NCBI GenBank assembly: GCA_903835685.1
Contig: CAILNX010000056.1
Span: 1-64,000 of the forward strand
DNA length: 64,000 nt
From: an uncultured delta proteobacterium
Lineage (GTDB): Bacteria > Desulfobacterota > Desulfovibrionia > Desulfovibrionales > Desulfovibrionaceae
Direction of reading: 5' to 3'
In this document: positions 1-64,000 of the stretch, piece by piece
Position numbering within the stretch: position 1 is the stretch's first letter
Layout of the letters: each line of letters starts with the position of its first letter
Notes under the pieces: generated by a model
What the model saw: only the letters and a program-made list of their open reading frames with translations
Database searches by the model: none
What the model was told of the DNA's origin: nothing
Program-made: the position numbers and the translations under genes

Positions 1-764
1 ATTTCAATCATATAAAATTCAAATCTCTAAAATTTTATCAATGCAAATTTGGAGAAGAAATTGTATTTAATAAGTGTAAAATGGATGGGATACACCTGCA
101 TGGCATTCCATTAGACCTGCTAAGAATGACCTATTGCGATTGGCCCATGGCAAACGAAAGATATATAATTTCTGACGAAGTAATCGACCTCAAAGACATT
201 GAAACCAATAAATTACGTGGTCGTCCTATACCTCCGACATCACGAAACATATCAGATATGTATAGGTTCTTAAAGAAAATATACAAAGACAATAACGATG
301 AATTAATGGTGTCATCCTGGCACTACAAAGAGAAAGAATGGGAAAAAATCGCGCTCACAGAAAAATCAAACCGAACACCGAGCGATTATTTTTTACTTAT
401 CATGCTTTCTGTTTACAAGCATATTAGCGGCTACGGCGAAGAACCTGGCCGCGCCTTGGTTTGGCTCATTGGCCTTTTCGCTGCTCTTTGCTCCCTCCTA
501 CACATTTCAGGCCTATCTATTGCCCACGGTGTTACTCCTTGGGCGGACATTCAAACCCTTCGTGTTGCCCCAGGCAATTTCACATGGGCACAACTGGGGG
601 TGCTTTTTAGTGCCACCCTTGAACACGTAATTTTCCTCAAGTCGCCTGATTACCTCCCCATCACTCCCTTCGGAAAAATCGCAATCAACATCATCGGCAA
701 AATTCTCATCCCAATCCAGGCCGCTCTCTTCGCCTTCGCCCTGCGCAACAAACTCCGTCGTTAA
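1..764 (+). CDS. C-terminal part of a pentapeptide-like membrane protein (5' end outside window)
   Basis: The reading frame is open from base 3 with no stop before the first ATG at 81, so the gene very likely begins upstream of the window. The residues before that ATG look like degenerate pentapeptide repeats (phenylalanine- and cysteine-spaced, e.g. FYQCKFGEE). A soluble stretch follows (YRFLKKIYKDNND), then two hydrophobic segments near the C-terminus (around ALVWLIGLFAALCSLLHI and NIIGKILIPIQAALFAF) and a basic end. This arrangement is seen in membrane-anchored pentapeptide proteins with an ion-channel-like or unknown C-terminal module; the function is not known. The 5' part is strongly AT-rich compared with everything after about base 800, which suggests horizontal acquisition. 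Confidence 0.6.
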   Translation, partial: FNHIKFKSLKFYQCKFGEEIVFNKCKMDGIHLHGIPLDLLRMTYCDWPMANERYIISDEVIDLKDIETNKLRGRPIPPTSRNISDMYRFLKKIYKDNNDELMVSSWHYKEKEWEKIALTEKSNRTPSDYFLLIMLSVYKHISGYGEEPGRALVWLIGLFAALCSLLHISGLSIAHGVTPWADIQTLRVAPGNFTWAQLGVLFSATLEHVIFLKSPDYLPITPFGKIAINIIGKILIPIQAALFAFALRNKLRR

Positions 765-821
765 CACCCAGGAGATTGAATGGGAGGGAATCCGCCCTAC
801 CATTCTTCCCACTGTTTCCCC

Positions 822-1610
822 TTACTCCCCGGCCGCCGCAACCTCCCCAAAGGCCTCCCGGGCGGCCAGGATTGCGTTGATGGCCGCCGGGAAGCCGCAG
901 TACACGGCCATCTGCATGATGACTTCCACGATCTCCTCCCGGGTCAGGCCCACGGAGAGCGCGGCCTTGACGTGGACCTTGAGCTGGGGGCGTTGCGTGC
1001 CCCGGGCCGTGGCTGCCGCGATCATGGCGATCTCCTTGTCCCGGGGGGTCAGGATGGTGCGGGAAATCACGTCCCCGTAGGCGAAATCCAGGATGAAGGC
1101 TCCCAGGTCCGGGGCGATGTCCGCCAGCGAGTCGAGCACCACCCGGCCCGCTCCCCGGCTGGTGGCCTCCAGGGCGGCCAGGCCCCGGGCCCGGCGGCTC
1201 ATGGTATCCGGGCCATGGGCCGGGCCTTGGTCCACGGTCAGGCCGCGTCTGGCGAACACCTCCCGGGCCACGGTCAGGGCGTTCAAGCCCGCCGGAAACC
1301 CGGCGAACACCGTGGCTACATAGATGATCTCCACGATCTCCCGGGGGGTGAGCCCGGCGGAAAGCCCCCCGGCCACGTGGAAATCGAGCTGGGGCGCGGC
1401 GTAGCCCAGTGCGGTCAGGGCCGCGATGGTGGCCGCCTGCCGGGACCTGGGGTCCAGGCCCGGCCGGGTGAACACGTCCCCGTAGCCGAATTCGATGACC
1501 CATTGTCCCAGGTCCGGGGCGATGTCCGCCAAGACTTCCTGGACCCGGGCCGCCCCGGCCGCGTCCAGGGCCAACAGGGCCTTAAGGCCCCGCTCGAACC
1601 GATCTCCCAT
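822..1610 (-). CDS. Carboxymuconolactone decarboxylase family protein, two tandem domains
   Basis: The 262-residue protein contains two CMD/AhpD-like helical domains in tandem. Each half carries a similar stretch, LADIAPDLGQWVIEFGYGDV and LADIAPDLGAFILDFAYGDV, followed by LTPREIVEIIY or LTREEIVEVIM. Members are gamma-carboxymuconolactone decarboxylases or peroxidase-like AhpD proteins; no CxxC redox motif of the AhpD type is visible, so a decarboxylase-like or uncharacterised role fits better. The start at 1610 is chosen because AAGGAGG lies just upstream; a longer frame to 1718 has no coding look. It is divergent from feoA. Confidence 0.85.
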   Translation of the reverse strand: MGDRFERGLKALLALDAAGAARVQEVLADIAPDLGQWVIEFGYGDVFTRPGLDPRSRQAATIAALTALGYAAPQLDFHVAGGLSAGLTPREIVEIIYVATVFAGFPAGLNALTVAREVFARRGLTVDQGPAHGPDTMSRRARGLAALEATSRGAGRVVLDSLADIAPDLGAFILDFAYGDVISRTILTPRDKEIAMIAAATARGTQRPQLKVHVKAALSVGLTREEIVEVIMQMAVYCGFPAAINAILAAREAFGEVAAAGE

Positions 1611-1740
1611 GCGCGCCTCCTTGGGCCAGTCTCTGGCCCGGCCCCAGCATAGGACGGGGCTCGGGATATGTGAAGCATAACAACCAGCGGAATTGCAGCT
1701 ATTTTTCATCGGAGCCAATGAACGCTTGACAGGAAACGAA

Positions 1741-1759
1741 ATTGATTGTAATTATCAAT
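1741..1759. promoter_or_regulatory. Possible Fur box upstream of feoA
   Basis: An AT-rich inverted repeat with arms ATTGAT and ATCAAT separated by 7 bases lies 18 bases before the feoA start. It contains one ATTATC-type hexamer typical of Fur sites. FeoA genes are commonly iron-regulated; the match to the 19-base consensus is only partial. Confidence 0.4.
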
Positions 1760-1776
1760 CACGACAAAGGACACCC

Positions 1777-2049
1777 ATGAAGCGCCCTCACTGCCCGAAA
1801 TCCCTGACCACCTTTCCCTGCGGAAGCACGGTGAAGGTCTGCTCCCTGGCCGACAGTCGGCCCGAGCGGGCCAGGATGTGCGCCCTGGGCCTGACCCCGG
1901 GGACCTGCGTGCAGGTTCTGGACAGCGGCAACGGCTGCTGCCGGGTGCGGGTGCGCGGGTCGGACTTGGTTCTGGGTGAGCAGATGGCCCGGTGCATCCT
2001 GGCTGAGAAGACCGATCTCGACCCGCCCAAAACAGCCCCTCAAATCTGA
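1777..2049 (+). CDS. feoA: FeoA-type ferrous iron transport accessory protein
   Basis: The 90-residue protein has the SH3-like FeoA fold signature: a Leu/Cys-rich start (FPCGSTVKVCSLAD), a central MCALGLTPGTCVQVL turn and a final LGEQMARCI strand. FeoA is a small cytoplasmic partner of the FeoB ferrous iron permease. No feoB follows here; the next gene on this strand encodes a DJ-1 protein more than 300 bases away, so this is a stand-alone feoA. The ATG at 1777 fits the domain start, although the frame stays open further upstream. A possible Fur site lies directly before it. Confidence 0.85.
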   Translation: MKRPHCPKSLTTFPCGSTVKVCSLADSRPERARMCALGLTPGTCVQVLDSGNGCCRVRVRGSDLVLGEQMARCILAEKTDLDPPKTAPQI

Positions 2050-2383
2050 AGAACACCCCCCCCTTTTGGGGTCTTCCAACAGCTCCGAGCCGCATCCTCC
2101 CGGCACAGGAGGCTGCTTGAAGCCAAACCCGGGACGCCACGAGCCTGGCCGCCCGGCCCGCCGCCCGGTTTTTTCCGCTCCCTCCCCGGGCTTGGCCTGG
2201 ACTCTTTCAGCCTGTTGCCGAAATATCACCTGCCCGCTACCAGCCGGGGCTTGTAACTTTTATTTTTTCCCTGTAAATTAAGAGCAGTGTGCCTTATGTT
2301 CCAAGCAGGCCACCAAAACCCCCAGGGAGGGACAGTGCGACATCTTCAGGATGCCCGCCGTCCGCCCAGGAAGGAGCCGAATC
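2050..2383. other. Intergenic region feoA to DJ-1 gene
   Basis: This is 334 bases with no supported gene. A weak CCCC-TTTT-GGGG hairpin lies just after feoA without a clear T-run. The last third is AT-rich and holds the promoter candidate listed separately. Confidence 0.5.
2251..2279 (+). promoter_or_regulatory. Candidate sigma70 promoter for the DJ-1 family gene
   Basis: TTGTAA at 2251 and TAAATT at 2274 are separated by exactly 17 bases in a locally AT-rich stretch about 105 bases before the start codon. Confidence 0.4.
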
Positions 2384-2935
2384 ATGCCCAAGACCGTGCT
2401 GGTGCCCTTGGCCCATGGATTTGAGGAGATCGAGGCCATCACCATCATCGACGTGCTGCGCCGGGCCGGGGCCGAAGTGGCCGTGGTCGGGCTGGGAGGC
2501 GTGGGGGTGCAGGGATCGCGGGGCCTGCGCGTCCTGGCGGACATGACCATCGAGGACAGCCGCAAGACCGCCTTCGACCTCATCGCCCTGCCCGGGGGCA
2601 TGCCCGGGGCGGCCAACCTGGCCGAGAACCCGACCCTGGCGGCCCTGCTCAAAGCCCAGGCCGAGCGCGGCGGGTTCATCGCGGCCATCTGCGCGGCCCC
2701 GGCCCTGGTCCTTGAGCCCCTGGGGCTCTTGGCCGGGCGCAAGGCCACCGGCTACCCGAGCTTTGCCGACCGCATGGGCCAGGCCCAGCGCCAGGACGCC
2801 CCCGTGGTCCAGGACGGTAATCTCATCACCGGGTCCGGGCCAGGCGCGGCCATGGCCTTTGCCCTACGCCTGGTCCAGGTCCTGTTCGGCGAGTCCAAGG
2901 AACAGGAAGTCAAAAAGGCCCTGCTGGCGGCCTGA
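2384..2935 (+). CDS. DJ-1/PfpI family protein
   Basis: The 183-residue cytoplasmic protein belongs to the DJ-1/ThiJ/YajL branch. It begins with VLVPLAHGFEEIEA, containing the conserved glutamate, has the nucleophile-elbow cysteine in AAICAAPALVLEP, and ends with the usual ITGSGPGAAMAFAL segment. Family members act as glyoxalase III, protein deglycase or oxidative-stress chaperones; which one applies here cannot be read from the sequence. The start at 2384 is supported by AGGAAGGAG about 9 bases upstream. It is tail-to-tail with the Sel1 gene. Confidence 0.88.
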   Translation: MPKTVLVPLAHGFEEIEAITIIDVLRRAGAEVAVVGLGGVGVQGSRGLRVLADMTIEDSRKTAFDLIALPGGMPGAANLAENPTLAALLKAQAERGGFIAAICAAPALVLEPLGLLAGRKATGYPSFADRMGQAQRQDAPVVQDGNLITGSGPGAAMAFALRLVQVLFGESKEQEVKKALLAA

Positions 2936-2944
2936 GCTAAAAAA

Positions 2945-4279
2945 TTACTCCTCCTGCCACTCCTGGGGCAGGGGAACAAAGGCTTTGGCCGTGTCCAGGG
3001 CCTTGGCCCCTTCGGCCGGGGGAACCAGGCCCCGGATGCGGTCGCGCAGGGTCGCGGCCTCGGCGTTCCCGGCCCGGGCAGCCACCTCGGCCCAGAACAG
3101 GGCCTGGGCCGGATTCTTGGGCAGGCCCATCTCGCCCATGGAGGCCTGGGCCATGAGCAGTTGGGCCAGGGCCTCCCCGCGCAGGGCCGAACCCTCCAGC
3201 CACTGCGCGGCCAGGACATCGTTTTTCTCCACCCCGAGACCCAGGCGATAAAGCTGGCTCAACCCCAGCATGGCCCCGGCATGGCCCCGACGAGCCGCAT
3301 CCTCGAACCAGGTCCGGGCAGCGGCCCCGTCCGGGGGCTCGCGCTGGGCGAAGATGAGGCCCAGGCCGTACATGGCCGGGGGATAGCCCTGGCGGGCGGC
3401 CAGTTGGAACCAGCGGGCCGCGGCCTCCTCGTCCCGGTCCACACCTCGGCCGTTGAAAAAGCGGTCGCCCATGACGAACTGGGCTCGGGCGAACCCGGAG
3501 TCAGCGGCCTTGCGGTACAAGGCCAAGGCCCGGACCTCGTCCCCGGGCTGGCCCTGGTCCTCCAGGCGCACGGCCAGGGTGTACTGGGCCAGGGGTTCGC
3601 CGTGGTCCGCGCTCATGTTCAGCCATTTGCCGGACTCGGCGCTGTCCTGGGGCACCCCGTCGCCCCGGGAGTACATGATGGCCAGGTTGTACATGGCCCG
3701 GGCATGGCCCTTCCCGGCGGCCTGGGTGAACCAGTGCGCGGCCTGGGTGAAATCCTGGATGCCGCCCTGGCCGGTCAGGTACAGGGCCGCGGCCTCGAAC
3801 ATGGACTCGGCGTCGCCCTGTTCGGCGGCCTTGCGGAACCAGACCTGGGCCTCGCCCAGGTCGCGCACCGCGCCCCGGCCCCCGGCGGCCATGACCCCCA
3901 TGTTGTACTGGGCGCGCATATCCCCGGCATCGGCCGCCTTGCGGAACCAGCGCACGGCCTCGCCCTCGTTCTGGGGTCCGGCCAGACCCTGGACATGGAT
4001 GAGCCCCAGGTACAGATAGGCTCGGGTGTCGGACTTGCCGGCCAGACTGATGAACCCGGCCAGAGCCTTGGGGTAGTCCCCGGCCGCGTAGGCCGCGCTG
4101 GCCTCCTCAAAGGAGAGGTCCGCGTGGGCCGCCCCGGTTGCCGGGGCCGAGGCCGGAGCAGGTCCCGGCTTGGACTCGTCCGGGGAAAGCCCCACCAGGG
4201 AGCATCCCCCGAGAAAAAGGAGCAGGCCCAGGACTCCGGCCAGAACAAGGCGCAAGGACACAGGACGATACGCGTTCAT
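2945..4279 (-). CDS. Sel1-like repeat lipoprotein
   Basis: The 444-residue protein starts with a signal peptide ending in a lipobox, LFLGGC, so it is expected to be lipid-anchored. The rest consists of about nine to ten Sel1-like TPR repeats, each showing the pattern A..WF..AA..G...A.Y.LG. Sel1 proteins are helical scaffolds for protein-protein contacts in the envelope. Its start overlaps the stop of the upstream DUF3108 gene by 4 bases (ATGA), so the two are translationally coupled and probably act together. Confidence 0.9.
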   Translation of the reverse strand: MNAYRPVSLRLVLAGVLGLLLFLGGCSLVGLSPDESKPGPAPASAPATGAAHADLSFEEASAAYAAGDYPKALAGFISLAGKSDTRAYLYLGLIHVQGLAGPQNEGEAVRWFRKAADAGDMRAQYNMGVMAAGGRGAVRDLGEAQVWFRKAAEQGDAESMFEAAALYLTGQGGIQDFTQAAHWFTQAAGKGHARAMYNLAIMYSRGDGVPQDSAESGKWLNMSADHGEPLAQYTLAVRLEDQGQPGDEVRALALYRKAADSGFARAQFVMGDRFFNGRGVDRDEEAAARWFQLAARQGYPPAMYGLGLIFAQREPPDGAAARTWFEDAARRGHAGAMLGLSQLYRLGLGVEKNDVLAAQWLEGSALRGEALAQLLMAQASMGEMGLPKNPAQALFWAEVAARAGNAEAATLRDRIRGLVPPAEGAKALDTAKAFVPLPQEWQEE

Positions 4280-5088
4280 GGATTCTCCTTCACCCGCACC
4301 AGGTCCGCAGTGAAATGGCCGATGACCACCTCGCTTTGCAGCTTCACCGGGATGTGCTCGGGCTCGGCCGTGAGCCAGATGAACATGCGCGCCCCAGGGC
4401 TCTTCTTGAAAATGCCGCCCAGGTCTTTGAGCTCGGGCTCCACCACGAAGGTATCGCAGGCCGTGCCATTGGCCAGGACCAGGGTCTCCCGGCCCGAGAC
4501 CCGGGCCTCGCCCATGACCGTCTTCTGTCCGTCGCTGACCGGGATCAGGGAGATCTGGCCCTCGTTCAATGGGCGGCGGCGGAACTCGTAGAGGATGCTC
4601 AAGGGGTCCAGGGTTCCGGGCAGGAGGTAGGGGAAATCCCGCAGGGTCCAGTCGCTGCCGTAACGCAGGGCCAGGCCCTGGCTCCAGTCAAAAAAGACCG
4701 TGTTGTTGCGGAGATAGGAGCCCTCTTTCTGGTTCTTGCGGTACCAGTGGGAACGGGCCAGGTCCGGGGCGGTGTAGGAGTCGAAGCGGTCCCGGACCAG
4801 GTAGAAGAGGTCCACGGCCGCGTTGCTGCGGGCCGTGGCGGTCATGTGCAGGGCGGGCGCCCCGTCGGGCGCGACCCCGGGACGCACGCTCAAGGTGGCG
4901 TTCCCGGCCGGAATGGAGGACCAGGACAGGGCGTAGACCAGTTCCTCGCCGGGCCGGAAAGGGAAAGGCCAGGCCGTGGAATTGGCCGAGGCCACCCTGT
5001 CCGGGGCAATCAGAACGGCCAACCCCAGGCAGGCGACAAGCAACCACTTCCAGAAGCGAAGAGAGAAACCATGTGGGTCTTTCGGCAT
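4276..5088 (-). CDS. DUF3108 domain-containing exported protein
   Basis: The 270-residue protein has an N-terminal signal sequence (KWLLVACLGLAVLIAP with alanines after it) and a single DUF3108 domain: FRPGEELVYALSWSSIPAGNA near the start, and LFYLVRDRFDSY and TFVVEPELKDLGG later. DUF3108 proteins are beta-rich envelope proteins of unknown role. The ATG at 5088 is preferred over an upstream TTG, though neither has a clear ribosome site. It is the first gene of a two-gene operon with the Sel1 lipoprotein. Confidence 0.82.
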   Translation of the reverse strand: MPKDPHGFSLRFWKWLLVACLGLAVLIAPDRVASANSTAWPFPFRPGEELVYALSWSSIPAGNATLSVRPGVAPDGAPALHMTATARSNAAVDLFYLVRDRFDSYTAPDLARSHWYRKNQKEGSYLRNNTVFFDWSQGLALRYGSDWTLRDFPYLLPGTLDPLSILYEFRRRPLNEGQISLIPVSDGQKTVMGEARVSGRETLVLANGTACDTFVVEPELKDLGGIFKKSPGARMFIWLTAEPEHIPVKLQSEVVIGHFTADLVRVKENP

Positions 5089-5106
5089 GGGCCGGGCATG
5101 CCCCAA

Positions 5107-5426
5107 ACCCGGTTCTGGGTCAAGGCCGCCCCCCTGGCCCGGCCGGGCCGGGAAAATGGCCGGGAAGCCCCAAGGGACACCGTCGCCCCGCCACCCGAGC
5201 CCGTTTCAGGCAGAAAACATGATCCAGGGGGGCGAATGATTTCCACCCACAACACAATAAGCTGTAATTATGGACTTTTTACCTGGCATAAACTCTAGAC
5301 TTTGTATCAATAATAACTGGACAAGTTTTAACCCTCTGTGTAGATTGGCCCAGCCACATGGCAGACGATGTGATGAACCCGGACCCGGCCTGCGGGATCT
5401 GGCCGCCCTTGCCCGAGTACCGCCGG
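5107..5426. other. Intergenic region upstream of the secretin gene
   Basis: This is about 320 bases between divergent genes. The middle part (about 5235-5335) is AT-rich and probably holds promoters, but no confident -35/-10 pair could be assigned. No gene is supported. Confidence 0.5.
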
Positions 5427-7691
5427 ATGAAAAAGAGCACGTTTTGCATACTGATCGCCCTTCTGGTGCTGGTTTCATCCTGCGCTCCGCGCTCCCAATC
5501 CACTGACCCGGCTCCGGCCCAGGCCACCGCCAACCAGACCACTCGGCCAGGAGGAAGCCAGCCCCGGCAGGTCTTTACCGCCACGCTTCCGCCCACGGCC
5601 TCAAGCAGCGTGTTCACCAAGCCCGAAGCCGACCTCCCGGCCGAGGCCCCCCAGCCCCAGTCGGAACCCTACCAGCCCCTGGGCGGCAAGCCCGCCAAGT
5701 CCAAGATGGGCATGATCAGCCAAGGTTCGCCCAAGCCTGCCGGGGCTGCGGGCGCCATGGCCAAGGCCGCGGAAAGCGGAACCTTGAGCTTCGACAAGGC
5801 GGAAATCTCCGAAGTGGCCCACCAGATTTTCGGGGACCACCTCCAGCTCAACTACATCCTGGACCCGAACATCAAGGGCCTCATCAACCTGCACATGGAA
5901 GGGGAATTCACCCGGGACCAGCTCCTCCAGATGGTCATCCGGGCCTTTCAGGAAGCCAATGTCGAGGTCACCTTCAAGGACGGGATCTACTACATCAAAC
6001 CCATGACCGGCCCGAACCGGAACCTGGACATGGCCGACCCCACGGCCAAGGGCGGCAAAGATTCGGCCACCCCGGTCATCGTGGTCTACCGGCCCCGCTT
6101 CGTCCAGGCCCAGCAGGGCATGAACATCATCAAGTCCTTCCTCACCCCGGGCCGGGCCAATTTCAGCGACCAGACCACCAACACCCTGGTCTTCGTGGAC
6201 ACCCCCCAGAACGCCAAGAGCGTGCTGGAGCTCTTAAAAGCCATCGACATCAATCTCCTGGACGAGATCGGCATGGAGATCGTGCCCTTGAAAACCCTCA
6301 CCCCGGCCGAGGCGGTCAAGACCATGACCACGGTCATGGGCCAGCTCGGGGTCTTCCGGGGCTCCACCCTGAAAGACAACCTGGTGCTCGTGCCCCTGGA
6401 GCACTACCGGGGCGTGCTCATCTTCGCCCAGGACCAGGCCGTGATGGAGATCGCCAAGCAGTGGCTCACGGCCATCGACGTGCGCGGCATGGAGATGGGC
6501 GAGCAGATCAATGTCTACCAGATCGAAAACGCCATGGCCCGCGACATTTCCGACATCCTGGGCCAGATTTTCGGCAAGGAGAAGAAGAAGGCCGCGACCC
6601 TGAAGAACCGGTTGTCCTCGACCACGGCCGACATCAGCTCATCAGCGTCCTCGGCCTCCGGGGTCGCGCCCCCGGCCCAGGCCAGCCCCCTGGTGGCTGC
6701 CTCGGCCGCGTCCTCCCCGGCCGAGGTCATCGACACCGAACTCACCGGGCCGCTGTCCATCATTCCGGACGAGAACAACAACGCCCTGGTGATCCGCTCC
6801 AATCCCCGGGACTACGCCACGGTCAAGAAGGTCATCCAGAAACTGGACCTGACCCCCCGGGCCGTGCTCATCGAAGTGGTGGTGGCCGAGGTCCGCCTGA
6901 CCAACTCCCTCCAGTACGGGGTGGAGTGGTTCCTGAGAGGCAGGAACATGGGCCAGGGCACCAACCGTTTCACCGGCATGCTCTCGGGCTCCAACTCCCT
7001 GGGCCCCTTTGACGTGAACAGCGCCTCCCTGGGCAACATGGCCTCCACGGTCATGACCGGGGGACTGACCGGATACATCGGCACCGACGGCATCCAGGGA
7101 CTGGTCAGCCTCCTGGACCAGAACACGGATGTCAACATCCTCTCCACCCCGAGCCTCCTGGCCCTGGACAATACCCTGGCCTCCATCACCGTGGGCGGCC
7201 GCGAACCCACGGTCACCCAGCAGCAGCAGTCCACCACCGCCCAGCCCTCCAACATCGTCAACAGCATCCAGTATCAGGAAACCGGCCTGGTGCTCCGGGT
7301 CATCCCGCACATCAGCTCCACCGGGGTCGTTCGGCTGGAAGTGGAACAGAAGATTAAGGACATCAACGACGTGCTGCTCAAAACCGTGAACCTGAACACC
7401 CCCCGGTTCACCGAACGCCAGATCAGCACCACCCTGGTCGCCGAGGACGGCCGAACCGTCATTCTGGGCGGGCTCATCTCGGCCTCCAAGACCAAGAGCG
7501 TGGACGGCATCCCCATCCTCGGCCAGATTCCGATCCTGGGCTTCTTCTTCGCCAAGAACTCCAAGGACGTGGAAAAGACCGAGCTGCTGATCTCCATCAC
7601 CCCGCACATCGTCAAGGCCCGCCACGACCCGGTGCAGACCGAACTGCTCCAGCGCCTGGAAGGCCTGCGCCGCAAGGCCAAAGTCGAATAG
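5427..7691 (+). CDS. Secretin, GspD-like outer-membrane channel
   Basis: The 754-residue protein begins with a lipoprotein signal ending LVSSC, which suggests self-piloting of the secretin. An N0-like domain follows (LSFDKAEISEVAHQIFGDHL), then N1-N3-type ring domains, an alanine/serine-rich linker and the C-terminal secretin domain with the conserved GLISASKTKSVDGIPILGQI stretch and TELLISITPHIV. Such proteins form the outer-membrane pore of type II secretion systems. No other gsp gene is nearby, so its inner-membrane machinery must be elsewhere. The start at 5427 gives a proper signal peptide; an upstream frame extension does not. A strong terminator follows. Confidence 0.9.
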   Translation: MKKSTFCILIALLVLVSSCAPRSQSTDPAPAQATANQTTRPGGSQPRQVFTATLPPTASSSVFTKPEADLPAEAPQPQSEPYQPLGGKPAKSKMGMISQGSPKPAGAAGAMAKAAESGTLSFDKAEISEVAHQIFGDHLQLNYILDPNIKGLINLHMEGEFTRDQLLQMVIRAFQEANVEVTFKDGIYYIKPMTGPNRNLDMADPTAKGGKDSATPVIVVYRPRFVQAQQGMNIIKSFLTPGRANFSDQTTNTLVFVDTPQNAKSVLELLKAIDINLLDEIGMEIVPLKTLTPAEAVKTMTTVMGQLGVFRGSTLKDNLVLVPLEHYRGVLIFAQDQAVMEIAKQWLTAIDVRGMEMGEQINVYQIENAMARDISDILGQIFGKEKKKAATLKNRLSSTTADISSSASSASGVAPPAQASPLVAASAASSPAEVIDTELTGPLSIIPDENNNALVIRSNPRDYATVKKVIQKLDLTPRAVLIEVVVAEVRLTNSLQYGVEWFLRGRNMGQGTNRFTGMLSGSNSLGPFDVNSASLGNMASTVMTGGLTGYIGTDGIQGLVSLLDQNTDVNILSTPSLLALDNTLASITVGGREPTVTQQQQSTTAQPSNIVNSIQYQETGLVLRVIPHISSTGVVRLEVEQKIKDINDVLLKTVNLNTPRFTERQISTTLVAEDGRTVILGGLISASKTKSVDGIPILGQIPILGFFFAKNSKDVEKTELLISITPHIVKARHDPVQTELLQRLEGLRRKAKVE

Positions 7692-7710
7692 ACCCAAATA
7701 TTGCCTGAAC

Positions 7711-7746
7711 AAAAGCCCTCCCGGCCAGGCCGGGAGGGCTTTTTTC
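7711..7746 (+). terminator. Rho-independent terminator after the secretin gene
   Basis: A perfect stem GCCCTCCCGGCC with the short centre A and its complement is flanked by AAAA and followed by TTTTTT. Confidence 0.92.
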
Positions 7747-7770
7747 ATGCGCAGAGGGGAAGGAAGGGCG

Positions 7771-9048
7771 TCACCCCCGGCGGTCGCCGAGGTAGGGATT
7801 GAAATAGCCGTAGCCCAGCCAGGGGCAGAGCTTTTTCAGGCGCTTGCGGAAGTTGCCGTAGCCCATGGACGGGCTGGGGGTCACGGCCCGGCTGGCCAGG
7901 CCCAGATAGAGTTCGGGGTCGATGTTCAAGTTGCGCAACTGGATGAAGTCCGGCCGGGTCTCGGTCAACAGGTCCACCAGGGCGTCCAGCTCGGCCTCGG
8001 TGTCGGACACGCCGGGAAAGAACAGGTAGTTCAGGGACACGAAAAGCCCGGCGGCCTTGGCCGCCGCGATGGTCGCCCGCACGTCGGGAAGCCCGAAGCC
8101 CTTGGGCCGGTAGTAGGCCTCGTAGAGGTCCGGGCGGGCGCTGTTTAAGCTCACCCGCAGGGAGTCCACCCCGGCCCTGGCCAGCTCGGGCACGGCCCCG
8201 GGCAGGCTGCCGTTGGTGTTCACGTTCACCGTGCCTGGACCATTCTGCCCCCGGAAGCGGGCCACGGCCGAGGCGATGAGCGCGGCCTCGGTCAGGGGCT
8301 CGCCCTCGCAGCCCTGGCCAAAAGAGAGCACCGGCCGCTTCTCCCGTTCAGCGTGCGCGGTCATGACCTCGGCGATTTCCTCGGCCGTGGGCGTGAAGGC
8401 GATGCGGTTCTGGGTGGCCGGAAAGCCGGAATCCTCGGGTTGCAGGGAGATGCAGCCCACGCAGCGGGCGTTGCACACCCTTGATGTGGGCAGGGGAGCC
8501 TCGAACCGGCCCAGGGCCAGGTTCTTGGCCGCCGGGCAGCCGTAGGTCAGGGCGCACACGCTTAAGTGAGTGATCAGGCGGTTCTTGGGAAAGCGGCGCA
8601 TGAGCCGGTGCGCGCCCTCGCTGATGCGCTGGGGGGAAATGCGGGTGAACACCTGGCGGGGGTCCTCGTCCACCCGTTTGGCGCAGACCCACAGGCGGTC
8701 CTCGGCAAAGCCCACGGCCCCGTAGGCAAAAAGCGGCAGGACCGGGGCTCCGGGTTCGCTGCGGTAGGCCGCGTGCCCGGTCAGGGTGTAGCCCGGGGTG
8801 ACAAAGGCGGCCACGGCCCGTTCCTCCAGCACCTCGGCCTCCCCGGTCTCCTGGTCCAGGCCCACGGCCCTGCGGCCTGGCAGGTAGAAGACCTCGCACT
8901 CCTCGGGCAGGGGGATGATCTCGTCGGGCCGGGGCAGGGCGAACTCGTCCCCCCGGCGGCAGAGCATGAGCAGGTCCGGATGGTCGTAGATATTGCCCGT
9001 CTCGTCGGCGAAGAGCAGATGGATGGGCGGTTTCTTGGCCGTGGTCAT
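7771..9048 (-). CDS. Radical SAM protein
   Basis: The 425-residue protein has a CxxxCxxC cluster at Cys192, Cys196 and Cys199 (CNARCVGC), which binds the 4Fe-4S cluster that cleaves S-adenosylmethionine. A barrel-like region follows with LSFGQGCEGEPL and VNVNTNGSLPG, typical of the family. About 190 residues precede the cluster, a long N-terminal domain of unknown role. The substrate cannot be inferred. The start at 9048 (MTTAKK) lies 13 bases after the HDOD gene stop, so the two probably share a transcript. Confidence 0.87.
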   Translation of the reverse strand: MTTAKKPPIHLLFADETGNIYDHPDLLMLCRRGDEFALPRPDEIIPLPEECEVFYLPGRRAVGLDQETGEAEVLEERAVAAFVTPGYTLTGHAAYRSEPGAPVLPLFAYGAVGFAEDRLWVCAKRVDEDPRQVFTRISPQRISEGAHRLMRRFPKNRLITHLSVCALTYGCPAAKNLALGRFEAPLPTSRVCNARCVGCISLQPEDSGFPATQNRIAFTPTAEEIAEVMTAHAEREKRPVLSFGQGCEGEPLTEAALIASAVARFRGQNGPGTVNVNTNGSLPGAVPELARAGVDSLRVSLNSARPDLYEAYYRPKGFGLPDVRATIAAAKAAGLFVSLNYLFFPGVSDTEAELDALVDLLTETRPDFIQLRNLNIDPELYLGLASRAVTPSPSMGYGNFRKRLKKLCPWLGYGYFNPYLGDRRG

Positions 9049-9061
9049 GAATGACTCGGCC

Positions 9062-10300
9062 CTAGCCCATGGGCTGGAAGATTTCCGAGGCCCAGGCCAG
9101 GGCGTCGTAGTAGAGCTTGGCGGCCACGAAAGGCTCCACACCGATGGCGGCCACCTCCTGGTCCAGGCGGTCCCAGACCCCGGCCTCGAAGGATTGGGCG
9201 ATGGCCAGCCAGTTGGCCGGAGAGATGTCCTGGCCGCTCAAGACCGATTTCAGATCCTGGTCCAGGGGGAGGTGGCCCAGGATCTCGCTCATGGGCCGGT
9301 CCAGCAGGGCGTCCAGCAGGGAGAAGAGCCCGAGCAGGAAGAGCCGATCCGGGGCCGGAGCCCCGGGAACGACCCGGGCCAGGTTCTCCAGGAAACGTCC
9401 CCGTTGGGCGGCCAGCATGGCCAGCTCGGCCGTCTTGTCCGGGGCGCGCATGTCCGCCAGGATGACCACCCGCAGCCAGTTCTTGACCGCTGTCCAGCCA
9501 GCCAGCAGCAGGGCCTCCCGGATGGAGGACACCTTGCGACCCAGGCCGAAGGCCGCCGAGTTGAGCAGGGTGAGCAGCCGGTAGGAGATGGCCACGTCAG
9601 CGGAAATGGCCTGGGCCAAGGGCTCAAGCTCCATGTCCTCGGACTCGATGAGCTGGAACAGGCGCAGGCGCGAGGCGGCGTGGGAGGACAGGGGGATGTC
9701 CGGCCGGATGTCCGGACTCTTGAAAAAATCGCCCTGGAACAGGCTGTAGCCCAAGGCCTTGGCCTCGGCGAACTGGGCGTGGTGCAGAATGCCCCGGGCC
9801 AGGATGAGCTTGCTCTGGGCCTTGGCCTTGCCCGGCGGAGGGGCCAGGGAGTTTTCCCCGTGGATGGGCAACTCACAGCAGACCATGTCCGCCAGGCGGA
9901 AGAATTCCTCGGCCCCGGCCCGGTCGTCGTAGTCGTCCAGGGCCAGGCGATAGCCTTCCAGTCTCAGTCCGCGCAGGGTGTGGATCATCTCGGCCGAAGG
10001 CTCCAGGGCCTCGTCCACGAGCAGCACGGTGCGTTCGCAGGCCAGTATCGGGGGAACGCCGGTGGCGACCACCCCGGGCTCCAGGCGCAACATCAGAACC
10101 GGGGCGCTCTCGGTCAGGGGCTGGCTTAAGATGTCCGCGGTCAGCCGACGCAGGGCCGCCTCGGGGTCGGTCATCCGCCCGAGGTCCAGGGGCGCCTCTC
10201 CACGGGTCTGGACCTCATATCCCCAGACCAGCCCCTTGGGGTTGAAGATGGGCTGCCGGACCAGGATGGCGTCCATTGGGCTCGGAAGGGTATCGTGCAT
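9062..10300 (-). CDS. Degenerate EAL plus HDOD signalling protein
   Basis: The 412-residue protein is of the YuxH type: an N-terminal EAL-like domain (about residues 10-210) followed by an HDOD domain (about 210-400, with LAQAISADVAISYRLLTLLN). The EAL motif is replaced by YEV in LVWGYEVQTR, so cyclic di-GMP hydrolysis is unlikely and a sensory or scaffolding role is more probable. HDOD domains take part in signal transduction and motility control in many proteobacteria. It is followed after 13 bases by the radical SAM gene. Confidence 0.88.
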   Translation of the reverse strand: MHDTLPSPMDAILVRQPIFNPKGLVWGYEVQTRGEAPLDLGRMTDPEAALRRLTADILSQPLTESAPVLMLRLEPGVVATGVPPILACERTVLLVDEALEPSAEMIHTLRGLRLEGYRLALDDYDDRAGAEEFFRLADMVCCELPIHGENSLAPPPGKAKAQSKLILARGILHHAQFAEAKALGYSLFQGDFFKSPDIRPDIPLSSHAASRLRLFQLIESEDMELEPLAQAISADVAISYRLLTLLNSAAFGLGRKVSSIREALLLAGWTAVKNWLRVVILADMRAPDKTAELAMLAAQRGRFLENLARVVPGAPAPDRLFLLGLFSLLDALLDRPMSEILGHLPLDQDLKSVLSGQDISPANWLAIAQSFEAGVWDRLDQEVAAIGVEPFVAAKLYYDALAWASEIFQPMG

Positions 10301-10368
10301 CGCATTCCCGTCAATGGCTTGTGTGGTTTTTTGCAGACGCTCGGATCATAGCCGATGGCGGATGGAAA

Positions 10369-11313
10369 TCAATCATTTTGGAGGGGGGTCCCTTGGGAGG
10401 GGGACTGATCGTCCTGCCTGCGCGCCGTCTTGGCTCCGGCCTGGTGATCAGCCGTGGCGTAGCAATAGAGGCAGCCATGGCCGCAGGTCCCGTAGGCCCC
10501 GATGTCCAGGCTGCGGCCACACCCGCATTCGGGGCGGGTGGCCCCGGCCTTCAGTCCGGCCAGCAGCGGCTGGCCCCAGAGCCGGGCCAGAAGCGGCCCG
10601 TCCACGCAGCGCGCCGGGGCCAGGCCGCCCTCCCGGGCCACCGGATGGCAGCAGGAGGACAGGGTCAGGCCGTGCTCCCGGCCGATGCCCGCCAGCCGGG
10701 CGGCGAAATCGGCCTGTTCCTGGTCCGTGAGCGGGGTCAGGACCACCCCGGCCCGGGCCAGATTGCGCCGGGCCTTGGCGTAGTCCTGGACAAAGCTCAC
10801 CACGCAACGCCGCGCGTACCCCTCCAGGGTCCGGGCCAGGGCGCGGAAAACCTCCTCCACCCGGTCCAGCCCGTGGCCGTCCAGGGCGCAGATGGGGTCG
10901 AACCGCCAGACCAGGTGCTCGGGTGAAAACCGCCCGGCCAAATCCATCAGGGTGCGGGCCGCATCAAGCCAGTCCGGTACGCCCGGCTCCAGGACCCGGG
11001 GCAAGCCGGTGATGGTGAAATGGAAGAAGAGATTGGGGCAGCGGGCCTGGATGCGGTCCAGAAAGGGGAGGAGCGGCGCGTGGTTCTTGGACCACAGGAC
11101 CAGGCCGTACACGTCGCCAGGGGCCAGGGACACCCGCCTGGGCTCGGCCCCGTACGGCGAGGGCACCAGGACCGACCCGGCCTCAAGGCGCGCGGCCAGC
11201 CACCCGGGATAAAAGGCCGGGATGTCCGTGCGGCGGCTGGCCGAAATGATCTGGCGTTCGCCGAAAGGCTCCAGCATGGCCGGAGTCGCTCCTGACTGGT
11301 CCAGGCTAGACAA
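10369..11313 (-). CDS. DUF1848 domain-containing protein
   Basis: The 314-residue protein shows the DUF1848 signature: ISASRRTDIPAFYPGW at the N-terminus, VYGLVLWSKNHAP in the middle and the C-terminal cysteine motif CGCGRSLDIGAYGTCGHGC followed by YCYA. The clustered cysteines suggest an iron-sulfur or zinc site; the family is thought to be distantly related to radical SAM barrels but has no proven activity. Its start overlaps the stop of the slyD-like gene by 8 bases. Confidence 0.87.
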   Translation of the reverse strand: MSSLDQSGATPAMLEPFGERQIISASRRTDIPAFYPGWLAARLEAGSVLVPSPYGAEPRRVSLAPGDVYGLVLWSKNHAPLLPFLDRIQARCPNLFFHFTITGLPRVLEPGVPDWLDAARTLMDLAGRFSPEHLVWRFDPICALDGHGLDRVEEVFRALARTLEGYARRCVVSFVQDYAKARRNLARAGVVLTPLTDQEQADFAARLAGIGREHGLTLSSCCHPVAREGGLAPARCVDGPLLARLWGQPLLAGLKAGATRPECGCGRSLDIGAYGTCGHGCLYCYATADHQAGAKTARRQDDQSPSQGTPLQND

Positions 11314-11734
11314 TACCCGCCAGGGTCAACTCGAAGGTCAGGTCCTGACCGGCCAGGGGGTGGTTGCCGTCCAGGATCACGGTTTCCTCGGACACGGCCC
11401 CGATGCGGACCACGGCCGTGCCGCCGTCTTCCGTGGGAATCTGGAGCATGACCCCGGTTTTCAGCTCGATATCCGGGGGAAAGATGGAGCGCGGGGCCTC
11501 CACCACGAACTCGTCGTGGATGATGCCGTAGGCCTCTTCGCAGGGGATGTGGATGGTCTTGGTCTCAGCCGCCTCCATGCCCAGCACGGCGGCCTCGAAG
11601 CCCGGCAGAAGCTCACCCTGGCCGAGGACGAACTCCATGGGCTCACGCTCCAGGGAGGAGTCGAACACGCTGCCGTCGGAAAGCGTCCCGTGGTAATGCA
11701 CCCGAACCTTGTCTCCGTTCTTGGCCTTGGCCAT
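11306..11734 (-). CDS. FKBP-type peptidyl-prolyl isomerase, SlyD-like
   Basis: The 142-residue protein has the FKBP core (KVRVHYHGTLSDGSVFDSS, GELLPGFEAAVLGM) with an inserted IF-type segment between residues about 70 and 120, as in SlyD. It catalyses proline cis/trans isomerisation and acts as a folding helper in the cytoplasm. The histidine-rich metal-binding tail of E. coli SlyD is missing, so a nickel-delivery role is not supported. It is the first gene before DUF1848 and is separated from rpsI by a terminator. Confidence 0.9.
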   Translation of the reverse strand: MAKAKNGDKVRVHYHGTLSDGSVFDSSLEREPMEFVLGQGELLPGFEAAVLGMEAAETKTIHIPCEEAYGIIHDEFVVEAPRSIFPPDIELKTGVMLQIPTEDGGTAVVRIGAVSEETVILDGNHPLAGQDLTFELTLAGIV

Positions 11735-11768
11735 GGTGGATCTCCTTGCGCTTGAGGGGGGCCGGACG

Positions 11769-11802
11769 AAAAAAGGCGAAGCCGCGGTATCGCGGCCTCG
11801 CC
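11769..11802 (-). terminator. Rho-independent terminator after rpsI
   Basis: Read on the minus strand, GGCGAGGCCGCG pairs with CGCGGCTTCGCC (one G-U wobble) around a 4-base loop, followed by TTTTTT. The wobble only works on this strand, which confirms the orientation. Confidence 0.88.
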
Positions 11803-11836
11803 TTGAACATACGAAGCTTGGGCCAAGGGCCGAAGG

Positions 11837-12232
11837 CTAACGCTTGGAGTACTGGAACCGGGCGCGGGCGCCACGTTGACCGTACTTCTTGCGCTCCTTC
11901 TTGCGGGCGTCGCGGGTGACGAACCCGGCCCGTTTGAGGACCGGGCGCAGGGACCCGTCCAGGATCATCAGGGCACGGGTGATGCCGTGACGAATGGCCT
12001 GGGCCTGACCGGACACGCCACCGCCAGCAACGATGATCTTCAGGTCCACCTTGCCCATGTTCTTGGTCAGCTTGAGCGGCTGCTGCACGATCATCTGCAG
12101 GGTCTTGCTCGGGAAGTAGTCCTCGAAGGGGCGGTTGTTGACCAGGATGGCGCCGGTCCCGTTCTGAAACAGACGGGTGCGGGCCACTGCGGTCTTGCGC
12201 TTGCCGGTGCCGTAGAAAAAGGATTCGCTCAT
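11837..12232 (-). CDS. rpsI: 30S ribosomal protein S9
   Basis: The 131-residue protein matches the full-length S9 family, with [17 protein letters not shown] at the start, the [19 protein letters not shown] stretch in the middle and the invariant C-terminal SKR that reaches the ribosomal P site. It lies 23 bases downstream of rplM, the conserved L13-S9 operon, and ends before a strong terminator. Confidence 0.98.
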
Positions 12233-12255
12233 GGCTTTATCTCTCGCGGATTGAA

Positions 12256-12684
12256 TTACAGTTCAAGGGGCTTGGGCTGTTGGGCGGCATGGGGGTGCTC
12301 AGTGCCCACGTAGACCTTGAGCTTCTTGATGACCTGATTGCTCAGGCGGTTCTTGGGCAGCATGCCCTTGACGGCCTTGATGAGCACGGCCTGGGGCTTC
12401 TTGGCCATCATCTCGCGCAGGGTGAGCTCCTTGAGCCCGCCGATGTACCCGGAATGCCGGTAGTACATCTTCTTCTCCATTTTGGCGCCGGTCACCGCGA
12501 TCTTGTCCACGTTGAGCACCACGATGAAGTCGCCCATGTCCATGTGGGGGGCGAATCCGGGCTTGTGCTTACCGCGCAGGCGATGGGCGATGGCCGTGGC
12601 CAGGCGACCCAGGATCTTGTCGCTGGCGTCGACCACGAACCAGTCTTTCTTGATGTCTTCGGGTTTGGGGCTGTACGTCTTCAT
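12256..12684 (-). CDS. rplM: 50S ribosomal protein L13
   Basis: The 142-residue protein is full-length L13: [16 protein letters not shown] near the N-terminus, [16 protein letters not shown] in the middle, the [12 protein letters not shown] turn and the [10 protein letters not shown] segment. It binds 23S rRNA early in 50S assembly. It is the first gene of the rplM-rpsI operon with its own promoter candidate upstream, just after the histidine kinase gene. Confidence 0.98.
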
Positions 12685-12717
12685 TTCCCGTGCTCCTTAC
12701 GCAAACTGAGAGGGATG

Positions 12718-12746
12718 CTCTTACGGTTTCGAATCCAGGTTGTCAA
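12718..12746 (-). promoter_or_regulatory. Candidate promoter for rplM-rpsI
   Basis: On the minus strand a perfect -35 box TTGACA is followed after 17 bases by TAAGAG, a weak -10 box, about 30 bases before the rplM start. Confidence 0.5.
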
Positions 12747-12777
12747 CACAAAATTTTGGAAAAAGGCTGGCAAAACT

Positions 12778-13940
12778 TCACACCGCCTCGGCCGGAGCAA
12801 AGGTTTTGGGCAGCCAGACTTGAAAGTCGGTGCCCTCCTCGGACGTGGAGGAGAACCAGATCTGCCCGCCCAAATAGCGCTCGGTCAAGAGCCTGGCCCC
12901 GTAGGACCCCAGCCCACGGCCCGGTCCCTTGGTGGAAAACAGGCGCTTGAACACCTGGGACTGGACCTCCTCGTTCATGTGCGCCGGGTTGCGCACCACG
13001 AAGGTCACCCCGTCCTGGTCCCCGAAGACCCCGAGTACGGCCTGCTCCCCCGAGGCGCAAGCCTCCAGGGCGTTCTTGGTCAGGTTCACCAGCACCCGCA
13101 GCAGCAGGCCGGGGTCCGAGGTGAAGGAGAGGTCCGGGCTGGCCTGGTCCAGGATGAGTTCGGAGCGGCCCAGGATGGCCTGGCGCTGAAAGAAATTCTT
13201 GACCTGATCCAGGACCCAGCGCGTGCTGATCACCCCGGGCGAGACGGCCATGTCCCCGTCCTCGGCCAGGACGAAGTCCCGCTGGGCCATGATCTGGTCC
13301 TGAAGACGGGCCGAGGCGGCCAGCATCATCTCCGTGGTGTCCTTGAACGCGCCCTGGGCCTGGAAGTTCAGGATCTCGGCCAAGTTGTGCACCCCGGAGG
13401 CGGAGTTGAGCACGTCGTGGAAAAAGAGCCGCTCCATGAGCTTGAGCCGCTCCTCCTGGTACACGTCCAGCAGCGAGACCAGGGCGAAGGGCTCCTCGCG
13501 CAGGGTGAGGGGGGAGGTCCAGACCTGGAGATTCAAGGCCTTGAACTGGTGGTCCGGCCCCCGGTTGATCCGGCATTCCTGGACCCCCCGGTCGCCCTCC
13601 AGGCTGGCCACCACAGCCTTGGCCAGGCCGCAGAAACGGCAGAACCGGGTGGTTCCGCATCCGCCCTGGGACTGGGCGGCGTGCACGCAGCCCAGGGATT
13701 CGCCGGGCCGAAGTCCCAGAACCTCCTCCTCGGCCAGGCCCACGAATTCCAGAAAGGGCTTGTTGGTGAACACGATCTGGCGCTGCGCATTGGCCGCCAG
13801 GAGCATGAAGGGCAGGATATGGGCCATGTTGGCCATTTCCGAGGAGGCCCACTGCGCGGATTGGCGGGCCACTTCCTCGGCCGAGACTCGCGGGGCAGGC
13901 AGAAATTCAGTGGGCAGGTCCACGCTCTCCCCTCCTCCGG

Positions 13941-13944
<4 letters not shown>
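12778..13944 (-). CDS. PAS sensor histidine kinase with a four-cysteine motif
   Basis: The 388-residue soluble kinase has a PAS domain (about residues 40-165), a dimerisation helix with phosphoacceptor candidate His176 in [13 protein letters not shown], and a HATPase domain with N box (NLTKNALEA) and G box ([14 protein letters not shown]). The PAS domain carries Cys86, Cys96, Cys102 and Cys105 in a GC...GCG..FCRFCG pattern that could bind an iron-sulfur cluster or zinc. There is no membrane segment, so it senses a cytoplasmic signal. Its start overlaps the hslU stop by 4 bases. No cognate response regulator is adjacent. Confidence 0.87.
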
Positions 13945-15316
<1,372 letters not shown>

Positions 15317-15320
<4 letters not shown>

Positions 15321-15916
15321 GCGGGGCTGTCCTTGGGGCTGGAGGCGGAAGCCGGGGTGGAAGCCGGGACGGATGAAGGTCTGGCCATGGTCTCGATGGT
15401 CAAATTCTGGTTGGTGAACACGCACAGTTCGGCGGCCACGAGCATGGATTTCTCCACGATGTCCCGGGCCGAAAGATTGGTGTTGCGGGCCAGCGCCCGG
15501 GCTGCGGCCAGGGCGTAGGCCCCGCCAGAGCCGATCCCGGCCATGCCGTCATCCGGCTCGATCACGTCCCCCGTGCCGGAGATGAGCAGCACCGTGGCCC
15601 CGTCCGTGGCCAGGAGCATGGCCTCCAGACGGCGCAGATACTTGTCCGTGCGCCATTCCTTGGCCAATTCCACGGCCGCCCGTTGGAGGTTGCCCGAATG
15701 GCTCTCCAGGCGCTTCTCCAGGCGCTCGAACAGGGTGAAGGCGTCGGCCGTGGCCCCGGCGAACCCCACCAGGACCCGGTCCTGGTACAAGCGGCGGACC
15801 TTGCGGGCCGTGTGCTTGATGGCCACGCTCTGGCCCAGGGTGACCTGGCCGTCCCCGGCCATGGCCGCGCCAGAGGCGTCCAGCACGGCCAGGATGGTGG
15901 TTCCGTGGATGTCCAT
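15317..15916 (-). CDS. hslV: HslV, peptidase subunit of the HslUV protease
   Basis: The 199-residue protein is a beta-type threonine peptidase: the conserved core GTTILAV...[11 protein letters not shown] contains the nucleophile threonine, and [16 protein letters not shown] lies near the C-terminus. Here the threonine is at position 6 behind MDIHG, unlike E. coli where only Met is removed, so a short propeptide must be cut. The last 20 residues are rich in Pro, Ser and Ala and look like an added tail. The gene sits between the macro domain gene and hslU. Confidence 0.96.
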
Positions 15917-15927
15917 GCGCTCTCTCT

Positions 15928-16488
15928 TTATTCGCTTTTGCCTTTTCCGAACAGGGTCTCGGCCGCCGCAGTCCATATCTCCAGGACCTCGGCGCTGGAA
16001 AGAACCAGGTGCGCCTCGGCCACCTGCCCCTGGCGCAGGCCCGAGGCCAGCGCGCCCAAGGCCACGTAGGCCGCAGCCTCCATGGGATACCCGTAGGCCC
16101 CGCAACTGATGGCCGGAAAGGCCACGGTTTTCACCCCGTTCTCCCGGGCCAGGCGCAGGGATTCGGAAAAGGCCAGGGCCAGAAGCTCCTTCTCGCTGCT
16201 CCGCCCGTCCTGCCAGACAGGACCCACGGCGTGAATGACCAGCCGGGCCGCGAGGCCGAATCCAGGGGTCACGACGGCCCGGCCCGGGGGCACGTAGCCC
16301 TTGGCCCGCACGATCTCCTGGCAGGCGGCCATAAGCTCCGGCCCGGCCGCGGCATGAATGGCCCCGTCCACGCCCCCGCCCCCGGCCAGCCGGGAGTTGG
16401 CCGCGTTCACAATGGCGTCGCCGGTGAAAAGGGTCAGATCGCCCTGCTCCAGGACCAGCTTTCCTGGGCCGATGTTCCAGCAAATCAT
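15928..16488 (-). CDS. Macro domain protein (ADP-ribose binding)
   Basis: The 186-residue protein is a single macro domain: [21 protein letters not shown] with the ADP-ribose-binding Asn/Asp, [14 protein letters not shown] for the phosphate loop, and [14 protein letters not shown]. Macro domains bind or hydrolyse ADP-ribose derivatives, including O-acetyl-ADP-ribose. The start at 16488 is favoured by AAGGA 8 bases upstream; the frame could start at 16545. It lies 11 bases upstream of hslV and probably heads the operon. Confidence 0.9.
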
Positions 16489-16620
16489 AGGGGTGTCCTT
16501 GGGGAAAGAATACGGGATTTCCCGGCTCGGCACAAGATACCGCATATGGGGATGAAAACAAGGGGGAGGAGGGGGGCCGAAACGGCCCCCGTGAACCGGA
16601 AATATCCGCAGTCGAACCGC

Positions 16621-18354
16621 CTAGGCCTTGATCCGCAGCACGCGGACCAGGTCGGCCAGGAGGTCGGGCTTGTCGTGCAGGTCCGAGCCCTGAAGGAAGA
16701 TGCGGCGCTGGTCGAAGCGGTCTTTCAGCACGGCCTTGTACTCCTCCAGGTTCTCGACCTTGTCCGGGTCGTAGGCCAGGGTGTAGCCGGGCAGGACCTT
16801 CTCCACGCTCTTGCGCGCGGGCAGTTGGGCCCCGGGCAGAAGGGACCAGTCCTCCCACTCCAGCTTGTCCAGGACGATGGAGGATTGCAGGGTGAGCGAG
16901 GTCTGGAGCGGGATCTTGTGCAGATCGTCGTCGGCCGAGCGCCAGAAGCCCACGGAATTGAAAGAATAACCCATGGCCCCGTGCTCGAAGACGTTCAAGA
17001 ACGCCTCCACGTCCTTCCACAGCTCGTAGACCCGGAAGGGGTTGGCAAAGGGGATGAACACCAGCTTTTTCAACTCTTCCTCGGACACGTTCTCAGCCTG
17101 GTTGCGCCGGGTCATGAGCGAGGCCCCCATGGCCACGGCCAGGATGGGGTCCTTGAAACGGATGACCGGGGGCAGGGCCGTGTCCTTCATGAGCCAGCAG
17201 ATGAGATTGGGGAAGGAGCAGCGGTTCACCCACTCGCCCAGGAGGTCGCGGTCGATGAGCGCCCGGCCGTTGGGATTGCGCAGGTCCTGGCCCAGGGGCA
17301 GGTTCTTGCCGTCCACGCTGATGACCCCGTGGTTCTGCACCGCGATCATGTACTTCCAGTCCGGATGCCCCAGGGGCCGGGAGTCGGTCTTGTCGAAGAG
17401 CGTGGGCTCCCAGACCCGGCAGACCTTTTTGGCCACGTCGATCTGAAAGGCGTCGTCGTGCAGGACCACCTTCTTGAACCCGGCGGGCAGGGTCCCGCCG
17501 TTATCGTGGGAATTGGTGTGCGAGGACTTGCCCGTGCCGGACAGGCCAAAAAAGGCCACGGAGCGCTTGCCCACGGCCTTGGCCGCCTGGTCCGCGCAGC
17601 CCGAAAAATCCAGCTCCTTGACCCCGCCGTGGCAGGCGGCCATGCCCACCCGGATGCCCGAGGTCCAGGCCAGGGTCAGGGTGCCCTTCTTGCGCTCGCC
17701 GAAATAGCGCATGCCGAAATTGTAGATGACGTTGGCGTCCTCATCCACCAGGGCCAACTGGGGGAAGCCCTGGTTGTGGTAGTAGGGGTCCTCGTTGCGC
17801 CAGAGGTTGTCGCCGATGACGATGATGTCCTGGATGGGCAGCTTGGGGCTTTTCTCGTAGACCTTGCGCAGCTCGGCGTAGGGGGTGAAATTGGCCAGCC
17901 AGTTGAAGATGTTGACCGCGTCGTCCGTCCCGCCAATGATGGTCGCTTTTATCATCAGCTCGGGGTCCAGGCCCACGATGGCCTGGGCTTTTATCAAGGG
18001 GCGGCGCTGGAGGTCGGACACGGCCTCGCGCAAATCGGCCAGGACCTTGCGTTTTTCCGGATCGGGCAGGCGGGTGTAGAAACGCCGGGCCATGGCCGTG
18101 CGGCCCACGATCTTGCCCTGGCAGTTGTTGATGACCTTGGCCCCCTTGGGCAGGCCCAGGCGCTTGGCCGCCTTGGGATAGATGGGCAGGTCCGTGACCT
18201 GGACGTCCCACTGGGCCAGGGCCAGTTCGTAAGCCTCGGCCGCCGTGACCTCGCGGATGCGCGGATCGCAGAGCAGGGTTTCAGCCACGGCCCGCAAAGG
18301 GGGCAGCTTGGTCAGGTCGGCGCGGTAGTACTCGTAGGTGCTTTGGCTGGCCAT
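16621..18354 (-). CDS. pckA: ATP-dependent phosphoenolpyruvate carboxykinase
   Basis: The 577-residue enzyme carries the PEPCK kinase-1a P-loop [10 protein letters not shown] (about residue 265-275), the metal-binding [14 protein letters not shown] region and [12 protein letters not shown]. It interconverts oxaloacetate and PEP with ATP, giving gluconeogenesis or anaplerosis. It is somewhat longer than the usual ~530 residues, mainly at the N-terminus. The start at 18354 has AAGGAG upstream. It stands alone between a convergent-spaced macro gene and the EamA transporter gene. Confidence 0.9.
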
Positions 18355-18473
18355 GCGGGAAACTCCTTGTAAGCCGGACAGGATTGCGTATCCGGCCAAA
18401 ACCGCCCCCCTGTAACCTGAAATTCACATGACGCAAAGTACTTTTTTGGGAGGTCCGGCGGGGGGAACCGGCG

Positions 18474-19367
18474 CTAGCCCCGATGGGATTGGCTTAAGGA
18501 CACCCCGCCCAAAACCAGGACCGCCGCGGCGTACTGGTACGGGGTGAAGGTCTCGCCCAGCAGGGTGATGCCCATGATGGCGCTGAACACCGGGATCAGG
18601 TTCACGAAGGCCGCGGCCTGCCCGGCCGGGATCTTGCTGATGCCATAATTGTAAAGTCCGTAGGCCCCCATGGTGATGACCACGCCCAGGTAGAGCACGG
18701 CCAGGGTGGGCAGAAGGGGCAGGCTGGTCGGCAGGGTCACGTCGGGCAAAAACAGGATGGGCAGGAAGAAGAGCGTGCCCGCGAAGGACTGCACGGCCGT
18801 GAGAAAGAGCGGGGAGTGCCGGGCCGAGAGGTGCTTGCAGCTCACGGTGTAGCCCGTGGCGCAGACCATGGCCAGAAACTCCAGGAAATTGCCCAGGAGC
18901 GGATGAGGGGCGTTGTCCTGGGCCTCGGCCGCCAGGCTCAGCCAGACCGCGCCGAGAATGGCCAGGGCGAACCCGGCCCAGACCCGGGGCGTGAAGCGTT
19001 CCTTTAAGCTCACCCCAGCGGCCAGGGCCACCAGGAGCGGCAGCAGGGAGGTGATCATGCCCGCCTGGGAGGCCGTGGTGTTCTGCAGGGCCTTGGCCTC
19101 GAAAATGAAGTACAGGCAGGGCTCGCACAGGGACATGAAGGCCATGGCTCCCACGTCGGCCCGGGTGGGCCGGACCTTGGGAATGCGGGACCAGAGCAGG
19201 ACAAAGGCCACGGCCGCGAAGGCCATGCGGCCGAGCACCGCCACCATGGGGTCGAACCCGGTGAAGGCGATCTTGAAGGCGATGAAGGACGAGGCCCACA
19301 ACAGCATGGCCAGGGCCAAACCGGCCCTGGCCTTCCATGCTGTGGCAGGTGGAGAGAGAGGGGTCAA
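18474..19367 (-). CDS. EamA/DMT-family membrane transporter
   Basis: The 297-residue protein has about ten transmembrane helices arranged as two EamA repeats; a typical second-repeat segment is GVVITMGAYGLYNYGISKI followed by PAGQAAAFVNLIPVFSAIMG. DMT proteins export or import small metabolites such as amino acids or nucleotide derivatives; the substrate cannot be told. There is no obvious partner gene. Confidence 0.88.
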   Translation of the reverse strand: MTPLSPPATAWKARAGLALAMLLWASSFIAFKIAFTGFDPMVAVLGRMAFAAVAFVLLWSRIPKVRPTRADVGAMAFMSLCEPCLYFIFEAKALQNTTASQAGMITSLLPLLVALAAGVSLKERFTPRVWAGFALAILGAVWLSLAAEAQDNAPHPLLGNFLEFLAMVCATGYTVSCKHLSARHSPLFLTAVQSFAGTLFFLPILFLPDVTLPTSLPLLPTLAVLYLGVVITMGAYGLYNYGISKIPAGQAAAFVNLIPVFSAIMGITLLGETFTPYQYAAAVLVLGGVSLSQSHRG

Positions 19368-19419
19368 AACAAAGCTGGCCGGGAACGGGTGCCCCCGCCT
19401 CGTGTCGCGTTCCGTAAAT

Positions 19420-19457
19420 AATTATTCTTATTCTTCATTCTTGTCTGGTCTTACTTG
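19420..19457. repeat. 38-base AT-rich repeat, copy 1
   Basis: This stretch is identical at 36 of 38 positions to 58345-58382. It begins AATTATTCTTATTC and ends ACTTG, and lies 12 bases past the stop of a minus-strand gene, as copy 2 also does. Confidence 0.75.
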
Positions 19458-19469
19458 AAGAGCCCAACC

Positions 19470-19730
19470 CTACTTGCACCAGGCCACCAGGGCCAGGGAG
19501 TTGTACTTGTTGTCCGGGTCCTCGGCGTAGCGGCAACCCAGGTTGGAGTCCTCCCGGCGGTGCATGATGTCGTCCTTGGACCCGGCGTAATACTCGCACT
19601 CGTTGTTGTTGCAGACCAGGATCACGCCCCAGCCCGAATCCGGCGGTCCCACCCAGGGCTCCAGGCGGGTTTTGCAATGCGGGCAGTCGCGTTCTTCCAG
19701 GACCACGCCTTTGTATTCGAAAGTAGCCAT
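19470..19730 (-). CDS. Small zinc-ribbon-like protein
   Basis: The 86-residue protein has CPHC at residues 17-20 and two further cysteines in VCNNNECEYY, forming a plausible four-cysteine zinc ribbon. The rest (EPWVGPPDSGWGVILV, HRREDSNLGCRYAEDP) is well ordered and looks conserved, but I do not recognise a characterised family. A good ribosome site (GGAGACAATTC) lies upstream. It is a single gene with the 38-base repeat just behind it. Confidence 0.8.
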   Translation of the reverse strand: MATFEYKGVVLEERDCPHCKTRLEPWVGPPDSGWGVILVCNNNECEYYAGSKDDIMHRREDSNLGCRYAEDPDNKYNSLALVAWCK

Positions 19731-19823
19731 GAATTGTCTCCTTGCTGTTCTTTGCTGGGCGAAGAGAGTCCGCCCGGAACTTGAAATAAGGCCCCGGGGG
19801 CCGGGGTCAAGAGGCCAAAGGGG

Positions 19824-21071
19824 TCAAGCCTCCAGGCAGACCCGGTTGCGGCCGCCGCCCTTGGCCTCGTAAAGCTTCTGGTCCGCCGCGCTGATCATGG
19901 CGTCCAGGGAGTTGCGGTGAATCACCGTGACCCCGATGGACACCGTGAAACGGATGTCCACCTCCTCCAGGCGCAACTCCTCGATGCCCCGGCGCAGGCC
20001 CTCGAAAAAGACCTCGGCCTCGGGCCGGGTGAGTCCCAGGAGCAGGACGCAGAACTCCTCGCCGCCGATGCGGGCCGTGAGCCCCGTGGGGCCGACGTAC
20101 TTGCGCACAAAGGTGGACAGGGCCTTGATGACCACGTCCCCGATGTCGTGGCCGTAGGTGTCGTTGACCCGCTTGAAATGGTCGATGTCCAGGACTGCGG
20201 CCACCAGGCCCGAACCGGATTCGCGCGCCCGGGTGAAGAACTCCTCGCTCTTGGCGTACAGGCTGCGGCGGTTGTTCATGCCGGTCAGATAGTCCCGGTT
20301 GGCGCTCTCCTTGGCCGATTCGATGAGCTCGAGCATGTCCAGGTTCATGTTCAGGCGGCAGAGGAACTCCTCCCGGGTGAAGTCCCGGGGCAGGAAATCA
20401 TTGGCCCCGCTTTTTAACAGTTTGGGAAAGAGGTCCCGCTCCATCTCCTCGTAGAAGAAGATCATGGCCAGGGTGTCCAGGCCGTGGGTGCGGCGCACGG
20501 CCTGGGTCAGGTCGAACCCGTCCATGTCCGGCAGGCGGGCGTCGGTGTAGATCAGGCGGATGTCCGGGTTTAGGTCCAGGATGTTCAAGGCCTCTTCGCC
20601 GCTCCCGGCCTCAAATACCTGGAGCCGCTGGTTCCCGAGCTGGCGCTTGAGGACCCGGCGGAAGGCCGAGGCGGCCGTGACCACCAGGACCTTGATGCAG
20701 CGGTTGTTGTAGACCCGGTTGACCAGGCGCTTGATGAGCTTCACATCCTCGGGGTTCTGCTTGACCACGTAGTCCACGATCTGCTTGGTGGCCATGCGCG
20801 CGCGGGTCTCTTCCTCGTAATTGCCGGTGACGATGATGGAGGGCACGCTTTTTAAAAGCATGAGGTCCACGATCTCGCCCCGGGGGGCGTCGGGCAGGTT
20901 TAAGTCCAGGAGGGCCACGAAATAGTCCCCGGCCCCTTCGGTGACCAGCTCCTTGGCCTGGGCGTAGGAGTAGGCCACGTCGCAGACATGGCCCAGCTCC
21001 CGGGTCAGGTAGCTGGCCAGGGCGTTGGCCCAGGTCTTGCTGTCCTCCACGACCAGAATCTTGTCCACCAT
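19824..21071 (-). CDS. Diguanylate cyclase with two receiver domains
   Basis: The 415-residue protein has receiver 1 (about 1-120, phosphoacceptor Asp in LLDLNLPD), receiver 2 (about 125-240, TDARLPDMDG) and a GGDEF domain with the active-site motif GGEEF. Receiver 2 starts VLVVTAASAFRR and so lacks the usual acidic pair, making it a likely pseudo-receiver. The RxxD inhibitory site five residues before GGEEF is absent (VGPTGLTARIGGEEF), so product inhibition by cyclic di-GMP is not expected there. It lies 49 bases downstream of darP. Confidence 0.92.
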   Translation of the reverse strand: MVDKILVVEDSKTWANALASYLTRELGHVCDVAYSYAQAKELVTEGAGDYFVALLDLNLPDAPRGEIVDLMLLKSVPSIIVTGNYEEETRARMATKQIVDYVVKQNPEDVKLIKRLVNRVYNNRCIKVLVVTAASAFRRVLKRQLGNQRLQVFEAGSGEEALNILDLNPDIRLIYTDARLPDMDGFDLTQAVRRTHGLDTLAMIFFYEEMERDLFPKLLKSGANDFLPRDFTREEFLCRLNMNLDMLELIESAKESANRDYLTGMNNRRSLYAKSEEFFTRARESGSGLVAAVLDIDHFKRVNDTYGHDIGDVVIKALSTFVRKYVGPTGLTARIGGEEFCVLLLGLTRPEAEVFFEGLRRGIEELRLEEVDIRFTVSIGVTVIHRNSLDAMISAADQKLYEAKGGGRNRVCLEA

Positions 21072-21120
21072 GATGCGCTGTCCCTGCCTTTGTGGTCTGG
21101 TTCAAGGCCTGATGCGAAAA

Positions 21121-21696
21121 TTATTCGGTCCCGGCCAGGTCCGCTTCCCGGGCCTGGCGCAAGAGACGGAACAAGGCCCGGAAGGCCTTGGGCGGACGGC
21201 CCTTGGCCCGCTCGGCCGCCGCTTCCCGGGCCAGTCGGGTCAGCTCATCCCCGGAGAGCCCAGGCATCTCAGCCAGGATGCTTCCGACCTCCTGGTCCAG
21301 TCCGGCCTGGTCGCCGCCGTCGTCGCCATGGGCGGCCAGGGCCACCAGCCGGTCGCGCCGGGCCTCCACCTGCTTGAACTCCCGGGTGTGCAGGCCGTGG
21401 CCCGCGGCCAGTTCGTCCAGCTTGGCCGCCAGGGGCTCGGGGTCCACCTCGCGCATGAGCCGTCCCACGAACTGCATCTGTCGCCGGAGAGCCTCGTGCC
21501 GGGTCAGGCCCTTGGCCGTGAGCAGGGCCTCGCGCAGGTCCTCGGACACGGGCAAATCCCGGATGGTGGAGACCGACAGGCCCACCAGGCGCACGCCCAG
21601 ATCCTGGAGGGCGGTCATCTCCCGCTTGGCCTGGGACTTGCTTTTGCGCCCCCCGGCCTCCTCGTCCTCGTACTCGTCGAAATTCTTACGGCCCAT
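21121..21696 (-). CDS. darP: DarP/YjgA family ribosome-associated protein (DUF615)
   Basis: The 191-residue, highly charged helical protein matches the DUF615 family: KSKSQAKREMTALQDLG near the N-terminus and a middle ALRRQMQFVGRLMRE helix. In E. coli this protein (YjgA, renamed DarP) helps late 50S assembly near the peptidyl transferase centre. The C-terminal third (GLSGDELTRLAREAAAERAKGRPPKAF...) ends as the family does. It precedes the diguanylate cyclase gene on the same strand. Confidence 0.85.
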   Translation of the reverse strand: MGRKNFDEYEDEEAGGRKSKSQAKREMTALQDLGVRLVGLSVSTIRDLPVSEDLREALLTAKGLTRHEALRRQMQFVGRLMREVDPEPLAAKLDELAAGHGLHTREFKQVEARRDRLVALAAHGDDGGDQAGLDQEVGSILAEMPGLSGDELTRLAREAAAERAKGRPPKAFRALFRLLRQAREADLAGTE

Positions 21697-22183
21697 GAGC
21701 CCCTTTGCGCCGCGTCCAGGCCAAGGGTTTTTCAGCCCCGGTCCCTGGCGCGGTTCTTTTGCGTGGCGATTTCACAACAAAACCGGCCCGGACAGGCCGG
21801 GCCAAGGCAAAAACATCGGAAATTCAGGGCCGGACCGGCGTTCCCCCCTGAGATTTCCTCTTCTGAACGCTCACGTTACCCCCCTTCGGGGTCAAGCACA
21901 AGGGAAGGGACCGGATGAATTCCGGCGTATTTTTAATTTAACCTTTATTATAAGCATATTAAGCAAACGAATATCCTGCTTTGACCGTATGTTCCCCTGG
22001 GGTCAGAGGAAGAATTTCCCGGTCGAACGGATTTTTCCTTGGGATTCCCGGAGCGGGACCGGCCGGGCTCATGACCATCTGGTGACGATGGCAAGGCGCT
22101 TCTTGCAATCCACCTGGGTCTCAGCTACAGGGGGGCCACCGCGCCGATTGCGGCCCGGATTCGACGAAACCCCCACGGACACC
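21697..22183. other. Intergenic region darP to KAS III gene
   Basis: This is nearly 490 bases between divergent genes. The stretch about 21918-21985 is clearly AT-rich and likely contains the promoters. Only out-of-context open frames are present; no gene is supported. Confidence 0.5.
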
Positions 22184-23179
22184 ATGAAGGCCTACATAAA
22201 AGCCATAGAATACCATCTGCCCGAGATGCAGTTGACCAACGACGACCTGATCCGCCAGTTCCCGGAATGGAACGTGGCCAAGATCGAGTCCAAGACCGGC
22301 ATCCGCGTGCGGCACATCGCCGCGCCCGACGAATGCGCCTCGGACCTGGGCGAGAAGGCCGCCCGCAAGCTCTTCGCCTCTGGCGTGTGCAAGCCCCGGG
22401 AGATCGACTACCTCATCTTCCTGAGCCAGAGCCCGGACTACGCCCTGCCCTCCACCTCCTGCCTGCTCCAGGACCGCCTGGGACTGCCCCCGTACTGCGC
22501 CACCTTTGACATGAACATGGGCTGCTCCGGCGCGGTGTACGGGCTCTCGGCGGCCAAGGGCCTCATCGAGTCCGGCCAGGCCAAGAACGTGCTGATCATC
22601 GTGGGTGAGACCTATTCCAAATATTTGCACCCGAACGACAAGCGGGTGCGGACCATCTTCGGCGATGCGGGCGCGGCCATGCTGGTGGCCTCCTCGGCCA
22701 CGCCCGGGGGCGTGGACCCCATCGGCCCCTTTGTGTTCGGTACCGACGGCTCGGGCGGGCACAACCTCATGATCAAGAACAGCGGCGCGCGTTGCCGCCC
22801 CACGGCCGATCCCGACGACCCGGACAACTACCTGGCCATGCACGGGCCGAACATCTTCCGCTACGTCATGGACATCATGCCCAACATCGTGGAAGGCATG
22901 ATGAAAAAGACCAAGAAGACCTTCGACGACATCGACCTGTTCGTGTTCCATCAGGCCAATCTGTATATGATGGAGCGTCTGCGGGAGAAGATCGGCATTC
23001 CCAAGGACCGCTTCCACGTGGACCTGACCGAGATCGGCAACACCGTGTCCTGCACCGTGCCCATCTCGCTCAAAAACGCCGTGGACGCGGGCACGCTCAA
23101 GCCCGGGCACACGGCCCTGCTGGTGGGATTCGGGGTGGGCTACTCCACGGCGGCCTGCCTCATCCGCTGGATGCCGTAG
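22184..23179 (+). CDS. 3-oxoacyl-ACP synthase III family protein (KAS III-like)
   Basis: The 331-residue thiolase-fold enzyme has the catalytic triad of KAS III: Cys114 in NMGCSGAVYG, His256 in FHQANLYM and Asn286 in EIGNTVSCTVP. It condenses an acyl-CoA with malonyl-ACP or a similar acceptor. No other fatty acid genes are adjacent, and the FabH-typical GxGTGAR-like substrate region differs, so a specialised acyl condensation rather than housekeeping initiation is possible. The start at 22184 fits the family start (MKAYIKAIEYHLPE). Confidence 0.88.
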   Translation: MKAYIKAIEYHLPEMQLTNDDLIRQFPEWNVAKIESKTGIRVRHIAAPDECASDLGEKAARKLFASGVCKPREIDYLIFLSQSPDYALPSTSCLLQDRLGLPPYCATFDMNMGCSGAVYGLSAAKGLIESGQAKNVLIIVGETYSKYLHPNDKRVRTIFGDAGAAMLVASSATPGGVDPIGPFVFGTDGSGGHNLMIKNSGARCRPTADPDDPDNYLAMHGPNIFRYVMDIMPNIVEGMMKKTKKTFDDIDLFVFHQANLYMMERLREKIGIPKDRFHVDLTEIGNTVSCTVPISLKNAVDAGTLKPGHTALLVGFGVGYSTAACLIRWMP

Positions 23180-23202
23180 GCCCGGATTCAAAGGCATTTC
23201 CG

Positions 23203-23230
23203 AGGCCCGGCCCCTGCGCCGGGCCTTTTT
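23203..23230 (+). terminator. Rho-independent terminator after the KAS III gene
   Basis: AGGCCCGGC pairs with GCCGGGCCT around a 6-base loop, followed by TTTTT. It separates the KAS III gene from the hydrogenase-like cluster. Confidence 0.85.
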
Positions 23231-23279
23231 ATTGGACCGACCGCCCAAATTCTCCCGGCCCATGCGCCGATTTTCCGCA

Positions 23280-23308
23280 TTGACAACCTGGACCGCCCGG
23301 CATACTCC
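23280..23308 (+). promoter_or_regulatory. Candidate promoter of the Ehr-type cluster
   Basis: A perfect -35 TTGACA at 23280 and a weak -10 TACTCC at 23303 are separated by 17 bases, 20 bases before the first gene start. Confidence 0.45.
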
Positions 23309-23327
23309 CCACCATTCTGGAGGGTGC

Positions 23328-25325
23328 ATGGCTCTGATTCTGGCGGCCCTGGCCGTATACCTATCAGGCGCTGGCCTGGCCTGGGTGCTGGGCCGGGGGC
23401 GGGCCGCGAGCATCGCGGGCTCGGCCTCGGCCGTGGTCGGGGGCATTCTCGGGGTCATCGGCCTGGGCTTGGCCCTGTCCAGGCTCATGGACGGCCACCC
23501 CATCCCGGACCTGGCCCTGGCCTGGTCCCTGCCGGGCCTGCATGTGGTCCTGGGCCTGGACGGGCTCTCGGCCGTGTTCCTCCTGCCGGTCTTCGTCCTG
23601 GGCGGGCTCTGCGCCCTGTCCGGCCACGCGGCCCTGGCCCATGACCCGGATAAGCCCCATCTGGGCGCGCACTGGTCCTTCTACAATCTGACCCTGGCCG
23701 GTCTGACCCTGACCCTCATGGCCCGGGACGGCCTGCTTTTTCTCATCGCCTGGGAAATCATGTCGCTGGCCCCCTTCTTCCTCATCGTCACCCATGACAA
23801 GGAAGAACGGGTCCGCACGGCCGGTTGGGCCTATCTGATCGCCTCCCACCTGGGCGCGGTGATCCTGGCCCTGGTCTTCATCCTCCTGGGCCGGGAGGCC
23901 GGGAGCCTGTCCTTCGCGGCCTTCGCCAGCCTGCACGGCCTGTCCCCGGTCCTGGCCGGGACCATCTTCCTGCTCGGGCTTACCGGATTCGGGGCCAAGG
24001 CCGGGTTCGCGCCCCTGCACGTCTGGCTGCCCGAGGCCCATCCGGCCGCGCCCAGCCACGTCTCGGCCTTCATGTCCGGGGTGCTCATAAAAATCGGGGT
24101 CTACGGGGTCATGCGCCTGTTGACCTTCCTGGGCCAGCCCCCGGAATGGTGGAGCCTGGCCTGCATCGGCCTGGGCCTGTTCACCGGGGTGTGGGGCATC
24201 CTGGCCGCCCTGGGCCAGCGGGATATAAAACGCCTGCTGGCCTATTCCAGCGTGGAGAACGTGGGCCTCATCCTCCTGGGCCTGGGCCTGGGGCTCATGG
24301 GCACGGCCCAGCGCCTGCCGGGCCTGGCCCTGCTCGGCTACGGCGGGGCGCTCCTGCACATGCTCAACCACGGGCTGATCAAGAGCCTGCTCTTCCTCTC
24401 GGCCGGGGCCGTGCTGCACTCCACCGGCACCCTGGACCAGAGCCGCCTGGGCGGCCTGGCCGGGCGCATGCCCTTGACCGGCGCGGCCTTTTTCCTGGGC
24501 GCCCTGGCCATCTGCGGCCTGCCCCCGCTCAACGGGTTCTGCGGGGAACTGCTCATGTACATGGCTGCGGCGGCCAACACCGCTGGCGACGGGTTCTCCC
24601 ACGACGTGTCCGTGCTCTGCTCCGTGGCCGGGCTGGCCTTTATCGGGGCCTTGTGCCTGGCCGCCTTCGGCCGGGGACTGGGCGCGGCCTTTCTGGGCGA
24701 GCCCCGCTCGGAGGCCGCCCTGAAAGCCCATGACCCCGGGCACCTGGAATGTTTCGTGCTGCTGGTCCTCCTGGGCCTGTGCCTGACCGCCTCCCTGGCC
24801 GCGCCGAGCCTCTTCTCCATCCTGCTCCCGGCCGTGACCCTGCTCATGGGCAAGGGCGGAGCGGCGGCCGAGCGTCTGGCCCCCACGGCCACCATGCCCC
24901 TGGCCTACACGGCCCTGGCCGCCTGCCTGGTCTTTCTGGCCGCCGTGGTGCTCTTCAAGCTCCGGGAACGCCTGCTCTTCAACCGCCCCATCCGGGGCTC
25001 GCGCACCTGGGGCTGCGGGTACACTGGGCCCACGGCCCGCATGCAGTACTCGGGCGGGTCCTTTGTGCAGCCCCTGGCCGACCAGACCCGGACGGTCACC
25101 GGGCACAGGACCGTCATCCACGCCCCCCTGGGCCTGTTCCCCCTCTCGGCCCGGGTGGAGGAACGCTCGCCCGAGCGGGGGGTGGTCTGGCTGTTCCGGC
25201 CCCTGTTCCAGGGTCTGGAAACCCTGTGCAACGGCCTCAAATTTCTCCAGCACGGCAAGGCCCACCTGTACATCCTCTATATTTTGGTGGCCCTGGTCCT
25301 GGCCCTGGCCTGGAAGGGGCAATAG
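23328..25325 (+). CDS. HyfB-like proton-pumping membrane subunit of an Ehr-type complex
   Basis: The 665-residue protein is an antiporter-like subunit (NuoL/M/N, MrpA/D family) with roughly 15 transmembrane helices. The conserved proton-channel region HVWLPEAHPAAPSHVSAFMSG and the KRLLAYSSVENVG helix are present. The cytoplasmic tail (residues about 560-620, RGSRTWGCGYTGPTARMQYS) matches the HyfB/HycC type. It should move protons or sodium ions, coupled to redox chemistry of the soluble arm. It is the first gene of the six-gene cluster; the start at 23328 has TGGAGGG just upstream. Confidence 0.93.
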   Translation: MALILAALAVYLSGAGLAWVLGRGRAASIAGSASAVVGGILGVIGLGLALSRLMDGHPIPDLALAWSLPGLHVVLGLDGLSAVFLLPVFVLGGLCALSGHAALAHDPDKPHLGAHWSFYNLTLAGLTLTLMARDGLLFLIAWEIMSLAPFFLIVTHDKEERVRTAGWAYLIASHLGAVILALVFILLGREAGSLSFAAFASLHGLSPVLAGTIFLLGLTGFGAKAGFAPLHVWLPEAHPAAPSHVSAFMSGVLIKIGVYGVMRLLTFLGQPPEWWSLACIGLGLFTGVWGILAALGQRDIKRLLAYSSVENVGLILLGLGLGLMGTAQRLPGLALLGYGGALLHMLNHGLIKSLLFLSAGAVLHSTGTLDQSRLGGLAGRMPLTGAAFFLGALAICGLPPLNGFCGELLMYMAAAANTAGDGFSHDVSVLCSVAGLAFIGALCLAAFGRGLGAAFLGEPRSEAALKAHDPGHLECFVLLVLLGLCLTASLAAPSLFSILLPAVTLLMGKGGAAAERLAPTATMPLAYTALAACLVFLAAVVLFKLRERLLFNRPIRGSRTWGCGYTGPTARMQYSGGSFVQPLADQTRTVTGHRTVIHAPLGLFPLSARVEERSPERGVVWLFRPLFQGLETLCNGLKFLQHGKAHLYILYILVALVLALAWKGQ

Positions 25326-25327
25326 TC

Positions 25328-26266
25328 ATGGCCGTCATGCTGCACATCCTCCTGGCCCTGGTCCTCTCCCCCCTGCTCCTGGGGATCATCGCCCGGGTCA
25401 AGGCCCTTATGGCCGGGCGCAACGGGCCGCCGCTCATCCAGCCCTACCTGGACCTGGTCAAGCTCCTGGGCAAGAGTTCGGTGTACAGCAACACCACGAC
25501 CTGGGTGTTCAAGGCCGGCCCCCTGGGCGTGCTGGCCGGGCTGGTGGTGGCCCTGTTCCTGCTTCCGGCCGGACGCGTGCCCGCCCTGGTGTCCTTTCCC
25601 GGGGACCTCTTCCTTTTCGCCTATCTCCTGGGCCTGTCCCGGTTCTGCATGGTCATGGCCGCCCTGGACACGGGCTCGGCCTTCGAGGGCATGGGGGCCT
25701 CCCGGGAGGCGGCCCTGGCCGCCCTGGCCGAACCGGCCCTCATGGTCGGGCTCCTGGTCTTTGTGCAGCGCTCGGGGAGCCTCTCCCTGACCTCCATGTT
25801 CGGGGTGGCCGCCTCGGCCCCGGCCGGGCAGTCCACACCCATGATCGTGCTGGTGGCCGCAGCCCTGTTCATCCTGCTCCTGGTGGAGAACGCCCGCATT
25901 CCGGTGGACGACCCGAACACCCACCTGGAGCTGACCATGATCCACGAGGTCATGATCCTGGACCACAGCGGGCCGGATCTGGGCTTTCTGCTCTACGCCC
26001 AGGCCTTAAAGCTCTGGGTGACCGCTGGCCTGTTCGCCAATGTCCTGTGCCTGGGCGACCTGGCCGGGACCCATGGCTCGGCCGCGGGCTCCGATCTCGC
26101 GGGACTGACTGGTTTGGGCCTGCATGTGGCCGGAATCCTGATCGTGGCCCTGGCCGTGGGCCTGGTGGAGTCCTGCATGGCCCGCCTGCGCTTAAACCGT
26201 CTGCCCCAAATCCTGGCCTCTGCCGGGGCCTTGTCCACCCTGGCCCTGCTGCTGCTCTGGAGGTAG
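25328..26266 (+). CDS. HyfC-like (NuoH-type) membrane anchor subunit
   Basis: The 312-residue protein has about eight transmembrane helices. The NuoH/HycD signature ENARIPVDDPNTHLELTMIHE is intact, with the charged residues that link the peripheral arm to the membrane arm, and RNGPPLIQPYLDLVKLLGK is near the N-terminus. It should connect the Fe-S small subunit to the proton-pumping part. The ATG lies 2 bases after the previous stop. Confidence 0.95.
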   Translation: MAVMLHILLALVLSPLLLGIIARVKALMAGRNGPPLIQPYLDLVKLLGKSSVYSNTTTWVFKAGPLGVLAGLVVALFLLPAGRVPALVSFPGDLFLFAYLLGLSRFCMVMAALDTGSAFEGMGASREAALAALAEPALMVGLLVFVQRSGSLSLTSMFGVAASAPAGQSTPMIVLVAAALFILLLVENARIPVDDPNTHLELTMIHEVMILDHSGPDLGFLLYAQALKLWVTAGLFANVLCLGDLAGTHGSAAGSDLAGLTGLGLHVAGILIVALAVGLVESCMARLRLNRLPQILASAGALSTLALLLLWR

Positions 26267-26273
26267 CCCTCAA

Positions 26274-26915
26274 GTGACCGGCCTGCTCGATTTCATCACC
26301 ATCCTGGCCGTGCTGGCCAACCTGACCATGCTCTCGGTCTCGGGCATGCGCGCCCTGATCCGGAGCGCCGGGGTCCAGGGCCTGGTCCTGGGTCTGGTCC
26401 CCATGGTGGCCCACGGCTCGCCGACCCTGCACATCCTGATCTTCTCCCTGATCGTGGCCGGGCTCAAAGGCCTGCTCCTGCCGCGCATGCTCCTGCGCAC
26501 CTTGAAGGACCTGGACGTCCAGCGCGAGGTGAAGCCCTATGTGGGCTTCGGGCTCACGGCCTTTTTCGGGGTGGCCGGGTTGGCCGCCTCGGTCTGGTTC
26601 TGCGCCAGCCTGCCCACCCCGGGAGGGGAGCCGGTGCGTTTCGCCCTGTCCGCGGCCTTCATGACCATCCTGACCGGTTTTCTGCTCATCATCACCCGCA
26701 AAAAGGCCCTGACCCAGGCCGTGGGCTATCTGATCATCGAGAACGGGGTCTTTCTCATCAGCGCGGTCCTGGCCCCGGCCGGTCCCATGCTGGTGGAGAT
26801 GTGCATCCTTCTGGACCTGTTCGTGGCCGTGTTCGTCATGGGCATCGCCCTGCACCACATCAACCAGGCCTTTGACTCCATCGACACGGAGCTGATTTCG
26901 ACCTTGAAGGACTAG
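26274..26915 (+). CDS. HyfE-like (NuoK-type) membrane subunit
   Basis: The 213-residue protein is a small membrane subunit with about six helices. The NuoK-like stretch KKALTQAVGYLIIENGVFLI with the buried glutamate and the DLFVAVFVMGIALHHIN segment are diagnostic of HyfE. It starts with GTG at 26274, 7 bases past the hyfC-like stop. An unusual 161-base AT-rich gap follows before the next gene of the cluster. Confidence 0.93.
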   Translation: MTGLLDFITILAVLANLTMLSVSGMRALIRSAGVQGLVLGLVPMVAHGSPTLHILIFSLIVAGLKGLLLPRMLLRTLKDLDVQREVKPYVGFGLTAFFGVAGLAASVWFCASLPTPGGEPVRFALSAAFMTILTGFLLIITRKKALTQAVGYLIIENGVFLISAVLAPAGPMLVEMCILLDLFVAVFVMGIALHHINQAFDSIDTELISTLKD

Positions 26916-27076
26916 GATGAAGAACGGAAACTGGCTTTGGCGCACGCAAGACGCGCGAAGATGAAAACAGCGCAAGAATTTAAATTTTTTGAAATATTTT
27001 TTCTTTTTTCTTTCTTGATCTTGTTTCCGGAACTGAACACGAGAAAACACGCACCCATGAACGCAAAGAGCACTGC
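26916..27076. other. AT-rich gap inside the Ehr-type cluster
   Basis: All other junctions in this cluster are 10 bases or less, or overlapping, but here 161 bases separate the hyfE-like and hyfF-like genes. The centre is almost pure A/T and contains a CAAGAA...TTCTTG palindrome. No open frame of note is present. It could hold a processing site, an internal promoter or an inserted repeat. Confidence 0.6.
26973..27017. repeat. CAAGAA...TTCTTG palindrome in the cluster gap
   Basis: A CAAGAA arm and a TTCTTG arm enclose a run of A/T. Ends and composition resemble the palindromes at 49430-49455 and 58334-58368. Confidence 0.35.
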
Positions 27077-28561
27077 ATGAGAGCCGCCATCCTGGTGGGC
27101 ATGCCCCTGGCCGCAGGCCTTTCGGCCTTTGTCACCCGGTCCAACACGGCCCGGCGCACCCTGCTGGTGGGCCAGGCCCTGGCCCATTTCCTCCTGGTCC
27201 TGTCCCTGTGGGTCCAGGACCCAGGCCCGACCCTGTTCGGGCTCTTCCAGGTGGACGCCCCGGGCCTTTTGTTCATCACCCTGGGCAGCCTCCTGTTCCT
27301 GGCCGTGTCCATCTATTCCCTGGGCTACCTGGGCGCGGAAAAGCAGGGCAAGCGCGAGGACTTCCAGGGCCAGGGGGCCTTCATCAACGCGCCCGAGACC
27401 CGGTTCACGGCCTGCCTCCTGCTCTTCGAGTCGGCCATGAGCCTGGTCTGCCTGGCCGGGCATTTCGGGCTCATGTGGGCGGGCGTGGAGGCCACCACCC
27501 TGGCCAGCGCCCCGCTCATCTTCTTCCACCGCCACCACCGCAGCCTGGAGGCGGCCTGGAAATACCTGCTCATCTGCTCCGTGGGCATCGCCCTGGCCTT
27601 ACTCGGCACCGTGCTCCTGGCCATGTCCGCGGGCGGGGGCGAGAGCGAGGCCTCCCTGCGCCTGGACGTGCTCGTGAGCCGGGCCGCCAGCCTGGACCCG
27701 GCCTGGTTCAAGGCCGCCTTCGTCTTTCTCCTGGTGGGCTACGGGACCAAGATGGGGCTCGCGCCCATGCATTCCTGGAAGCCCGACGCCTACAGCGAGG
27801 CCCCCTCCCTGGTCTCGGCCCTGTTGGCCGGGGCCCTGTGCAACTGCGCCTTCCTGGGCATCCTGCGCATCTTCCAGGTGGCCTGCGCCACCGGGGACCC
27901 GGGTTTCGCCCAGGACCTGCTCCTGGCCTTCGGGCTGTGCTCCCTGGCCTTTGCGGCCGTGTTCATCATGGACCAGGGCGACTACAAGCGCATGCTGGCC
28001 TATTCCAGCGTGGAGCACATGGGCCTTCTGGCCTTTTCGCTGGGCATCGGGGGCACGGCCGTGTTCGGGGGCATGCTCCACGCCGTGAACCACTCCCTGA
28101 CCAAGGGCCTGCTCTTTCTGCTGGCGGGCAACATCCTGGCCGCCTACCACACCAAGTCCTGCCACGACATCACCGGCGCGGTCCACGCCCTGCCCCGCAC
28201 CGGGCCCTTGTGGATGGCCGGGTTCCTGGCCATTGCGGGCCTGCCGCCGTTCGGGCTGTTCGTGAGCGAATTCACCATACTGCGGGCGGCCTTTGAGGCT
28301 GGCCGAGTCATCCCGGCCGTGGCCTGCCTGGCCCTTTTGGCCGTGATCTTCATCGGCATGGCCCAGGCCGTGCTGCGCATGAGCCTGGGGCCGGTCCCGG
28401 CCGGAATGGAAGGCGGAGTACGGGAAGCCGGGCCGCTCATGTGGGGGCCGCCCCTGGCCCTCATGGTCCCCTGCCTGATGCTCGGCCTGTATTTGCCCGG
28501 CCCCCTGGTGGAGGTCCTGGCCCGGGCCGCCCGGCTTTTCGTCACCGGAGTCCGGCCATGA
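27077..28561 (+). CDS. HyfF-like second antiporter-like membrane subunit
   Basis: The 494-residue protein is another NuoN/MrpD-type proton-translocating subunit with about 13-14 helices. It keeps GTKMGLAPMHSWKPDAYSEA and the YKRMLAYSSVEHMG helix, and its position after hyfE matches HyfF. Two antiporter-like subunits in one complex imply pumping at more than one site. Its stop overlaps the start of the large-subunit gene (ATGA). The ribosome site is weak (AAGAGCACTGC). Confidence 0.93.
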   Translation: MRAAILVGMPLAAGLSAFVTRSNTARRTLLVGQALAHFLLVLSLWVQDPGPTLFGLFQVDAPGLLFITLGSLLFLAVSIYSLGYLGAEKQGKREDFQGQGAFINAPETRFTACLLLFESAMSLVCLAGHFGLMWAGVEATTLASAPLIFFHRHHRSLEAAWKYLLICSVGIALALLGTVLLAMSAGGGESEASLRLDVLVSRAASLDPAWFKAAFVFLLVGYGTKMGLAPMHSWKPDAYSEAPSLVSALLAGALCNCAFLGILRIFQVACATGDPGFAQDLLLAFGLCSLAFAAVFIMDQGDYKRMLAYSSVEHMGLLAFSLGIGGTAVFGGMLHAVNHSLTKGLLFLLAGNILAAYHTKSCHDITGAVHALPRTGPLWMAGFLAIAGLPPFGLFVSEFTILRAAFEAGRVIPAVACLALLAVIFIGMAQAVLRMSLGPVPAGMEGGVREAGPLMWGPPLALMVPCLMLGLYLPGPLVEVLARAARLFVTGVRP

Positions 28562-30111
28562 TCCGCGCCCTGGAAATGAAACCGGGCACGCCCGTGCCCC
28601 AGGCCGAGATCCCGGCCCTGGACCAGGAGGAATTCGGCGAGGCCATGCTGGCCCTGGCCGCCCAGGACTGCCGGATCGCCGCCCTGTTCGCCGCCCCTCA
28701 CCCCCTGGCCGATCCGGCCGGACGCCTGCGGATCTGGGCGGTCATGGCCGACGACGCGGCCGGGACCGTGTGGGTCCTGCGCTCCCGGGCGATCAAGGGC
28801 CAGTTCCATTCCCTGACTTCGCTTCTGCCCCAGCTCCATCTGTTCGAGCGGGAGATCGCCGAGGAATGGGGGGTCCTGCCCGAGGGCCATCCCTGGCTCA
28901 AGCCCGTGCGCTTTCCCCCGCCGGTTCCGGGCCGGGCCTCGGTCTTTGGCCCGAAAAACGAGGCCGTGGGCCACATGGACTTCTTCCGGGCCACCGGCTC
29001 CCAGGCCCACGAGGTGGCCGTGGGTCCGGTGCACGCCGGGGTCATCGAGCCCGGGCACTTCCGTTTCCAGTGCCACGGCGAGGACGTCCTGCACCTGGAG
29101 ATTTCCCTGGGCTACCAGCACCGGGGCGTGGAGCGCGCCCTGCCCGGATTCCCCGGGCCGCGCACCCTGGCCCTCATGGAGACCCTGGCCGGGGACACCA
29201 CCATGGGCCACGGCCTGGCCTATTGCCGGGCCATGGAGTCCCTGTCCGGGACCACGCCCTGCCCCGAGGCCGAGATCCTGCGCCTGGTCATGCTCGAACT
29301 GGAGCGTCTGGCCAACCACACCGGGGACCTGGGCGCGCTGGCCGGGGACGTGGGCTTTCTGCCCACCCTGTCCTTTTGCGGACGCCTGCGCGGGGATTTC
29401 CTGAACCTTTCGGCCCTGGTCTGCGGCAGCCGCTTCGGCCGGGGCATGGTCAGGCCCGGCGGGGTGGGCTTCGGCCTGGACCGGGAGCGCACGGCCCTGT
29501 TGCGCGAGCGGCTTCAGGCCACCCTGGCCGACGTGGAAGGGGCCATCCAGGTCCTCTGGGATTCAGGCACGTCCATGCGCCGCTTCCACGACACCGGGGT
29601 CCTGTCCCGGGAGGACGCCACGGCCCTGGGACTGGTTGGCCCGGCCGCCCGGGCCAGCGGCCTGGAGCGCGACGTGCGCCATGACTTTCCCCGGGGCTGG
29701 TACGAGCACCTGCGCTTCCCCATCCCCACCCGGGACGAGGGCGACGTGTTCGCCCGGGCCACGGTACGGCACCTGGAAATACGGCAGTCCGTGAACCTCA
29801 TATTAAACGCCTTGAGCGCCCTGGACCCGGACCTGGCCTCGGACCCGGCCCGCCTGGCCCCGCGCACGGCCGCGAGTCCCCCGCTCCTGGCCCGGGATGC
29901 CCTGACCGTGTCCCTGGAGGAGGGCTGGCGGGGAGAAATCTGCCACGTCTGCCTCACCGGGCCGGACGGGTCCATCGGCCGCTACAAGGTGGTGGACCCC
30001 TCGTTCCACAACTGGTTCGGCCTGGCCCTGGCCCTGCGCAAGGGGCAGATTTCCGACTTCCCCCTGTGCAACAAAAGCTTCAATCTGTCCTACTGCGGGC
30101 ACGATCTCTAG
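28558..30111 (+). CDS. HyfG-like catalytic-subunit homologue lacking NiFe ligands (Ehr type)
   Basis: The 517-residue protein fuses a NuoC-like 30-kDa domain (residues about 70-125, SLTSLLPQLHLFEREIAEEW) to a NuoD/HyfG-like large-subunit domain. In true hydrogenases two CxxC pairs bind nickel and iron. Here the first becomes A211-G-D-T214 (LAGDTTMGH, H218 kept) and the second becomes S482-F-H-N485 in VDPSFHNW. The protein therefore cannot hold a NiFe centre. The C-terminus DFPLCNKSFNLSYCGHDL is typical of the energy-converting hydrogenase-related family. The reaction is unknown. Confidence 0.93.
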   Translation: MIRALEMKPGTPVPQAEIPALDQEEFGEAMLALAAQDCRIAALFAAPHPLADPAGRLRIWAVMADDAAGTVWVLRSRAIKGQFHSLTSLLPQLHLFEREIAEEWGVLPEGHPWLKPVRFPPPVPGRASVFGPKNEAVGHMDFFRATGSQAHEVAVGPVHAGVIEPGHFRFQCHGEDVLHLEISLGYQHRGVERALPGFPGPRTLALMETLAGDTTMGHGLAYCRAMESLSGTTPCPEAEILRLVMLELERLANHTGDLGALAGDVGFLPTLSFCGRLRGDFLNLSALVCGSRFGRGMVRPGGVGFGLDRERTALLRERLQATLADVEGAIQVLWDSGTSMRRFHDTGVLSREDATALGLVGPAARASGLERDVRHDFPRGWYEHLRFPIPTRDEGDVFARATVRHLEIRQSVNLILNALSALDPDLASDPARLAPRTAASPPLLARDALTVSLEEGWRGEICHVCLTGPDGSIGRYKVVDPSFHNWFGLALALRKGQISDFPLCNKSFNLSYCGHDL

Positions 30112-30120
30112 GGAGGGGCC

Positions 30121-30888
30121 ATGTTCTCCATCATCGCCCAGCGCCTGCGCCAGAAGAAGCGCACCATCAGCTTTCCGGCGGCCGCGCCCACCCTGCCCGA
30201 CCGCTTCCGGGGCCTGCCCGAACTGGACCCGGGCATATGCGCCACCTGCGCCGTGTCCTGCCCGCCGCCCTGCATCCTGGCCTGCCCGGCCAAGGCCATG
30301 TTCGAGGAGAACGGGGCCATGCGCCTGGATATGGGCCGCTGCACCTTCTGCGGGTCCTGCGAGAACGCCTGCCCCCACGGGGCCGTGCGTTTCACTCAAG
30401 GGTATTCCTTGTCCGCCCGCCATCGCGACGACCTGATCCTGGGGCCGGGCCTTTTGCCCCGCATGGAGGCCCTGGATACGCGCATGCGCAAGCTCTTCGG
30501 CCGGTCCTTGAAGCTCCGGCAGGTGAGCGCGGGCGGGTGCAACGCCTGCGAGGCCGACGCCAACGTGCTGACCACCGTGGTCTTCGACCTGTCCCGCTTC
30601 GGCATCGATTTCGTGGCCTCGCCCCGGCACGCCGACGGCCTGTATATCACCGGCCCGGTGCCCGAGAACATGCGCGAGGGGCTCATGCTCACCCTGGAGG
30701 CCCTGCCCCTGCCCCGAATCATCATCGCGGTCGGGGCCTGCGCCATTTCCGGCGGCCTGTTCGCCGACCTGGACACCAGCGCCAAGGGTGCGCTGCCCCA
30801 CCTGGAGCCGGACCTGTTCATCCCCGGCTGCCCGCCCCACCCCGTCACGGCCCTGGACGGCATGCTGCGCCTTTTGGGGCGCATCTAG
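30121..30888 (+). CDS. HyfH/HyfI-like fusion: ferredoxin domain plus NuoB-type small subunit
   Basis: The 255-residue protein joins two modules that are usually separate genes. Residues 40-84 carry two cysteine groups: Cys40, 43, 47, 51 and 55 (CATCAVSCPPPCILACP, an unusual spacing) and Cys74, 77, 80 and 84 (CTFCGSCENACP, a standard 4Fe-4S site). Residues about 135-255 are NuoB-like with Cys140, Cys143, Cys207 and Cys237 (GGCNACEAD, GACAISGG, PGCPPHP) for the proximal cluster. It should carry electrons to the altered large subunit. It is the last gene of the cluster; the next gene converges on it. Confidence 0.93.
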   Translation: MFSIIAQRLRQKKRTISFPAAAPTLPDRFRGLPELDPGICATCAVSCPPPCILACPAKAMFEENGAMRLDMGRCTFCGSCENACPHGAVRFTQGYSLSARHRDDLILGPGLLPRMEALDTRMRKLFGRSLKLRQVSAGGCNACEADANVLTTVVFDLSRFGIDFVASPRHADGLYITGPVPENMREGLMLTLEALPLPRIIIAVGACAISGGLFADLDTSAKGALPHLEPDLFIPGCPPHPVTALDGMLRLLGRI

Positions 30889-30891
30889 CAC

Positions 30892-31362
30892 TCAGATAAA
30901 GACTTCGCCTTTCCCCTTGGCCAAAACCACCACCCCCTGGGACTCCAGGCGGTGGGCCAGGTCGGTCAGGCGCTTCTGGGCCTCCTCGGCCTCGGTCAGG
31001 CGCACGGGGCCGTGGGCTTCCAGGTCCTCGCGCAGGGTGTCGGCCGCGCGTTTGGCCAGGGTGGAGAAGATTTTCTCGCGCAGCTCGGTCGAGGCCGCGC
31101 GCAGGGCCGGGAGCAGGTCCGTGGACGGGGCCTGGCGCAGGATTTCGCGCAGGGAACGCAGGTCCAGGCTCAGGAAATCCTCGAAGGTGAAGATCAGGCC
31201 GCGCACCTGGGCGGCCAGGTCCGGGTCCTGGGCCTCCATGGAGGCCAGGGCCTCGGCGGCCTGGCCCGGGGGCAGGGAATTCAGGATGGCGGCCACGGAA
31301 CGGGCTCCGTTGGGCGTCTCGACTTTGAGGCGCGGGGCATGGGCTGGAAGGCGCGGGGGCAT
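30892..31362 (-). CDS. Short FliG-like protein (middle/C-terminal region only)
   Basis: The 156-residue protein matches the end of the flagellar switch protein FliG: AAILNSLPPGQAAEAL, DPDLAAQVRGLIFTFEDFL, then ASTELREKIFSTLAKRAADTL and DLEAHGPVRLTEAEEAQKRL. It lacks the FliG N-terminal domain that binds FliF, so it is about half of normal length. There is no other flagellar gene nearby. It may interact with MotA or FliM-like partners or have a non-flagellar role. The start at 31362 is backed by AGGAGGA. Confidence 0.82.
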   Translation of the reverse strand: MPPRLPAHAPRLKVETPNGARSVAAILNSLPPGQAAEALASMEAQDPDLAAQVRGLIFTFEDFLSLDLRSLREILRQAPSTDLLPALRAASTELREKIFSTLAKRAADTLREDLEAHGPVRLTEAEEAQKRLTDLAHRLESQGVVVLAKGKGEVFI

Positions 31363-31517
31363 GGGTCCTCCTGTCCGGCGAGCCGGGACCCGGTACATAG
31401 CCCCTTGGGCCGGGCCTGCCAAGGGCTTAAGGCCAGGGATTCAAGACCCAGGGCTCTTGACGAAAAGGTGACGGGGCCATAGTTTTGGCTTGAACCGCAA
31501 CAGCAGCCGGAGGGCCG

Positions 31518-32072
31518 ATGGCCGAAGACAAGACCTTGGAAAAAAAGGAAGAGAAGAAAGAGACCTGGACCAACGTCCTGGCCCTGACCACGGTGATCCT
31601 GGCCGTGTGCGCCACGCTTTCCACCTTCAAGGCCGGGGGGTACTCCACCCAGACCGTGCTCAGCCAGTCCCGGGCGGCCAACAAATGGGCCCACTACCAG
31701 TCCAAGGCCATCAAGGGCTATCTCTACGAATTGCAGCGGGACCGGATGGACCTGGAGCTTCGGACCTCGGAAATGGCCCCGGCCCAGCGCCAGGCCGTGC
31801 AGGACAAGATGAAGGAATACGACCGCCGCCTGGAAAAATACGAGGGCGAGCGAGCGGAACTTTCGGCCGAGGCCCGGGAGTTCGAGGGGGCCATCGACGC
31901 GGCCCAGCAGCACGGGCAGTCCTTTGGCCTGGCCGTGATCTTTCTCCAGGTGGGCATCCTGTTGTGCTCCATTTCGGCCCTGATGAAAAAAAAGCCGGTC
32001 TGGTTCTTGGGCTCCTGCGTGGGGGTCGTGGGCCTGGCGGCCTTTGCCAATGGATTTTTCCTGTTCTGGTAG
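31518..32072 (+). CDS. DUF4337 membrane protein
   Basis: The 184-residue protein has a charged N-terminus (DKTLEKKEEKKETW), a first transmembrane helix (VLALTTVILAVCATLS), a conserved polar loop (AANKWAHYQSKAIKGYLYEL), a coiled-coil region about 70-125, and two closing helices. This is the DUF4337 layout; function is unknown. It is divergent from the FliG-like gene and probably transcribed alone. Confidence 0.85.
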   Translation: MAEDKTLEKKEEKKETWTNVLALTTVILAVCATLSTFKAGGYSTQTVLSQSRAANKWAHYQSKAIKGYLYELQRDRMDLELRTSEMAPAQRQAVQDKMKEYDRRLEKYEGERAELSAEAREFEGAIDAAQQHGQSFGLAVIFLQVGILLCSISALMKKKPVWFLGSCVGVVGLAAFANGFFLFW

Positions 32073-32219
32073 TCGGAGATGAGAGCCAAAATCATTGAAA
32101 GTTTGAAGGGGATCACCTAGGGTTAGAATTGGGCCGTGGCTCTGCTCAACATGTCACCCAGGAATCAGAAATGATGATTTTTTCCAGCTTCTTGCCGAAC
32201 CCTGTTCCGGGAACGCCCC

Positions 32220-33356
32220 ATGAATAATGATCCAGCCCACCCGGGCCAGGGGAAAAAGTGCATGCCCCCCATAAAAAAACCCCACTTCAACCACGTGCTC
32301 ATCTGCACGGACGTGGAGGTCCACGCCAAGCGCGACCGCGTCTCGGTCAAGGCCCTTGGCCCGGAGATCGTCAAGCACTGTCTTTCGGGCTCCGAGGCCG
32401 TGGACTATTTGAGCCAGAACCCCGTGGATCTGGTCATCTGCGACTCCACCCTGGCGGACATGGACGGGACCAAGTTCCTGGGCCTGGTGCGCAAGAACAT
32501 GAAGCTGCACAAACTGCCCGTGGTCATGGTCACCCTGGAGAACAGCAAGGGCTACGTCCTGGACGTGGTCTCGGCCGGATGCTCGGGCTACGTGCTCAGG
32601 CCCTATGCCCAGGACACCCTGGAGCGGCACGTGCTGCTGGCCAAGCAGGTCTCCCGCTACAAGGAGATCGAGGAAGTGCAGTTGGAAGAGGCCCGGGAGA
32701 TGGTCTGCGCCGGGGATTTCGACGACGCGGTGGAGGCCTTCCAGGACCTTCTGGCCCAGCAGGAGGACGCCCGCAAATACTACGACCAGGGTTGCCGCCA
32801 CCTCCTGATCATGAAGTTCGGCAAGGCCATCATCTGCTTCAAGCAAGCCCTGCGCATCAACGACCTCTACGCCGAGGCCTACAAGGGCCTGGCCGACGCC
32901 TACAAGGGCAAGGGCGACGAGGAAAGCTGCAAAATCTCCCTGAAGAAGGCGGCGGAAATCTACGCCTCCTTCGACCGTCTGGAAGAGACCAAGAAGATTT
33001 TCATCGAGATCCTCAAATACGAGACCAAGACTCCCAATCCCTACAACACCCTGGGCGTGCGCCTGCGCCAGCAGGGGGATCTGGCCGGGGCCATCCACGC
33101 CTACGGCCAGGCCCTGGAGCTGACTCCCGAGGACGAGAACATCCATTTCAACCTGGCCAAGGCCTATTACTTTATGGGTGAGTTGGAGAAGGCCACGGCG
33201 TCCATCACCCTGGCCCTGTCCTTCAACCCGCATTTCAACGAGGCCCAGACCATCCACAAGCGGCTCACGGGCGGACTCTTCATACCCTCGGAGGAGCAAC
33301 TCAAGCGGGCCGCCCGCCTCAAGCAGGACCACCCCCAGTCCGCCGTGGACGTGTAA
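32220..33356 (+). CDS. Response receiver with TPR repeats
   Basis: The 378-residue protein has an N-terminal receiver-like domain (about 15-140, phosphoacceptor Asp in VICDSTLADMDG) and a C-terminal TPR region of about five repeats (FGKAIICFKQALRINDLYAE, GDLAGAIHAYGQALELTPED). The conserved receiver lysine is replaced by arginine in VLRPYA, so phosphorylation-induced switching may differ. It is likely a cytoplasmic signal-to-protein adaptor. An alternative start at 32262 (MPPIKKP) is possible. A bidirectional-type terminator follows. Confidence 0.85.
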   Translation: MNNDPAHPGQGKKCMPPIKKPHFNHVLICTDVEVHAKRDRVSVKALGPEIVKHCLSGSEAVDYLSQNPVDLVICDSTLADMDGTKFLGLVRKNMKLHKLPVVMVTLENSKGYVLDVVSAGCSGYVLRPYAQDTLERHVLLAKQVSRYKEIEEVQLEEAREMVCAGDFDDAVEAFQDLLAQQEDARKYYDQGCRHLLIMKFGKAIICFKQALRINDLYAEAYKGLADAYKGKGDEESCKISLKKAAEIYASFDRLEETKKIFIEILKYETKTPNPYNTLGVRLRQQGDLAGAIHAYGQALELTPEDENIHFNLAKAYYFMGELEKATASITLALSFNPHFNEAQTIHKRLTGGLFIPSEEQLKRAARLKQDHPQSAVDV

Positions 33357-33380
33357 AAAAGGCCCGGAACGCGCGCGCAA

Positions 33381-33411
33381 AAAAGGCCGGAAGCCCCTGC
33401 TTCCGGCCTTT
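33381..33411. terminator. Terminator hairpin between convergent genes
   Basis: AAAAGGCCGGAAGC pairs with GCTTCCGGCCTTT around CCCT. A-tract and T-tract flank the stem, so it can serve both the receiver-TPR gene and the coiled-coil gene on the opposite strand. Confidence 0.8.
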
Positions 33412-33439
33412 CTCTGGCCTCACTTCCGGGCGCGTAAGC

Positions 33440-34051
33440 CTAGTTGGCGTTCTGCTCCGGACGCTTCTTGCCGCGTTCGCCCTTGCGCTCCCTGCGGTCC
33501 TCGCGCATTTCCTTGCGGTCCTCCTTGCGCTCCATCTTGTCGCGGCGCATCTCCTTGCGGTCCTCGCGCATGTCCTTGCGCTCGCCCATGCGCTCCTTCT
33601 TGTCCCGGTTCAACTCCCGGCGCTCCTTGTTGCGCTCCCGCTCGGCCTTGCGCACGTCCTGGCGCTCCTGGCGCAGCTTCTCCCGGTCGGCCTTGATCGC
33701 AGCGGCGTCACCGGCCTTGCGGTCCTGCATGAGCTTCTGACGGGCGGCCCGGCGGTCGGCCCGGTCCTTCTGCAGGGCCTGCTGGTCGGCGGAGAGCTCC
33801 TTCTTGTCCTGGGCGATCCCGCGATTGTCCTGACCCAGGGCCTTTTGGTCCTGGCGCAGGGCGCGGCGGTCCTTGCGCACCTGGCCGGTGTCACCCGGCA
33901 GGCCGGGCTGGGCGCCAGGAGCCGGGGTTCCGGCCGGGACGCCCGGTCCCACGCCCGGGGGGGTGCTGGGCGGGGTGTTCTGGGCCAGGGCCGGGACGAC
34001 CAGGGCCAGGCTCAAGGCCAAGGAAATCAGGGAAAGACTGAATTTGTTCAC
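33440..34051 (-). CDS. Exported highly charged coiled-coil protein
   Basis: The 203-residue protein has a Sec signal peptide (LALSLALVVPALA before QN), a Pro/Gly-rich linker, then about 150 residues almost wholly made of R, K, D, E, Q and M in heptad-like repeats (RRALRQDQKALGQDNRG, later KEMRRDKMERKEDRKEM). A long periplasmic coiled coil is expected. I do not recognise a characterised family; it could bind envelope polymers, metals or nucleic acids. It is transcribed alone. Confidence 0.8.
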   Translation of the reverse strand: MNKFSLSLISLALSLALVVPALAQNTPPSTPPGVGPGVPAGTPAPGAQPGLPGDTGQVRKDRRALRQDQKALGQDNRGIAQDKKELSADQQALQKDRADRRAARQKLMQDRKAGDAAAIKADREKLRQERQDVRKAERERNKERRELNRDKKERMGERKDMREDRKEMRRDKMERKEDRKEMREDRRERKGERGKKRPEQNAN

Positions 34052-34225
34052 GGGAAACCTCCAGATGGTTATGGGTCGATGCGGATTCGCCTGTCACTTG
34101 TGAACCCGTATGGCAAACCGCGTGCCAAAAGGCAACATGCTGGCGTCAAACACTTTGTATTTCGACCGGGCCGGATTCGACCCGGAGCTGGGCAAAAATT
34201 CGCCAGGCCTGTGCAGAACTTTCCC

Positions 34226-35374
34226 TCAGGTCCGCCGCAGCCCCAGGCCCTCGGCCAGGCCCAGGATGTGGGAGGCCAGGTTCTTCAAGGCCTGGCAAAA
34301 AGCGAAGGAGGCCATGATGGACTCCAGCGGATGGGCCTTGGTGGCGTCCTGGGTGCGCAGCTCCAGGAACCGGCGGTCCAGCCCGGCCAGGGCCTGGTCC
34401 AGGTCGAGCGCGGCCTGGTCGTCTCCGGTCTTATCGTCTCGGGCCTGATCGTCTCCGGTCTTATCAGCTCGGGTCTTATCGTCTCGGGCCTGGCCCTGGG
34501 GCTCCAGCTCCCGGGCCAGGCGCTCCATGAGCCGGGACGCGGCCCGGGACAGACCCGTGACCTCTCCGGCCAGGCTCTGCCGATAGGCCTGGTCCCCCTG
34601 GACCCGGACCTGGCGGCGCATGACCCGGACCTCCTCGAAGAGCCGGTCCAGCCCCTGGATGAGGGGCATGAAATCGATCTCCCGGCCCACGAGGGACGGT
34701 TCGCGCCGGGCGGACTGCCACAAGGCCCGGTTGCGGGCCAGCTCGGCCTGGAGCTGCTCCATGCGCCCGGGCGGCGAGGCCGGGATCAGGCCCACAAAGG
34801 CCTTTCCGGCCTCGTCCAGCAAACGGGCCAGGTTGCGCAACTCCTTGCCCAGGGCCACCCGCAACAATCCCGAGGCCCGGGCGGGCCAGACCAGGGCCGA
34901 GACCGCCACGGCCACGCCCACGCCCAAAAATATCTCCACGGTGCGGGCCAGGCTGAAGAGCAGCAGGGATTCCTGGCCGTTCCAGCCCAGGATGGCGATG
35001 ACTGCGGTGATGGCGGCCATGCGGAAGCTCTCGTGCACCTGGGCCAGGCAGGCGCAGACCCCCACCAGGCCCAAAAGGCCCACCTCCCGCCAGGCCGGGT
35101 CGGGCGGGGCCAGAAGCCCCAGGGCCACGGCGGCCACGGCCCCGGTCATGGTCCCCAGCAGGCGGTTGGCCGAGGCCTTGAGGGAGTTGCCCAGGTCCAT
35201 CTGCATGACGATGATGGCCGTGAGCACGGACCAGTAGCCGTATTCCAGGCCCAGCAGCGCGCTTGCGGCCTGGCAGATCCCGGCGGCCAGGGCGGTCTTG
35301 ATCCCGTGCCGCAGCCGGGCCGGGGTCAAGGCGGCCTGGAGCCGGAAAAGCAGGGAATACCAGGAATCACGCAC
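34226..35374 (-). CDS. FUSC/aromatic-acid-exporter family membrane protein
   Basis: The 382-residue protein has a hydrophobic N-terminal half with about six helices (HGIKTALAAGICQAASALL, YWSVLTAIIVMQMDLG, NRLLGTMTGAVAAVALGLL) matching the FUSC/YccS-type domain, and a long cytoplasmic helical half. Such proteins export aromatic acids or are of unknown function. The C-terminal region holds a DNA tandem repeat that encodes charged repeats (RDDKTGDDQ). It is the last gene of a ubiX-hydrolase-TMTC-FUSC operon. Confidence 0.83.
   Translation of the reverse strand: MRDSWYSLLFRLQAALTPARLRHGIKTALAAGICQAASALLGLEYGYWSVLTAIIVMQMDLGNSLKASANRLLGTMTGAVAAVALGLLAPPDPAWREVGLLGLVGVCACLAQVHESFRMAAITAVIAILGWNGQESLLLFSLARTVEIFLGVGVAVAVSALVWPARASGLLRVALGKELRNLARLLDEAGKAFVGLIPASPPGRMEQLQAELARNRALWQSARREPSLVGREIDFMPLIQGLDRLFEEVRVMRRQVRVQGDQAYRQSLAGEVTGLSRAASRLMERLARELEPQGQARDDKTRADKTGDDQARDDKTGDDQAALDLDQALAGLDRRFLELRTQDATKAHPLESIMASFAFCQALKNLASHILGLAEGLGLRRT
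34412..34486. repeat. In-frame 30-base tandem repeat within the FUSC gene
   Basis: Units at 34412 and 34442 are 30 bases each with two mismatches, followed by a 15-base half unit. The unit is itself built from 15-base halves, so its copy number can change by 5 residues without a frameshift. Confidence 0.75.
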
Positions 35375-35404
35375 GAATATCGCGCCTCGCTGCCAGAGGG
35401 ACGG

Positions 35405-37177
35405 TCAGGGCGTCTGTCCCGCCAGGCGCAGGCCCTCGGCCGCCGCCCGGTACCCGGGGTCCAGGGCCAGGGCCTTGCGGAACTGGGCCGCGGCCCGGGC
35501 CTTGTCGCCCTGGGTCAGAAAACCCAGGCCCAGGTTGGACTGGATCTCGGCCATGTCCGGGGAGGCCTGGGCCGCCTTTGTCCAGGCCTGAAGGGCCTCG
35601 GCCGCGCGGCCCTGCTTGAAGCGCAGGATGCCCAGGCTGTTCTGGGCCGGGCCGAAATTGGGGTCCAGGTCCAAGGCCCGCTCCAGATACCCGGCGGCCG
35701 GGACCAACCGATCCCGCTTGAGATAGATCTTGCAGGCGTTGAGCAGGGCGTTCTGGTGCGCGGGGTTGATTTCCAAAGTCCGCTGATACTGCTCCAGGGC
35801 CTCGTCCTCCCGGCCCAGGACCTCGTAGGCGTCGCCCAGGTTGTTGTGGGCCATGAAATTGCGTTCGGTCACGGCCAAGGCCCGGCGGTAGAGGTCCACG
35901 TCGGACTTCCAGAAGGAGAGCTGGTGCAGGGTGGTCGCGGCCAAGGCGGCCAGGACCAGGCCGCAAAGCGCGGGCAGGAACTTGCGCACGGCGGCCAGGG
36001 CCGGGCGAGCGGCCTCCAGGCCGCGCCACAGTCCCCGGGCCTCGAAAGCCAAGGCCAGGTACAGACCCAGGGCCGGGAAATACAGGAAGCGGTCGGCGAT
36101 GGAGTACCACAGGCCGTGGGGATAGAGCTTGAGCACCGGGGCCATGGTCCCCAGGAACCACAGCCAGCCCACCAGGAAATGGGGCCGCACCCGGGCCTGG
36201 CGCAGGGCCAGGGCCAGTCCGGCGGCCAGGAGCAGGACCGCACCGGCGGCCTTCCACCAGGCCACGGATTCCGGGAAGGGATAGAAGATGGCCATGTCCA
36301 CGGGCCAGATCAGCTTGAACAGATAGGCGGGATAGGACACCAGGGCGTTGGCCAGGCCCAGGGACAGGGGGAAGGCCACCTTGCTCCGGGCCGCCTCGTG
36401 GGTGAGCAGGGTCAGGCCCACCGAGGCGGCGGACAGGGCCAACAGGGGCAGCTTCTCCAGGACGAGCCGCCCGGGCGCCAGCGCCGGACGGGCCGGACGG
36501 GCCGGGAAGGGCAGCATCGGCCCGAGCCAGGGGCTGCGGCCCAGGGGCCAGTAGTCCAGCAGGAGCAGGACCAGGGGCAGGGTCACCAGCATGGGCTTGC
36601 TCATGAGCCCCAGACTGAAAAGGATCGCCACCCCCAGATAGCGGAAAAACGAGGGCGCGCGCGCGTAGCGGACATAGGCCAGGAAGGTGAGCATGGCCAT
36701 GAATTCCGAGAGCACGTCCTTGCGCTCGGTGACCCAGGCCACGGACTCCACGTGGACGGGGTGCAGGGCCAGGAGCGCGGCGGCCAGGGCCGCGGCCCAG
36801 GTCTCGCCCGTGGCCCGGCGCAGGAACCGGTAAAAAAGGGCCACGGACCCGGCGTGCAGCAGCACGTTGGTCAGGTGGAAACCCCAGGCTTTCAGCCCGT
36901 ACAGGGTCACGTCCAGCATGAGCGAGAGCCAGACCAGGGGGTGCCAGTAGGGCTGGGTCTTCAAGGAAAAGGCCCAGGTCAATCCCTCCCGGGTGAACCC
37001 GGCCAGGACCATGCGGTTCTGGGTCAGGTACAGGGGATCGTCCAGGGTGATGAACCCGTGGAACAGGCTCGGCAGGTACACCCCGGCCGCGACCAGGAAA
37101 AGAATCGCGCCCAGGGGCAGGGCGCGGTGGGCGACAGAAGGGGGGGCCGGAGAGGAGGCCTTGGGGCGGGTGACCAA
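35405..37177 (-). CDS. TMTC-like membrane glycosyltransferase with TPR repeats
   Basis: The 590-residue protein has about ten transmembrane helices in its first 400 residues, then five or so TPR repeats (RDRLVPAAGYLERALDLDPN, GRAAEALQAWTKAAQASPD). The first external loop carries ITLDDPLYLTQN with an acidic pair and the later loop HPVHVESVAWVTERKDVLS. This layout is that of eukaryotic TMTC O-mannosyltransferases and GT39-like enzymes, which use a lipid-linked sugar donor. The substrate here is not known. The gene lies 3 bases behind the hydrolase gene. Confidence 0.8.
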   Translation of the reverse strand: MVTRPKASSPAPPSVAHRALPLGAILFLVAAGVYLPSLFHGFITLDDPLYLTQNRMVLAGFTREGLTWAFSLKTQPYWHPLVWLSLMLDVTLYGLKAWGFHLTNVLLHAGSVALFYRFLRRATGETWAAALAAALLALHPVHVESVAWVTERKDVLSEFMAMLTFLAYVRYARAPSFFRYLGVAILFSLGLMSKPMLVTLPLVLLLLDYWPLGRSPWLGPMLPFPARPARPALAPGRLVLEKLPLLALSAASVGLTLLTHEAARSKVAFPLSLGLANALVSYPAYLFKLIWPVDMAIFYPFPESVAWWKAAGAVLLLAAGLALALRQARVRPHFLVGWLWFLGTMAPVLKLYPHGLWYSIADRFLYFPALGLYLALAFEARGLWRGLEAARPALAAVRKFLPALCGLVLAALAATTLHQLSFWKSDVDLYRRALAVTERNFMAHNNLGDAYEVLGREDEALEQYQRTLEINPAHQNALLNACKIYLKRDRLVPAAGYLERALDLDPNFGPAQNSLGILRFKQGRAAEALQAWTKAAQASPDMAEIQSNLGLGFLTQGDKARAAAQFRKALALDPGYRAAAEGLRLAGQTP

Positions 37178-37180
37178 GGC

Positions 37181-37894
37181 TCAACTCCCCCCGCAGCGCA
37201 CGCAAGCCCGGTCCAGGGTCAGGGACTGACCGGGTTTCAGGGGGAGCATCTCCACGGCCGGGGCCAGCTTGGACAGGGAGGTCTTGAAGCTGGCCGTTTC
37301 CTGGGCCAGAACCGGGAAGGTCCCCCAGTGCATGGGGACCACCCGGCGGCACTTGAGCAGGGAGCAGGCCAGGGCGGCCTGTTCGTGGTCCATGGTGAAA
37401 TGTCCGCCGATGGGCAGCAGGGCCAGGTCAATGGAGTGCAGGCGGCCGAACAGCTCCATGCTGGCGAAAAGCCCGGTGTCCCCAGAATGATAGAGGCAAA
37501 ATCCGTCGGGCAGGGTCAGGATGTAGCCCGAGGCCACGCCGGTGTTGGAGGAGTGCATGGCCTGAACCATCTTCACTCGGATGCCCGCCGCCGTAACGCT
37601 CCCGCCGATGTTCATGCCCAGGGCCTTGTCCTGGGCCAAGCCCATGACCACCAGGGCGCCGATGGTGTCGTAGACCCCGAGCACCGTGGCCCCGGTGCGC
37701 TTGTGGATCTCCACGGCCTGGCCCACGTGGTCCTCGTGGTCGTGGGTCACGCAGATGAGGTCGGCCTGCGCCACGTCCGAGGCCGAGACCGGGGAAGAGG
37801 GGTTGCCGTCGTAAAAGGGGTCGATGAGGATGGTCCGGCCCCCGGTCTGAAGCTTGAAATTGGAATGTCCGTACCAGGTCAGGGTGTGTTCCAT
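37181..37894 (-). CDS. UPF0173-type metal-dependent hydrolase (metallo-beta-lactamase fold)
   Basis: The 237-residue protein starts MEHTLTWYGHSNFKL and carries THDHEDHVG (HxHxDH), HSGDTGLF and PMHWGTFPVL, the metal ligands of the UPF0173 group. It is a cytoplasmic hydrolase of unknown substrate. AAGGAG lies just before the start. It sits 14 bases after ubiX and 3 bases before the TMTC-like gene. Confidence 0.9.
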   Translation of the reverse strand: MEHTLTWYGHSNFKLQTGGRTILIDPFYDGNPSSPVSASDVAQADLICVTHDHEDHVGQAVEIHKRTGATVLGVYDTIGALVVMGLAQDKALGMNIGGSVTAAGIRVKMVQAMHSSNTGVASGYILTLPDGFCLYHSGDTGLFASMELFGRLHSIDLALLPIGGHFTMDHEQAALACSLLKCRRVVPMHWGTFPVLAQETASFKTSLSKLAPAVEMLPLKPGQSLTLDRACVRCGGS

Positions 37895-37908
37895 GTCCGA
37901 CTCCTTGG

Positions 37909-38481
37909 TTATTCCCCCCAGCGGGCGAAGAGCGCGTGGGGCAGGTTCAGACGGTCCAGAATCTTGCCCACCAGGTGGGCCACCAGGTCGTCCAGGGTGG
38001 CCGGGCGGTGGTAGAACCCGGGCATGGCCGGAAGCATCACGGCCCCGGCGGCCTGGGCGGCCAGCATGTTCTCCAGGTGGATGCGGCTCAAGGGGGTCTC
38101 CCGGGGAACCAGGATCAGGGGGAAGCCCTCCTTGAGGGCCACGTCCGCCGCGCGGTGGATGAGGGTGGAGCCCAGGCCCCCAGCCACGGCCGCCAGCGAG
38201 GCCATGGAGCAGGGGCAGACCACCATCCCCGAGTGCCGCCAGGACCCGCTGGCCGGAGGCGCGGCCAAATCCTCGGGATCGTGCAAGACGGCCCCGGGGG
38301 CGATCTGGGCCGGGGTCAGGCCGCATTCGAGTTCCAGAACCTGCGCGCCTGCCCGGGACACGATGAGATGGGTCTCGATTTCGGGCCGGGCCGCGAGTTC
38401 CCGGGCCAGGGCCACGGCATAGGGCATGCCCGAGGCGCCGGTCACGGCCAGCACGATGCGTTGGGGGGGAGCGGCGTTCAT
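37909..38481 (-). CDS. ubiX: UbiX family flavin prenyltransferase
   Basis: The 190-residue protein begins VLAVTGASGMPYAVALAREL, the FMN-binding start of UbiX, and carries MVVCPCSMASLAAVAGGLG and PLILVPRETPLSRIHLENM, the conserved prenyl-binding segments. UbiX makes prenylated FMN, the cofactor of UbiD decarboxylases. A UbiD is not seen in this window. It heads a four-gene minus-strand operon. Confidence 0.93.
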   Translation of the reverse strand: MNAAPPQRIVLAVTGASGMPYAVALARELAARPEIETHLIVSRAGAQVLELECGLTPAQIAPGAVLHDPEDLAAPPASGSWRHSGMVVCPCSMASLAAVAGGLGSTLIHRAADVALKEGFPLILVPRETPLSRIHLENMLAAQAAGAVMLPAMPGFYHRPATLDDLVAHLVGKILDRLNLPHALFARWGE

Positions 38482-38536
38482 CGTCTATTCATACCAGAGG
38501 GGCTGCCGGGCGGCAAGCCGGGTGAACCGGCCTCAC

Positions 38537-38983
38537 CTACTCCATGTGCCCGATCATCATCCAGCCCATGGAGATCACGCCCAGCATCAGCAGGATACTG
38601 ACCACCGCGCCCACCACCGGGACCCAGGCGTGCACCCCGCCCAGGAGGGCCAGGCGGTCCAAAAGGTCCTGGCCGGGAAAGGCCTGGCGCAGGCGCTCGA
38701 TACTGGTGCGGGCCTGGCGGTGGTAGAGGTAATTGCCGCAAAGCCCGGCCACGAGCATGGCCAGGAGCGCCAGGTGCATGGACAGGGAAAGGACCAGGAA
38801 CAGTCCGGCCCAGAGGTACATCTTGCGGTACAAAAACCACCAGAAGGTGAAGGAAAAGGCCGCCCAACTCCAGGAGGCCCGAAAGGCCCCGGCCACGGCG
38901 TCCTGTTTCTGGAAGATGGGCAGATAGTGCTCGGCCTTGGGGCCGAGAAAGGCCGCGTATTCCTGGTCGGATATGGGCTGCAT
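38537..38983 (-). CDS. DUF2628-type membrane protein
   Basis: The 148-residue protein has a soluble N-terminal segment (ISDQEYAAFLGPKAEHYLPIF) and two to four hydrophobic segments (SWSWAAFSFTFWWFLYRKMY, LAMLVAGLCGNYLYHRQA, final SILLMLGVISMGWMMIG). The W.W.A....W.FYRKMY pattern matches DUF2628. The role is unknown. The start at 38983 has GGAGAGG upstream; the frame is open further but that part does not look coding. Confidence 0.82.
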   Translation of the reverse strand: MQPISDQEYAAFLGPKAEHYLPIFQKQDAVAGAFRASWSWAAFSFTFWWFLYRKMYLWAGLFLVLSLSMHLALLAMLVAGLCGNYLYHRQARTSIERLRQAFPGQDLLDRLALLGGVHAWVPVVGAVVSILLMLGVISMGWMMIGHME

Positions 38984-39210
38984 GGTCCTCTCCCCAGCGG
39001 TCTGGTCCGCTCTTTCTGTTGGCCTGATCCTGGCCCGCCGCATGGGCCGGAAGCCTGTGCCGCTCATCATAGGGCCTGGGACCGGCCTTGTCGAGGGAGC
39101 CAGCCATAGACAGGGCCTATACGTTTGCCAACCATGCATCACTCCAAACAATTTGCCTGCCGAGCGCCCAGCCGTGTAGAAATTTGGCCAATCCCGCAAA
39201 GGAGCCCCCG

Positions 39211-39750
39211 GTGCACAGCCCCGACCACGATCCCGCCTCCCCCCTGGCCCGGCCCGGCCTGGCCCGCGCGTATGCGCTGGTGCGCCTGGCCCTGGGCCTG
39301 ATCTTCGTGGCCGCCGGGGTCCTGAAGCTGGCCGAGCCCCGGGCCTTTGCCCAGGTCATCGCCGGGTACGGACTGCTGCCGGGCGGTACGGCCGGACTGG
39401 CGGCCCTGGTCCTTCCGGCTCTGGAGATACTGGCCGGGACGGCCCTCATTCTGAACATGAAGGGCGGACTTGCGGGAGTGGCCGGGATGCTCGCGCTGTT
39501 CATGGCCGTGCTGGCCTACGGGATGCACCTGGGCCTGGACGTGGACTGCGGGTGTTTCGCCCCGGGCGATCCCGAGGCCGAGGCCTATCACGGCCTGGGC
39601 GCGGCCCTGGCCCGGGACGGGGCCATGCTGGCCGCCTGCGCCTTCCTGTATTTCTGCCGCCGGACCCTGGGCCTTACCCCGGTCTGGCCCGGCGATTTCG
39701 CGCACAAACGTTTCACCCGCAACAAGGAGACGCCCTCATGCGTACGCTGA
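39211..39750 (+). CDS. MauE/DoxX-type membrane protein
   Basis: The 179-residue protein has four transmembrane helices, with LALGLIFVAAGVLKLAEPRAFAQVI and a conserved DVDCGCF motif after the third, as in MauE/DoxX-like thiol-redox membrane proteins. A GTG start at 39211 preceded by AAAGGAG is better than ATGs further upstream. Its end overlaps the rhodanese gene by 13 bases, so the two are co-expressed. It may move or exchange disulfides with the exported rhodanese. Confidence 0.82.
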   Translation: MHSPDHDPASPLARPGLARAYALVRLALGLIFVAAGVLKLAEPRAFAQVIAGYGLLPGGTAGLAALVLPALEILAGTALILNMKGGLAGVAGMLALFMAVLAYGMHLGLDVDCGCFAPGDPEAEAYHGLGAALARDGAMLAACAFLYFCRRTLGLTPVWPGDFAHKRFTRNKETPSCVR

Positions 39751-40268
39751 AAATCACTCTGGCCACCGCCCTGGTGTTCATCCTGACCGCCTCGGCCTGG
39801 GCCGGGGTCATGGGCGACGACAAATTCCAGATGGAGACCGAGAAGGAGAAAGAGGCCGTGAAGCTGGTCCGGGACACGGCCCGGGGCGGATACGACCTGG
39901 TTAGCACCGAGGAGGTGAAAACCCTTCTGGACAAGAAGGAGCCCATGGTCCTGGTGGACACCATGCCTTTCGAGGATTCCTTCAAGAAAGAGCACGTGCC
40001 CGGGGCCGTGAACTTTCTTTTCCCCATCCCGGACATGGCCGCTTGGGACGCCAAGGAGACGGCGGGCAAGGCCGAAACCGACTACACCACCCTGCTCGGC
40101 CCGGACAAGGGCAAGCTCATCGTGGTCTACTGCGGGTTCGTGAAGTGCACGCGCAGCCACAACGCTGCGGTTTGGGCCAAGAAGCTGGGGTACACCAATG
40201 TGAAGCGCTATCCCGGCGGCATCTTCGCCTGGAAGGGCGCGGCCTTCCCGGTGGAAGCGGCCAAGTAG
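39738..40268 (+). CDS. Exported rhodanese-domain protein
   Basis: The 176-residue protein has a signal peptide (ITLATALVFILTASAWA) and one rhodanese domain with LVDTMPFEDSFKKEHVPGAV and the active-site loop VYCGFVKCTRS. The cysteine would accept a sulfane sulfur atom in the periplasm. It overlaps the MauE/DoxX-type gene and ends before a strong terminator. Confidence 0.9.
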   Translation: MRTLKITLATALVFILTASAWAGVMGDDKFQMETEKEKEAVKLVRDTARGGYDLVSTEEVKTLLDKKEPMVLVDTMPFEDSFKKEHVPGAVNFLFPIPDMAAWDAKETAGKAETDYTTLLGPDKGKLIVVYCGFVKCTRSHNAAVWAKKLGYTNVKRYPGGIFAWKGAAFPVEAAK

Positions 40269-40289
40269 GGATCAAAAGAAAAAATGAAA

Positions 40290-40326
40290 GGCGGCCCTTC
40301 CCATGCAGGGAGGGCCGCCTTTTTTT
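40290..40326 (+). terminator. Terminator after the rhodanese gene
   Basis: GGCGGCCCTTCCC pairs with GGGAGGGCCGCC around ATGCA, followed by TTTTTTT. On the minus side an A/T-rich flank could also serve the antitoxin gene. Confidence 0.92.
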
Positions 40327-40340
40327 GTGAAAGTCCCGGT

Positions 40341-40685
40341 TCAAGCTCGAGGTCCAACAGGGCTGGTCTTTGGCTTGAGAGCTTGCGGTTGCATGGCGTC
40401 TCTCAGGGCCTGGCGGACCTCCTCGGGCTTTTGGGAAATGACCATCAGATAGGCCTTGGCCGGCCCCTCGGGCGTCCGTCGCTTCTGTTCCCAATGCCGC
40501 AAGGTATCGAGGGAGAATCCAAATTCCCCGGCAAAATCCTTCTGGGTCATCTTGAGCTTCTGGCGTATCTTCTTCACGTCAACAGAAAGGGTATGCACCC
40601 TGTAGGCTTCGGGATCAGCCTGGCCCTTGGCATAAACAACGGCCTCGCGCACGCTCTGAATCAGCGTCTCTCCAAAACCAGGCAT
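40341..40685 (-). CDS. XRE-family antitoxin of a RelE-type toxin-antitoxin pair
   Basis: The 114-residue protein ends with an HTH domain (KIRQKLKMTQKDFAGEFGFS, LRHWEQKRRTPEG) like the NadS/HigA-type antitoxins. It should bind its own operator and neutralise the toxin. It lies 15 bases after the toxin gene (toxin first, as in higBA). GC content is lower than in the surrounding genes, in line with mobility. Confidence 0.87.
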   Translation of the reverse strand: MPGFGETLIQSVREAVVYAKGQADPEAYRVHTLSVDVKKIRQKLKMTQKDFAGEFGFSLDTLRHWEQKRRTPEGPAKAYLMVISQKPEEVRQALRDAMQPQALKPKTSPVGPRA

Positions 40686-40700
40686 AATGGAAACTCCATT

Positions 40701-41039
40701 CTAATATTGCTCGACGAGTTCACGGATCAATTTTTTCAATCCGTTCTTCTCGCCTGTCGTGAGACTGTCACGGACATTTTTCGGGTACACAAGCAAGGCA
40801 AACAGCGGAATTTCTTCCGTATAAAAATAGTAAACCACCCTATAGCCGCCACGCTTGCCTTCGTTCTCCCTGGCCCAACGGACCTTCCTCACTCCGCCTG
40901 TCCCTGGAATCACCTTGCCCGCCTCGGGATTTTGAGCCAGGAAGGTGATCAATTCAAGTCGATTGTCCTCACCAAGCAGACTGTCCGCAGCATTTTTGAA
41001 GGTCGTGGTTTCCACAACAGTCATGAGCGGCATGGTCAT
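40701..41039 (-). CDS. RelE/HigB-type toxin
   Basis: The 112-residue protein matches the RelE-like HigB toxins: AADSLLGEDNRLELITFLAQN, then IPGTGGVRKVRWARENEGKR, YRVVYYFYTEEIPLFALLVY and KNVRDSLTTGEKNGLKKL. These are mRNA interferases that act with ribosomes. The start is uncertain between ATGs at 41039, 41033 and 41024. The pair with the XRE antitoxin is complete. Confidence 0.87.
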   Translation of the reverse strand: MTMPLMTVVETTTFKNAADSLLGEDNRLELITFLAQNPEAGKVIPGTGGVRKVRWARENEGKRGGYRVVYYFYTEEIPLFALLVYPKNVRDSLTTGEKNGLKKLIRELVEQY

Positions 41040-41109
41040 GGCCTGAAAGTAGTGCAATGGACGACTTTCGTCAAGTGGGGGGGCCTTGCCGTGAGGGCCG
41101 CCTTTTTTC

Positions 41110-41445
41110 TTACAGAAAGCTGCGGTCGGAGAACTGGATGGCCTGAGCCAGGTCCGGGGTTTCGAAGAGCATGGGGCCGAGTTTGATCAGGCGGCGGCCC
41201 ACCTCGATGTCCTCGCGCAGGCCCTTTTCCCGCTCGGCGCTCACGGCCAGAACGCACCCGTCCCAGCCGCCCTGCTCCGCGCTGTTGAAACACTGAGCCG
41301 CATACAGCCGATACACGTTCTCGGTTCCTGGGCTCTCGTTCTCATGGCCCAGATGCCCCCACTCCATGCTCGGGGCGATGACCCGCCGGTAAAATTCCCT
41401 GGCCAGTTCCGAAGCGGCGTTGGCCGCTGTGTCCGCATGCTGCAT
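41110..41445 (-). CDS. Conserved-looking hypothetical protein
   Basis: The 111-residue protein has no family I recognise. It is soluble and helical, with FYRRVIAPSMEWGHLGHENES in the first half and EVGRRLIKLGPMLFETPDL at the end. A GGAGG ribosome site lies 4 bases before the start at 41445. Codon use is like that of its neighbours. It lies between the toxin gene and hflX. Confidence 0.6.
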   Translation of the reverse strand: MQHADTAANAASELAREFYRRVIAPSMEWGHLGHENESPGTENVYRLYAAQCFNSAEQGGWDGCVLAVSAEREKGLREDIEVGRRLIKLGPMLFETPDLAQAIQFSDRSFL

Positions 41446-41664
41446 ATCTCCTCCCTGTTCCCGGCGCTGCCGGTGGGGGAGACGCTACAATTTCCGTGCC
41501 GTGGTCCAGGACCGGACCTTGGGACCCGACCCTTGCCCAGGCCCGGCATCCGGTCTATCCTGGCGCGGCCCTGGACAATCCTCGGTCCAGACGCGGAGGC
41601 AAAACATTTTCACCAGGCCGGGCCAGACCCAGCCATCCCGGAGGATATCCCTATCGCCGCAACC

Positions 41665-43332
41665 GTGCTCGGCAACACCCAGGGCTTGAAGCCCAGCACC
41701 ATGAAGGGTCTAAGCCGCCTGAGCGCCCGGCGCTACGCCGGTCCCGGGGGGCTTTCCCCGGAACAGGCCCGGGAGCTGGCCGCCCTGTCCTTTGACACCG
41801 GCCGCCAGATCGGGCTCTTGATCGACCGCACGGGCCGCCCGGCCATGGTCATCGTGGGCGATCCCGGGGCCATCTTCATCCCCGAGTTGCCCCGCGCCCG
41901 CCTGGCCACGGATCGTTTGCGGGGCCTGCGCCTGGTGCACACCCACCTGAAAGGCGAAAAAATTTCCCAGGACGACCTCATGGACATGATCTTTTTGCGC
42001 CTGGACAGCGTCACGGCCTTGACGCTGGATTCCGACGGCCTGCCCGGTTCGGTCTATTTCGCCCACATCCTGCCCCCCAACCCCTCGGGCCAGGCCTATC
42101 AAATCATGGACCCGGTGCGCGCCGAACGCTGGGAGCACCAGGGGCCGGACCTCTCCGCCCTGACCACGGCCCTGGAGGAGGAGCTGACCCGCACCTCGCC
42201 CAAAGCCGACGCCTCGGACACGCGGGAGCGGGCGCTTCTGGTCAGCGTGTCCACCCGGGCCAAGGCCCGGCAGGAGCTGGCCCTGACCGAACTGGCCGCC
42301 CTGGCCGAGACCGCCGGACTGGCCCCGGCCGGGACCATGGTGCAACGAGTGGAGGCCGTGAATCCCCGGCACATCATGGGCAAGGGCAAGCTCGCCGACC
42401 TGGAGGTCCAGGCCCTGCGCGTGGACGCCCAGGTCATCCTCTTCGACCAGGACCTCTCGCCCACCCAGGCCCGCAACCTGGCCGAGATCACCGAGCGCAA
42501 GATCCTGGACCGCACCCAGCTCATCCTGGACATCTTCGCGGCCCGGGCCAAGAGCCGGGAAGGCAAGCTCCAGGTGGAGATGGCCCAGCTCAAATACACC
42601 CTGCCGCGACTGGTGGGCAAAAACGAGTCCCTGTCCCGGCTCATGGGCGGCATCGGCGGCCGGGGTCCAGGCGAGACCAAGCTGGAGGTGGACCGCCGTC
42701 GGGCCAAGGAGCGCCTGACTCGGCTCAAGCACGAGCTTTCCGACATCCGCCGCCGCCGGGGCTACACCCGGGCGCGCCGGTCTGACGCCGCCGTGCCCAT
42801 CGTGGCCCTGGTGGGCTACACCAATGCGGGCAAGTCCACGCTCTTGAACACCCTGACCGGGTCCGGGGTCCTGGCCGAGGACAAGCTCTTCGCCACCCTG
42901 GACCCCACCTCCCGGCGCATCCGCTTTCCCAAAGACCGGGAGATCGTGCTCACGGACACCGTGGGCTTCATCCGGCGGCTCCCCCCGGACTTAAAGGAGG
43001 CCTTCACCGCCACGCTGGAGGAACTGGATTCCGCCGACCTCCTGGTGCACGTGGCCGACGCCTCCCACCCCGAAGTCGAGGCCCAAATCGCGGCCGTGAA
43101 CGCCATTTTAGAGGAAATGGGCCTGCACGAGACCCCGACGCTGCTGGTGCTGAACAAATGGGACCGTCTGTCCGAGGAGGAGCGGGAACAGATGATGAAC
43201 GCCCACCCCGGGGCCATCCCGGCCGAGGCCAAGACCCGGGCCAGCCTGGTCCCCCTGGTGGACGCCGTTCTGGAACGCCTGCCCAGGCCGGGCAAGAACC
43301 AGGTGATCGAGGTGAGCGCGGCGATCCAGTAA
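41665..43332 (+). CDS. hflX: GTPase HflX, long form with an N-terminal extension
   Basis: The protein is a ribosome-associated GTPase. It has an N-terminal extension with QIGLLIDRTGRPAMVIVGDP and RGLRLVHTHLKGE, the HflX domain with the glycine-rich GGIGGRGPGETKLE, and a GTPase domain with G1 GYTNAGKST, G3 DTVGF and G4 NKWD. HflX splits stalled ribosomes under stress. The start is unclear: the usual first residues (LGNTQGLKPS) follow GTG at 41665, but the best ribosome site (GGAGG at 41640) is 8 bases before an ATC at 41653. Confidence 0.9.
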   Translation: MLGNTQGLKPSTMKGLSRLSARRYAGPGGLSPEQARELAALSFDTGRQIGLLIDRTGRPAMVIVGDPGAIFIPELPRARLATDRLRGLRLVHTHLKGEKISQDDLMDMIFLRLDSVTALTLDSDGLPGSVYFAHILPPNPSGQAYQIMDPVRAERWEHQGPDLSALTTALEEELTRTSPKADASDTRERALLVSVSTRAKARQELALTELAALAETAGLAPAGTMVQRVEAVNPRHIMGKGKLADLEVQALRVDAQVILFDQDLSPTQARNLAEITERKILDRTQLILDIFAARAKSREGKLQVEMAQLKYTLPRLVGKNESLSRLMGGIGGRGPGETKLEVDRRRAKERLTRLKHELSDIRRRRGYTRARRSDAAVPIVALVGYTNAGKSTLLNTLTGSGVLAEDKLFATLDPTSRRIRFPKDREIVLTDTVGFIRRLPPDLKEAFTATLEELDSADLLVHVADASHPEVEAQIAAVNAILEEMGLHETPTLLVLNKWDRLSEEEREQMMNAHPGAIPAEAKTRASLVPLVDAVLERLPRPGKNQVIEVSAAIQ

Positions 43333-43456
43333 AATTTTGCCAATCTGGAACGCACCCGAATATGCATGCTCAAATGTCACACGGCAAGGACGCCTTTCCG
43401 TTGCATGTTCTCCCGGGTGAGGGTAATGAGTGACCGAGTCTCAGGGGAGTCTCAGC

Positions 43457-44233
43457 ATGGCCGAAATTGCCCAGAAAGCGAATTTTCAGATGGTCGTTTC
43501 GGATACGAAAGCGACCAAGTGCGGCGAAAGCGTGACCTCGCAAGAGGCTGCGCCGCAATGTTACTATTTCGCCGAACGCAAGGATGAAGGGCCTATTTTT
43601 CTGCAAGCCTTAAACGAGCAGCATGTGCCCACCGGAAACAAGGACCCTGTTGCCATGGAGGAATTCGTTGCCCGCTACCACCCTGAGACCCTGAGATATT
43701 TCAATCAGGTCCTGCCGGCCATGGAAAAGCTGCAACAGAAATTGGTCAAAGCCGAAAAACACCTGCAAAACAACAAGCTGGACAAGGCGGAAGCGGCTTT
43801 CAAGGACGTCCTGGCCGTTGATTCCGAGAATATAAAGGCCGTTTTTGGCCTTGGCACGACCTACCTGACCGGTGGGAACAAGGAAAGCGCCGCAGAGATT
43901 TTCAGCAAGATCATGAGCCTGGAATTGGCCTTCAAGCCGGAACAGGCTGGGATGTTCAATGAATTCGGCATCAAGATGCGCAAATCCGGGATGCTTGAAA
44001 ACGCCTTGACCTACTACAAAAAGGCCCTGGCGCAACAGGACAAGGATGAGAACCTGTATTTCAATCTGGCCCGAGTCTCCTTTGAAATGGAGAACATCGA
44101 GGCCTCGATGGAATACGTAAACAAGGCGCTGGAACTCAATCCTGACTTCAAGGAAGCCCAGCAGATGAAAAATTTCATCGCCAAATCCTCTGAAAATAAA
44201 AGTCCTCAACCTGGCAGTGAGAAGCCGCAATAG
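43457..44233 (+). CDS. TPR protein of a Desulfovibrio-like family
   Basis: The 258-residue protein has a short N-terminal segment and three to four TPR repeats (KLDKAEAAFKDVLAVDSEN, GMLENALTYYKKALAQQDKD, ENIEASMEYVNKALELNPD). No signal peptide is evident. ATG at 43457 follows GGGGAG; a GTG at 43430 is an alternative. Its GC content is lower than that of neighbours. It probably mediates protein-protein contacts. Confidence 0.8.
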   Translation: MAEIAQKANFQMVVSDTKATKCGESVTSQEAAPQCYYFAERKDEGPIFLQALNEQHVPTGNKDPVAMEEFVARYHPETLRYFNQVLPAMEKLQQKLVKAEKHLQNNKLDKAEAAFKDVLAVDSENIKAVFGLGTTYLTGGNKESAAEIFSKIMSLELAFKPEQAGMFNEFGIKMRKSGMLENALTYYKKALAQQDKDENLYFNLARVSFEMENIEASMEYVNKALELNPDFKEAQQMKNFIAKSSENKSPQPGSEKPQ

Positions 44234-44287
44234 CGGACTCCCCTGCCCCAGCCGCGCTCCCTGCCCGCCAAGAGGGGACACCCTGTT

Positions 44288-46033
44288 TTGTTGCGAAAAT
44301 GGATGGTCCGCCCCCTGGCCCTGGCCCTGCTCTTCCTGGGCGGCCTGGGCCTTCCCGCCCAGGCCCTGGCCGCTGCCGGAGACCAGAAATGGGTCACGGC
44401 CGCCACCGGAGGGGACATCCAGTCCTCCCCGGCCATCGGGTCGGACGGGACCATCTATGTCGGCTCCCTGGACAGCAAACTCTACGCCTTCTACCCCGGG
44501 AACGGCACCCAGAAATGGTCGGCGGCCACGGCCGGGGGCATCGAATCCTCCCCGGCCGTGGGCTCGGACGGGACCATCTACGTCGGCTCCTCGGACAACA
44601 AGCTGCACGCCTTCAATCCCGACGGCTCGTCGAAATGGGCCGCCCTGACCGGTGGGACCGTGCCCTCCTCGCCGGCCATCGGGGCCGACGGGACCATCTA
44701 CGTGGGCTCCAACGACAACAATCTCTATGCCTTCAATCCCGTGGACGGTTCCCAGAAATGGGCCGCGGCCACGGGAGACGCCATCTGCGCCTCCCCGACC
44801 GTGGGGCCGGACGGGACCGTATACATCGGCTCCTGCGACGACAAGCTCTACGCCTTCAACCCGGCCAGCGGCGCCCGGAAATGGGTCACGGCCTCGACCG
44901 GCGGGGACATCACCTCCTCCCCGGCCTTCGGGTCCGACGGCACCATCTATGTCGGCTCCAATGACAGCAAGCTCTACGCCTTCAATCCCGCGGACGGCTC
45001 CCAGAAATGGGTCACGGCCGCCACAGGCGGCTCCATCGTGTCCTCCCCGGCCATCGGGGTGGACGGGACCATCTACGTCGGCTCCCTGGACGACAGCCTC
45101 TACGCCTTCAGGCCCACGGACGGCTCCCGGAAATGGGCCACGGCCACGGGCGACCAGATCAATTCCTCCCCGGCCATCGGGAACGACGGGACCATCTATA
45201 TCGGGTCCAACGACCACAAGCTCTACGCCTTTGCCCCGGACGGCAGCGTGAAATGGACCGCCGCCACCGGAGACCTGGTCTATTCCTCCCCGGCCATCGG
45301 AACCGACGGCACGGTCTATGTCGGCTCGTTCGACAACAAGCTCTACTCCTTCGTCAGCAGTTCCACGGGCCTGGCCACCAGCCCCTGGCCCAAATTCCGC
45401 TACAACGCCAAAAACACCGGCCGGGTCCCCCTGGTCACCTCCTCGCCCACCCAGGCCAGCGGGGTTTCGGTGAACATGGTCAGCGCCACGGCCTCGGCCA
45501 CCAGCAGCCCGATTCTGGCTGCGGCCTACCGGTTGTTCAACTTCACCCCCCTGGTCCAGAAAATGTCCTTCAACGCCACCATCAACGTCAGCGGGGCCAA
45601 CGCCGTGTTCCGCTTCAACTCCACGGTCTTGAACGGCACGGCCTCGGGCCTGGCCCTGTTCAAGCTCTTCGACGTCAACGGAACCGCTCGCTCGTTCAAG
45701 GCCTACGCCACCTCGGCGGACACGGCCACGGAAGGGGCCTGGTGGATCACCCAGGCCAACAACACCTATCTTCCGGCCAGCACGACCCTGGCCCTGGGGA
45801 CCAATTATTACGTCAACTACGTCATCAAGGACAACGGCGACTACGACCTGGACCGCACCCTGGGGGTCATCCGCGATCCCCTGGTCCTGGGCCTTGGCGG
45901 TTTCGCCGGGTCCTCGTCCACCGGATGCCTGATGAACCCCGAGGCCGGGTTTGGCTGGGACTGGCTGCTGGTGGCCGCAATGCCGTTTCTGTGGGTACTG
46001 AGGGGGGGCCGGGTCTTTACTCGAAAATCGTAG
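44288..46033 (+). CDS. Eight-bladed PQQ-like beta-propeller protein with a C-terminal anchor
   Basis: The 581-residue protein has a signal peptide, then eight near-identical blades each with SSPAIGSDGTIYVGS and KLYAF motifs (residues about 38-360), a linker domain rich in Thr/Ser/Asn, and a C-terminal tail GCLMNPEAGFGWDWLLVAA that continues as a hydrophobic segment and basic end. The tail resembles CTERM-type sorting signals with an invariant Gly-Cys. It should be surface or periplasmic. The TTG at 44288 or ATG at 44303 could be the start. The 3' end overlaps mazF tail-to-tail by 17 bases. Confidence 0.83.
   Translation: MLRKWMVRPLALALLFLGGLGLPAQALAAAGDQKWVTAATGGDIQSSPAIGSDGTIYVGSLDSKLYAFYPGNGTQKWSAATAGGIESSPAVGSDGTIYVGSSDNKLHAFNPDGSSKWAALTGGTVPSSPAIGADGTIYVGSNDNNLYAFNPVDGSQKWAAATGDAICASPTVGPDGTVYIGSCDDKLYAFNPASGARKWVTASTGGDITSSPAFGSDGTIYVGSNDSKLYAFNPADGSQKWVTAATGGSIVSSPAIGVDGTIYVGSLDDSLYAFRPTDGSRKWATATGDQINSSPAIGNDGTIYIGSNDHKLYAFAPDGSVKWTAATGDLVYSSPAIGTDGTVYVGSFDNKLYSFVSSSTGLATSPWPKFRYNAKNTGRVPLVTSSPTQASGVSVNMVSATASATSSPILAAAYRLFNFTPLVQKMSFNATINVSGANAVFRFNSTVLNGTASGLALFKLFDVNGTARSFKAYATSADTATEGAWWITQANNTYLPASTTLALGTNYYVNYVIKDNGDYDLDRTLGVIRDPLVLGLGGFAGSSSTGCLMNPEAGFGWDWLLVAAMPFLWVLRGGRVFTRKS
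44400..45354 (+). repeat. Eight tandem propeller-blade repeats
   Basis: About 120-base units encode the blades; the unit core (SPAIG.DGTIYVGS) is kept at DNA level, for example GGGACCATCTA, in most copies, which suggests recent duplication or gene conversion. Confidence 0.7.
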
Positions 46034-46349
46034 CCACCTTGGCCAGCACCTCGTCCATGACCGGGGCGGGCACGCTCTCCAGCCTGTGGCCGTTGCGCGA
46101 GGCGAGGTCCAGGGCCCGGGGCTGGTCGCAGCGGACCAGGCCCGTGGTCTGAGTGCCCGCGTCGGCCAGGGACACCGCGAATCCGGCCGTGCGGGCGAAG
46201 TTCCCGCCGGTGGTGATGGGCAGGACCACCGGGGTCCTGGTCAGGTGATTGAAGGCGGCCGGGGACACGATCAGGACCGGACGGCGGCCCTGCTGCTCAT
46301 GTCCGGAGGTGGGGTCCAGGGAAACGAGATAGATGTCGCCCCGCTCCAT
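46017..46349 (-). CDS. MazF/PemK-family toxin
   Basis: The 110-residue protein carries the MazF fold: MERGDIYLVSLDPTSGHEQQG at the start and RRPVLIVSPAAFN. It should cut single-stranded RNA at short sequences. The start overlaps the antitoxin stop (TGATG), so the pair is coupled. A GTG three bases earlier is also possible. Confidence 0.9.
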   Translation of the reverse strand: MERGDIYLVSLDPTSGHEQQGRRPVLIVSPAAFNHLTRTPVVLPITTGGNFARTAGFAVSLADAGTQTTGLVRCDQPRALDLASRNGHRLESVPAPVMDEVLAKVATIFE

Positions 46350-46606
46350 CACAGAAGCTCACGGCCGACCGGCCGGTCGTCCAGCCATTCCCGCTCTTCC
46401 GAGGTGGGTTCGCCCGTCGCGTCGCACTGGGCCAGCAGTCCGTCCAGGCTGTAACGCGGACGCGGGTTGGGCTGGATGACCAGGCGTTCTCCTTCGACAG
46501 CCACCCCAACCGGAGAACCGGCCTGAAGATGGAGCAGCTCCAGGATGGCCGGTGGCACGGCCAGCATGACCGACCCGCCGACCTTGCGAAGATTGGTTCT
46601 GAACAT
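46349..46606 (-). CDS. MazE/PemI-family antitoxin
   Basis: The 85-residue protein starts with a SpoVT-AbrB-type DNA-binding domain (LRKVGGSVMLAVPPAILELL, VEGERLVIQPNPRP) and ends with an acidic, flexible tail (SEEREWLDDRP) that would bind the toxin. It is followed at once by the toxin gene. Confidence 0.9.
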   Translation of the reverse strand: MFRTNLRKVGGSVMLAVPPAILELLHLQAGSPVGVAVEGERLVIQPNPRPRYSLDGLLAQCDATGEPTSEEREWLDDRPVGRELL

Positions 46607-46652
46607 GTCGCCCCCGTATTATACAAAAATATAACACGTCCGACCAGGCGGG

Positions 46653-47012
46653 TCAAGCGGCCCCCTCCTCCTCCAGCGGCTGCTCCGGGGTCACGGCCAG
46701 GGGCGCTGGGCAGAGGACCAAGTAGGCGCTGTCCGGGATGCGCAGGCGGGAGAGGGTGCCCACGATCTCCCGCCACCAAGCCGAGGCCACCAGGATGAGC
46801 CCGGCCCGGGCCAGGGCCTGGTCGATGTTGGAGGCGGAATAGACCGGCAGCCCGTCCAGGGTTCCTTCCAGACGGGAATCCAGGAAGCAGGCCACTTCCA
46901 CGTCGGGCCGCAGGCGCGCCAGGCGCGCTTTCAGTCCCAATCCGGCCGCGCCAGTGCCGTAGATGGCCACCTGGGCGCTGTCCGGGATCTGCTCATAGGC
47001 CGAGAATTCCAT
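46653..47012 (-). CDS. Small Rossmann-like protein
   Basis: The 119-residue protein shows VAIYGTGAAGLGLKARLARL, a GxGxxG dinucleotide-like loop, then CFLDSRLEGTLDGLPVYSA and ILVASAWWREIVGTL. It resembles the stand-alone Rossmann domains at the ends of sugar and C-methyltransferase enzymes. The function is not known. AAGGAGG precedes the start. It is downstream of exonuclease III. Confidence 0.72.
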   Translation of the reverse strand: MEFSAYEQIPDSAQVAIYGTGAAGLGLKARLARLRPDVEVACFLDSRLEGTLDGLPVYSASNIDQALARAGLILVASAWWREIVGTLSRLRIPDSAYLVLCPAPLAVTPEQPLEEEGAA

Positions 47013-47099
47013 ACACCCCACCCTCCTTGGTCGGGAATTGTTGGACGGGACCACATCCTTGTCCCGCTACCCCTCTCATCGGTTCTTTGGCCCAGGGGT

Positions 47100-47867
47100 T
47101 TAGGCGTCGTCGATCTCGATGCCCACCGGGCAGTGGTCCGAGCCCTGGACCCCGGGTTCGTGCCAGACCCGCTTGACCTTGGGGACCAGTTCGCTGGACA
47201 CGAAGAAATAGTCGATGCGCCAGCCCACGTTCTTGGCCCTGGCGTCAAAGCGGTAGGTCCACCAGGTGTAGTGCCCGCCGCCCGGCTCGAAGAGGCGGAA
47301 ACCGTCCACGTAGCCAGCGGCCGTGAAGGTGTCCAGCCAGGCCCGCTCCACCGGCAGGAACCCGGAGGTTTTCTCGTTGGCCTTGGGGTTTTTCAGGTCG
47401 ATCTCCCGGTGGGCGGTGTTGAAATCCCCGCCGACCACGATGGGCTTTTTGGCCCGCAGCTCCTGGGCCTGGGCCAGGAAGGCCTCGTAGAACCCCAGTT
47501 TGTAGGCCAGGCGGTCCTCGCTCATCTGCCCGTTGGGAAAATAGATGTTGAAGAGGTAAAAGGCCGGGAACTCCAGGAGCACCACCCGGCCCTCGCCCTG
47601 ATAGCGCGGGTCCAAGAGCCCGTAGGCATGGGACAGGGGGGCCACCTTGGTCAGGGTGGCCGTGCCGGAATAGCCCTTCTTGGCCTTGGACCAATTCCAG
47701 AACACCTCGTACCCCGGGAACTCGCGCTCCTCCTCGGCCATCTGCTCCGGCTCCACCTTGGTCTCCTGGAGCATGACCACATCGGCCCCGCACCCGGACA
47801 GCCAGGCCTTGAAGTCCTTTTTGAGCACGGCCCGCAGGCCGTTGACGTTCCAGGTCATGACGATCAT
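47100..47867 (-). CDS. xth: Exodeoxyribonuclease III
   Basis: The 255-residue enzyme has the AP endonuclease/exonuclease III motifs: MTWNVNGLRAVLKK, QETKVEPEQM, GGDFNTAHREID, WRIDYFFVS and GSDHCPVGIEI, which supply the metal and catalytic residues. It repairs abasic sites and trims 3' ends. Its start overlaps the stop of the methyltransferase gene by 4 bases. Confidence 0.95.
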   Translation of the reverse strand: MIVMTWNVNGLRAVLKKDFKAWLSGCGADVVMLQETKVEPEQMAEEEREFPGYEVFWNWSKAKKGYSGTATLTKVAPLSHAYGLLDPRYQGEGRVVLLEFPAFYLFNIYFPNGQMSEDRLAYKLGFYEAFLAQAQELRAKKPIVVGGDFNTAHREIDLKNPKANEKTSGFLPVERAWLDTFTAAGYVDGFRLFEPGGGHYTWWTYRFDARAKNVGWRIDYFFVSSELVPKVKRVWHEPGVQGSDHCPVGIEIDDA

Positions 47868-49357
47868 GGGGCGGTCTCCGGGGCCGGGGCCTGGCAGATG
47901 AAGAAGAATTCCCCGGCCAGGGGCTCCACCCGGGGCGCGGCCCAACCGCATTCATTCAGGAGCCCGGTCAGGCTGGCCACGCTAAAGTCGTTGAAGAACC
48001 CGGCCGCCCGGCGGTCATCCCCGGACAGGCGCTCCAAGGGGACATAGGTCAGGATCAGGAGGTCCGTGGCCCCCTTGGCCCAGGTCAAAAGCGCCCGGGG
48101 GTCGTGGATGAACTCCAGGAGAAAGAGCATGGTCACGGCGTCCACCCGGCCCGAGGGATAATGGCCCTGGTTCAAGTCCGCCACCAGGCACTGGGCGCCC
48201 CGGGCCATGAGGTCCAGGGGGATGTACGCGGTTCCCGGGGTGAGATACTCGCGCAGGGTCATGAGCCCGCAGCCCAGGTCCAGGACCCGGCCGCCGGGCG
48301 GCAGGTGCTGGGCGGCCAGCCCGGCCCGCAGATGGCTGGCCGGATCAAAGAGGCGCTCCCAGGAGGACCAGCGCCCGGCGTCCGTGGCCTTGGCCCGCAT
48401 GAGCCGGGTGATAAAATCGATGTACTGGGGCCTGGACATGGCCGGACGCATGTCCGCTCCCTGGACCAAGAGCGGCCCCCAGGGCTTGGGGTACAACGCG
48501 TTGCGGGGAAAATCCCGGGCCAGGCTCAGGATGTTGCAGCTTTCGGTGGAGGGCACGTACGGCACCAGCGGCCCGCCCGCGTCCTCATGGGGGAAGCGGA
48601 AGGGGTCGAACCCCAGGTCGCTTAGGATGCTCAAGGCCTCCACGAACATGCGGTGATTCTCGGGCTTGTTGTGCTCCCGGCCCCGCTCCCAGACCACGGC
48701 CCCGACCTGGCCGGATTTGAGCAGGTCGAGTGCGCCCAGGAGCACACGGGGCTCGTTGCCCTCCACGTCCATCTTGATGATCACCCGCTTGACCTCGGAC
48801 ATGTGCTCGGCGGCCATGAGCCGGTCCAGGGTCTCCACCTGCACTTGAATGGGCGCGCGGTAGCCCGGGGGGATGGCCGTCTCCTTGTCCTGGGCCAGGC
48901 GGTGGCCCATGGTGGTGTTCAAAAACAGCCCGCCCTGGCCCGGGGCGTCGGACAGGGCCGCCTCCACCACGCGCACCTGGCCCGCGACCTCGTTGTAGTC
49001 CACCCATTGCCTGAGCCGGGCCACGTTGTCCGGGTGGGGCTCAACAGCCAGGACCCGCACCTGGCCCGGATAGGCCGTGGTCGCGGTCAGGGTGTACAGC
49101 CCCCAGTGCGCGCCCACGTCGATGAACAGGTCACCAGGGGCCAGATGATCGAGGAAAAAACGGCGGGTGGGGTATTCGAAACCGCCCAGGCGGGATTCGC
49201 GCAGAAAAAGCGAGGCCGCGCCCAGGTCGGCCAGGTCTTGGCGGAGCATGGGCATCTGAAAGGCCGGGGTCTGATCCGGCCGCCGGAACACGCTGGGCAG
49301 CAGGAACCACTCCCCGGGCCGCCTGGACATCTCGGCCAAGACTTCCTCGCGGCTCAT
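47864..49357 (-). CDS. Double methyltransferase: FkbM domain plus class I SAM domain
   Basis: The 497-residue protein has an FkbM-type methyltransferase in its first half (LFIDVGAHWGLYTLTATT, VLAVEPHPDNVARLRQ, IIKMDVEGNEP) and a second class I SAM methyltransferase in the second (RVLDLGCGLMTLREYL, VDAVTMLFLLEFIHDPRALL). FkbM enzymes usually methylate sugar hydroxyls of glycans; two different domains in one chain suggest two-step modification of one molecule. No glycan operon is adjacent. Confidence 0.85.
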   Translation of the reverse strand: MSREEVLAEMSRRPGEWFLLPSVFRRPDQTPAFQMPMLRQDLADLGAASLFLRESRLGGFEYPTRRFFLDHLAPGDLFIDVGAHWGLYTLTATTAYPGQVRVLAVEPHPDNVARLRQWVDYNEVAGQVRVVEAALSDAPGQGGLFLNTTMGHRLAQDKETAIPPGYRAPIQVQVETLDRLMAAEHMSEVKRVIIKMDVEGNEPRVLLGALDLLKSGQVGAVVWERGREHNKPENHRMFVEALSILSDLGFDPFRFPHEDAGGPLVPYVPSTESCNILSLARDFPRNALYPKPWGPLLVQGADMRPAMSRPQYIDFITRLMRAKATDAGRWSSWERLFDPASHLRAGLAAQHLPPGGRVLDLGCGLMTLREYLTPGTAYIPLDLMARGAQCLVADLNQGHYPSGRVDAVTMLFLLEFIHDPRALLTWAKGATDLLILTYVPLERLSGDDRRAAGFFNDFSVASLTGLLNECGWAAPRVEPLAGEFFFICQAPAPETAP

Positions 49358-49422
49358 GCTGGGTCCCCTCCTTCAAGGGCGCTGCAACCGGGCCGCGCTG
49401 GCGAAACGAGACGCGGCCAGAG

Positions 49423-49458
49423 CGAAGAACAAGAAAGGTTTTTTCTTACTTCTTGCGC
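49423..49458. repeat. CAAGAA...TTCTTG palindrome behind the 28-residue peptide gene
   Basis: GCGAAGAACAAGAAA pairs nearly fully with TTTCTTACTTCTTGCGC. The ends match the palindromes at 26973 and 58334. It may act as an RNA hairpin terminating the upstream minus-strand genes. Confidence 0.5.
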
Positions 49459-49494
49459 GCCGGCCCAGGCCGCAGCCGCTGTCCGAAGGCTGTT

Positions 49495-49581
49495 CTAGTC
49501 GTCGATCTTGGTGGATATCTTCAAGAAAGCGATGGTGGTGATGACCAGCGCCAGGCCGGTGAAGAACCAGAAATAGTCCAT
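49495..49581 (-). CDS. 28-residue single-pass membrane peptide
   Basis: A short reading frame encodes a peptide starting MDYFWFFTGLALVITT and ending ISTKIDD: one hydrophobic helix with a lysine-rich, acidic C-terminal end. AAGGAGC sits 7 bases before the ATG. It lies between the lipoprotein gene and the FkbM gene on the same strand. Small peptides like this often bind larger membrane proteins; the partner is unknown. Confidence 0.7.
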   Translation of the reverse strand: MDYFWFFTGLALVITTIAFLKISTKIDD

Positions 49582-49693
49582 GGCGAAGCTCCTTGCTGAG
49601 AACTTGGGTATGGGGCCTGGGGCCGGAGAACCGAACCACCGGGCCAAAAACGGCTAGCACAAAATCACCGGGCCGAAAAGCCCTGGACCAGGG

Positions 49694-49999
49694 TTATTTT
49701 CTCTCCCAGCCCCGGCCGCCCATGCACCGGTTGAAAATCTCGTCGCGCTGACGGTCGTCCGCATACTCCTGCTTGAAATTCTGCGGGGGGCGGTAGCCTT
49801 CCAGCCCGCCCTCGGGGTCCCGGTCCGAGGGCCGGTTTCCGGCCTGGTCATCGGCATAGGTCCGGCAGAAATTCAAGTCCTTCTCCAGGACCTGCCCGGC
49901 CTTGGGGTTGTCCCCCAGGTCCCGGCTGCGCCAGGTGGCGCATCCGGCCAGGCAGGCGCACAGGGCCAGGACCAAAAAAATCGTGACGTTCCGATGCAT
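49694..49999 (-). CDS. Small lipoprotein
   Basis: The 101-residue protein has a signal peptide with lipobox CLAGC and a short soluble part with two cysteines (NFCRTYADDQAGN, FNRCMGGRGWERK), probably forming a disulfide. No known family. It lies 2 bases after gpsA. Confidence 0.83.
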   Translation of the reverse strand: MHRNVTIFLVLALCACLAGCATWRSRDLGDNPKAGQVLEKDLNFCRTYADDQAGNRPSDRDPEGGLEGYRPPQNFKQEYADDRQRDEIFNRCMGGRGWERK

Positions 50000-50001
50000 G
50001 A

Positions 50002-50994
50002 CTATTCCTCCTTGAGCTCTCGGCTCATGAGTTCGCGCACGGCCGCCACCGGGCTTTTGTCCTTGTACAGGATGGCGTAGGTCTGGGCGGTGATGGGCGC
50101 CTCCACCCCGAGTTTCACGGCCAGGCGGTGGACCGCCTCGGTGGTCTTCACCCCCTCGGCCACGGACTTGGTGCGCGAGAGGATGTCCTGGAGCTTTTCG
50201 CCCCGGCCCAGGGCCAGGCCCACCTGCCGGTTGCGGGACAGGTCCCCGGTGCAGGTGAGCACCAGGTCGCCCATGCCGGACAGGCCCATGAAGGTCTTCT
50301 TCTTGGCCCCCAGGGCATGCCCCAGGCGGCTCATCTCGGCCAGACCCCGGGTGATGAGCGCGGCCCGGGAGTTGTGCCCGAAAGAAAGCCCGTCGCAGAT
50401 GCCCGCGGCAATGGCGATGATGTTCTTCACCGCGCCGCCCAGCTCCACGCCCCGAAAGTCCGGGGTGGTGTACACCCGGAAGGTGGGCGAGGAGAACAGC
50501 TCCTGCACGGCCCGGGCCAGGTTCTTGTCCGCGCAGCCCAGGCTCACGGTGGTGGGCATGCCCCTCACCGTCTCCAGGGCGAAGGACGGGCCGGAAAGAT
50601 GGGCGTAGCGGGGTTTCAAGCCCGCCAGGGCCTCCTCGAAGACCGTGGACAGGGGCGAGAGGGTGGCCATCTCGATGCCCTTGGAGGCGCAGACCATGGC
50701 CGGGCGTTTGGGCAAATGGGGCTTCATTTCCGCCAGCACCGAGCGGCAGAACTGGGTGGGGGCCACCACCAGGAACACCTCGGCCTTATTGCAGGCCTCG
50801 GCCAGGTCCGAGGTGATGGACAGGCCGGGGTTCAAGGTCACCTCGGGCAGATACCAGGAGTTCACCCGGCTTTTGGCCATGTCCCCGGCCAAATCCTTTT
50901 CCCGCACCCACAACCGGGTGGACACCCCTTTGCGGGCCAGGATGTCGGCCAGGGCGGTTCCCCAGGCCCCGGCGCCGATTACCGCCACGTTCAT
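50002..50994 (-). CDS. gpsA: NAD(P)-dependent glycerol-3-phosphate dehydrogenase
   Basis: The 330-residue enzyme has VAVIGAGAWGTALADILA for NAD(P) binding, GCADKNLARAVQELFSSPTF, the catalytic Lys in GAVKNIIAIAAGICDGL, and SGMGDLVLTCTGDLSRNR for substrate binding. It makes sn-glycerol 3-phosphate for phospholipid synthesis. The start at 50994 has CGGAGC upstream. Confidence 0.95.
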   Translation of the reverse strand: MNVAVIGAGAWGTALADILARKGVSTRLWVREKDLAGDMAKSRVNSWYLPEVTLNPGLSITSDLAEACNKAEVFLVVAPTQFCRSVLAEMKPHLPKRPAMVCASKGIEMATLSPLSTVFEEALAGLKPRYAHLSGPSFALETVRGMPTTVSLGCADKNLARAVQELFSSPTFRVYTTPDFRGVELGGAVKNIIAIAAGICDGLSFGHNSRAALITRGLAEMSRLGHALGAKKKTFMGLSGMGDLVLTCTGDLSRNRQVGLALGRGEKLQDILSRTKSVAEGVKTTEAVHRLAVKLGVEAPITAQTYAILYKDKSPVAAVRELMSRELKEE

Positions 50995-51125
50995 ATATGC
51001 TCCGATGCGAATAATAATATCTTCAATCTTGCGCCATTGCCAAGGTCGGTCCAGGCTTCCCTTTACCCCCTCGCGCACCCGAGCGCAAGCGCGCCAAACG
51101 CGCCCAAACGCACCAAAAGCGCCAG

Positions 51126-51154
51126 TTGCCCTGGACCCGGATGTGCGTTATTCT
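51126..51154 (+). promoter_or_regulatory. Candidate promoter of the queD operon
   Basis: TTGCCC at 51126 and TATTCT at 51149 are separated by 17 bases, 30 bases before the queD start, in the gap shared with gpsA. Confidence 0.4.
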
Positions 51155-51183
51155 GACAGGATACCATACTGCGGAGAATCATC

Positions 51184-51570
51184 ATGCCCAAGGGAATCTG
51201 GCGGCTCACCGTCATCGAACAGTTCAGCGCCTCGCACCAGCTCCGGGGCTACGGCGGGGCCTGCGAGAGGCTGCACGGCCACAATTTCGGGGTGGAGGTG
51301 GAGGTGGAGGGAGACAGGCTCTCGGAAGACCTGGAAATCCTCATCGACTTCAAGGAGCTCAAGGCCCTGGTTCGGGAGGTTCTGGCCGAACTGGACCACG
51401 TGCATTTGAACGACCTACCCGCCTTTACCGAACACAATCCCTCCTCGGAAAACCTGGCCCGGCACGTGTTTCAGACTCTGGCCCCGCGTCTCTCTGGCAA
51501 GGGCGTGCGCCTGCGCCAGGTGGCCGTGTCCGAAAAGGACACCTCCCGGGCCGTGTACCTGGAGGCCTAG
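51184..51570 (+). CDS. queD: 6-carboxy-5,6,7,8-tetrahydropterin synthase family protein
   Basis: The 128-residue protein has the zinc ligands His18, His31 and His33 (FSASHQL, RLHGHNFG) and catalytic Cys27, plus LIDFKELKALVREVL and LDHVHLND. This is the QueD/6-PTPS fold, usually the second step of queuosine biosynthesis. No other queuosine gene is here. It heads a six-gene plus-strand run. Confidence 0.92.
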   Translation: MPKGIWRLTVIEQFSASHQLRGYGGACERLHGHNFGVEVEVEGDRLSEDLEILIDFKELKALVREVLAELDHVHLNDLPAFTEHNPSSENLARHVFQTLAPRLSGKGVRLRQVAVSEKDTSRAVYLEA

Positions 51571-51572
51571 CC

Positions 51573-52049
51573 GTGCGGCTTGTGATCCAGCGCGTGCGTC
51601 AGGCCCGGGTCGAGGCAACGGGCCGACTCCTGGCCGAGACCGGCCCGGGGCTCCTGGTCCTGGCCGGATTCGGGGCCATGGACGCGGCGGAGATGCCCGG
51701 CACTGGCCTGTGGCGGACCATGTGCGACAAGGTCCTGGACCTGCGCATCTTTCCCGACGCCGAGGACCGCCTGAACCTGAGCCTGGCCGAAGTGGGAGGC
51801 GACCTCCTGCTGGTCTCCCAGTTCACCCTGTACGCCGACTGCCGCAAGGGCCGACGGCCTTCGTTCAGCGGCGCGGCCGCCCCGGACCTGGCCCGGGACC
51901 TCTACACGGCCCTGGTCCGGGACCTCTCGGCCAAGGCCCCGGCCAAGGTGGGCAGCGGGGAGTTCGGGGCCATGATGGACGTGACCTTCACCAACTGGGG
52001 TCCGGTGACCATCCTCCTGGACTCGGCCGAGCTGGGGGCCAGACCGTGA
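51573..52049 (+). CDS. dtd: D-aminoacyl-tRNA deacylase
   Basis: The 158-residue protein starts with GTG (MRLVIQRVRQARV) and carries LLLVSQFTLYADCRKGRRPSF and the GEFGAMMDVTFTNWGPVT stretch of the DTD family. It removes D-amino acids from tRNA. The start is 2 bases after queD and its stop overlaps the next gene (GTGA). Confidence 0.94.
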   Translation: MRLVIQRVRQARVEATGRLLAETGPGLLVLAGFGAMDAAEMPGTGLWRTMCDKVLDLRIFPDAEDRLNLSLAEVGGDLLLVSQFTLYADCRKGRRPSFSGAAAPDLARDLYTALVRDLSAKAPAKVGSGEFGAMMDVTFTNWGPVTILLDSAELGARP

Positions 52050-53167
52050 GCGAGATCATCCGGGTCCTGGTGGTGGACGACTCCCGCTACATCCGGGGCA
52101 TCATGAAGGACATGCTGCGCGACCGCTTCGTGGTGGAGACCGCGGTGGACGGGGTGGACTGCCTGGAGAAGTTCGGCCCCTTTGCCCCGGATGTCATCAT
52201 CCTGGACCTGAACATGCCCCGCCTGGACGGGCTCTCGGTCATCGCCCGGTTGCGCGGCGAGATGCGCGCCCAGGACACCTACATCATCATGCTCACCGGG
52301 GACGAGGACAAGGAGGTCAAGGCCACGGCCTTGAACCTGGGGGCCAACGATTTCCTGACCAAGCGCTTCGACCGGCAGGAACTCTTGGCCCGGCTGAACG
52401 TGGCCGCCCGGCAGATCCTGCTCAACCGCAAGCTGGCCGAGGAGGTCCGCACCGTGGCCGGGTTGCAGGCCCGGCTCCTGCCCCGGGCGGGCCTGGACTT
52501 CCCGGGCGTGCGGGTGGAGAGCCTGTACCGCTCCTCGGGCCTGGCCAGCGGGGACTATTACGACTACCTGCCCCTGCCCGACGGCCGCCTGCGCCTGGCC
52601 GTGGCCGACGTGGCCGGGCACGGGGCCAGGGCCGCCTTTCTCATGGCCATCGCCCGCACCCTGTTCCACCAATGCGCGGCCCAAGGCCAATCCCTGTCCG
52701 AATCCTTAAGCATCCTGAACACCCAGCTCATCGATCTGGTGGGCGAGGACAAGGACTTCATCACCTTCATCGCCGCAGACCTGGACCCCTATGCCGGGAC
52801 CGTGACCTGGATCAACGCCGGGCACTGCCCGGGCCTGGTCAAGACCGCTGACGGGGAATTCCTGACCCTGCCCGCCGGGGGTCCCATGCTTGGATTCTTC
52901 CCGGACCTGGCCCTGACCCCCCAGGTCCTGCCCCTGTCCAGCCCCTTTGAAATCTTCTTCTACACCGACGGCTTTTTCGAGTGGGAGTACAAGAACGGCT
53001 CCATCTTCGGGCTGGACGCCTTCCTGGATCTCTGTCAGGACCTCTTGTCCGGGGAGACCCCCATCCTCTCGGAACTGGAGCGGGCCCTTGAGGAACTGGC
53101 CGGAGGCCCCATCGAGTTTCACGACGACCTGACCGCCCTGTGGACCCTGTGCGAGGGACCCTCGTGA
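52046..53167 (+). CDS. Response regulator with PP2C-type (SpoIIE/RsbU) phosphatase
   Basis: The 373-residue protein has an N-terminal receiver (Asp11, Asp12, phosphoacceptor Asp54 in IILDLNMPRLDG) and a C-terminal PP2C phosphatase (SGLASGDYYDYLPLPDGR, VADVAGHGARAAFLMA, WINAGHCPG, HDDLTALW). Such proteins dephosphorylate anti-anti-sigma factors when the receiver is phosphorylated. No partner genes are in the window. It starts with GTG overlapping dtd. Confidence 0.93.
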   Translation: MSEIIRVLVVDDSRYIRGIMKDMLRDRFVVETAVDGVDCLEKFGPFAPDVIILDLNMPRLDGLSVIARLRGEMRAQDTYIIMLTGDEDKEVKATALNLGANDFLTKRFDRQELLARLNVAARQILLNRKLAEEVRTVAGLQARLLPRAGLDFPGVRVESLYRSSGLASGDYYDYLPLPDGRLRLAVADVAGHGARAAFLMAIARTLFHQCAAQGQSLSESLSILNTQLIDLVGEDKDFITFIAADLDPYAGTVTWINAGHCPGLVKTADGEFLTLPAGGPMLGFFPDLALTPQVLPLSSPFEIFFYTDGFFEWEYKNGSIFGLDAFLDLCQDLLSGETPILSELERALEELAGGPIEFHDDLTALWTLCEGPS

Positions 53168-53691
53168 TCGCCCGGGGCCGCCACTTCTCCAAGGGCCGCC
53201 ACTTCTCCCGGATCAGGCGCGGCCTGGCCGCCTCGGACCGGGTCTTCGACCTGCTGCGGACCATGGGCGGAGACCTGCCCCCGCGCCTGACCCGGCTCTG
53301 GCAGGCCTGGCCCGAACTGGTGGGGCCGGACCTGGCGGTCATGGCCCGGCCCTTGGGCCATCGCAGGCGCAGCCTGATCCTCGGAGGCGACGATCCTATC
53401 GTTTTGCAGGAACTCAGTTTTTTCGCCCCGCAATTTTTGGACAAGGCCAATGCATTTTTAGGCGAAGAATTCTTTGACAAGGTGCTCTTCGAACTGATAC
53501 ACGGAAGGGCTTCTTTGGACGGTGAAAGAGCCTCTTCAGGACCGACCCCTCGGCCGAAGCTGAAGAAAATACATAATCTCGGAAATCTAGACTACATTTC
53601 CGAAACGGATTCCGCCATCGGCCGTTGTTATCGGGCCTATGTCCGATTGATGGCCGCCCCGGACCGCAGCGGGAACAGGAGGAAAAAATGA
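53164..53691 (+). CDS. DUF721 (DciA-like) protein
   Basis: The 175-residue protein has a DUF721 core (LTRLWQAWPELVGPDLAVMARPL, LILGGDDPIVLQELSFFAPQ). DciA proteins in this family help load the replicative helicase, but this is a short and divergent member. The GTG start overlaps the PP2C stop. The C-terminal part (residues about 120-150) has lower GC content than the rest. Confidence 0.75.
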   Translation: MIARGRHFSKGRHFSRIRRGLAASDRVFDLLRTMGGDLPPRLTRLWQAWPELVGPDLAVMARPLGHRRRSLILGGDDPIVLQELSFFAPQFLDKANAFLGEEFFDKVLFELIHGRASLDGERASSGPTPRPKLKKIHNLGNLDYISETDSAIGRCYRAYVRLMAAPDRSGNRRKK

Positions 53692-54029
53692 GCGAATTGA
53701 CCCTGGAAGGATTGGGCCTGAAAAAGCCCCTGGATAAGATGACGGCCAAGGAACTGCGCCAGATGTGCATCGCCAAGCTGCCCTCCATCAGTGGCGTGTC
53801 CAGCATGCCCAAGGAAGAACTGGTGGTCGCGGTCAAGGCGAAGCTGGGCATCGTGGACGAGCCCGGCAAGGTTTCTCCCTACAAGGACCAGATCTTCACC
53901 CTGAAGCGGACCATCCGCTCCCTGCGTGACGAGAAGACCACTGCCACGGCCCGCCAGGACCGGGACATTCTGCGCCGCCGCATCAACAAGCTGAAGAAGC
54001 GCACCCGCCGCCTGGCCCAAGCCGCCTAG
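53688..54029 (+). CDS. Small protein with a Rho_N/SAP-like domain
   Basis: The 113-residue protein has KMTAKELRQMCIAKL and GVSSMPKEELVVAVKAKLGI, which resembles the helix-extension-helix fold of Rho N-terminal or SAP domains, and a basic C-terminal coiled coil (LRRRINKLKKRTRRLAQ). It probably binds nucleic acid. AGGAGGA precedes the start, and the start overlaps the DUF721 stop by 4 bases. Confidence 0.75.
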   Translation: MSELTLEGLGLKKPLDKMTAKELRQMCIAKLPSISGVSSMPKEELVVAVKAKLGIVDEPGKVSPYKDQIFTLKRTIRSLRDEKTTATARQDRDILRRRINKLKKRTRRLAQAA

Positions 54030-54057
54030 CGGGCGCGTTGCACAAGGAGTTTTCAAC

Positions 54058-54348
54058 ATGGCTGCCAAACTCACCAAATCCTCCCCGCTTGCGGGAGCGG
54101 TCATGGCCCCCGAGGGTCTGACCTTGAACGGCACGGTGCTCGAACCCATCGTGGAGAAATGCGACGGGTGCGAACGGGCCACCGAGGTCGAAACGGCCAA
54201 GTACTGCCCCACCTACGCCCAGCCCTCCAAGAAATGGGCGCACGGCGTCTGCAATTTCGCCACCCACGTCAAGGCCACGGTGGACACCACGGGCAAGATC
54301 AAGGTCAACCCGCTCAAAGCCTCCAAGCGCGCCGCCCGCGGCCGCTAG
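54058..54348 (+). CDS. PxxKW family cysteine-rich protein
   Basis: The 96-residue protein carries four cysteines (EKCDGCERA, KYCPTYAQPSKKWAHGVC) around the hallmark PSKKW, and a basic C-terminus. This is the PxxKW family, whose function is not known; the cysteines may bind a metal. It lies 28 bases after the Rho_N-like gene and is the last gene of the operon. Confidence 0.9.
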   Translation: MAAKLTKSSPLAGAVMAPEGLTLNGTVLEPIVEKCDGCERATEVETAKYCPTYAQPSKKWAHGVCNFATHVKATVDTTGKIKVNPLKASKRAARGR

Positions 54349-54408
54349 CCCGAGACATCGGGAACCGGCCCTGCCTCCTGGCACGGCCCCTCGCTCCGGC
54401 CCAAAACG

Positions 54409-54443
54409 ACAGGGGGAATCCATTCGGACCCCCCTGTTTTTTT
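54409..54443 (+). terminator. Terminator of the queD-PxxKW operon
   Basis: ACAGGGGG pairs with CCCCCTGT around a 13-base loop, followed by TTTTTTT. Confidence 0.88.
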
Positions 54444-54483
54444 CGTTGCGCCCTGGTTCGGATGTATCTCAGCCCACCGCCCC

Positions 54484-55257
54484 TTAGGGCCGGTGCAAAT
54501 CCTCCAACACCTGCGCCCGCAACTCACCGAGCACCTCGTCCTGGGGCAGGAGCTCGAAGAGGCGCTCCACCTGGCCCCGGTCGGCCAGGACCTGGCGGGA
54601 GTGCTCGAAACTCAAGTCGTACACCCAACTGATGAGCACCAGCTTGAAATCGTTCACATTGACCATGTCCGCGTAGCTGCCGATGCGCCGGGCGCGGATC
54701 TGGTCCACCAGGGCCGGGGCATAGCCCTGGCCGTCGGGCCGCGCGCCCATGACCACCACGTTGTTGGGCCTGGCCCCGGGCTCGAAATGGGCCAGCATGA
54801 CCCGGTAGATGTCCAATTTGTCGCTGTCGCGCACCACCCGGGTGCAGAAGTCCAGAGCCGGGGGCAGGTGCGCGGGCAGGTGCCGCACGTTGTGCAGGAA
54901 CACCGCGCCCAGCACGGTCCTGCGCCAGGGTCCGGGCAGGCCGGCCAGCAGGCGCTCCTTGGCCAGGGTCCTGGCCCCCAGTTTGGCGTGGTTGACGCTC
55001 AAGGCGTCGCGGAAGGTCTTGTAGCGGTCGTACTGGGGAAAGCGACCCAGGTCGTGGAACAGGGCGGCGGTCTGGGCTTGGAAGGCCAGGCCCGGGTCCG
55101 GGCGGAGGACTGAAGTCAGGCCCCGGGCCTCGTTCAGGACTTCCAGGGTGTGCTCGACCTTTAAGTCGATATTGGCCACGTCCTCGTCCGAACCCCGGCG
55201 AAACTGGGCCACGAAGAGGTGGAAATCCTTGATGAGGCGGTCCAGGCTCGCGTTCAT
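54484..55257 (-). CDS. HD-domain metal-dependent hydrolase
   Basis: The 257-residue protein has the HD-superfamily residues KVEHTLEVLNEAR, ALFHDLGRFPQYDRY, HAKLGART and RDSDKLDIYRVM. The substrate (a phosphorylated nucleotide or cyclic nucleotide) is not apparent; the HD-GYP motif is absent. Its start overlaps the stop of the small membrane protein gene. Confidence 0.88.
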   Translation of the reverse strand: MNASLDRLIKDFHLFVAQFRRGSDEDVANIDLKVEHTLEVLNEARGLTSVLRPDPGLAFQAQTAALFHDLGRFPQYDRYKTFRDALSVNHAKLGARTLAKERLLAGLPGPWRRTVLGAVFLHNVRHLPAHLPPALDFCTRVVRDSDKLDIYRVMLAHFEPGARPNNVVVMGARPDGQGYAPALVDQIRARRIGSYADMVNVNDFKLVLISWVYDLSFEHSRQVLADRGQVERLFELLPQDEVLGELRAQVLEDLHRP

Positions 55258-55580
55258 TTCAGCCGGTCGCGCTCCCGGGCGTGGAGGGCCTGGTCGATCT
55301 CCCCGGCGGCCAGACGGCGGTCCAGGTCGGCCAGGGCCGCTTGACGGTCAGCCTGGCGGGCCGCCTCGGCCTCCCGGTCCAGCTCCTTGTCCCGGAACCA
55401 GCCCTTGGGACCGAACAGCAGGCGCAGATAGAGGATGATAAGCAAAAAAATAATGCCCACGAAAAGGAAACGGGTCACACTGGCCATGATGTTGCCGTAG
55501 CCCGGGCCAAAGGGCCAGCGCTCCCAGAAAGGGCCGGTGAACCCGCTGGCCAGGCCCTGGATGAAGGTGGAATTGCCCAT
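55254..55580 (-). CDS. Small membrane protein with a SHOCT-like tail
   Basis: The 108-residue protein has one transmembrane helix (FLFVGIIFLLIILYLRLLF) and a charged cytoplasmic tail with DLDRRLAAGEIDQALHARERD, a SHOCT-like oligomerisation pattern. It overlaps the HD-domain gene by 4 bases, so the two likely act together. CGGAG lies before the start. Confidence 0.75.
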   Translation of the reverse strand: MGNSTFIQGLASGFTGPFWERWPFGPGYGNIMASVTRFLFVGIIFLLIILYLRLLFGPKGWFRDKELDREAEAARQADRQAALADLDRRLAAGEIDQALHARERDRLK

Positions 55581-55745
55581 GTTGACTCCGGTTGTGACGT
55601 TGCGGCCCGATCCATACCCGGCCGGGGCTTTCGGCGCAAGCCTTTGGAGAATCGAAAAAAGATGCCCGAACCCTCTTTACGATTCTCGCCAGTTACGATA
55701 ACTCACAAAAATCAAGTGGATTGCTTCGACCTTGGGGAGGGGATC

Positions 55746-56144
55746 ATGCGCATACTTATCGTGGAAGACGACCTGCTCAGCCGCAAGTTCCTGGAAGGCG
55801 TGCTGGGAGGCTTCGGCGAACTGGCCCATGCCGAGAACGGTCTGCTGGCCCTGGAAGCGGTGCGCGCCGCCCACGATGAAGGCAAGCCCTTTGATCTCAT
55901 CTGCCTGGACATCATGATGCCTGAAATGGACGGGCAGCAGGCCCTGGAAGAGATCCGCCGCCTGGAGCGCGAGATGGAGGTCCATCCCAAGCAGGAGGTC
56001 AAGGTCATCATGACCACGGCCTTGAACGATCCCAAAAGCGTGGTCCGGGCCTACTACAAGGGCGGGGCCACGGCCTATCTGCACAAACCCATCGACAAGG
56101 ACGCCATGGTGGACACCATGCGTCGGCTGGGGCTCATCGCCTAA
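55746..56144 (+). CDS. Single-domain response regulator
   Basis: The 132-residue protein is a lone receiver: ILIVEDD at the start, phosphoacceptor Asp55 in LICLDIMMPEMDG, and conserved Lys in YLHKPI. There is no output domain, so it would act on a partner protein as CheY does. It lies 8 bases before the sialidase-fold gene. AGGGGATC lies upstream. Confidence 0.9.
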   Translation: MRILIVEDDLLSRKFLEGVLGGFGELAHAENGLLALEAVRAAHDEGKPFDLICLDIMMPEMDGQQALEEIRRLEREMEVHPKQEVKVIMTTALNDPKSVVRAYYKGGATAYLHKPIDKDAMVDTMRRLGLIA

Positions 56145-56152
56145 GGCCCTCT

Positions 56153-57727
56153 ATGCCCTCCCTGGCCAACGACCCGGGGCGCCACGCGCCCATCGACCGG
56201 CGTGGCGGCCACTACCTCTGCTTTCCCGACGTATGCCGCACGGCCGACGGCCAGTTGCTGGTGGTCTACAACGAGTTCGATCGCCACGTGTCCACCCGGC
56301 GCAAGGTTCTGGCCCGGCGCAGCCCGGACGGCCGGGCCTGGAGTTCGCGCATCCTGGTGAACGCGGCCGACGGCCACTGCCCCCGGGTGAAGGTCCTGGA
56401 GGACGGCGAAGTCATCGTGCTGGACGACTCCGGGGTGTTCCGCAGCGTGGACCACGGCCGCTCCTTCGGACGGCACCCGGCCGACGGCCTCATCCACTCC
56501 ATCCCGGACCGGCCCCTGGAATTGGGGGGCGACCGGCTCCTGACCACGGCCCACCTGCACCGGGGGACCCACGCCCGGGCCAAGACCCGCCAGCCCACCA
56601 CCGAGCAGATGTGCTACCGTTCGATCAACCGGGGCCGCAGTTGGGAGGCCCTGTCCATCCTGGCCCAGGACCGGGACCTGGTGCTCTGCGAGGCGTCGCT
56701 GGTCCAGGTGGGCCAGGGCCGCATCCTGGCCTTTCTGCGCGAGAACTCCTTTGTGGGCGAGCCCATGTACCTCTGCGAGAGCCAGGACGAGGGCCGCACC
56801 TGGTCCCTGCCCCGGCCCACGCCGATCATCGGGCACCGGCCCTGCGCCGGGCTCCTGCCCTCGGGCCGCCTGCTCATCACCTACCGGGACGTGGGGCCGC
56901 ATTTCGGGCTCAAGGCCTGGCTCACGGATTCAGTCAAGAACCTGGGCGGGGACCTGGGCGACTTCTTGCCCCACGGCCTGCACCCGGACCCCGGCAGCCT
57001 GTCCTTTTCCCCCGAGGGCATGACCGTGACCACCGGGCCGGACGCGCCCGTGCGCTTCCTCCTGCGGCCCATGACCGATCCCGAGACGGCCCGGGCCGAA
57101 CTGAATTTCACCGTAAGCGTGGACCGGGCCGAGGAATGCGCCCTGGCCCTGCGTTTCGGAGTCTGGTGGCGGCTGTATCCCGACCGCATCGAGGCCGAGG
57201 AGCCCGAGGACCAGGAAGACGGCCAAGCCCGGGAGACCATCGCCCTGGCCGGGGCCGCGGCCCTCACGCCCGGCCGCTCCCATGACCTGCGCCTGGTCTA
57301 CGAGCCCGGCCGCTGCCTGCTGCACGTGGACGGCCACCTGGCCCTGACCCTGCCCGTGGACCCCGGCCAGGCGGACACCCGGATCATCGGGCTGGGCTGC
57401 CGGGATGTGAAGAGGGACAATGCCGGGCAGAGCCTGTGGCAGGCCCTGTCGTTGCGCGTGTGCGAACCCCGATACTTGCGGGAATACGACTGGTCCTGGA
57501 CCCCGGACCAGGGGCCGCCCGACGCCGGGCTTGAGGCCTGCACCCTGCTGTTGCGCGACGCCCGGGGCCTGACCTCCGGGGATTTCGGCTACTCGGGCTG
57601 GACCACCCTGCCCGACGGCCGCATCTTCTGCGCCTCCCACTGGACCGACCCGGCCGAGCCGCGTTACGAGTCCGGCCTGGGCTCCGAAGTCTGGGGCACC
57701 TGGTTCACCGAGGACGATTTCGCCTGA
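56153..57727 (+). CDS. Cytoplasmic sialidase-fold (BNR repeat) protein
   Basis: The 524-residue protein has at least four Asp-box-like repeats (SPDGRAWSS, SVDHGRSFG, SINRGRSWE, SQDEGRTWS), a six-bladed sialidase propeller, and an inserted beta-sandwich of about residues 280-430 (LRLVYEPGRCLLHVDGHLAL) like a LamG or concanavalin domain. There is no signal peptide, which is unusual for a sialidase. A related activity on an intracellular sugar is possible. Confidence 0.8.
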   Translation: MPSLANDPGRHAPIDRRGGHYLCFPDVCRTADGQLLVVYNEFDRHVSTRRKVLARRSPDGRAWSSRILVNAADGHCPRVKVLEDGEVIVLDDSGVFRSVDHGRSFGRHPADGLIHSIPDRPLELGGDRLLTTAHLHRGTHARAKTRQPTTEQMCYRSINRGRSWEALSILAQDRDLVLCEASLVQVGQGRILAFLRENSFVGEPMYLCESQDEGRTWSLPRPTPIIGHRPCAGLLPSGRLLITYRDVGPHFGLKAWLTDSVKNLGGDLGDFLPHGLHPDPGSLSFSPEGMTVTTGPDAPVRFLLRPMTDPETARAELNFTVSVDRAEECALALRFGVWWRLYPDRIEAEEPEDQEDGQARETIALAGAAALTPGRSHDLRLVYEPGRCLLHVDGHLALTLPVDPGQADTRIIGLGCRDVKRDNAGQSLWQALSLRVCEPRYLREYDWSWTPDQGPPDAGLEACTLLLRDARGLTSGDFGYSGWTTLPDGRIFCASHWTDPAEPRYESGLGSEVWGTWFTEDDFA

Positions 57728-57773
57728 CCGCGAGGCCCGGCCCAGGCCCGCCGGACAGAAGTGACCCCCTGCC

Positions 57774-58214
57774 ATGACCACACCACGTATGCACGCGCCC
57801 AAGGCCAAAAGCCGCCCCTCCCGCCTGGAGGTGGTGGCGGGCATCCTCTGGCGCGAGGGGCGCTATCTGGCTGTGGAGCGGCCCGAGGGCAAGCGTCAGG
57901 CCGGATTTCTGGAATTTCCCGGGGGAAAGGTGGAGCCGGGGGAAAGCCTGGAGGAGGCCCTGGCCCGGGAGTTGTTCGAGGAGCTGGGCCTGCGGCCCCT
58001 GGCCATGGCCTTTCGCCTGTGCAAGGAGCACGACTACCCGGACTTTTCCGTGCGCCTGCACTTCTTCGACGTGACCGCTTTCGAGGGCCAGCCCCGGGCC
58101 TTGGAGAACCAGGCCATGTTCTGGGTCCTGCCCAGTGACGCCCCGGCCGACCGCTTCCTTCCCGCTGACCGCGAACTGCTGCCCTTGCTGGAATATCCGC
58201 CGGAACCACGATAA
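57774..58214 (+). CDS. Nudix hydrolase (MutT-like)
   Basis: The 146-residue protein has a complete Nudix box, GGKVEPGESLEEALARELF followed by EELGL, with preceding EVVAGILWREGRYLAVERP. MutT-like enzymes hydrolyse oxidised nucleotides such as 8-oxo-dGTP. The start at 57774 follows GACCCCCTGCC, a weak ribosome site. Confidence 0.92.
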   Translation: MTTPRMHAPKAKSRPSRLEVVAGILWREGRYLAVERPEGKRQAGFLEFPGGKVEPGESLEEALARELFEELGLRPLAMAFRLCKEHDYPDFSVRLHFFDVTAFEGQPRALENQAMFWVLPSDAPADRFLPADRELLPLLEYPPEPR

Positions 58215-58333
58215 TCGTCGACCTTTTTCCCCACGGCCCAAGAATCCCGTCTTCAATCACACCGATTTGTTTGCTGTACGCAACCAGCGGAAAATTCACT
58301 CTTTTCTGGACTGTCTTCTCGGGCGCGCACGAA

Positions 58334-58368
58334 CAAGAAGAAGAAATTATTCTTATTCTTCATTCTTG
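58334..58368. repeat. CAAGAA...TTCTTG palindrome
   Basis: CAAGAAGAAGAA pairs with TTCTTATTCTTCATTCTTG (bulged) around ATTA, so a hairpin can form. The right arm is part of the 38-base repeat. Confidence 0.6.
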
Positions 58369-58382
58369 TCTGATCTTGCTTG
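58345..58382. repeat. 38-base AT-rich repeat, copy 2
   Basis: This stretch matches 19420-19457 at 36 of 38 positions. It lies 12 bases downstream of the stop of the SprA-related gene (minus strand), as copy 1 does for the zinc-ribbon gene. Here the left flank completes a palindrome. Confidence 0.75.
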
Positions 58383-58394
58383 GGGGACGCAATC

Positions 58395-59564
58395 CTAGGC
58401 CACCTTGGACAGAGACGACCTGTCCTGCGCCTGGCCCTGGGCGGCGCGGCTGTATCCCGAGGCGGCCCGGGCCTTGGCTGCGGTCTGGCCCGGGGAGGAA
58501 TTCAAGGACTGGTTGAAGTTTTTGGCCTCCTGGCTCCCGGCCTCCTGGGCCTGGGAAGCGCCTTCCACCGGCTCCCGGCCCAGGCTCTGGGGCAGGCCGC
58601 TGGCAAAGGTCGCGGGGGCTGCGGCCTGGGCCGGATTGTCCGGCCCGGCCAGGTCCCGGGAGGAGGAGCCCGGGACCTGGGTCGGAACCGGGCCGCCGGG
58701 GAGGGCGGCGGCCGCCAGGGAAGAAAGGGCCGGGTCCCGGTCCGCCTCCTGGAAGGAGACCGCGCCACCGGGGGAGTGGGAATCCGGAGACGGAGCGGAA
58801 CGGGACCCGACCGGGGATGAAAGGCCGGAGGATGAATGGTCCGAGGCCGAAGTCGCGTTGACCTGGGCCGAATCGGACGCGCCAGCAGCAGGGGTCGAGC
58901 CCGTGGCCTTGGCCGAATCAGCCGCAGACGAATGAGCCAGGTGGCCAGACTTCGCGCCCTGGGGCTGGCCCAGGGACTCTTCCGCCCGGGCCTGGGCCTC
59001 CATGGCCAAGGCCTGGGCGGCCACGTTGCGGTCCTGGGCCGAGGGCTCGGCCGGGGCCAGGGCCGCCCGCCGGATAGTCTCGGCCTTCTGGATGGTGGCC
59101 TCGGGATCGCCGGACACCGGGGAGGCGTCCAGGGACACGGACCCGCCCACGGCGTACTGATGGCCGTCCGGTCCAGTCTGCAGGGAATAATTGGCCCCGC
59201 CAGCGACATAGCCCCCGGCAGCGGCCAGATGGGCCTGTTCGTGGGCCCGGACCTCCCGGTCCCGGTTCTTGAGCTTGTCCAGCTCGGCCTGCTGGGCCGG
59301 GGACTTCTTGGCCTCGCCCTGGGTCTTGGCCGAACCGGACGCGCCCCCGGAGGCCGGGGCCAGCGCAGGAGCCGAGTCCGCATCTCCGCTCAGGGCCGCA
59401 CCAACAGAGGCCGTGGCCTGGTTCTGATCCTGGCCTGTGGAATCACCCTGGTCCGCCCTCTTCCCAAGGCCGCCCTCCGTCCGCCTGGATTGGCGCAACG
59501 CCTCCAGAAGGTCCGACGATCCGCCCTGGGCGATGGAAGATGTCCCGGAAACAGCCAGACTCAT
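58395..59564 (-). CDS. SprA-related metalloprotease-like protein
   Basis: The 389-residue protein has the HExxH motif His108-Glu109-Gln-Ala-His112 in EVRAHEQAHLAAAGG and the following GANYSLQTGPDGHQYAVGG, which are typical of the SprA-related family (putative metalloproteases such as CJM1_0395). The first 95 and last 180 residues are of low complexity (Ser, Ala, Gln, Gly), unlike the compact core. It has no signal peptide. Its substrate is not known. Confidence 0.85.
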   Translation of the reverse strand: MSLAVSGTSSIAQGGSSDLLEALRQSRRTEGGLGKRADQGDSTGQDQNQATASVGAALSGDADSAPALAPASGGASGSAKTQGEAKKSPAQQAELDKLKNRDREVRAHEQAHLAAAGGYVAGGANYSLQTGPDGHQYAVGGSVSLDASPVSGDPEATIQKAETIRRAALAPAEPSAQDRNVAAQALAMEAQARAEESLGQPQGAKSGHLAHSSAADSAKATGSTPAAGASDSAQVNATSASDHSSSGLSSPVGSRSAPSPDSHSPGGAVSFQEADRDPALSSLAAAALPGGPVPTQVPGSSSRDLAGPDNPAQAAAPATFASGLPQSLGREPVEGASQAQEAGSQEAKNFNQSLNSSPGQTAAKARAASGYSRAAQGQAQDRSSLSKVA

Positions 59565-59792
59565 GTCCTGTCCTCCCGCGCAAACATTGGAGGCCTACAC
59601 TCTGCCTATCGGACGTTTGCGGGAAAACTTTAGGGCCGGGCATGATATTTTATTCTGTCTCTGGAATTCTCCCCAAAATGAGCTTATAACCTGCCTCAAA
59701 CCCGTACTCGGGGGTGGTTCTTGCAGATTTCCCCCTGTACGAAAGACAGGAAAGGCCTTAGTGTCCCAGGGATATTTCCGCACGGAGCTGGA

Positions 59793-63800
<4,008 letters not shown>

Positions 63801-63903
63801 ACGCCTCAAGCGTACCGAGCCCACGGCAAAAACCCTTCCGACGCCCCGGCGGTCGAGACTTTCCAGGAGGAAAAGGCCTGTTTCCAGGCCTCGCGCATCG
63901 TGT

Positions 63904-64000
63904 ATGGCCAAAGTCGTATTGCGGGAAGTGGAGAAATCCTTTGGGGGCCGGGACCTGTTCAAGGGCCTGTCCCTGGAGTTGGACGAGGGCATGCGCCTGG
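63904..64000 (+). CDS. ABC-F type ATPase, 5' end only (cut by window end)
   Basis: The visible 32 residues, MAKVVLREVEKSFGGRDLFK and onwards, match the first strand of an ATP-binding cassette of the ABC-F type, which act on ribosomes or in transport. It follows the hybrid kinase by 103 bases. Ribosome site is not clear. Confidence 0.7.
   Translation, partial: MAKVVLREVEKSFGGRDLFKGLSLELDEGMRL

Follow-up and report, generated by a model that had tools for sequence, protein, structure and literature searches.

The stretch of DNA that we analysed (hereafter the window; 64,000 nucleotides, contig C56) belongs to a host genome of 3.9 Mb in 65 contigs. Six complete genes without frameshifts lie on its + strand between positions 23328 and 30888 (Table 1), in keeping with the hydrogenase-like operon that the first-pass annotation had described there. 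Scans of this region for Rfam families, tRNAs and promoters yielded nothing informative.

Table 1. Genes of the operon and large-subunit sites discussed in the text
Feature	Position	Strand	Remarks
HyfB-like antiporter subunit (EhrA type), 665 aa	23328..25325	+	PF00361 3.5e-54; best NCBIfam match hydrogenase 4 subunit B
HyfC/NuoH-like membrane anchor subunit, ATG 25328	25328..26266	+	PF00146 2.3e-33; carboxylates conserved
HyfE-like membrane subunit, GTG start, 213 aa	26274..26915	+	NCBIfam hydrogenase 4 membrane subunit 2.1e-23; conserved in Ehr operons
HyfF-like second antiporter subunit	27077..28561	+	PF00361 3e-47; best NCBIfam match hydrogenase 4 subunit F
Large subunit P0001, 517 aa	28558..30111	+	NuoC-like N-terminal part fused to NuoD/HycE-like part; NiFe ligands replaced
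I163-E164	29044..29049	+	I163 at position of complex I quinone ligand His38; E164 equivalent to MbhL E21
Former CxxC motif 1, A211-G-D213-T214...H218	29188..29211	+	Aligned to HycE C241/C244 and EchE CGIC
Former CxxC motif 2, S511-Y-C513-G514-H515-D516-L517	30088..30108	+	C-terminus; aligned to HycE DPCYSCTDR and EchE DPCISCTER
Small subunit P0002, 255 aa	30121..30888	+	HyfH-like 8-Cys 2x[4Fe-4S] domain fused to HyfI-like domain

Pfam and NCBIfam agree on the large subunit (PF00346, plus a faint PF00329 signal) and on the small subunit (PF01058 and Fer4). The solved proteins closest to the former include NuoD, HycE and MbhL, and those closest to the latter include MbhJ and HycG. Antiporter-like, NuoH-like and Fe-S small subunits are encoded together in this one operon, as is characteristic of the energy-converting, or Ech, hydrogenase-related (Ehr) complexes, which have already been described (PMC7894505, PMC6349859, PMC10284858). 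The window operon resembles those of Geobacter sulfurreducens (GSU0739-45) and comammox Nitrospira in its CxxC-less large subunit, Hyf-type membrane arm and small Fe-S subunit, the Geobacter complex being compared by its published description.

The pump residues are kept in both the HyfB-like subunit (E143, K224, K255, K352 and E407) and the HyfF-like one (E138, K225 and K343). Every small-subunit Fe-S cysteine that had been noted as retained is present, including C140, C143, C207 and C237 of the proximal cluster. These four, a CxxC plus two Cys with hydrogenase spacing, occur in 75/76 small subunits, and the eight Cys residues of the ferredoxin domain are conserved in at least 74 of the 76.

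The subunit types are those of E. coli formate hydrogenlyase and hydrogenase 4 (Hyc/Hyf), which also have equivalents of E164 and H218. The window operon differs from them by the absence of NiFe ligands and of HyfA, HyfD, HyfJ and HyfR, by the fusion of HyfH and HyfI, and by a large subunit devoid of a C-terminal tail past motif 2. In an AlphaFold2 model of this large subunit (mean pLDDT 79.8, pTM 0.85), the best structural match was HycE (7z0s_E; Z 34.7, rmsd 3.2 over 460 residues), and the fold is shared with NuoD; the active-site loops 148-185 and 502-517 were modelled with low confidence (pLDDT <50). Modules of the NuoB/C/D/H/I/L/M types are common to Ehr and complex I (Nuo). Unlike complex I, Ehr has no NADH module, as NuoE, NuoF and NuoG were absent from the operon and the neighbouring genes scanned, and it also lacks the tandem Cys at the proximal cluster and the quinone-binding His and Tyr.

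Loss of the NiFe ligands and membership of the Ehr family

The large subunit is homologous to those of group 4 hydrogenases and lacks both CxxC motifs, and with them the four Cys ligands of NiFe (A211/T214 and S511/G514). At the first motif, our alignment agrees with the first-pass annotation, which had A211 and T214 as replacements and H218 as kept. It had set the second motif at S482/N485, which is 29 residues too early: phmmer, MAFFT and hhalign all exclude these positions and place S511 and G514 where the second pair of cysteines would be, with C513 shifted between them in the C-terminal NLSYCGHDL. The segment that contains S482 and N485, 'DPSFHN', aligns to 'ATYANW' of HycE/HyfG, 'PTFANI' of Ech and 'PGFSNL' of NuoD. 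With this correction, the claim that all four cysteine ligands of Ni are lost still stands.

To describe the family, we used 82 Ehr large subunits: 80 from loci of many phyla (L012-L091), plus the window protein and its paralogue. With S482 and N485 each found in 82/82, 'DPSFHN' is an invariant signature of Ehr. Position 211 is Ala in 74 proteins, Ser in seven and Cys in one, and position 214 is Thr in 76, Ser in five and Ala in one. D213 is invariant (82/82) and H218 nearly so (81/82). At the C-terminus, S511 and G514 are each present in 81 proteins, D516 in 80 and C513 in 78. Sequencing errors or frameshifts were considered as the source of the cysteine loss and rejected, because none of the six ORFs is truncated and the whole family shares the substitutions. 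The loss of the Ni ligands is ancient and fixed across Ehr.

In a large-subunit tree that has long branches and leaves out the named published Ehr sequences, 96 Ehr rows form one clade (SH-aLRT 99), with the window protein inside it. The nearest NiFe group sampled is E. coli HycE/HyfG, with long branches between it and the Ehr clade. The Ehr membership proposed in the first-pass annotation is supported by tree, motifs and operon alike. Two observations that it had named as speaking against this assignment were not made: the protein does not fall within the true group 4 hydrogenases, and no second large subunit with intact CxxC motifs was found nearby. The host genome has four PF00346 loci, and the motifs are intact only in that of a true Ech hydrogenase, on contig C17, which also carries a complex I operon. 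The Ech complex belongs to the same superfamily and has a ferredoxin-type architecture, but its large subunit has intact CGIC and DPCISCTER motifs and ~26-27% identity to the window protein.

A second, distantly related Ehr is encoded on contig C26. The window copy falls in a clade of its own order, where it groups with that of genome G031 (98); the C26 copy groups with those of G028 and a Myxococcota-labelled MAG (99). The two complexes are not the products of a recent duplication. Of the 59 genomes in the set formed by the host and its relatives, 16 encode an Ehr large subunit, which in one case is a fragment. Kinship structure and gene content suggest that the host probably belongs to the Desulfovibrionales. 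Two Ehr lineages beside a true Ech and complex I in one organism offer a good setting in which to ask what the distinct role of Ehr is.

Selection, electron path and candidate acceptors

Ehr has been called non-functional and drifting in Geobacter in a 2026 paper, which reported missense changes in the ehr genes of an evolved strain (PMC13194489). A non-functional hydrogenase relic might also be suspected from the loss of all Ni ligands. Nevertheless, in 13 pairs of closer large subunits dN/dS (Nei-Gojobori) ranges from 0.04 to 0.21, at about 0.1, and a 37-row alignment of large subunits has >100 invariant columns. The cluster and pump residues are kept, and Geobacter makes Ehr proteins whose abundance shifts with the electron donor (PMC7894505). 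We therefore consider the relic reading extremely improbable. Given this strict conservation and the low dN/dS, Ehr, found in many phyla, is under strong purifying selection, as a working machine rather than a decaying one, which contradicts the published statement of non-function.

Regarding the site itself, I163 and E164, as well as G212, are invariant (82/82 each). In complex I, H38 and Y87 of Nqo4 are quinone ligands (PMC7684303); in Ehr they are replaced by I163 and G212, respectively. The first-pass annotation had suggested a quinone-like acceptor. As a ferredoxin:menaquinone oxidoreductase, Ehr would work like complex I without its NADH module, and the fold shared with NuoD, the large chamber expected from homology and the genes of the menaquinone (futalosine) pathway in the host are consistent with this. 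However, with both headgroup ligands absent, a complex I-like quinone reductase is unsupported. Furthermore, MqnA/D-type proteins were found in 29 of 53 Ehr genomes and MenD in four more, but 20 have neither over the cut-off, although gaps in the MAGs may account for some of these absences; two of the 20 (Atribacterota and Bipolaricaulota MAGs) also have no UbiA-family protein. This co-occurrence is only suggestive, since the completeness of the MAGs was not given and UbiA-family hits are unspecific, all 14 controls matching as well. The quinone proposal is thus weakened, and we regard the menaquinone reading as rather unlikely, even though a quinone could still bind differently in a protein without H38 and Y87.

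The sulfane sulfur reductase MBS of Pyrococcus is a characterized relative that has likewise lost the Ni ligands and has no equivalents of H38 and Y87 (PMC7684303). An MBS-like activity, with catalysis at the proximal cluster, might suit the sulfur-rich habitat that is plausible for a Desulfovibrionales-like host. In MBS, however, catalysis rests on a shortened motif with three Cys residues, and E21 of MbhL, which is key to proton reduction, is lost (PMC7684303). Ehr has neither feature: its proximal cluster has four Cys in CxxC spacing, and the equivalent glutamate E164 is kept. Sulfur reduction of this type is therefore very unlikely. By its sequence, the Ehr site is neither NiFe, nor complex I-like, nor MBS-like. 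The conservation of the Fe-S cysteines, of the pump Lys and Glu residues and of E164 points to an intact electron wire and pump, with a hydrogenase-like proton input. The conserved residues of the rebuilt site may bind a metal or the substrate, and those worth mutating can now be named.

We favour, as somewhat better than an even proposition, an ion-pumping oxidoreductase devoid of H2 chemistry, with a ferredoxin-fed Fe-S chain and a proton-coupled acceptor in the former NiFe cavity, possibly able to work in reverse. Ehr would then be a membrane-bound member of the complex I/group 4 hydrogenase superfamily that pumps ions and can neither make nor use H2. A soluble low-potential carrier would probably deliver electrons to the small subunit at its 8-Cys domain, and ferredoxin as this donor fits the Fe-S chain. 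The electrons would next pass through the four-Cys proximal cluster to an acceptor held in the cavity where hydrogenases hold NiFe. This cavity seems to have been rebuilt from the near-invariant D213, H218, S511, C513, G514 and D516, with E164, the proton-delivery glutamate of hydrogenases, still in place. Because E164 is retained and the rebuilt site is near-invariant, protons probably accompany the electrons to the acceptor; we take it to be a protonated non-quinone molecule, the direction of electron flow being likewise presumed. The reaction would power the movement of H+ or Na+ through the arm formed by HyfC, HyfE, HyfF and HyfB, a redox-driven pumping to which the conservation of the pump residues points, and running in reverse it could yield reduced ferredoxin. 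No Ehr biochemistry was found in the literature. The window complex is of a known kind, and most likely a working ferredoxin-fed ion pump with a proton-coupled acceptor.

A formate-linked complex with a formate dehydrogenase partner has been proposed for Margulisbacteria (PMC6349859), and Geobacter has higher Ehr subunit levels on formate (PMC7894505). However, the operon has no HyfA homologue, and neither formate dehydrogenase nor HycB/HyfA-type genes are found in it or recur within 10 kb of Ehr in the 80 loci and the order-level relatives, which makes this link improbable, although a partner gene may lie farther away. In this set, no gene other than those of the operon and the leader gene described below recurs within that distance. 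The Ehr complex is self-contained, as it has no conserved neighbouring redox gene, and its surroundings point to neither a donor nor an acceptor.

An HTH/PTS-EIIA gene precedes most Ehr operons

Most Ehr operons that we examined begin with a gene of ~230 codons whose product combines an excisionase-type helix-turn-helix (PF12728) and a PTS EIIA-2 domain (PF00359). Among the 53 loci with at least 1.5 kb of upstream sequence, it directly precedes the HyfB gene in 51, usually at a distance of -3 to 50 bp. An alignment of 22 members shows no variation at either EIIA histidine, and no NCBIfam model naming the protein scored over the cut-off. The window operon, with its six genes, has no such leader. 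Eight members of its clade, relatives at the order level for which the upstream sequence was inspected, lack it too. The gene is present with the C26 copy, with that of G028 and in the G046/G054/G058 group. Full-length copies were found in 6/59 related genomes, all six with Ehr; as four of the six share a genus, they do not represent six independent events.

We found no paper linking this gene to Ehr, in a search that did not extend to subscription journals, so the association may already be known. Within that scope, what is new here is the leader gene in most phyla, its absence in the Desulfovibrionales-like clade of the window, and a second Ehr with the regulator in the same genome, beside a true Ech and complex I. 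Ehr could be a distinct redox-driven ion pump, whose own non-nickel site, assembled from the loops that once held NiFe (A-G-D213-T...H218 and the C-terminal S511-Y-C513-G-H515-D516-L) and the kept proton glutamate, would reduce a protonatable acceptor, possibly with a different metal, its expression or activity being set in most phyla by phosphorylation via the co-transcribed HTH/PTS-EIIA protein. We put this fuller proposal forward tentatively, as less likely than not. The regulator may tie the Ehr pump to phosphotransferase signalling.

A leader gene of Ehr operons and the second Ehr complex

Among the 80 Ehr loci from many phyla and the second Ehr locus of the window's genome, L092, 51 of the 53 with at least 1.5 kb of upstream sequence have operons headed by a gene for a helix-turn-helix and PTS EIIA-2 protein, directly upstream of the HyfB gene. 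The histidines of this protein are invariant. No such gene was found at the window's Ehr operon or in its clade. The second complex belongs to another lineage and has the EIIA regulator; its large subunit shares 53-55% identity with that of the window.

Variation in operon make-up

Some operons (L012, L015, L016, L041, L073 and others) harbour an additional HyfB-type antiporter gene (order xBBCEFGI), and the EIIA genes are doubled in two. The hyfE and hyfF genes almost adjoin in related operons, whereas 161 bp separate them in the window's.

A further large subunit, and quinone genes

Another large subunit, L111, lacks both CxxC motifs (ERISGKSAFSH, FGLSVAENDR). It forms a very long branch, does not match the Ehr signature and is a NiFe-less lineage distinct from Ehr. 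Two Ehr-bearing MAGs, G071 and G090 (loci L025 and L062), yielded no MqnA/D, above-cut-off MenD or UbiA-family match and are candidates for quinone-free Ehr.

Neighbouring genes

The FliG-domain gene immediately follows the Ehr operon, convergent with it. The 592-residue protein resembles PEP carboxykinase no more than weakly (26.2 bits, E 4e-6) and may be a divergent PEPCK-like kinase.

Coordinates of the features discussed
Feature	Location	Strand	Remark
Helix-turn-helix and PTS EIIA-2 gene, second Ehr locus	L092:16128-16877	-	
Second Ehr complex (L092)	G000:C26:68500-88000		
hyfE-hyfF spacer	window 26916-27076		AT-rich T-tract; GC-rich genome
Large subunit L111	G041:C127:914-2458		
MqnA/MqnD-type genes	G000:C56:105217-109241		futalosine menaquinone pathway; same contig as window
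Stand-alone FliG C-terminal domain protein	window 30892-31422	-	176 aa; PF01706
592 aa protein	window 16621-18399	-
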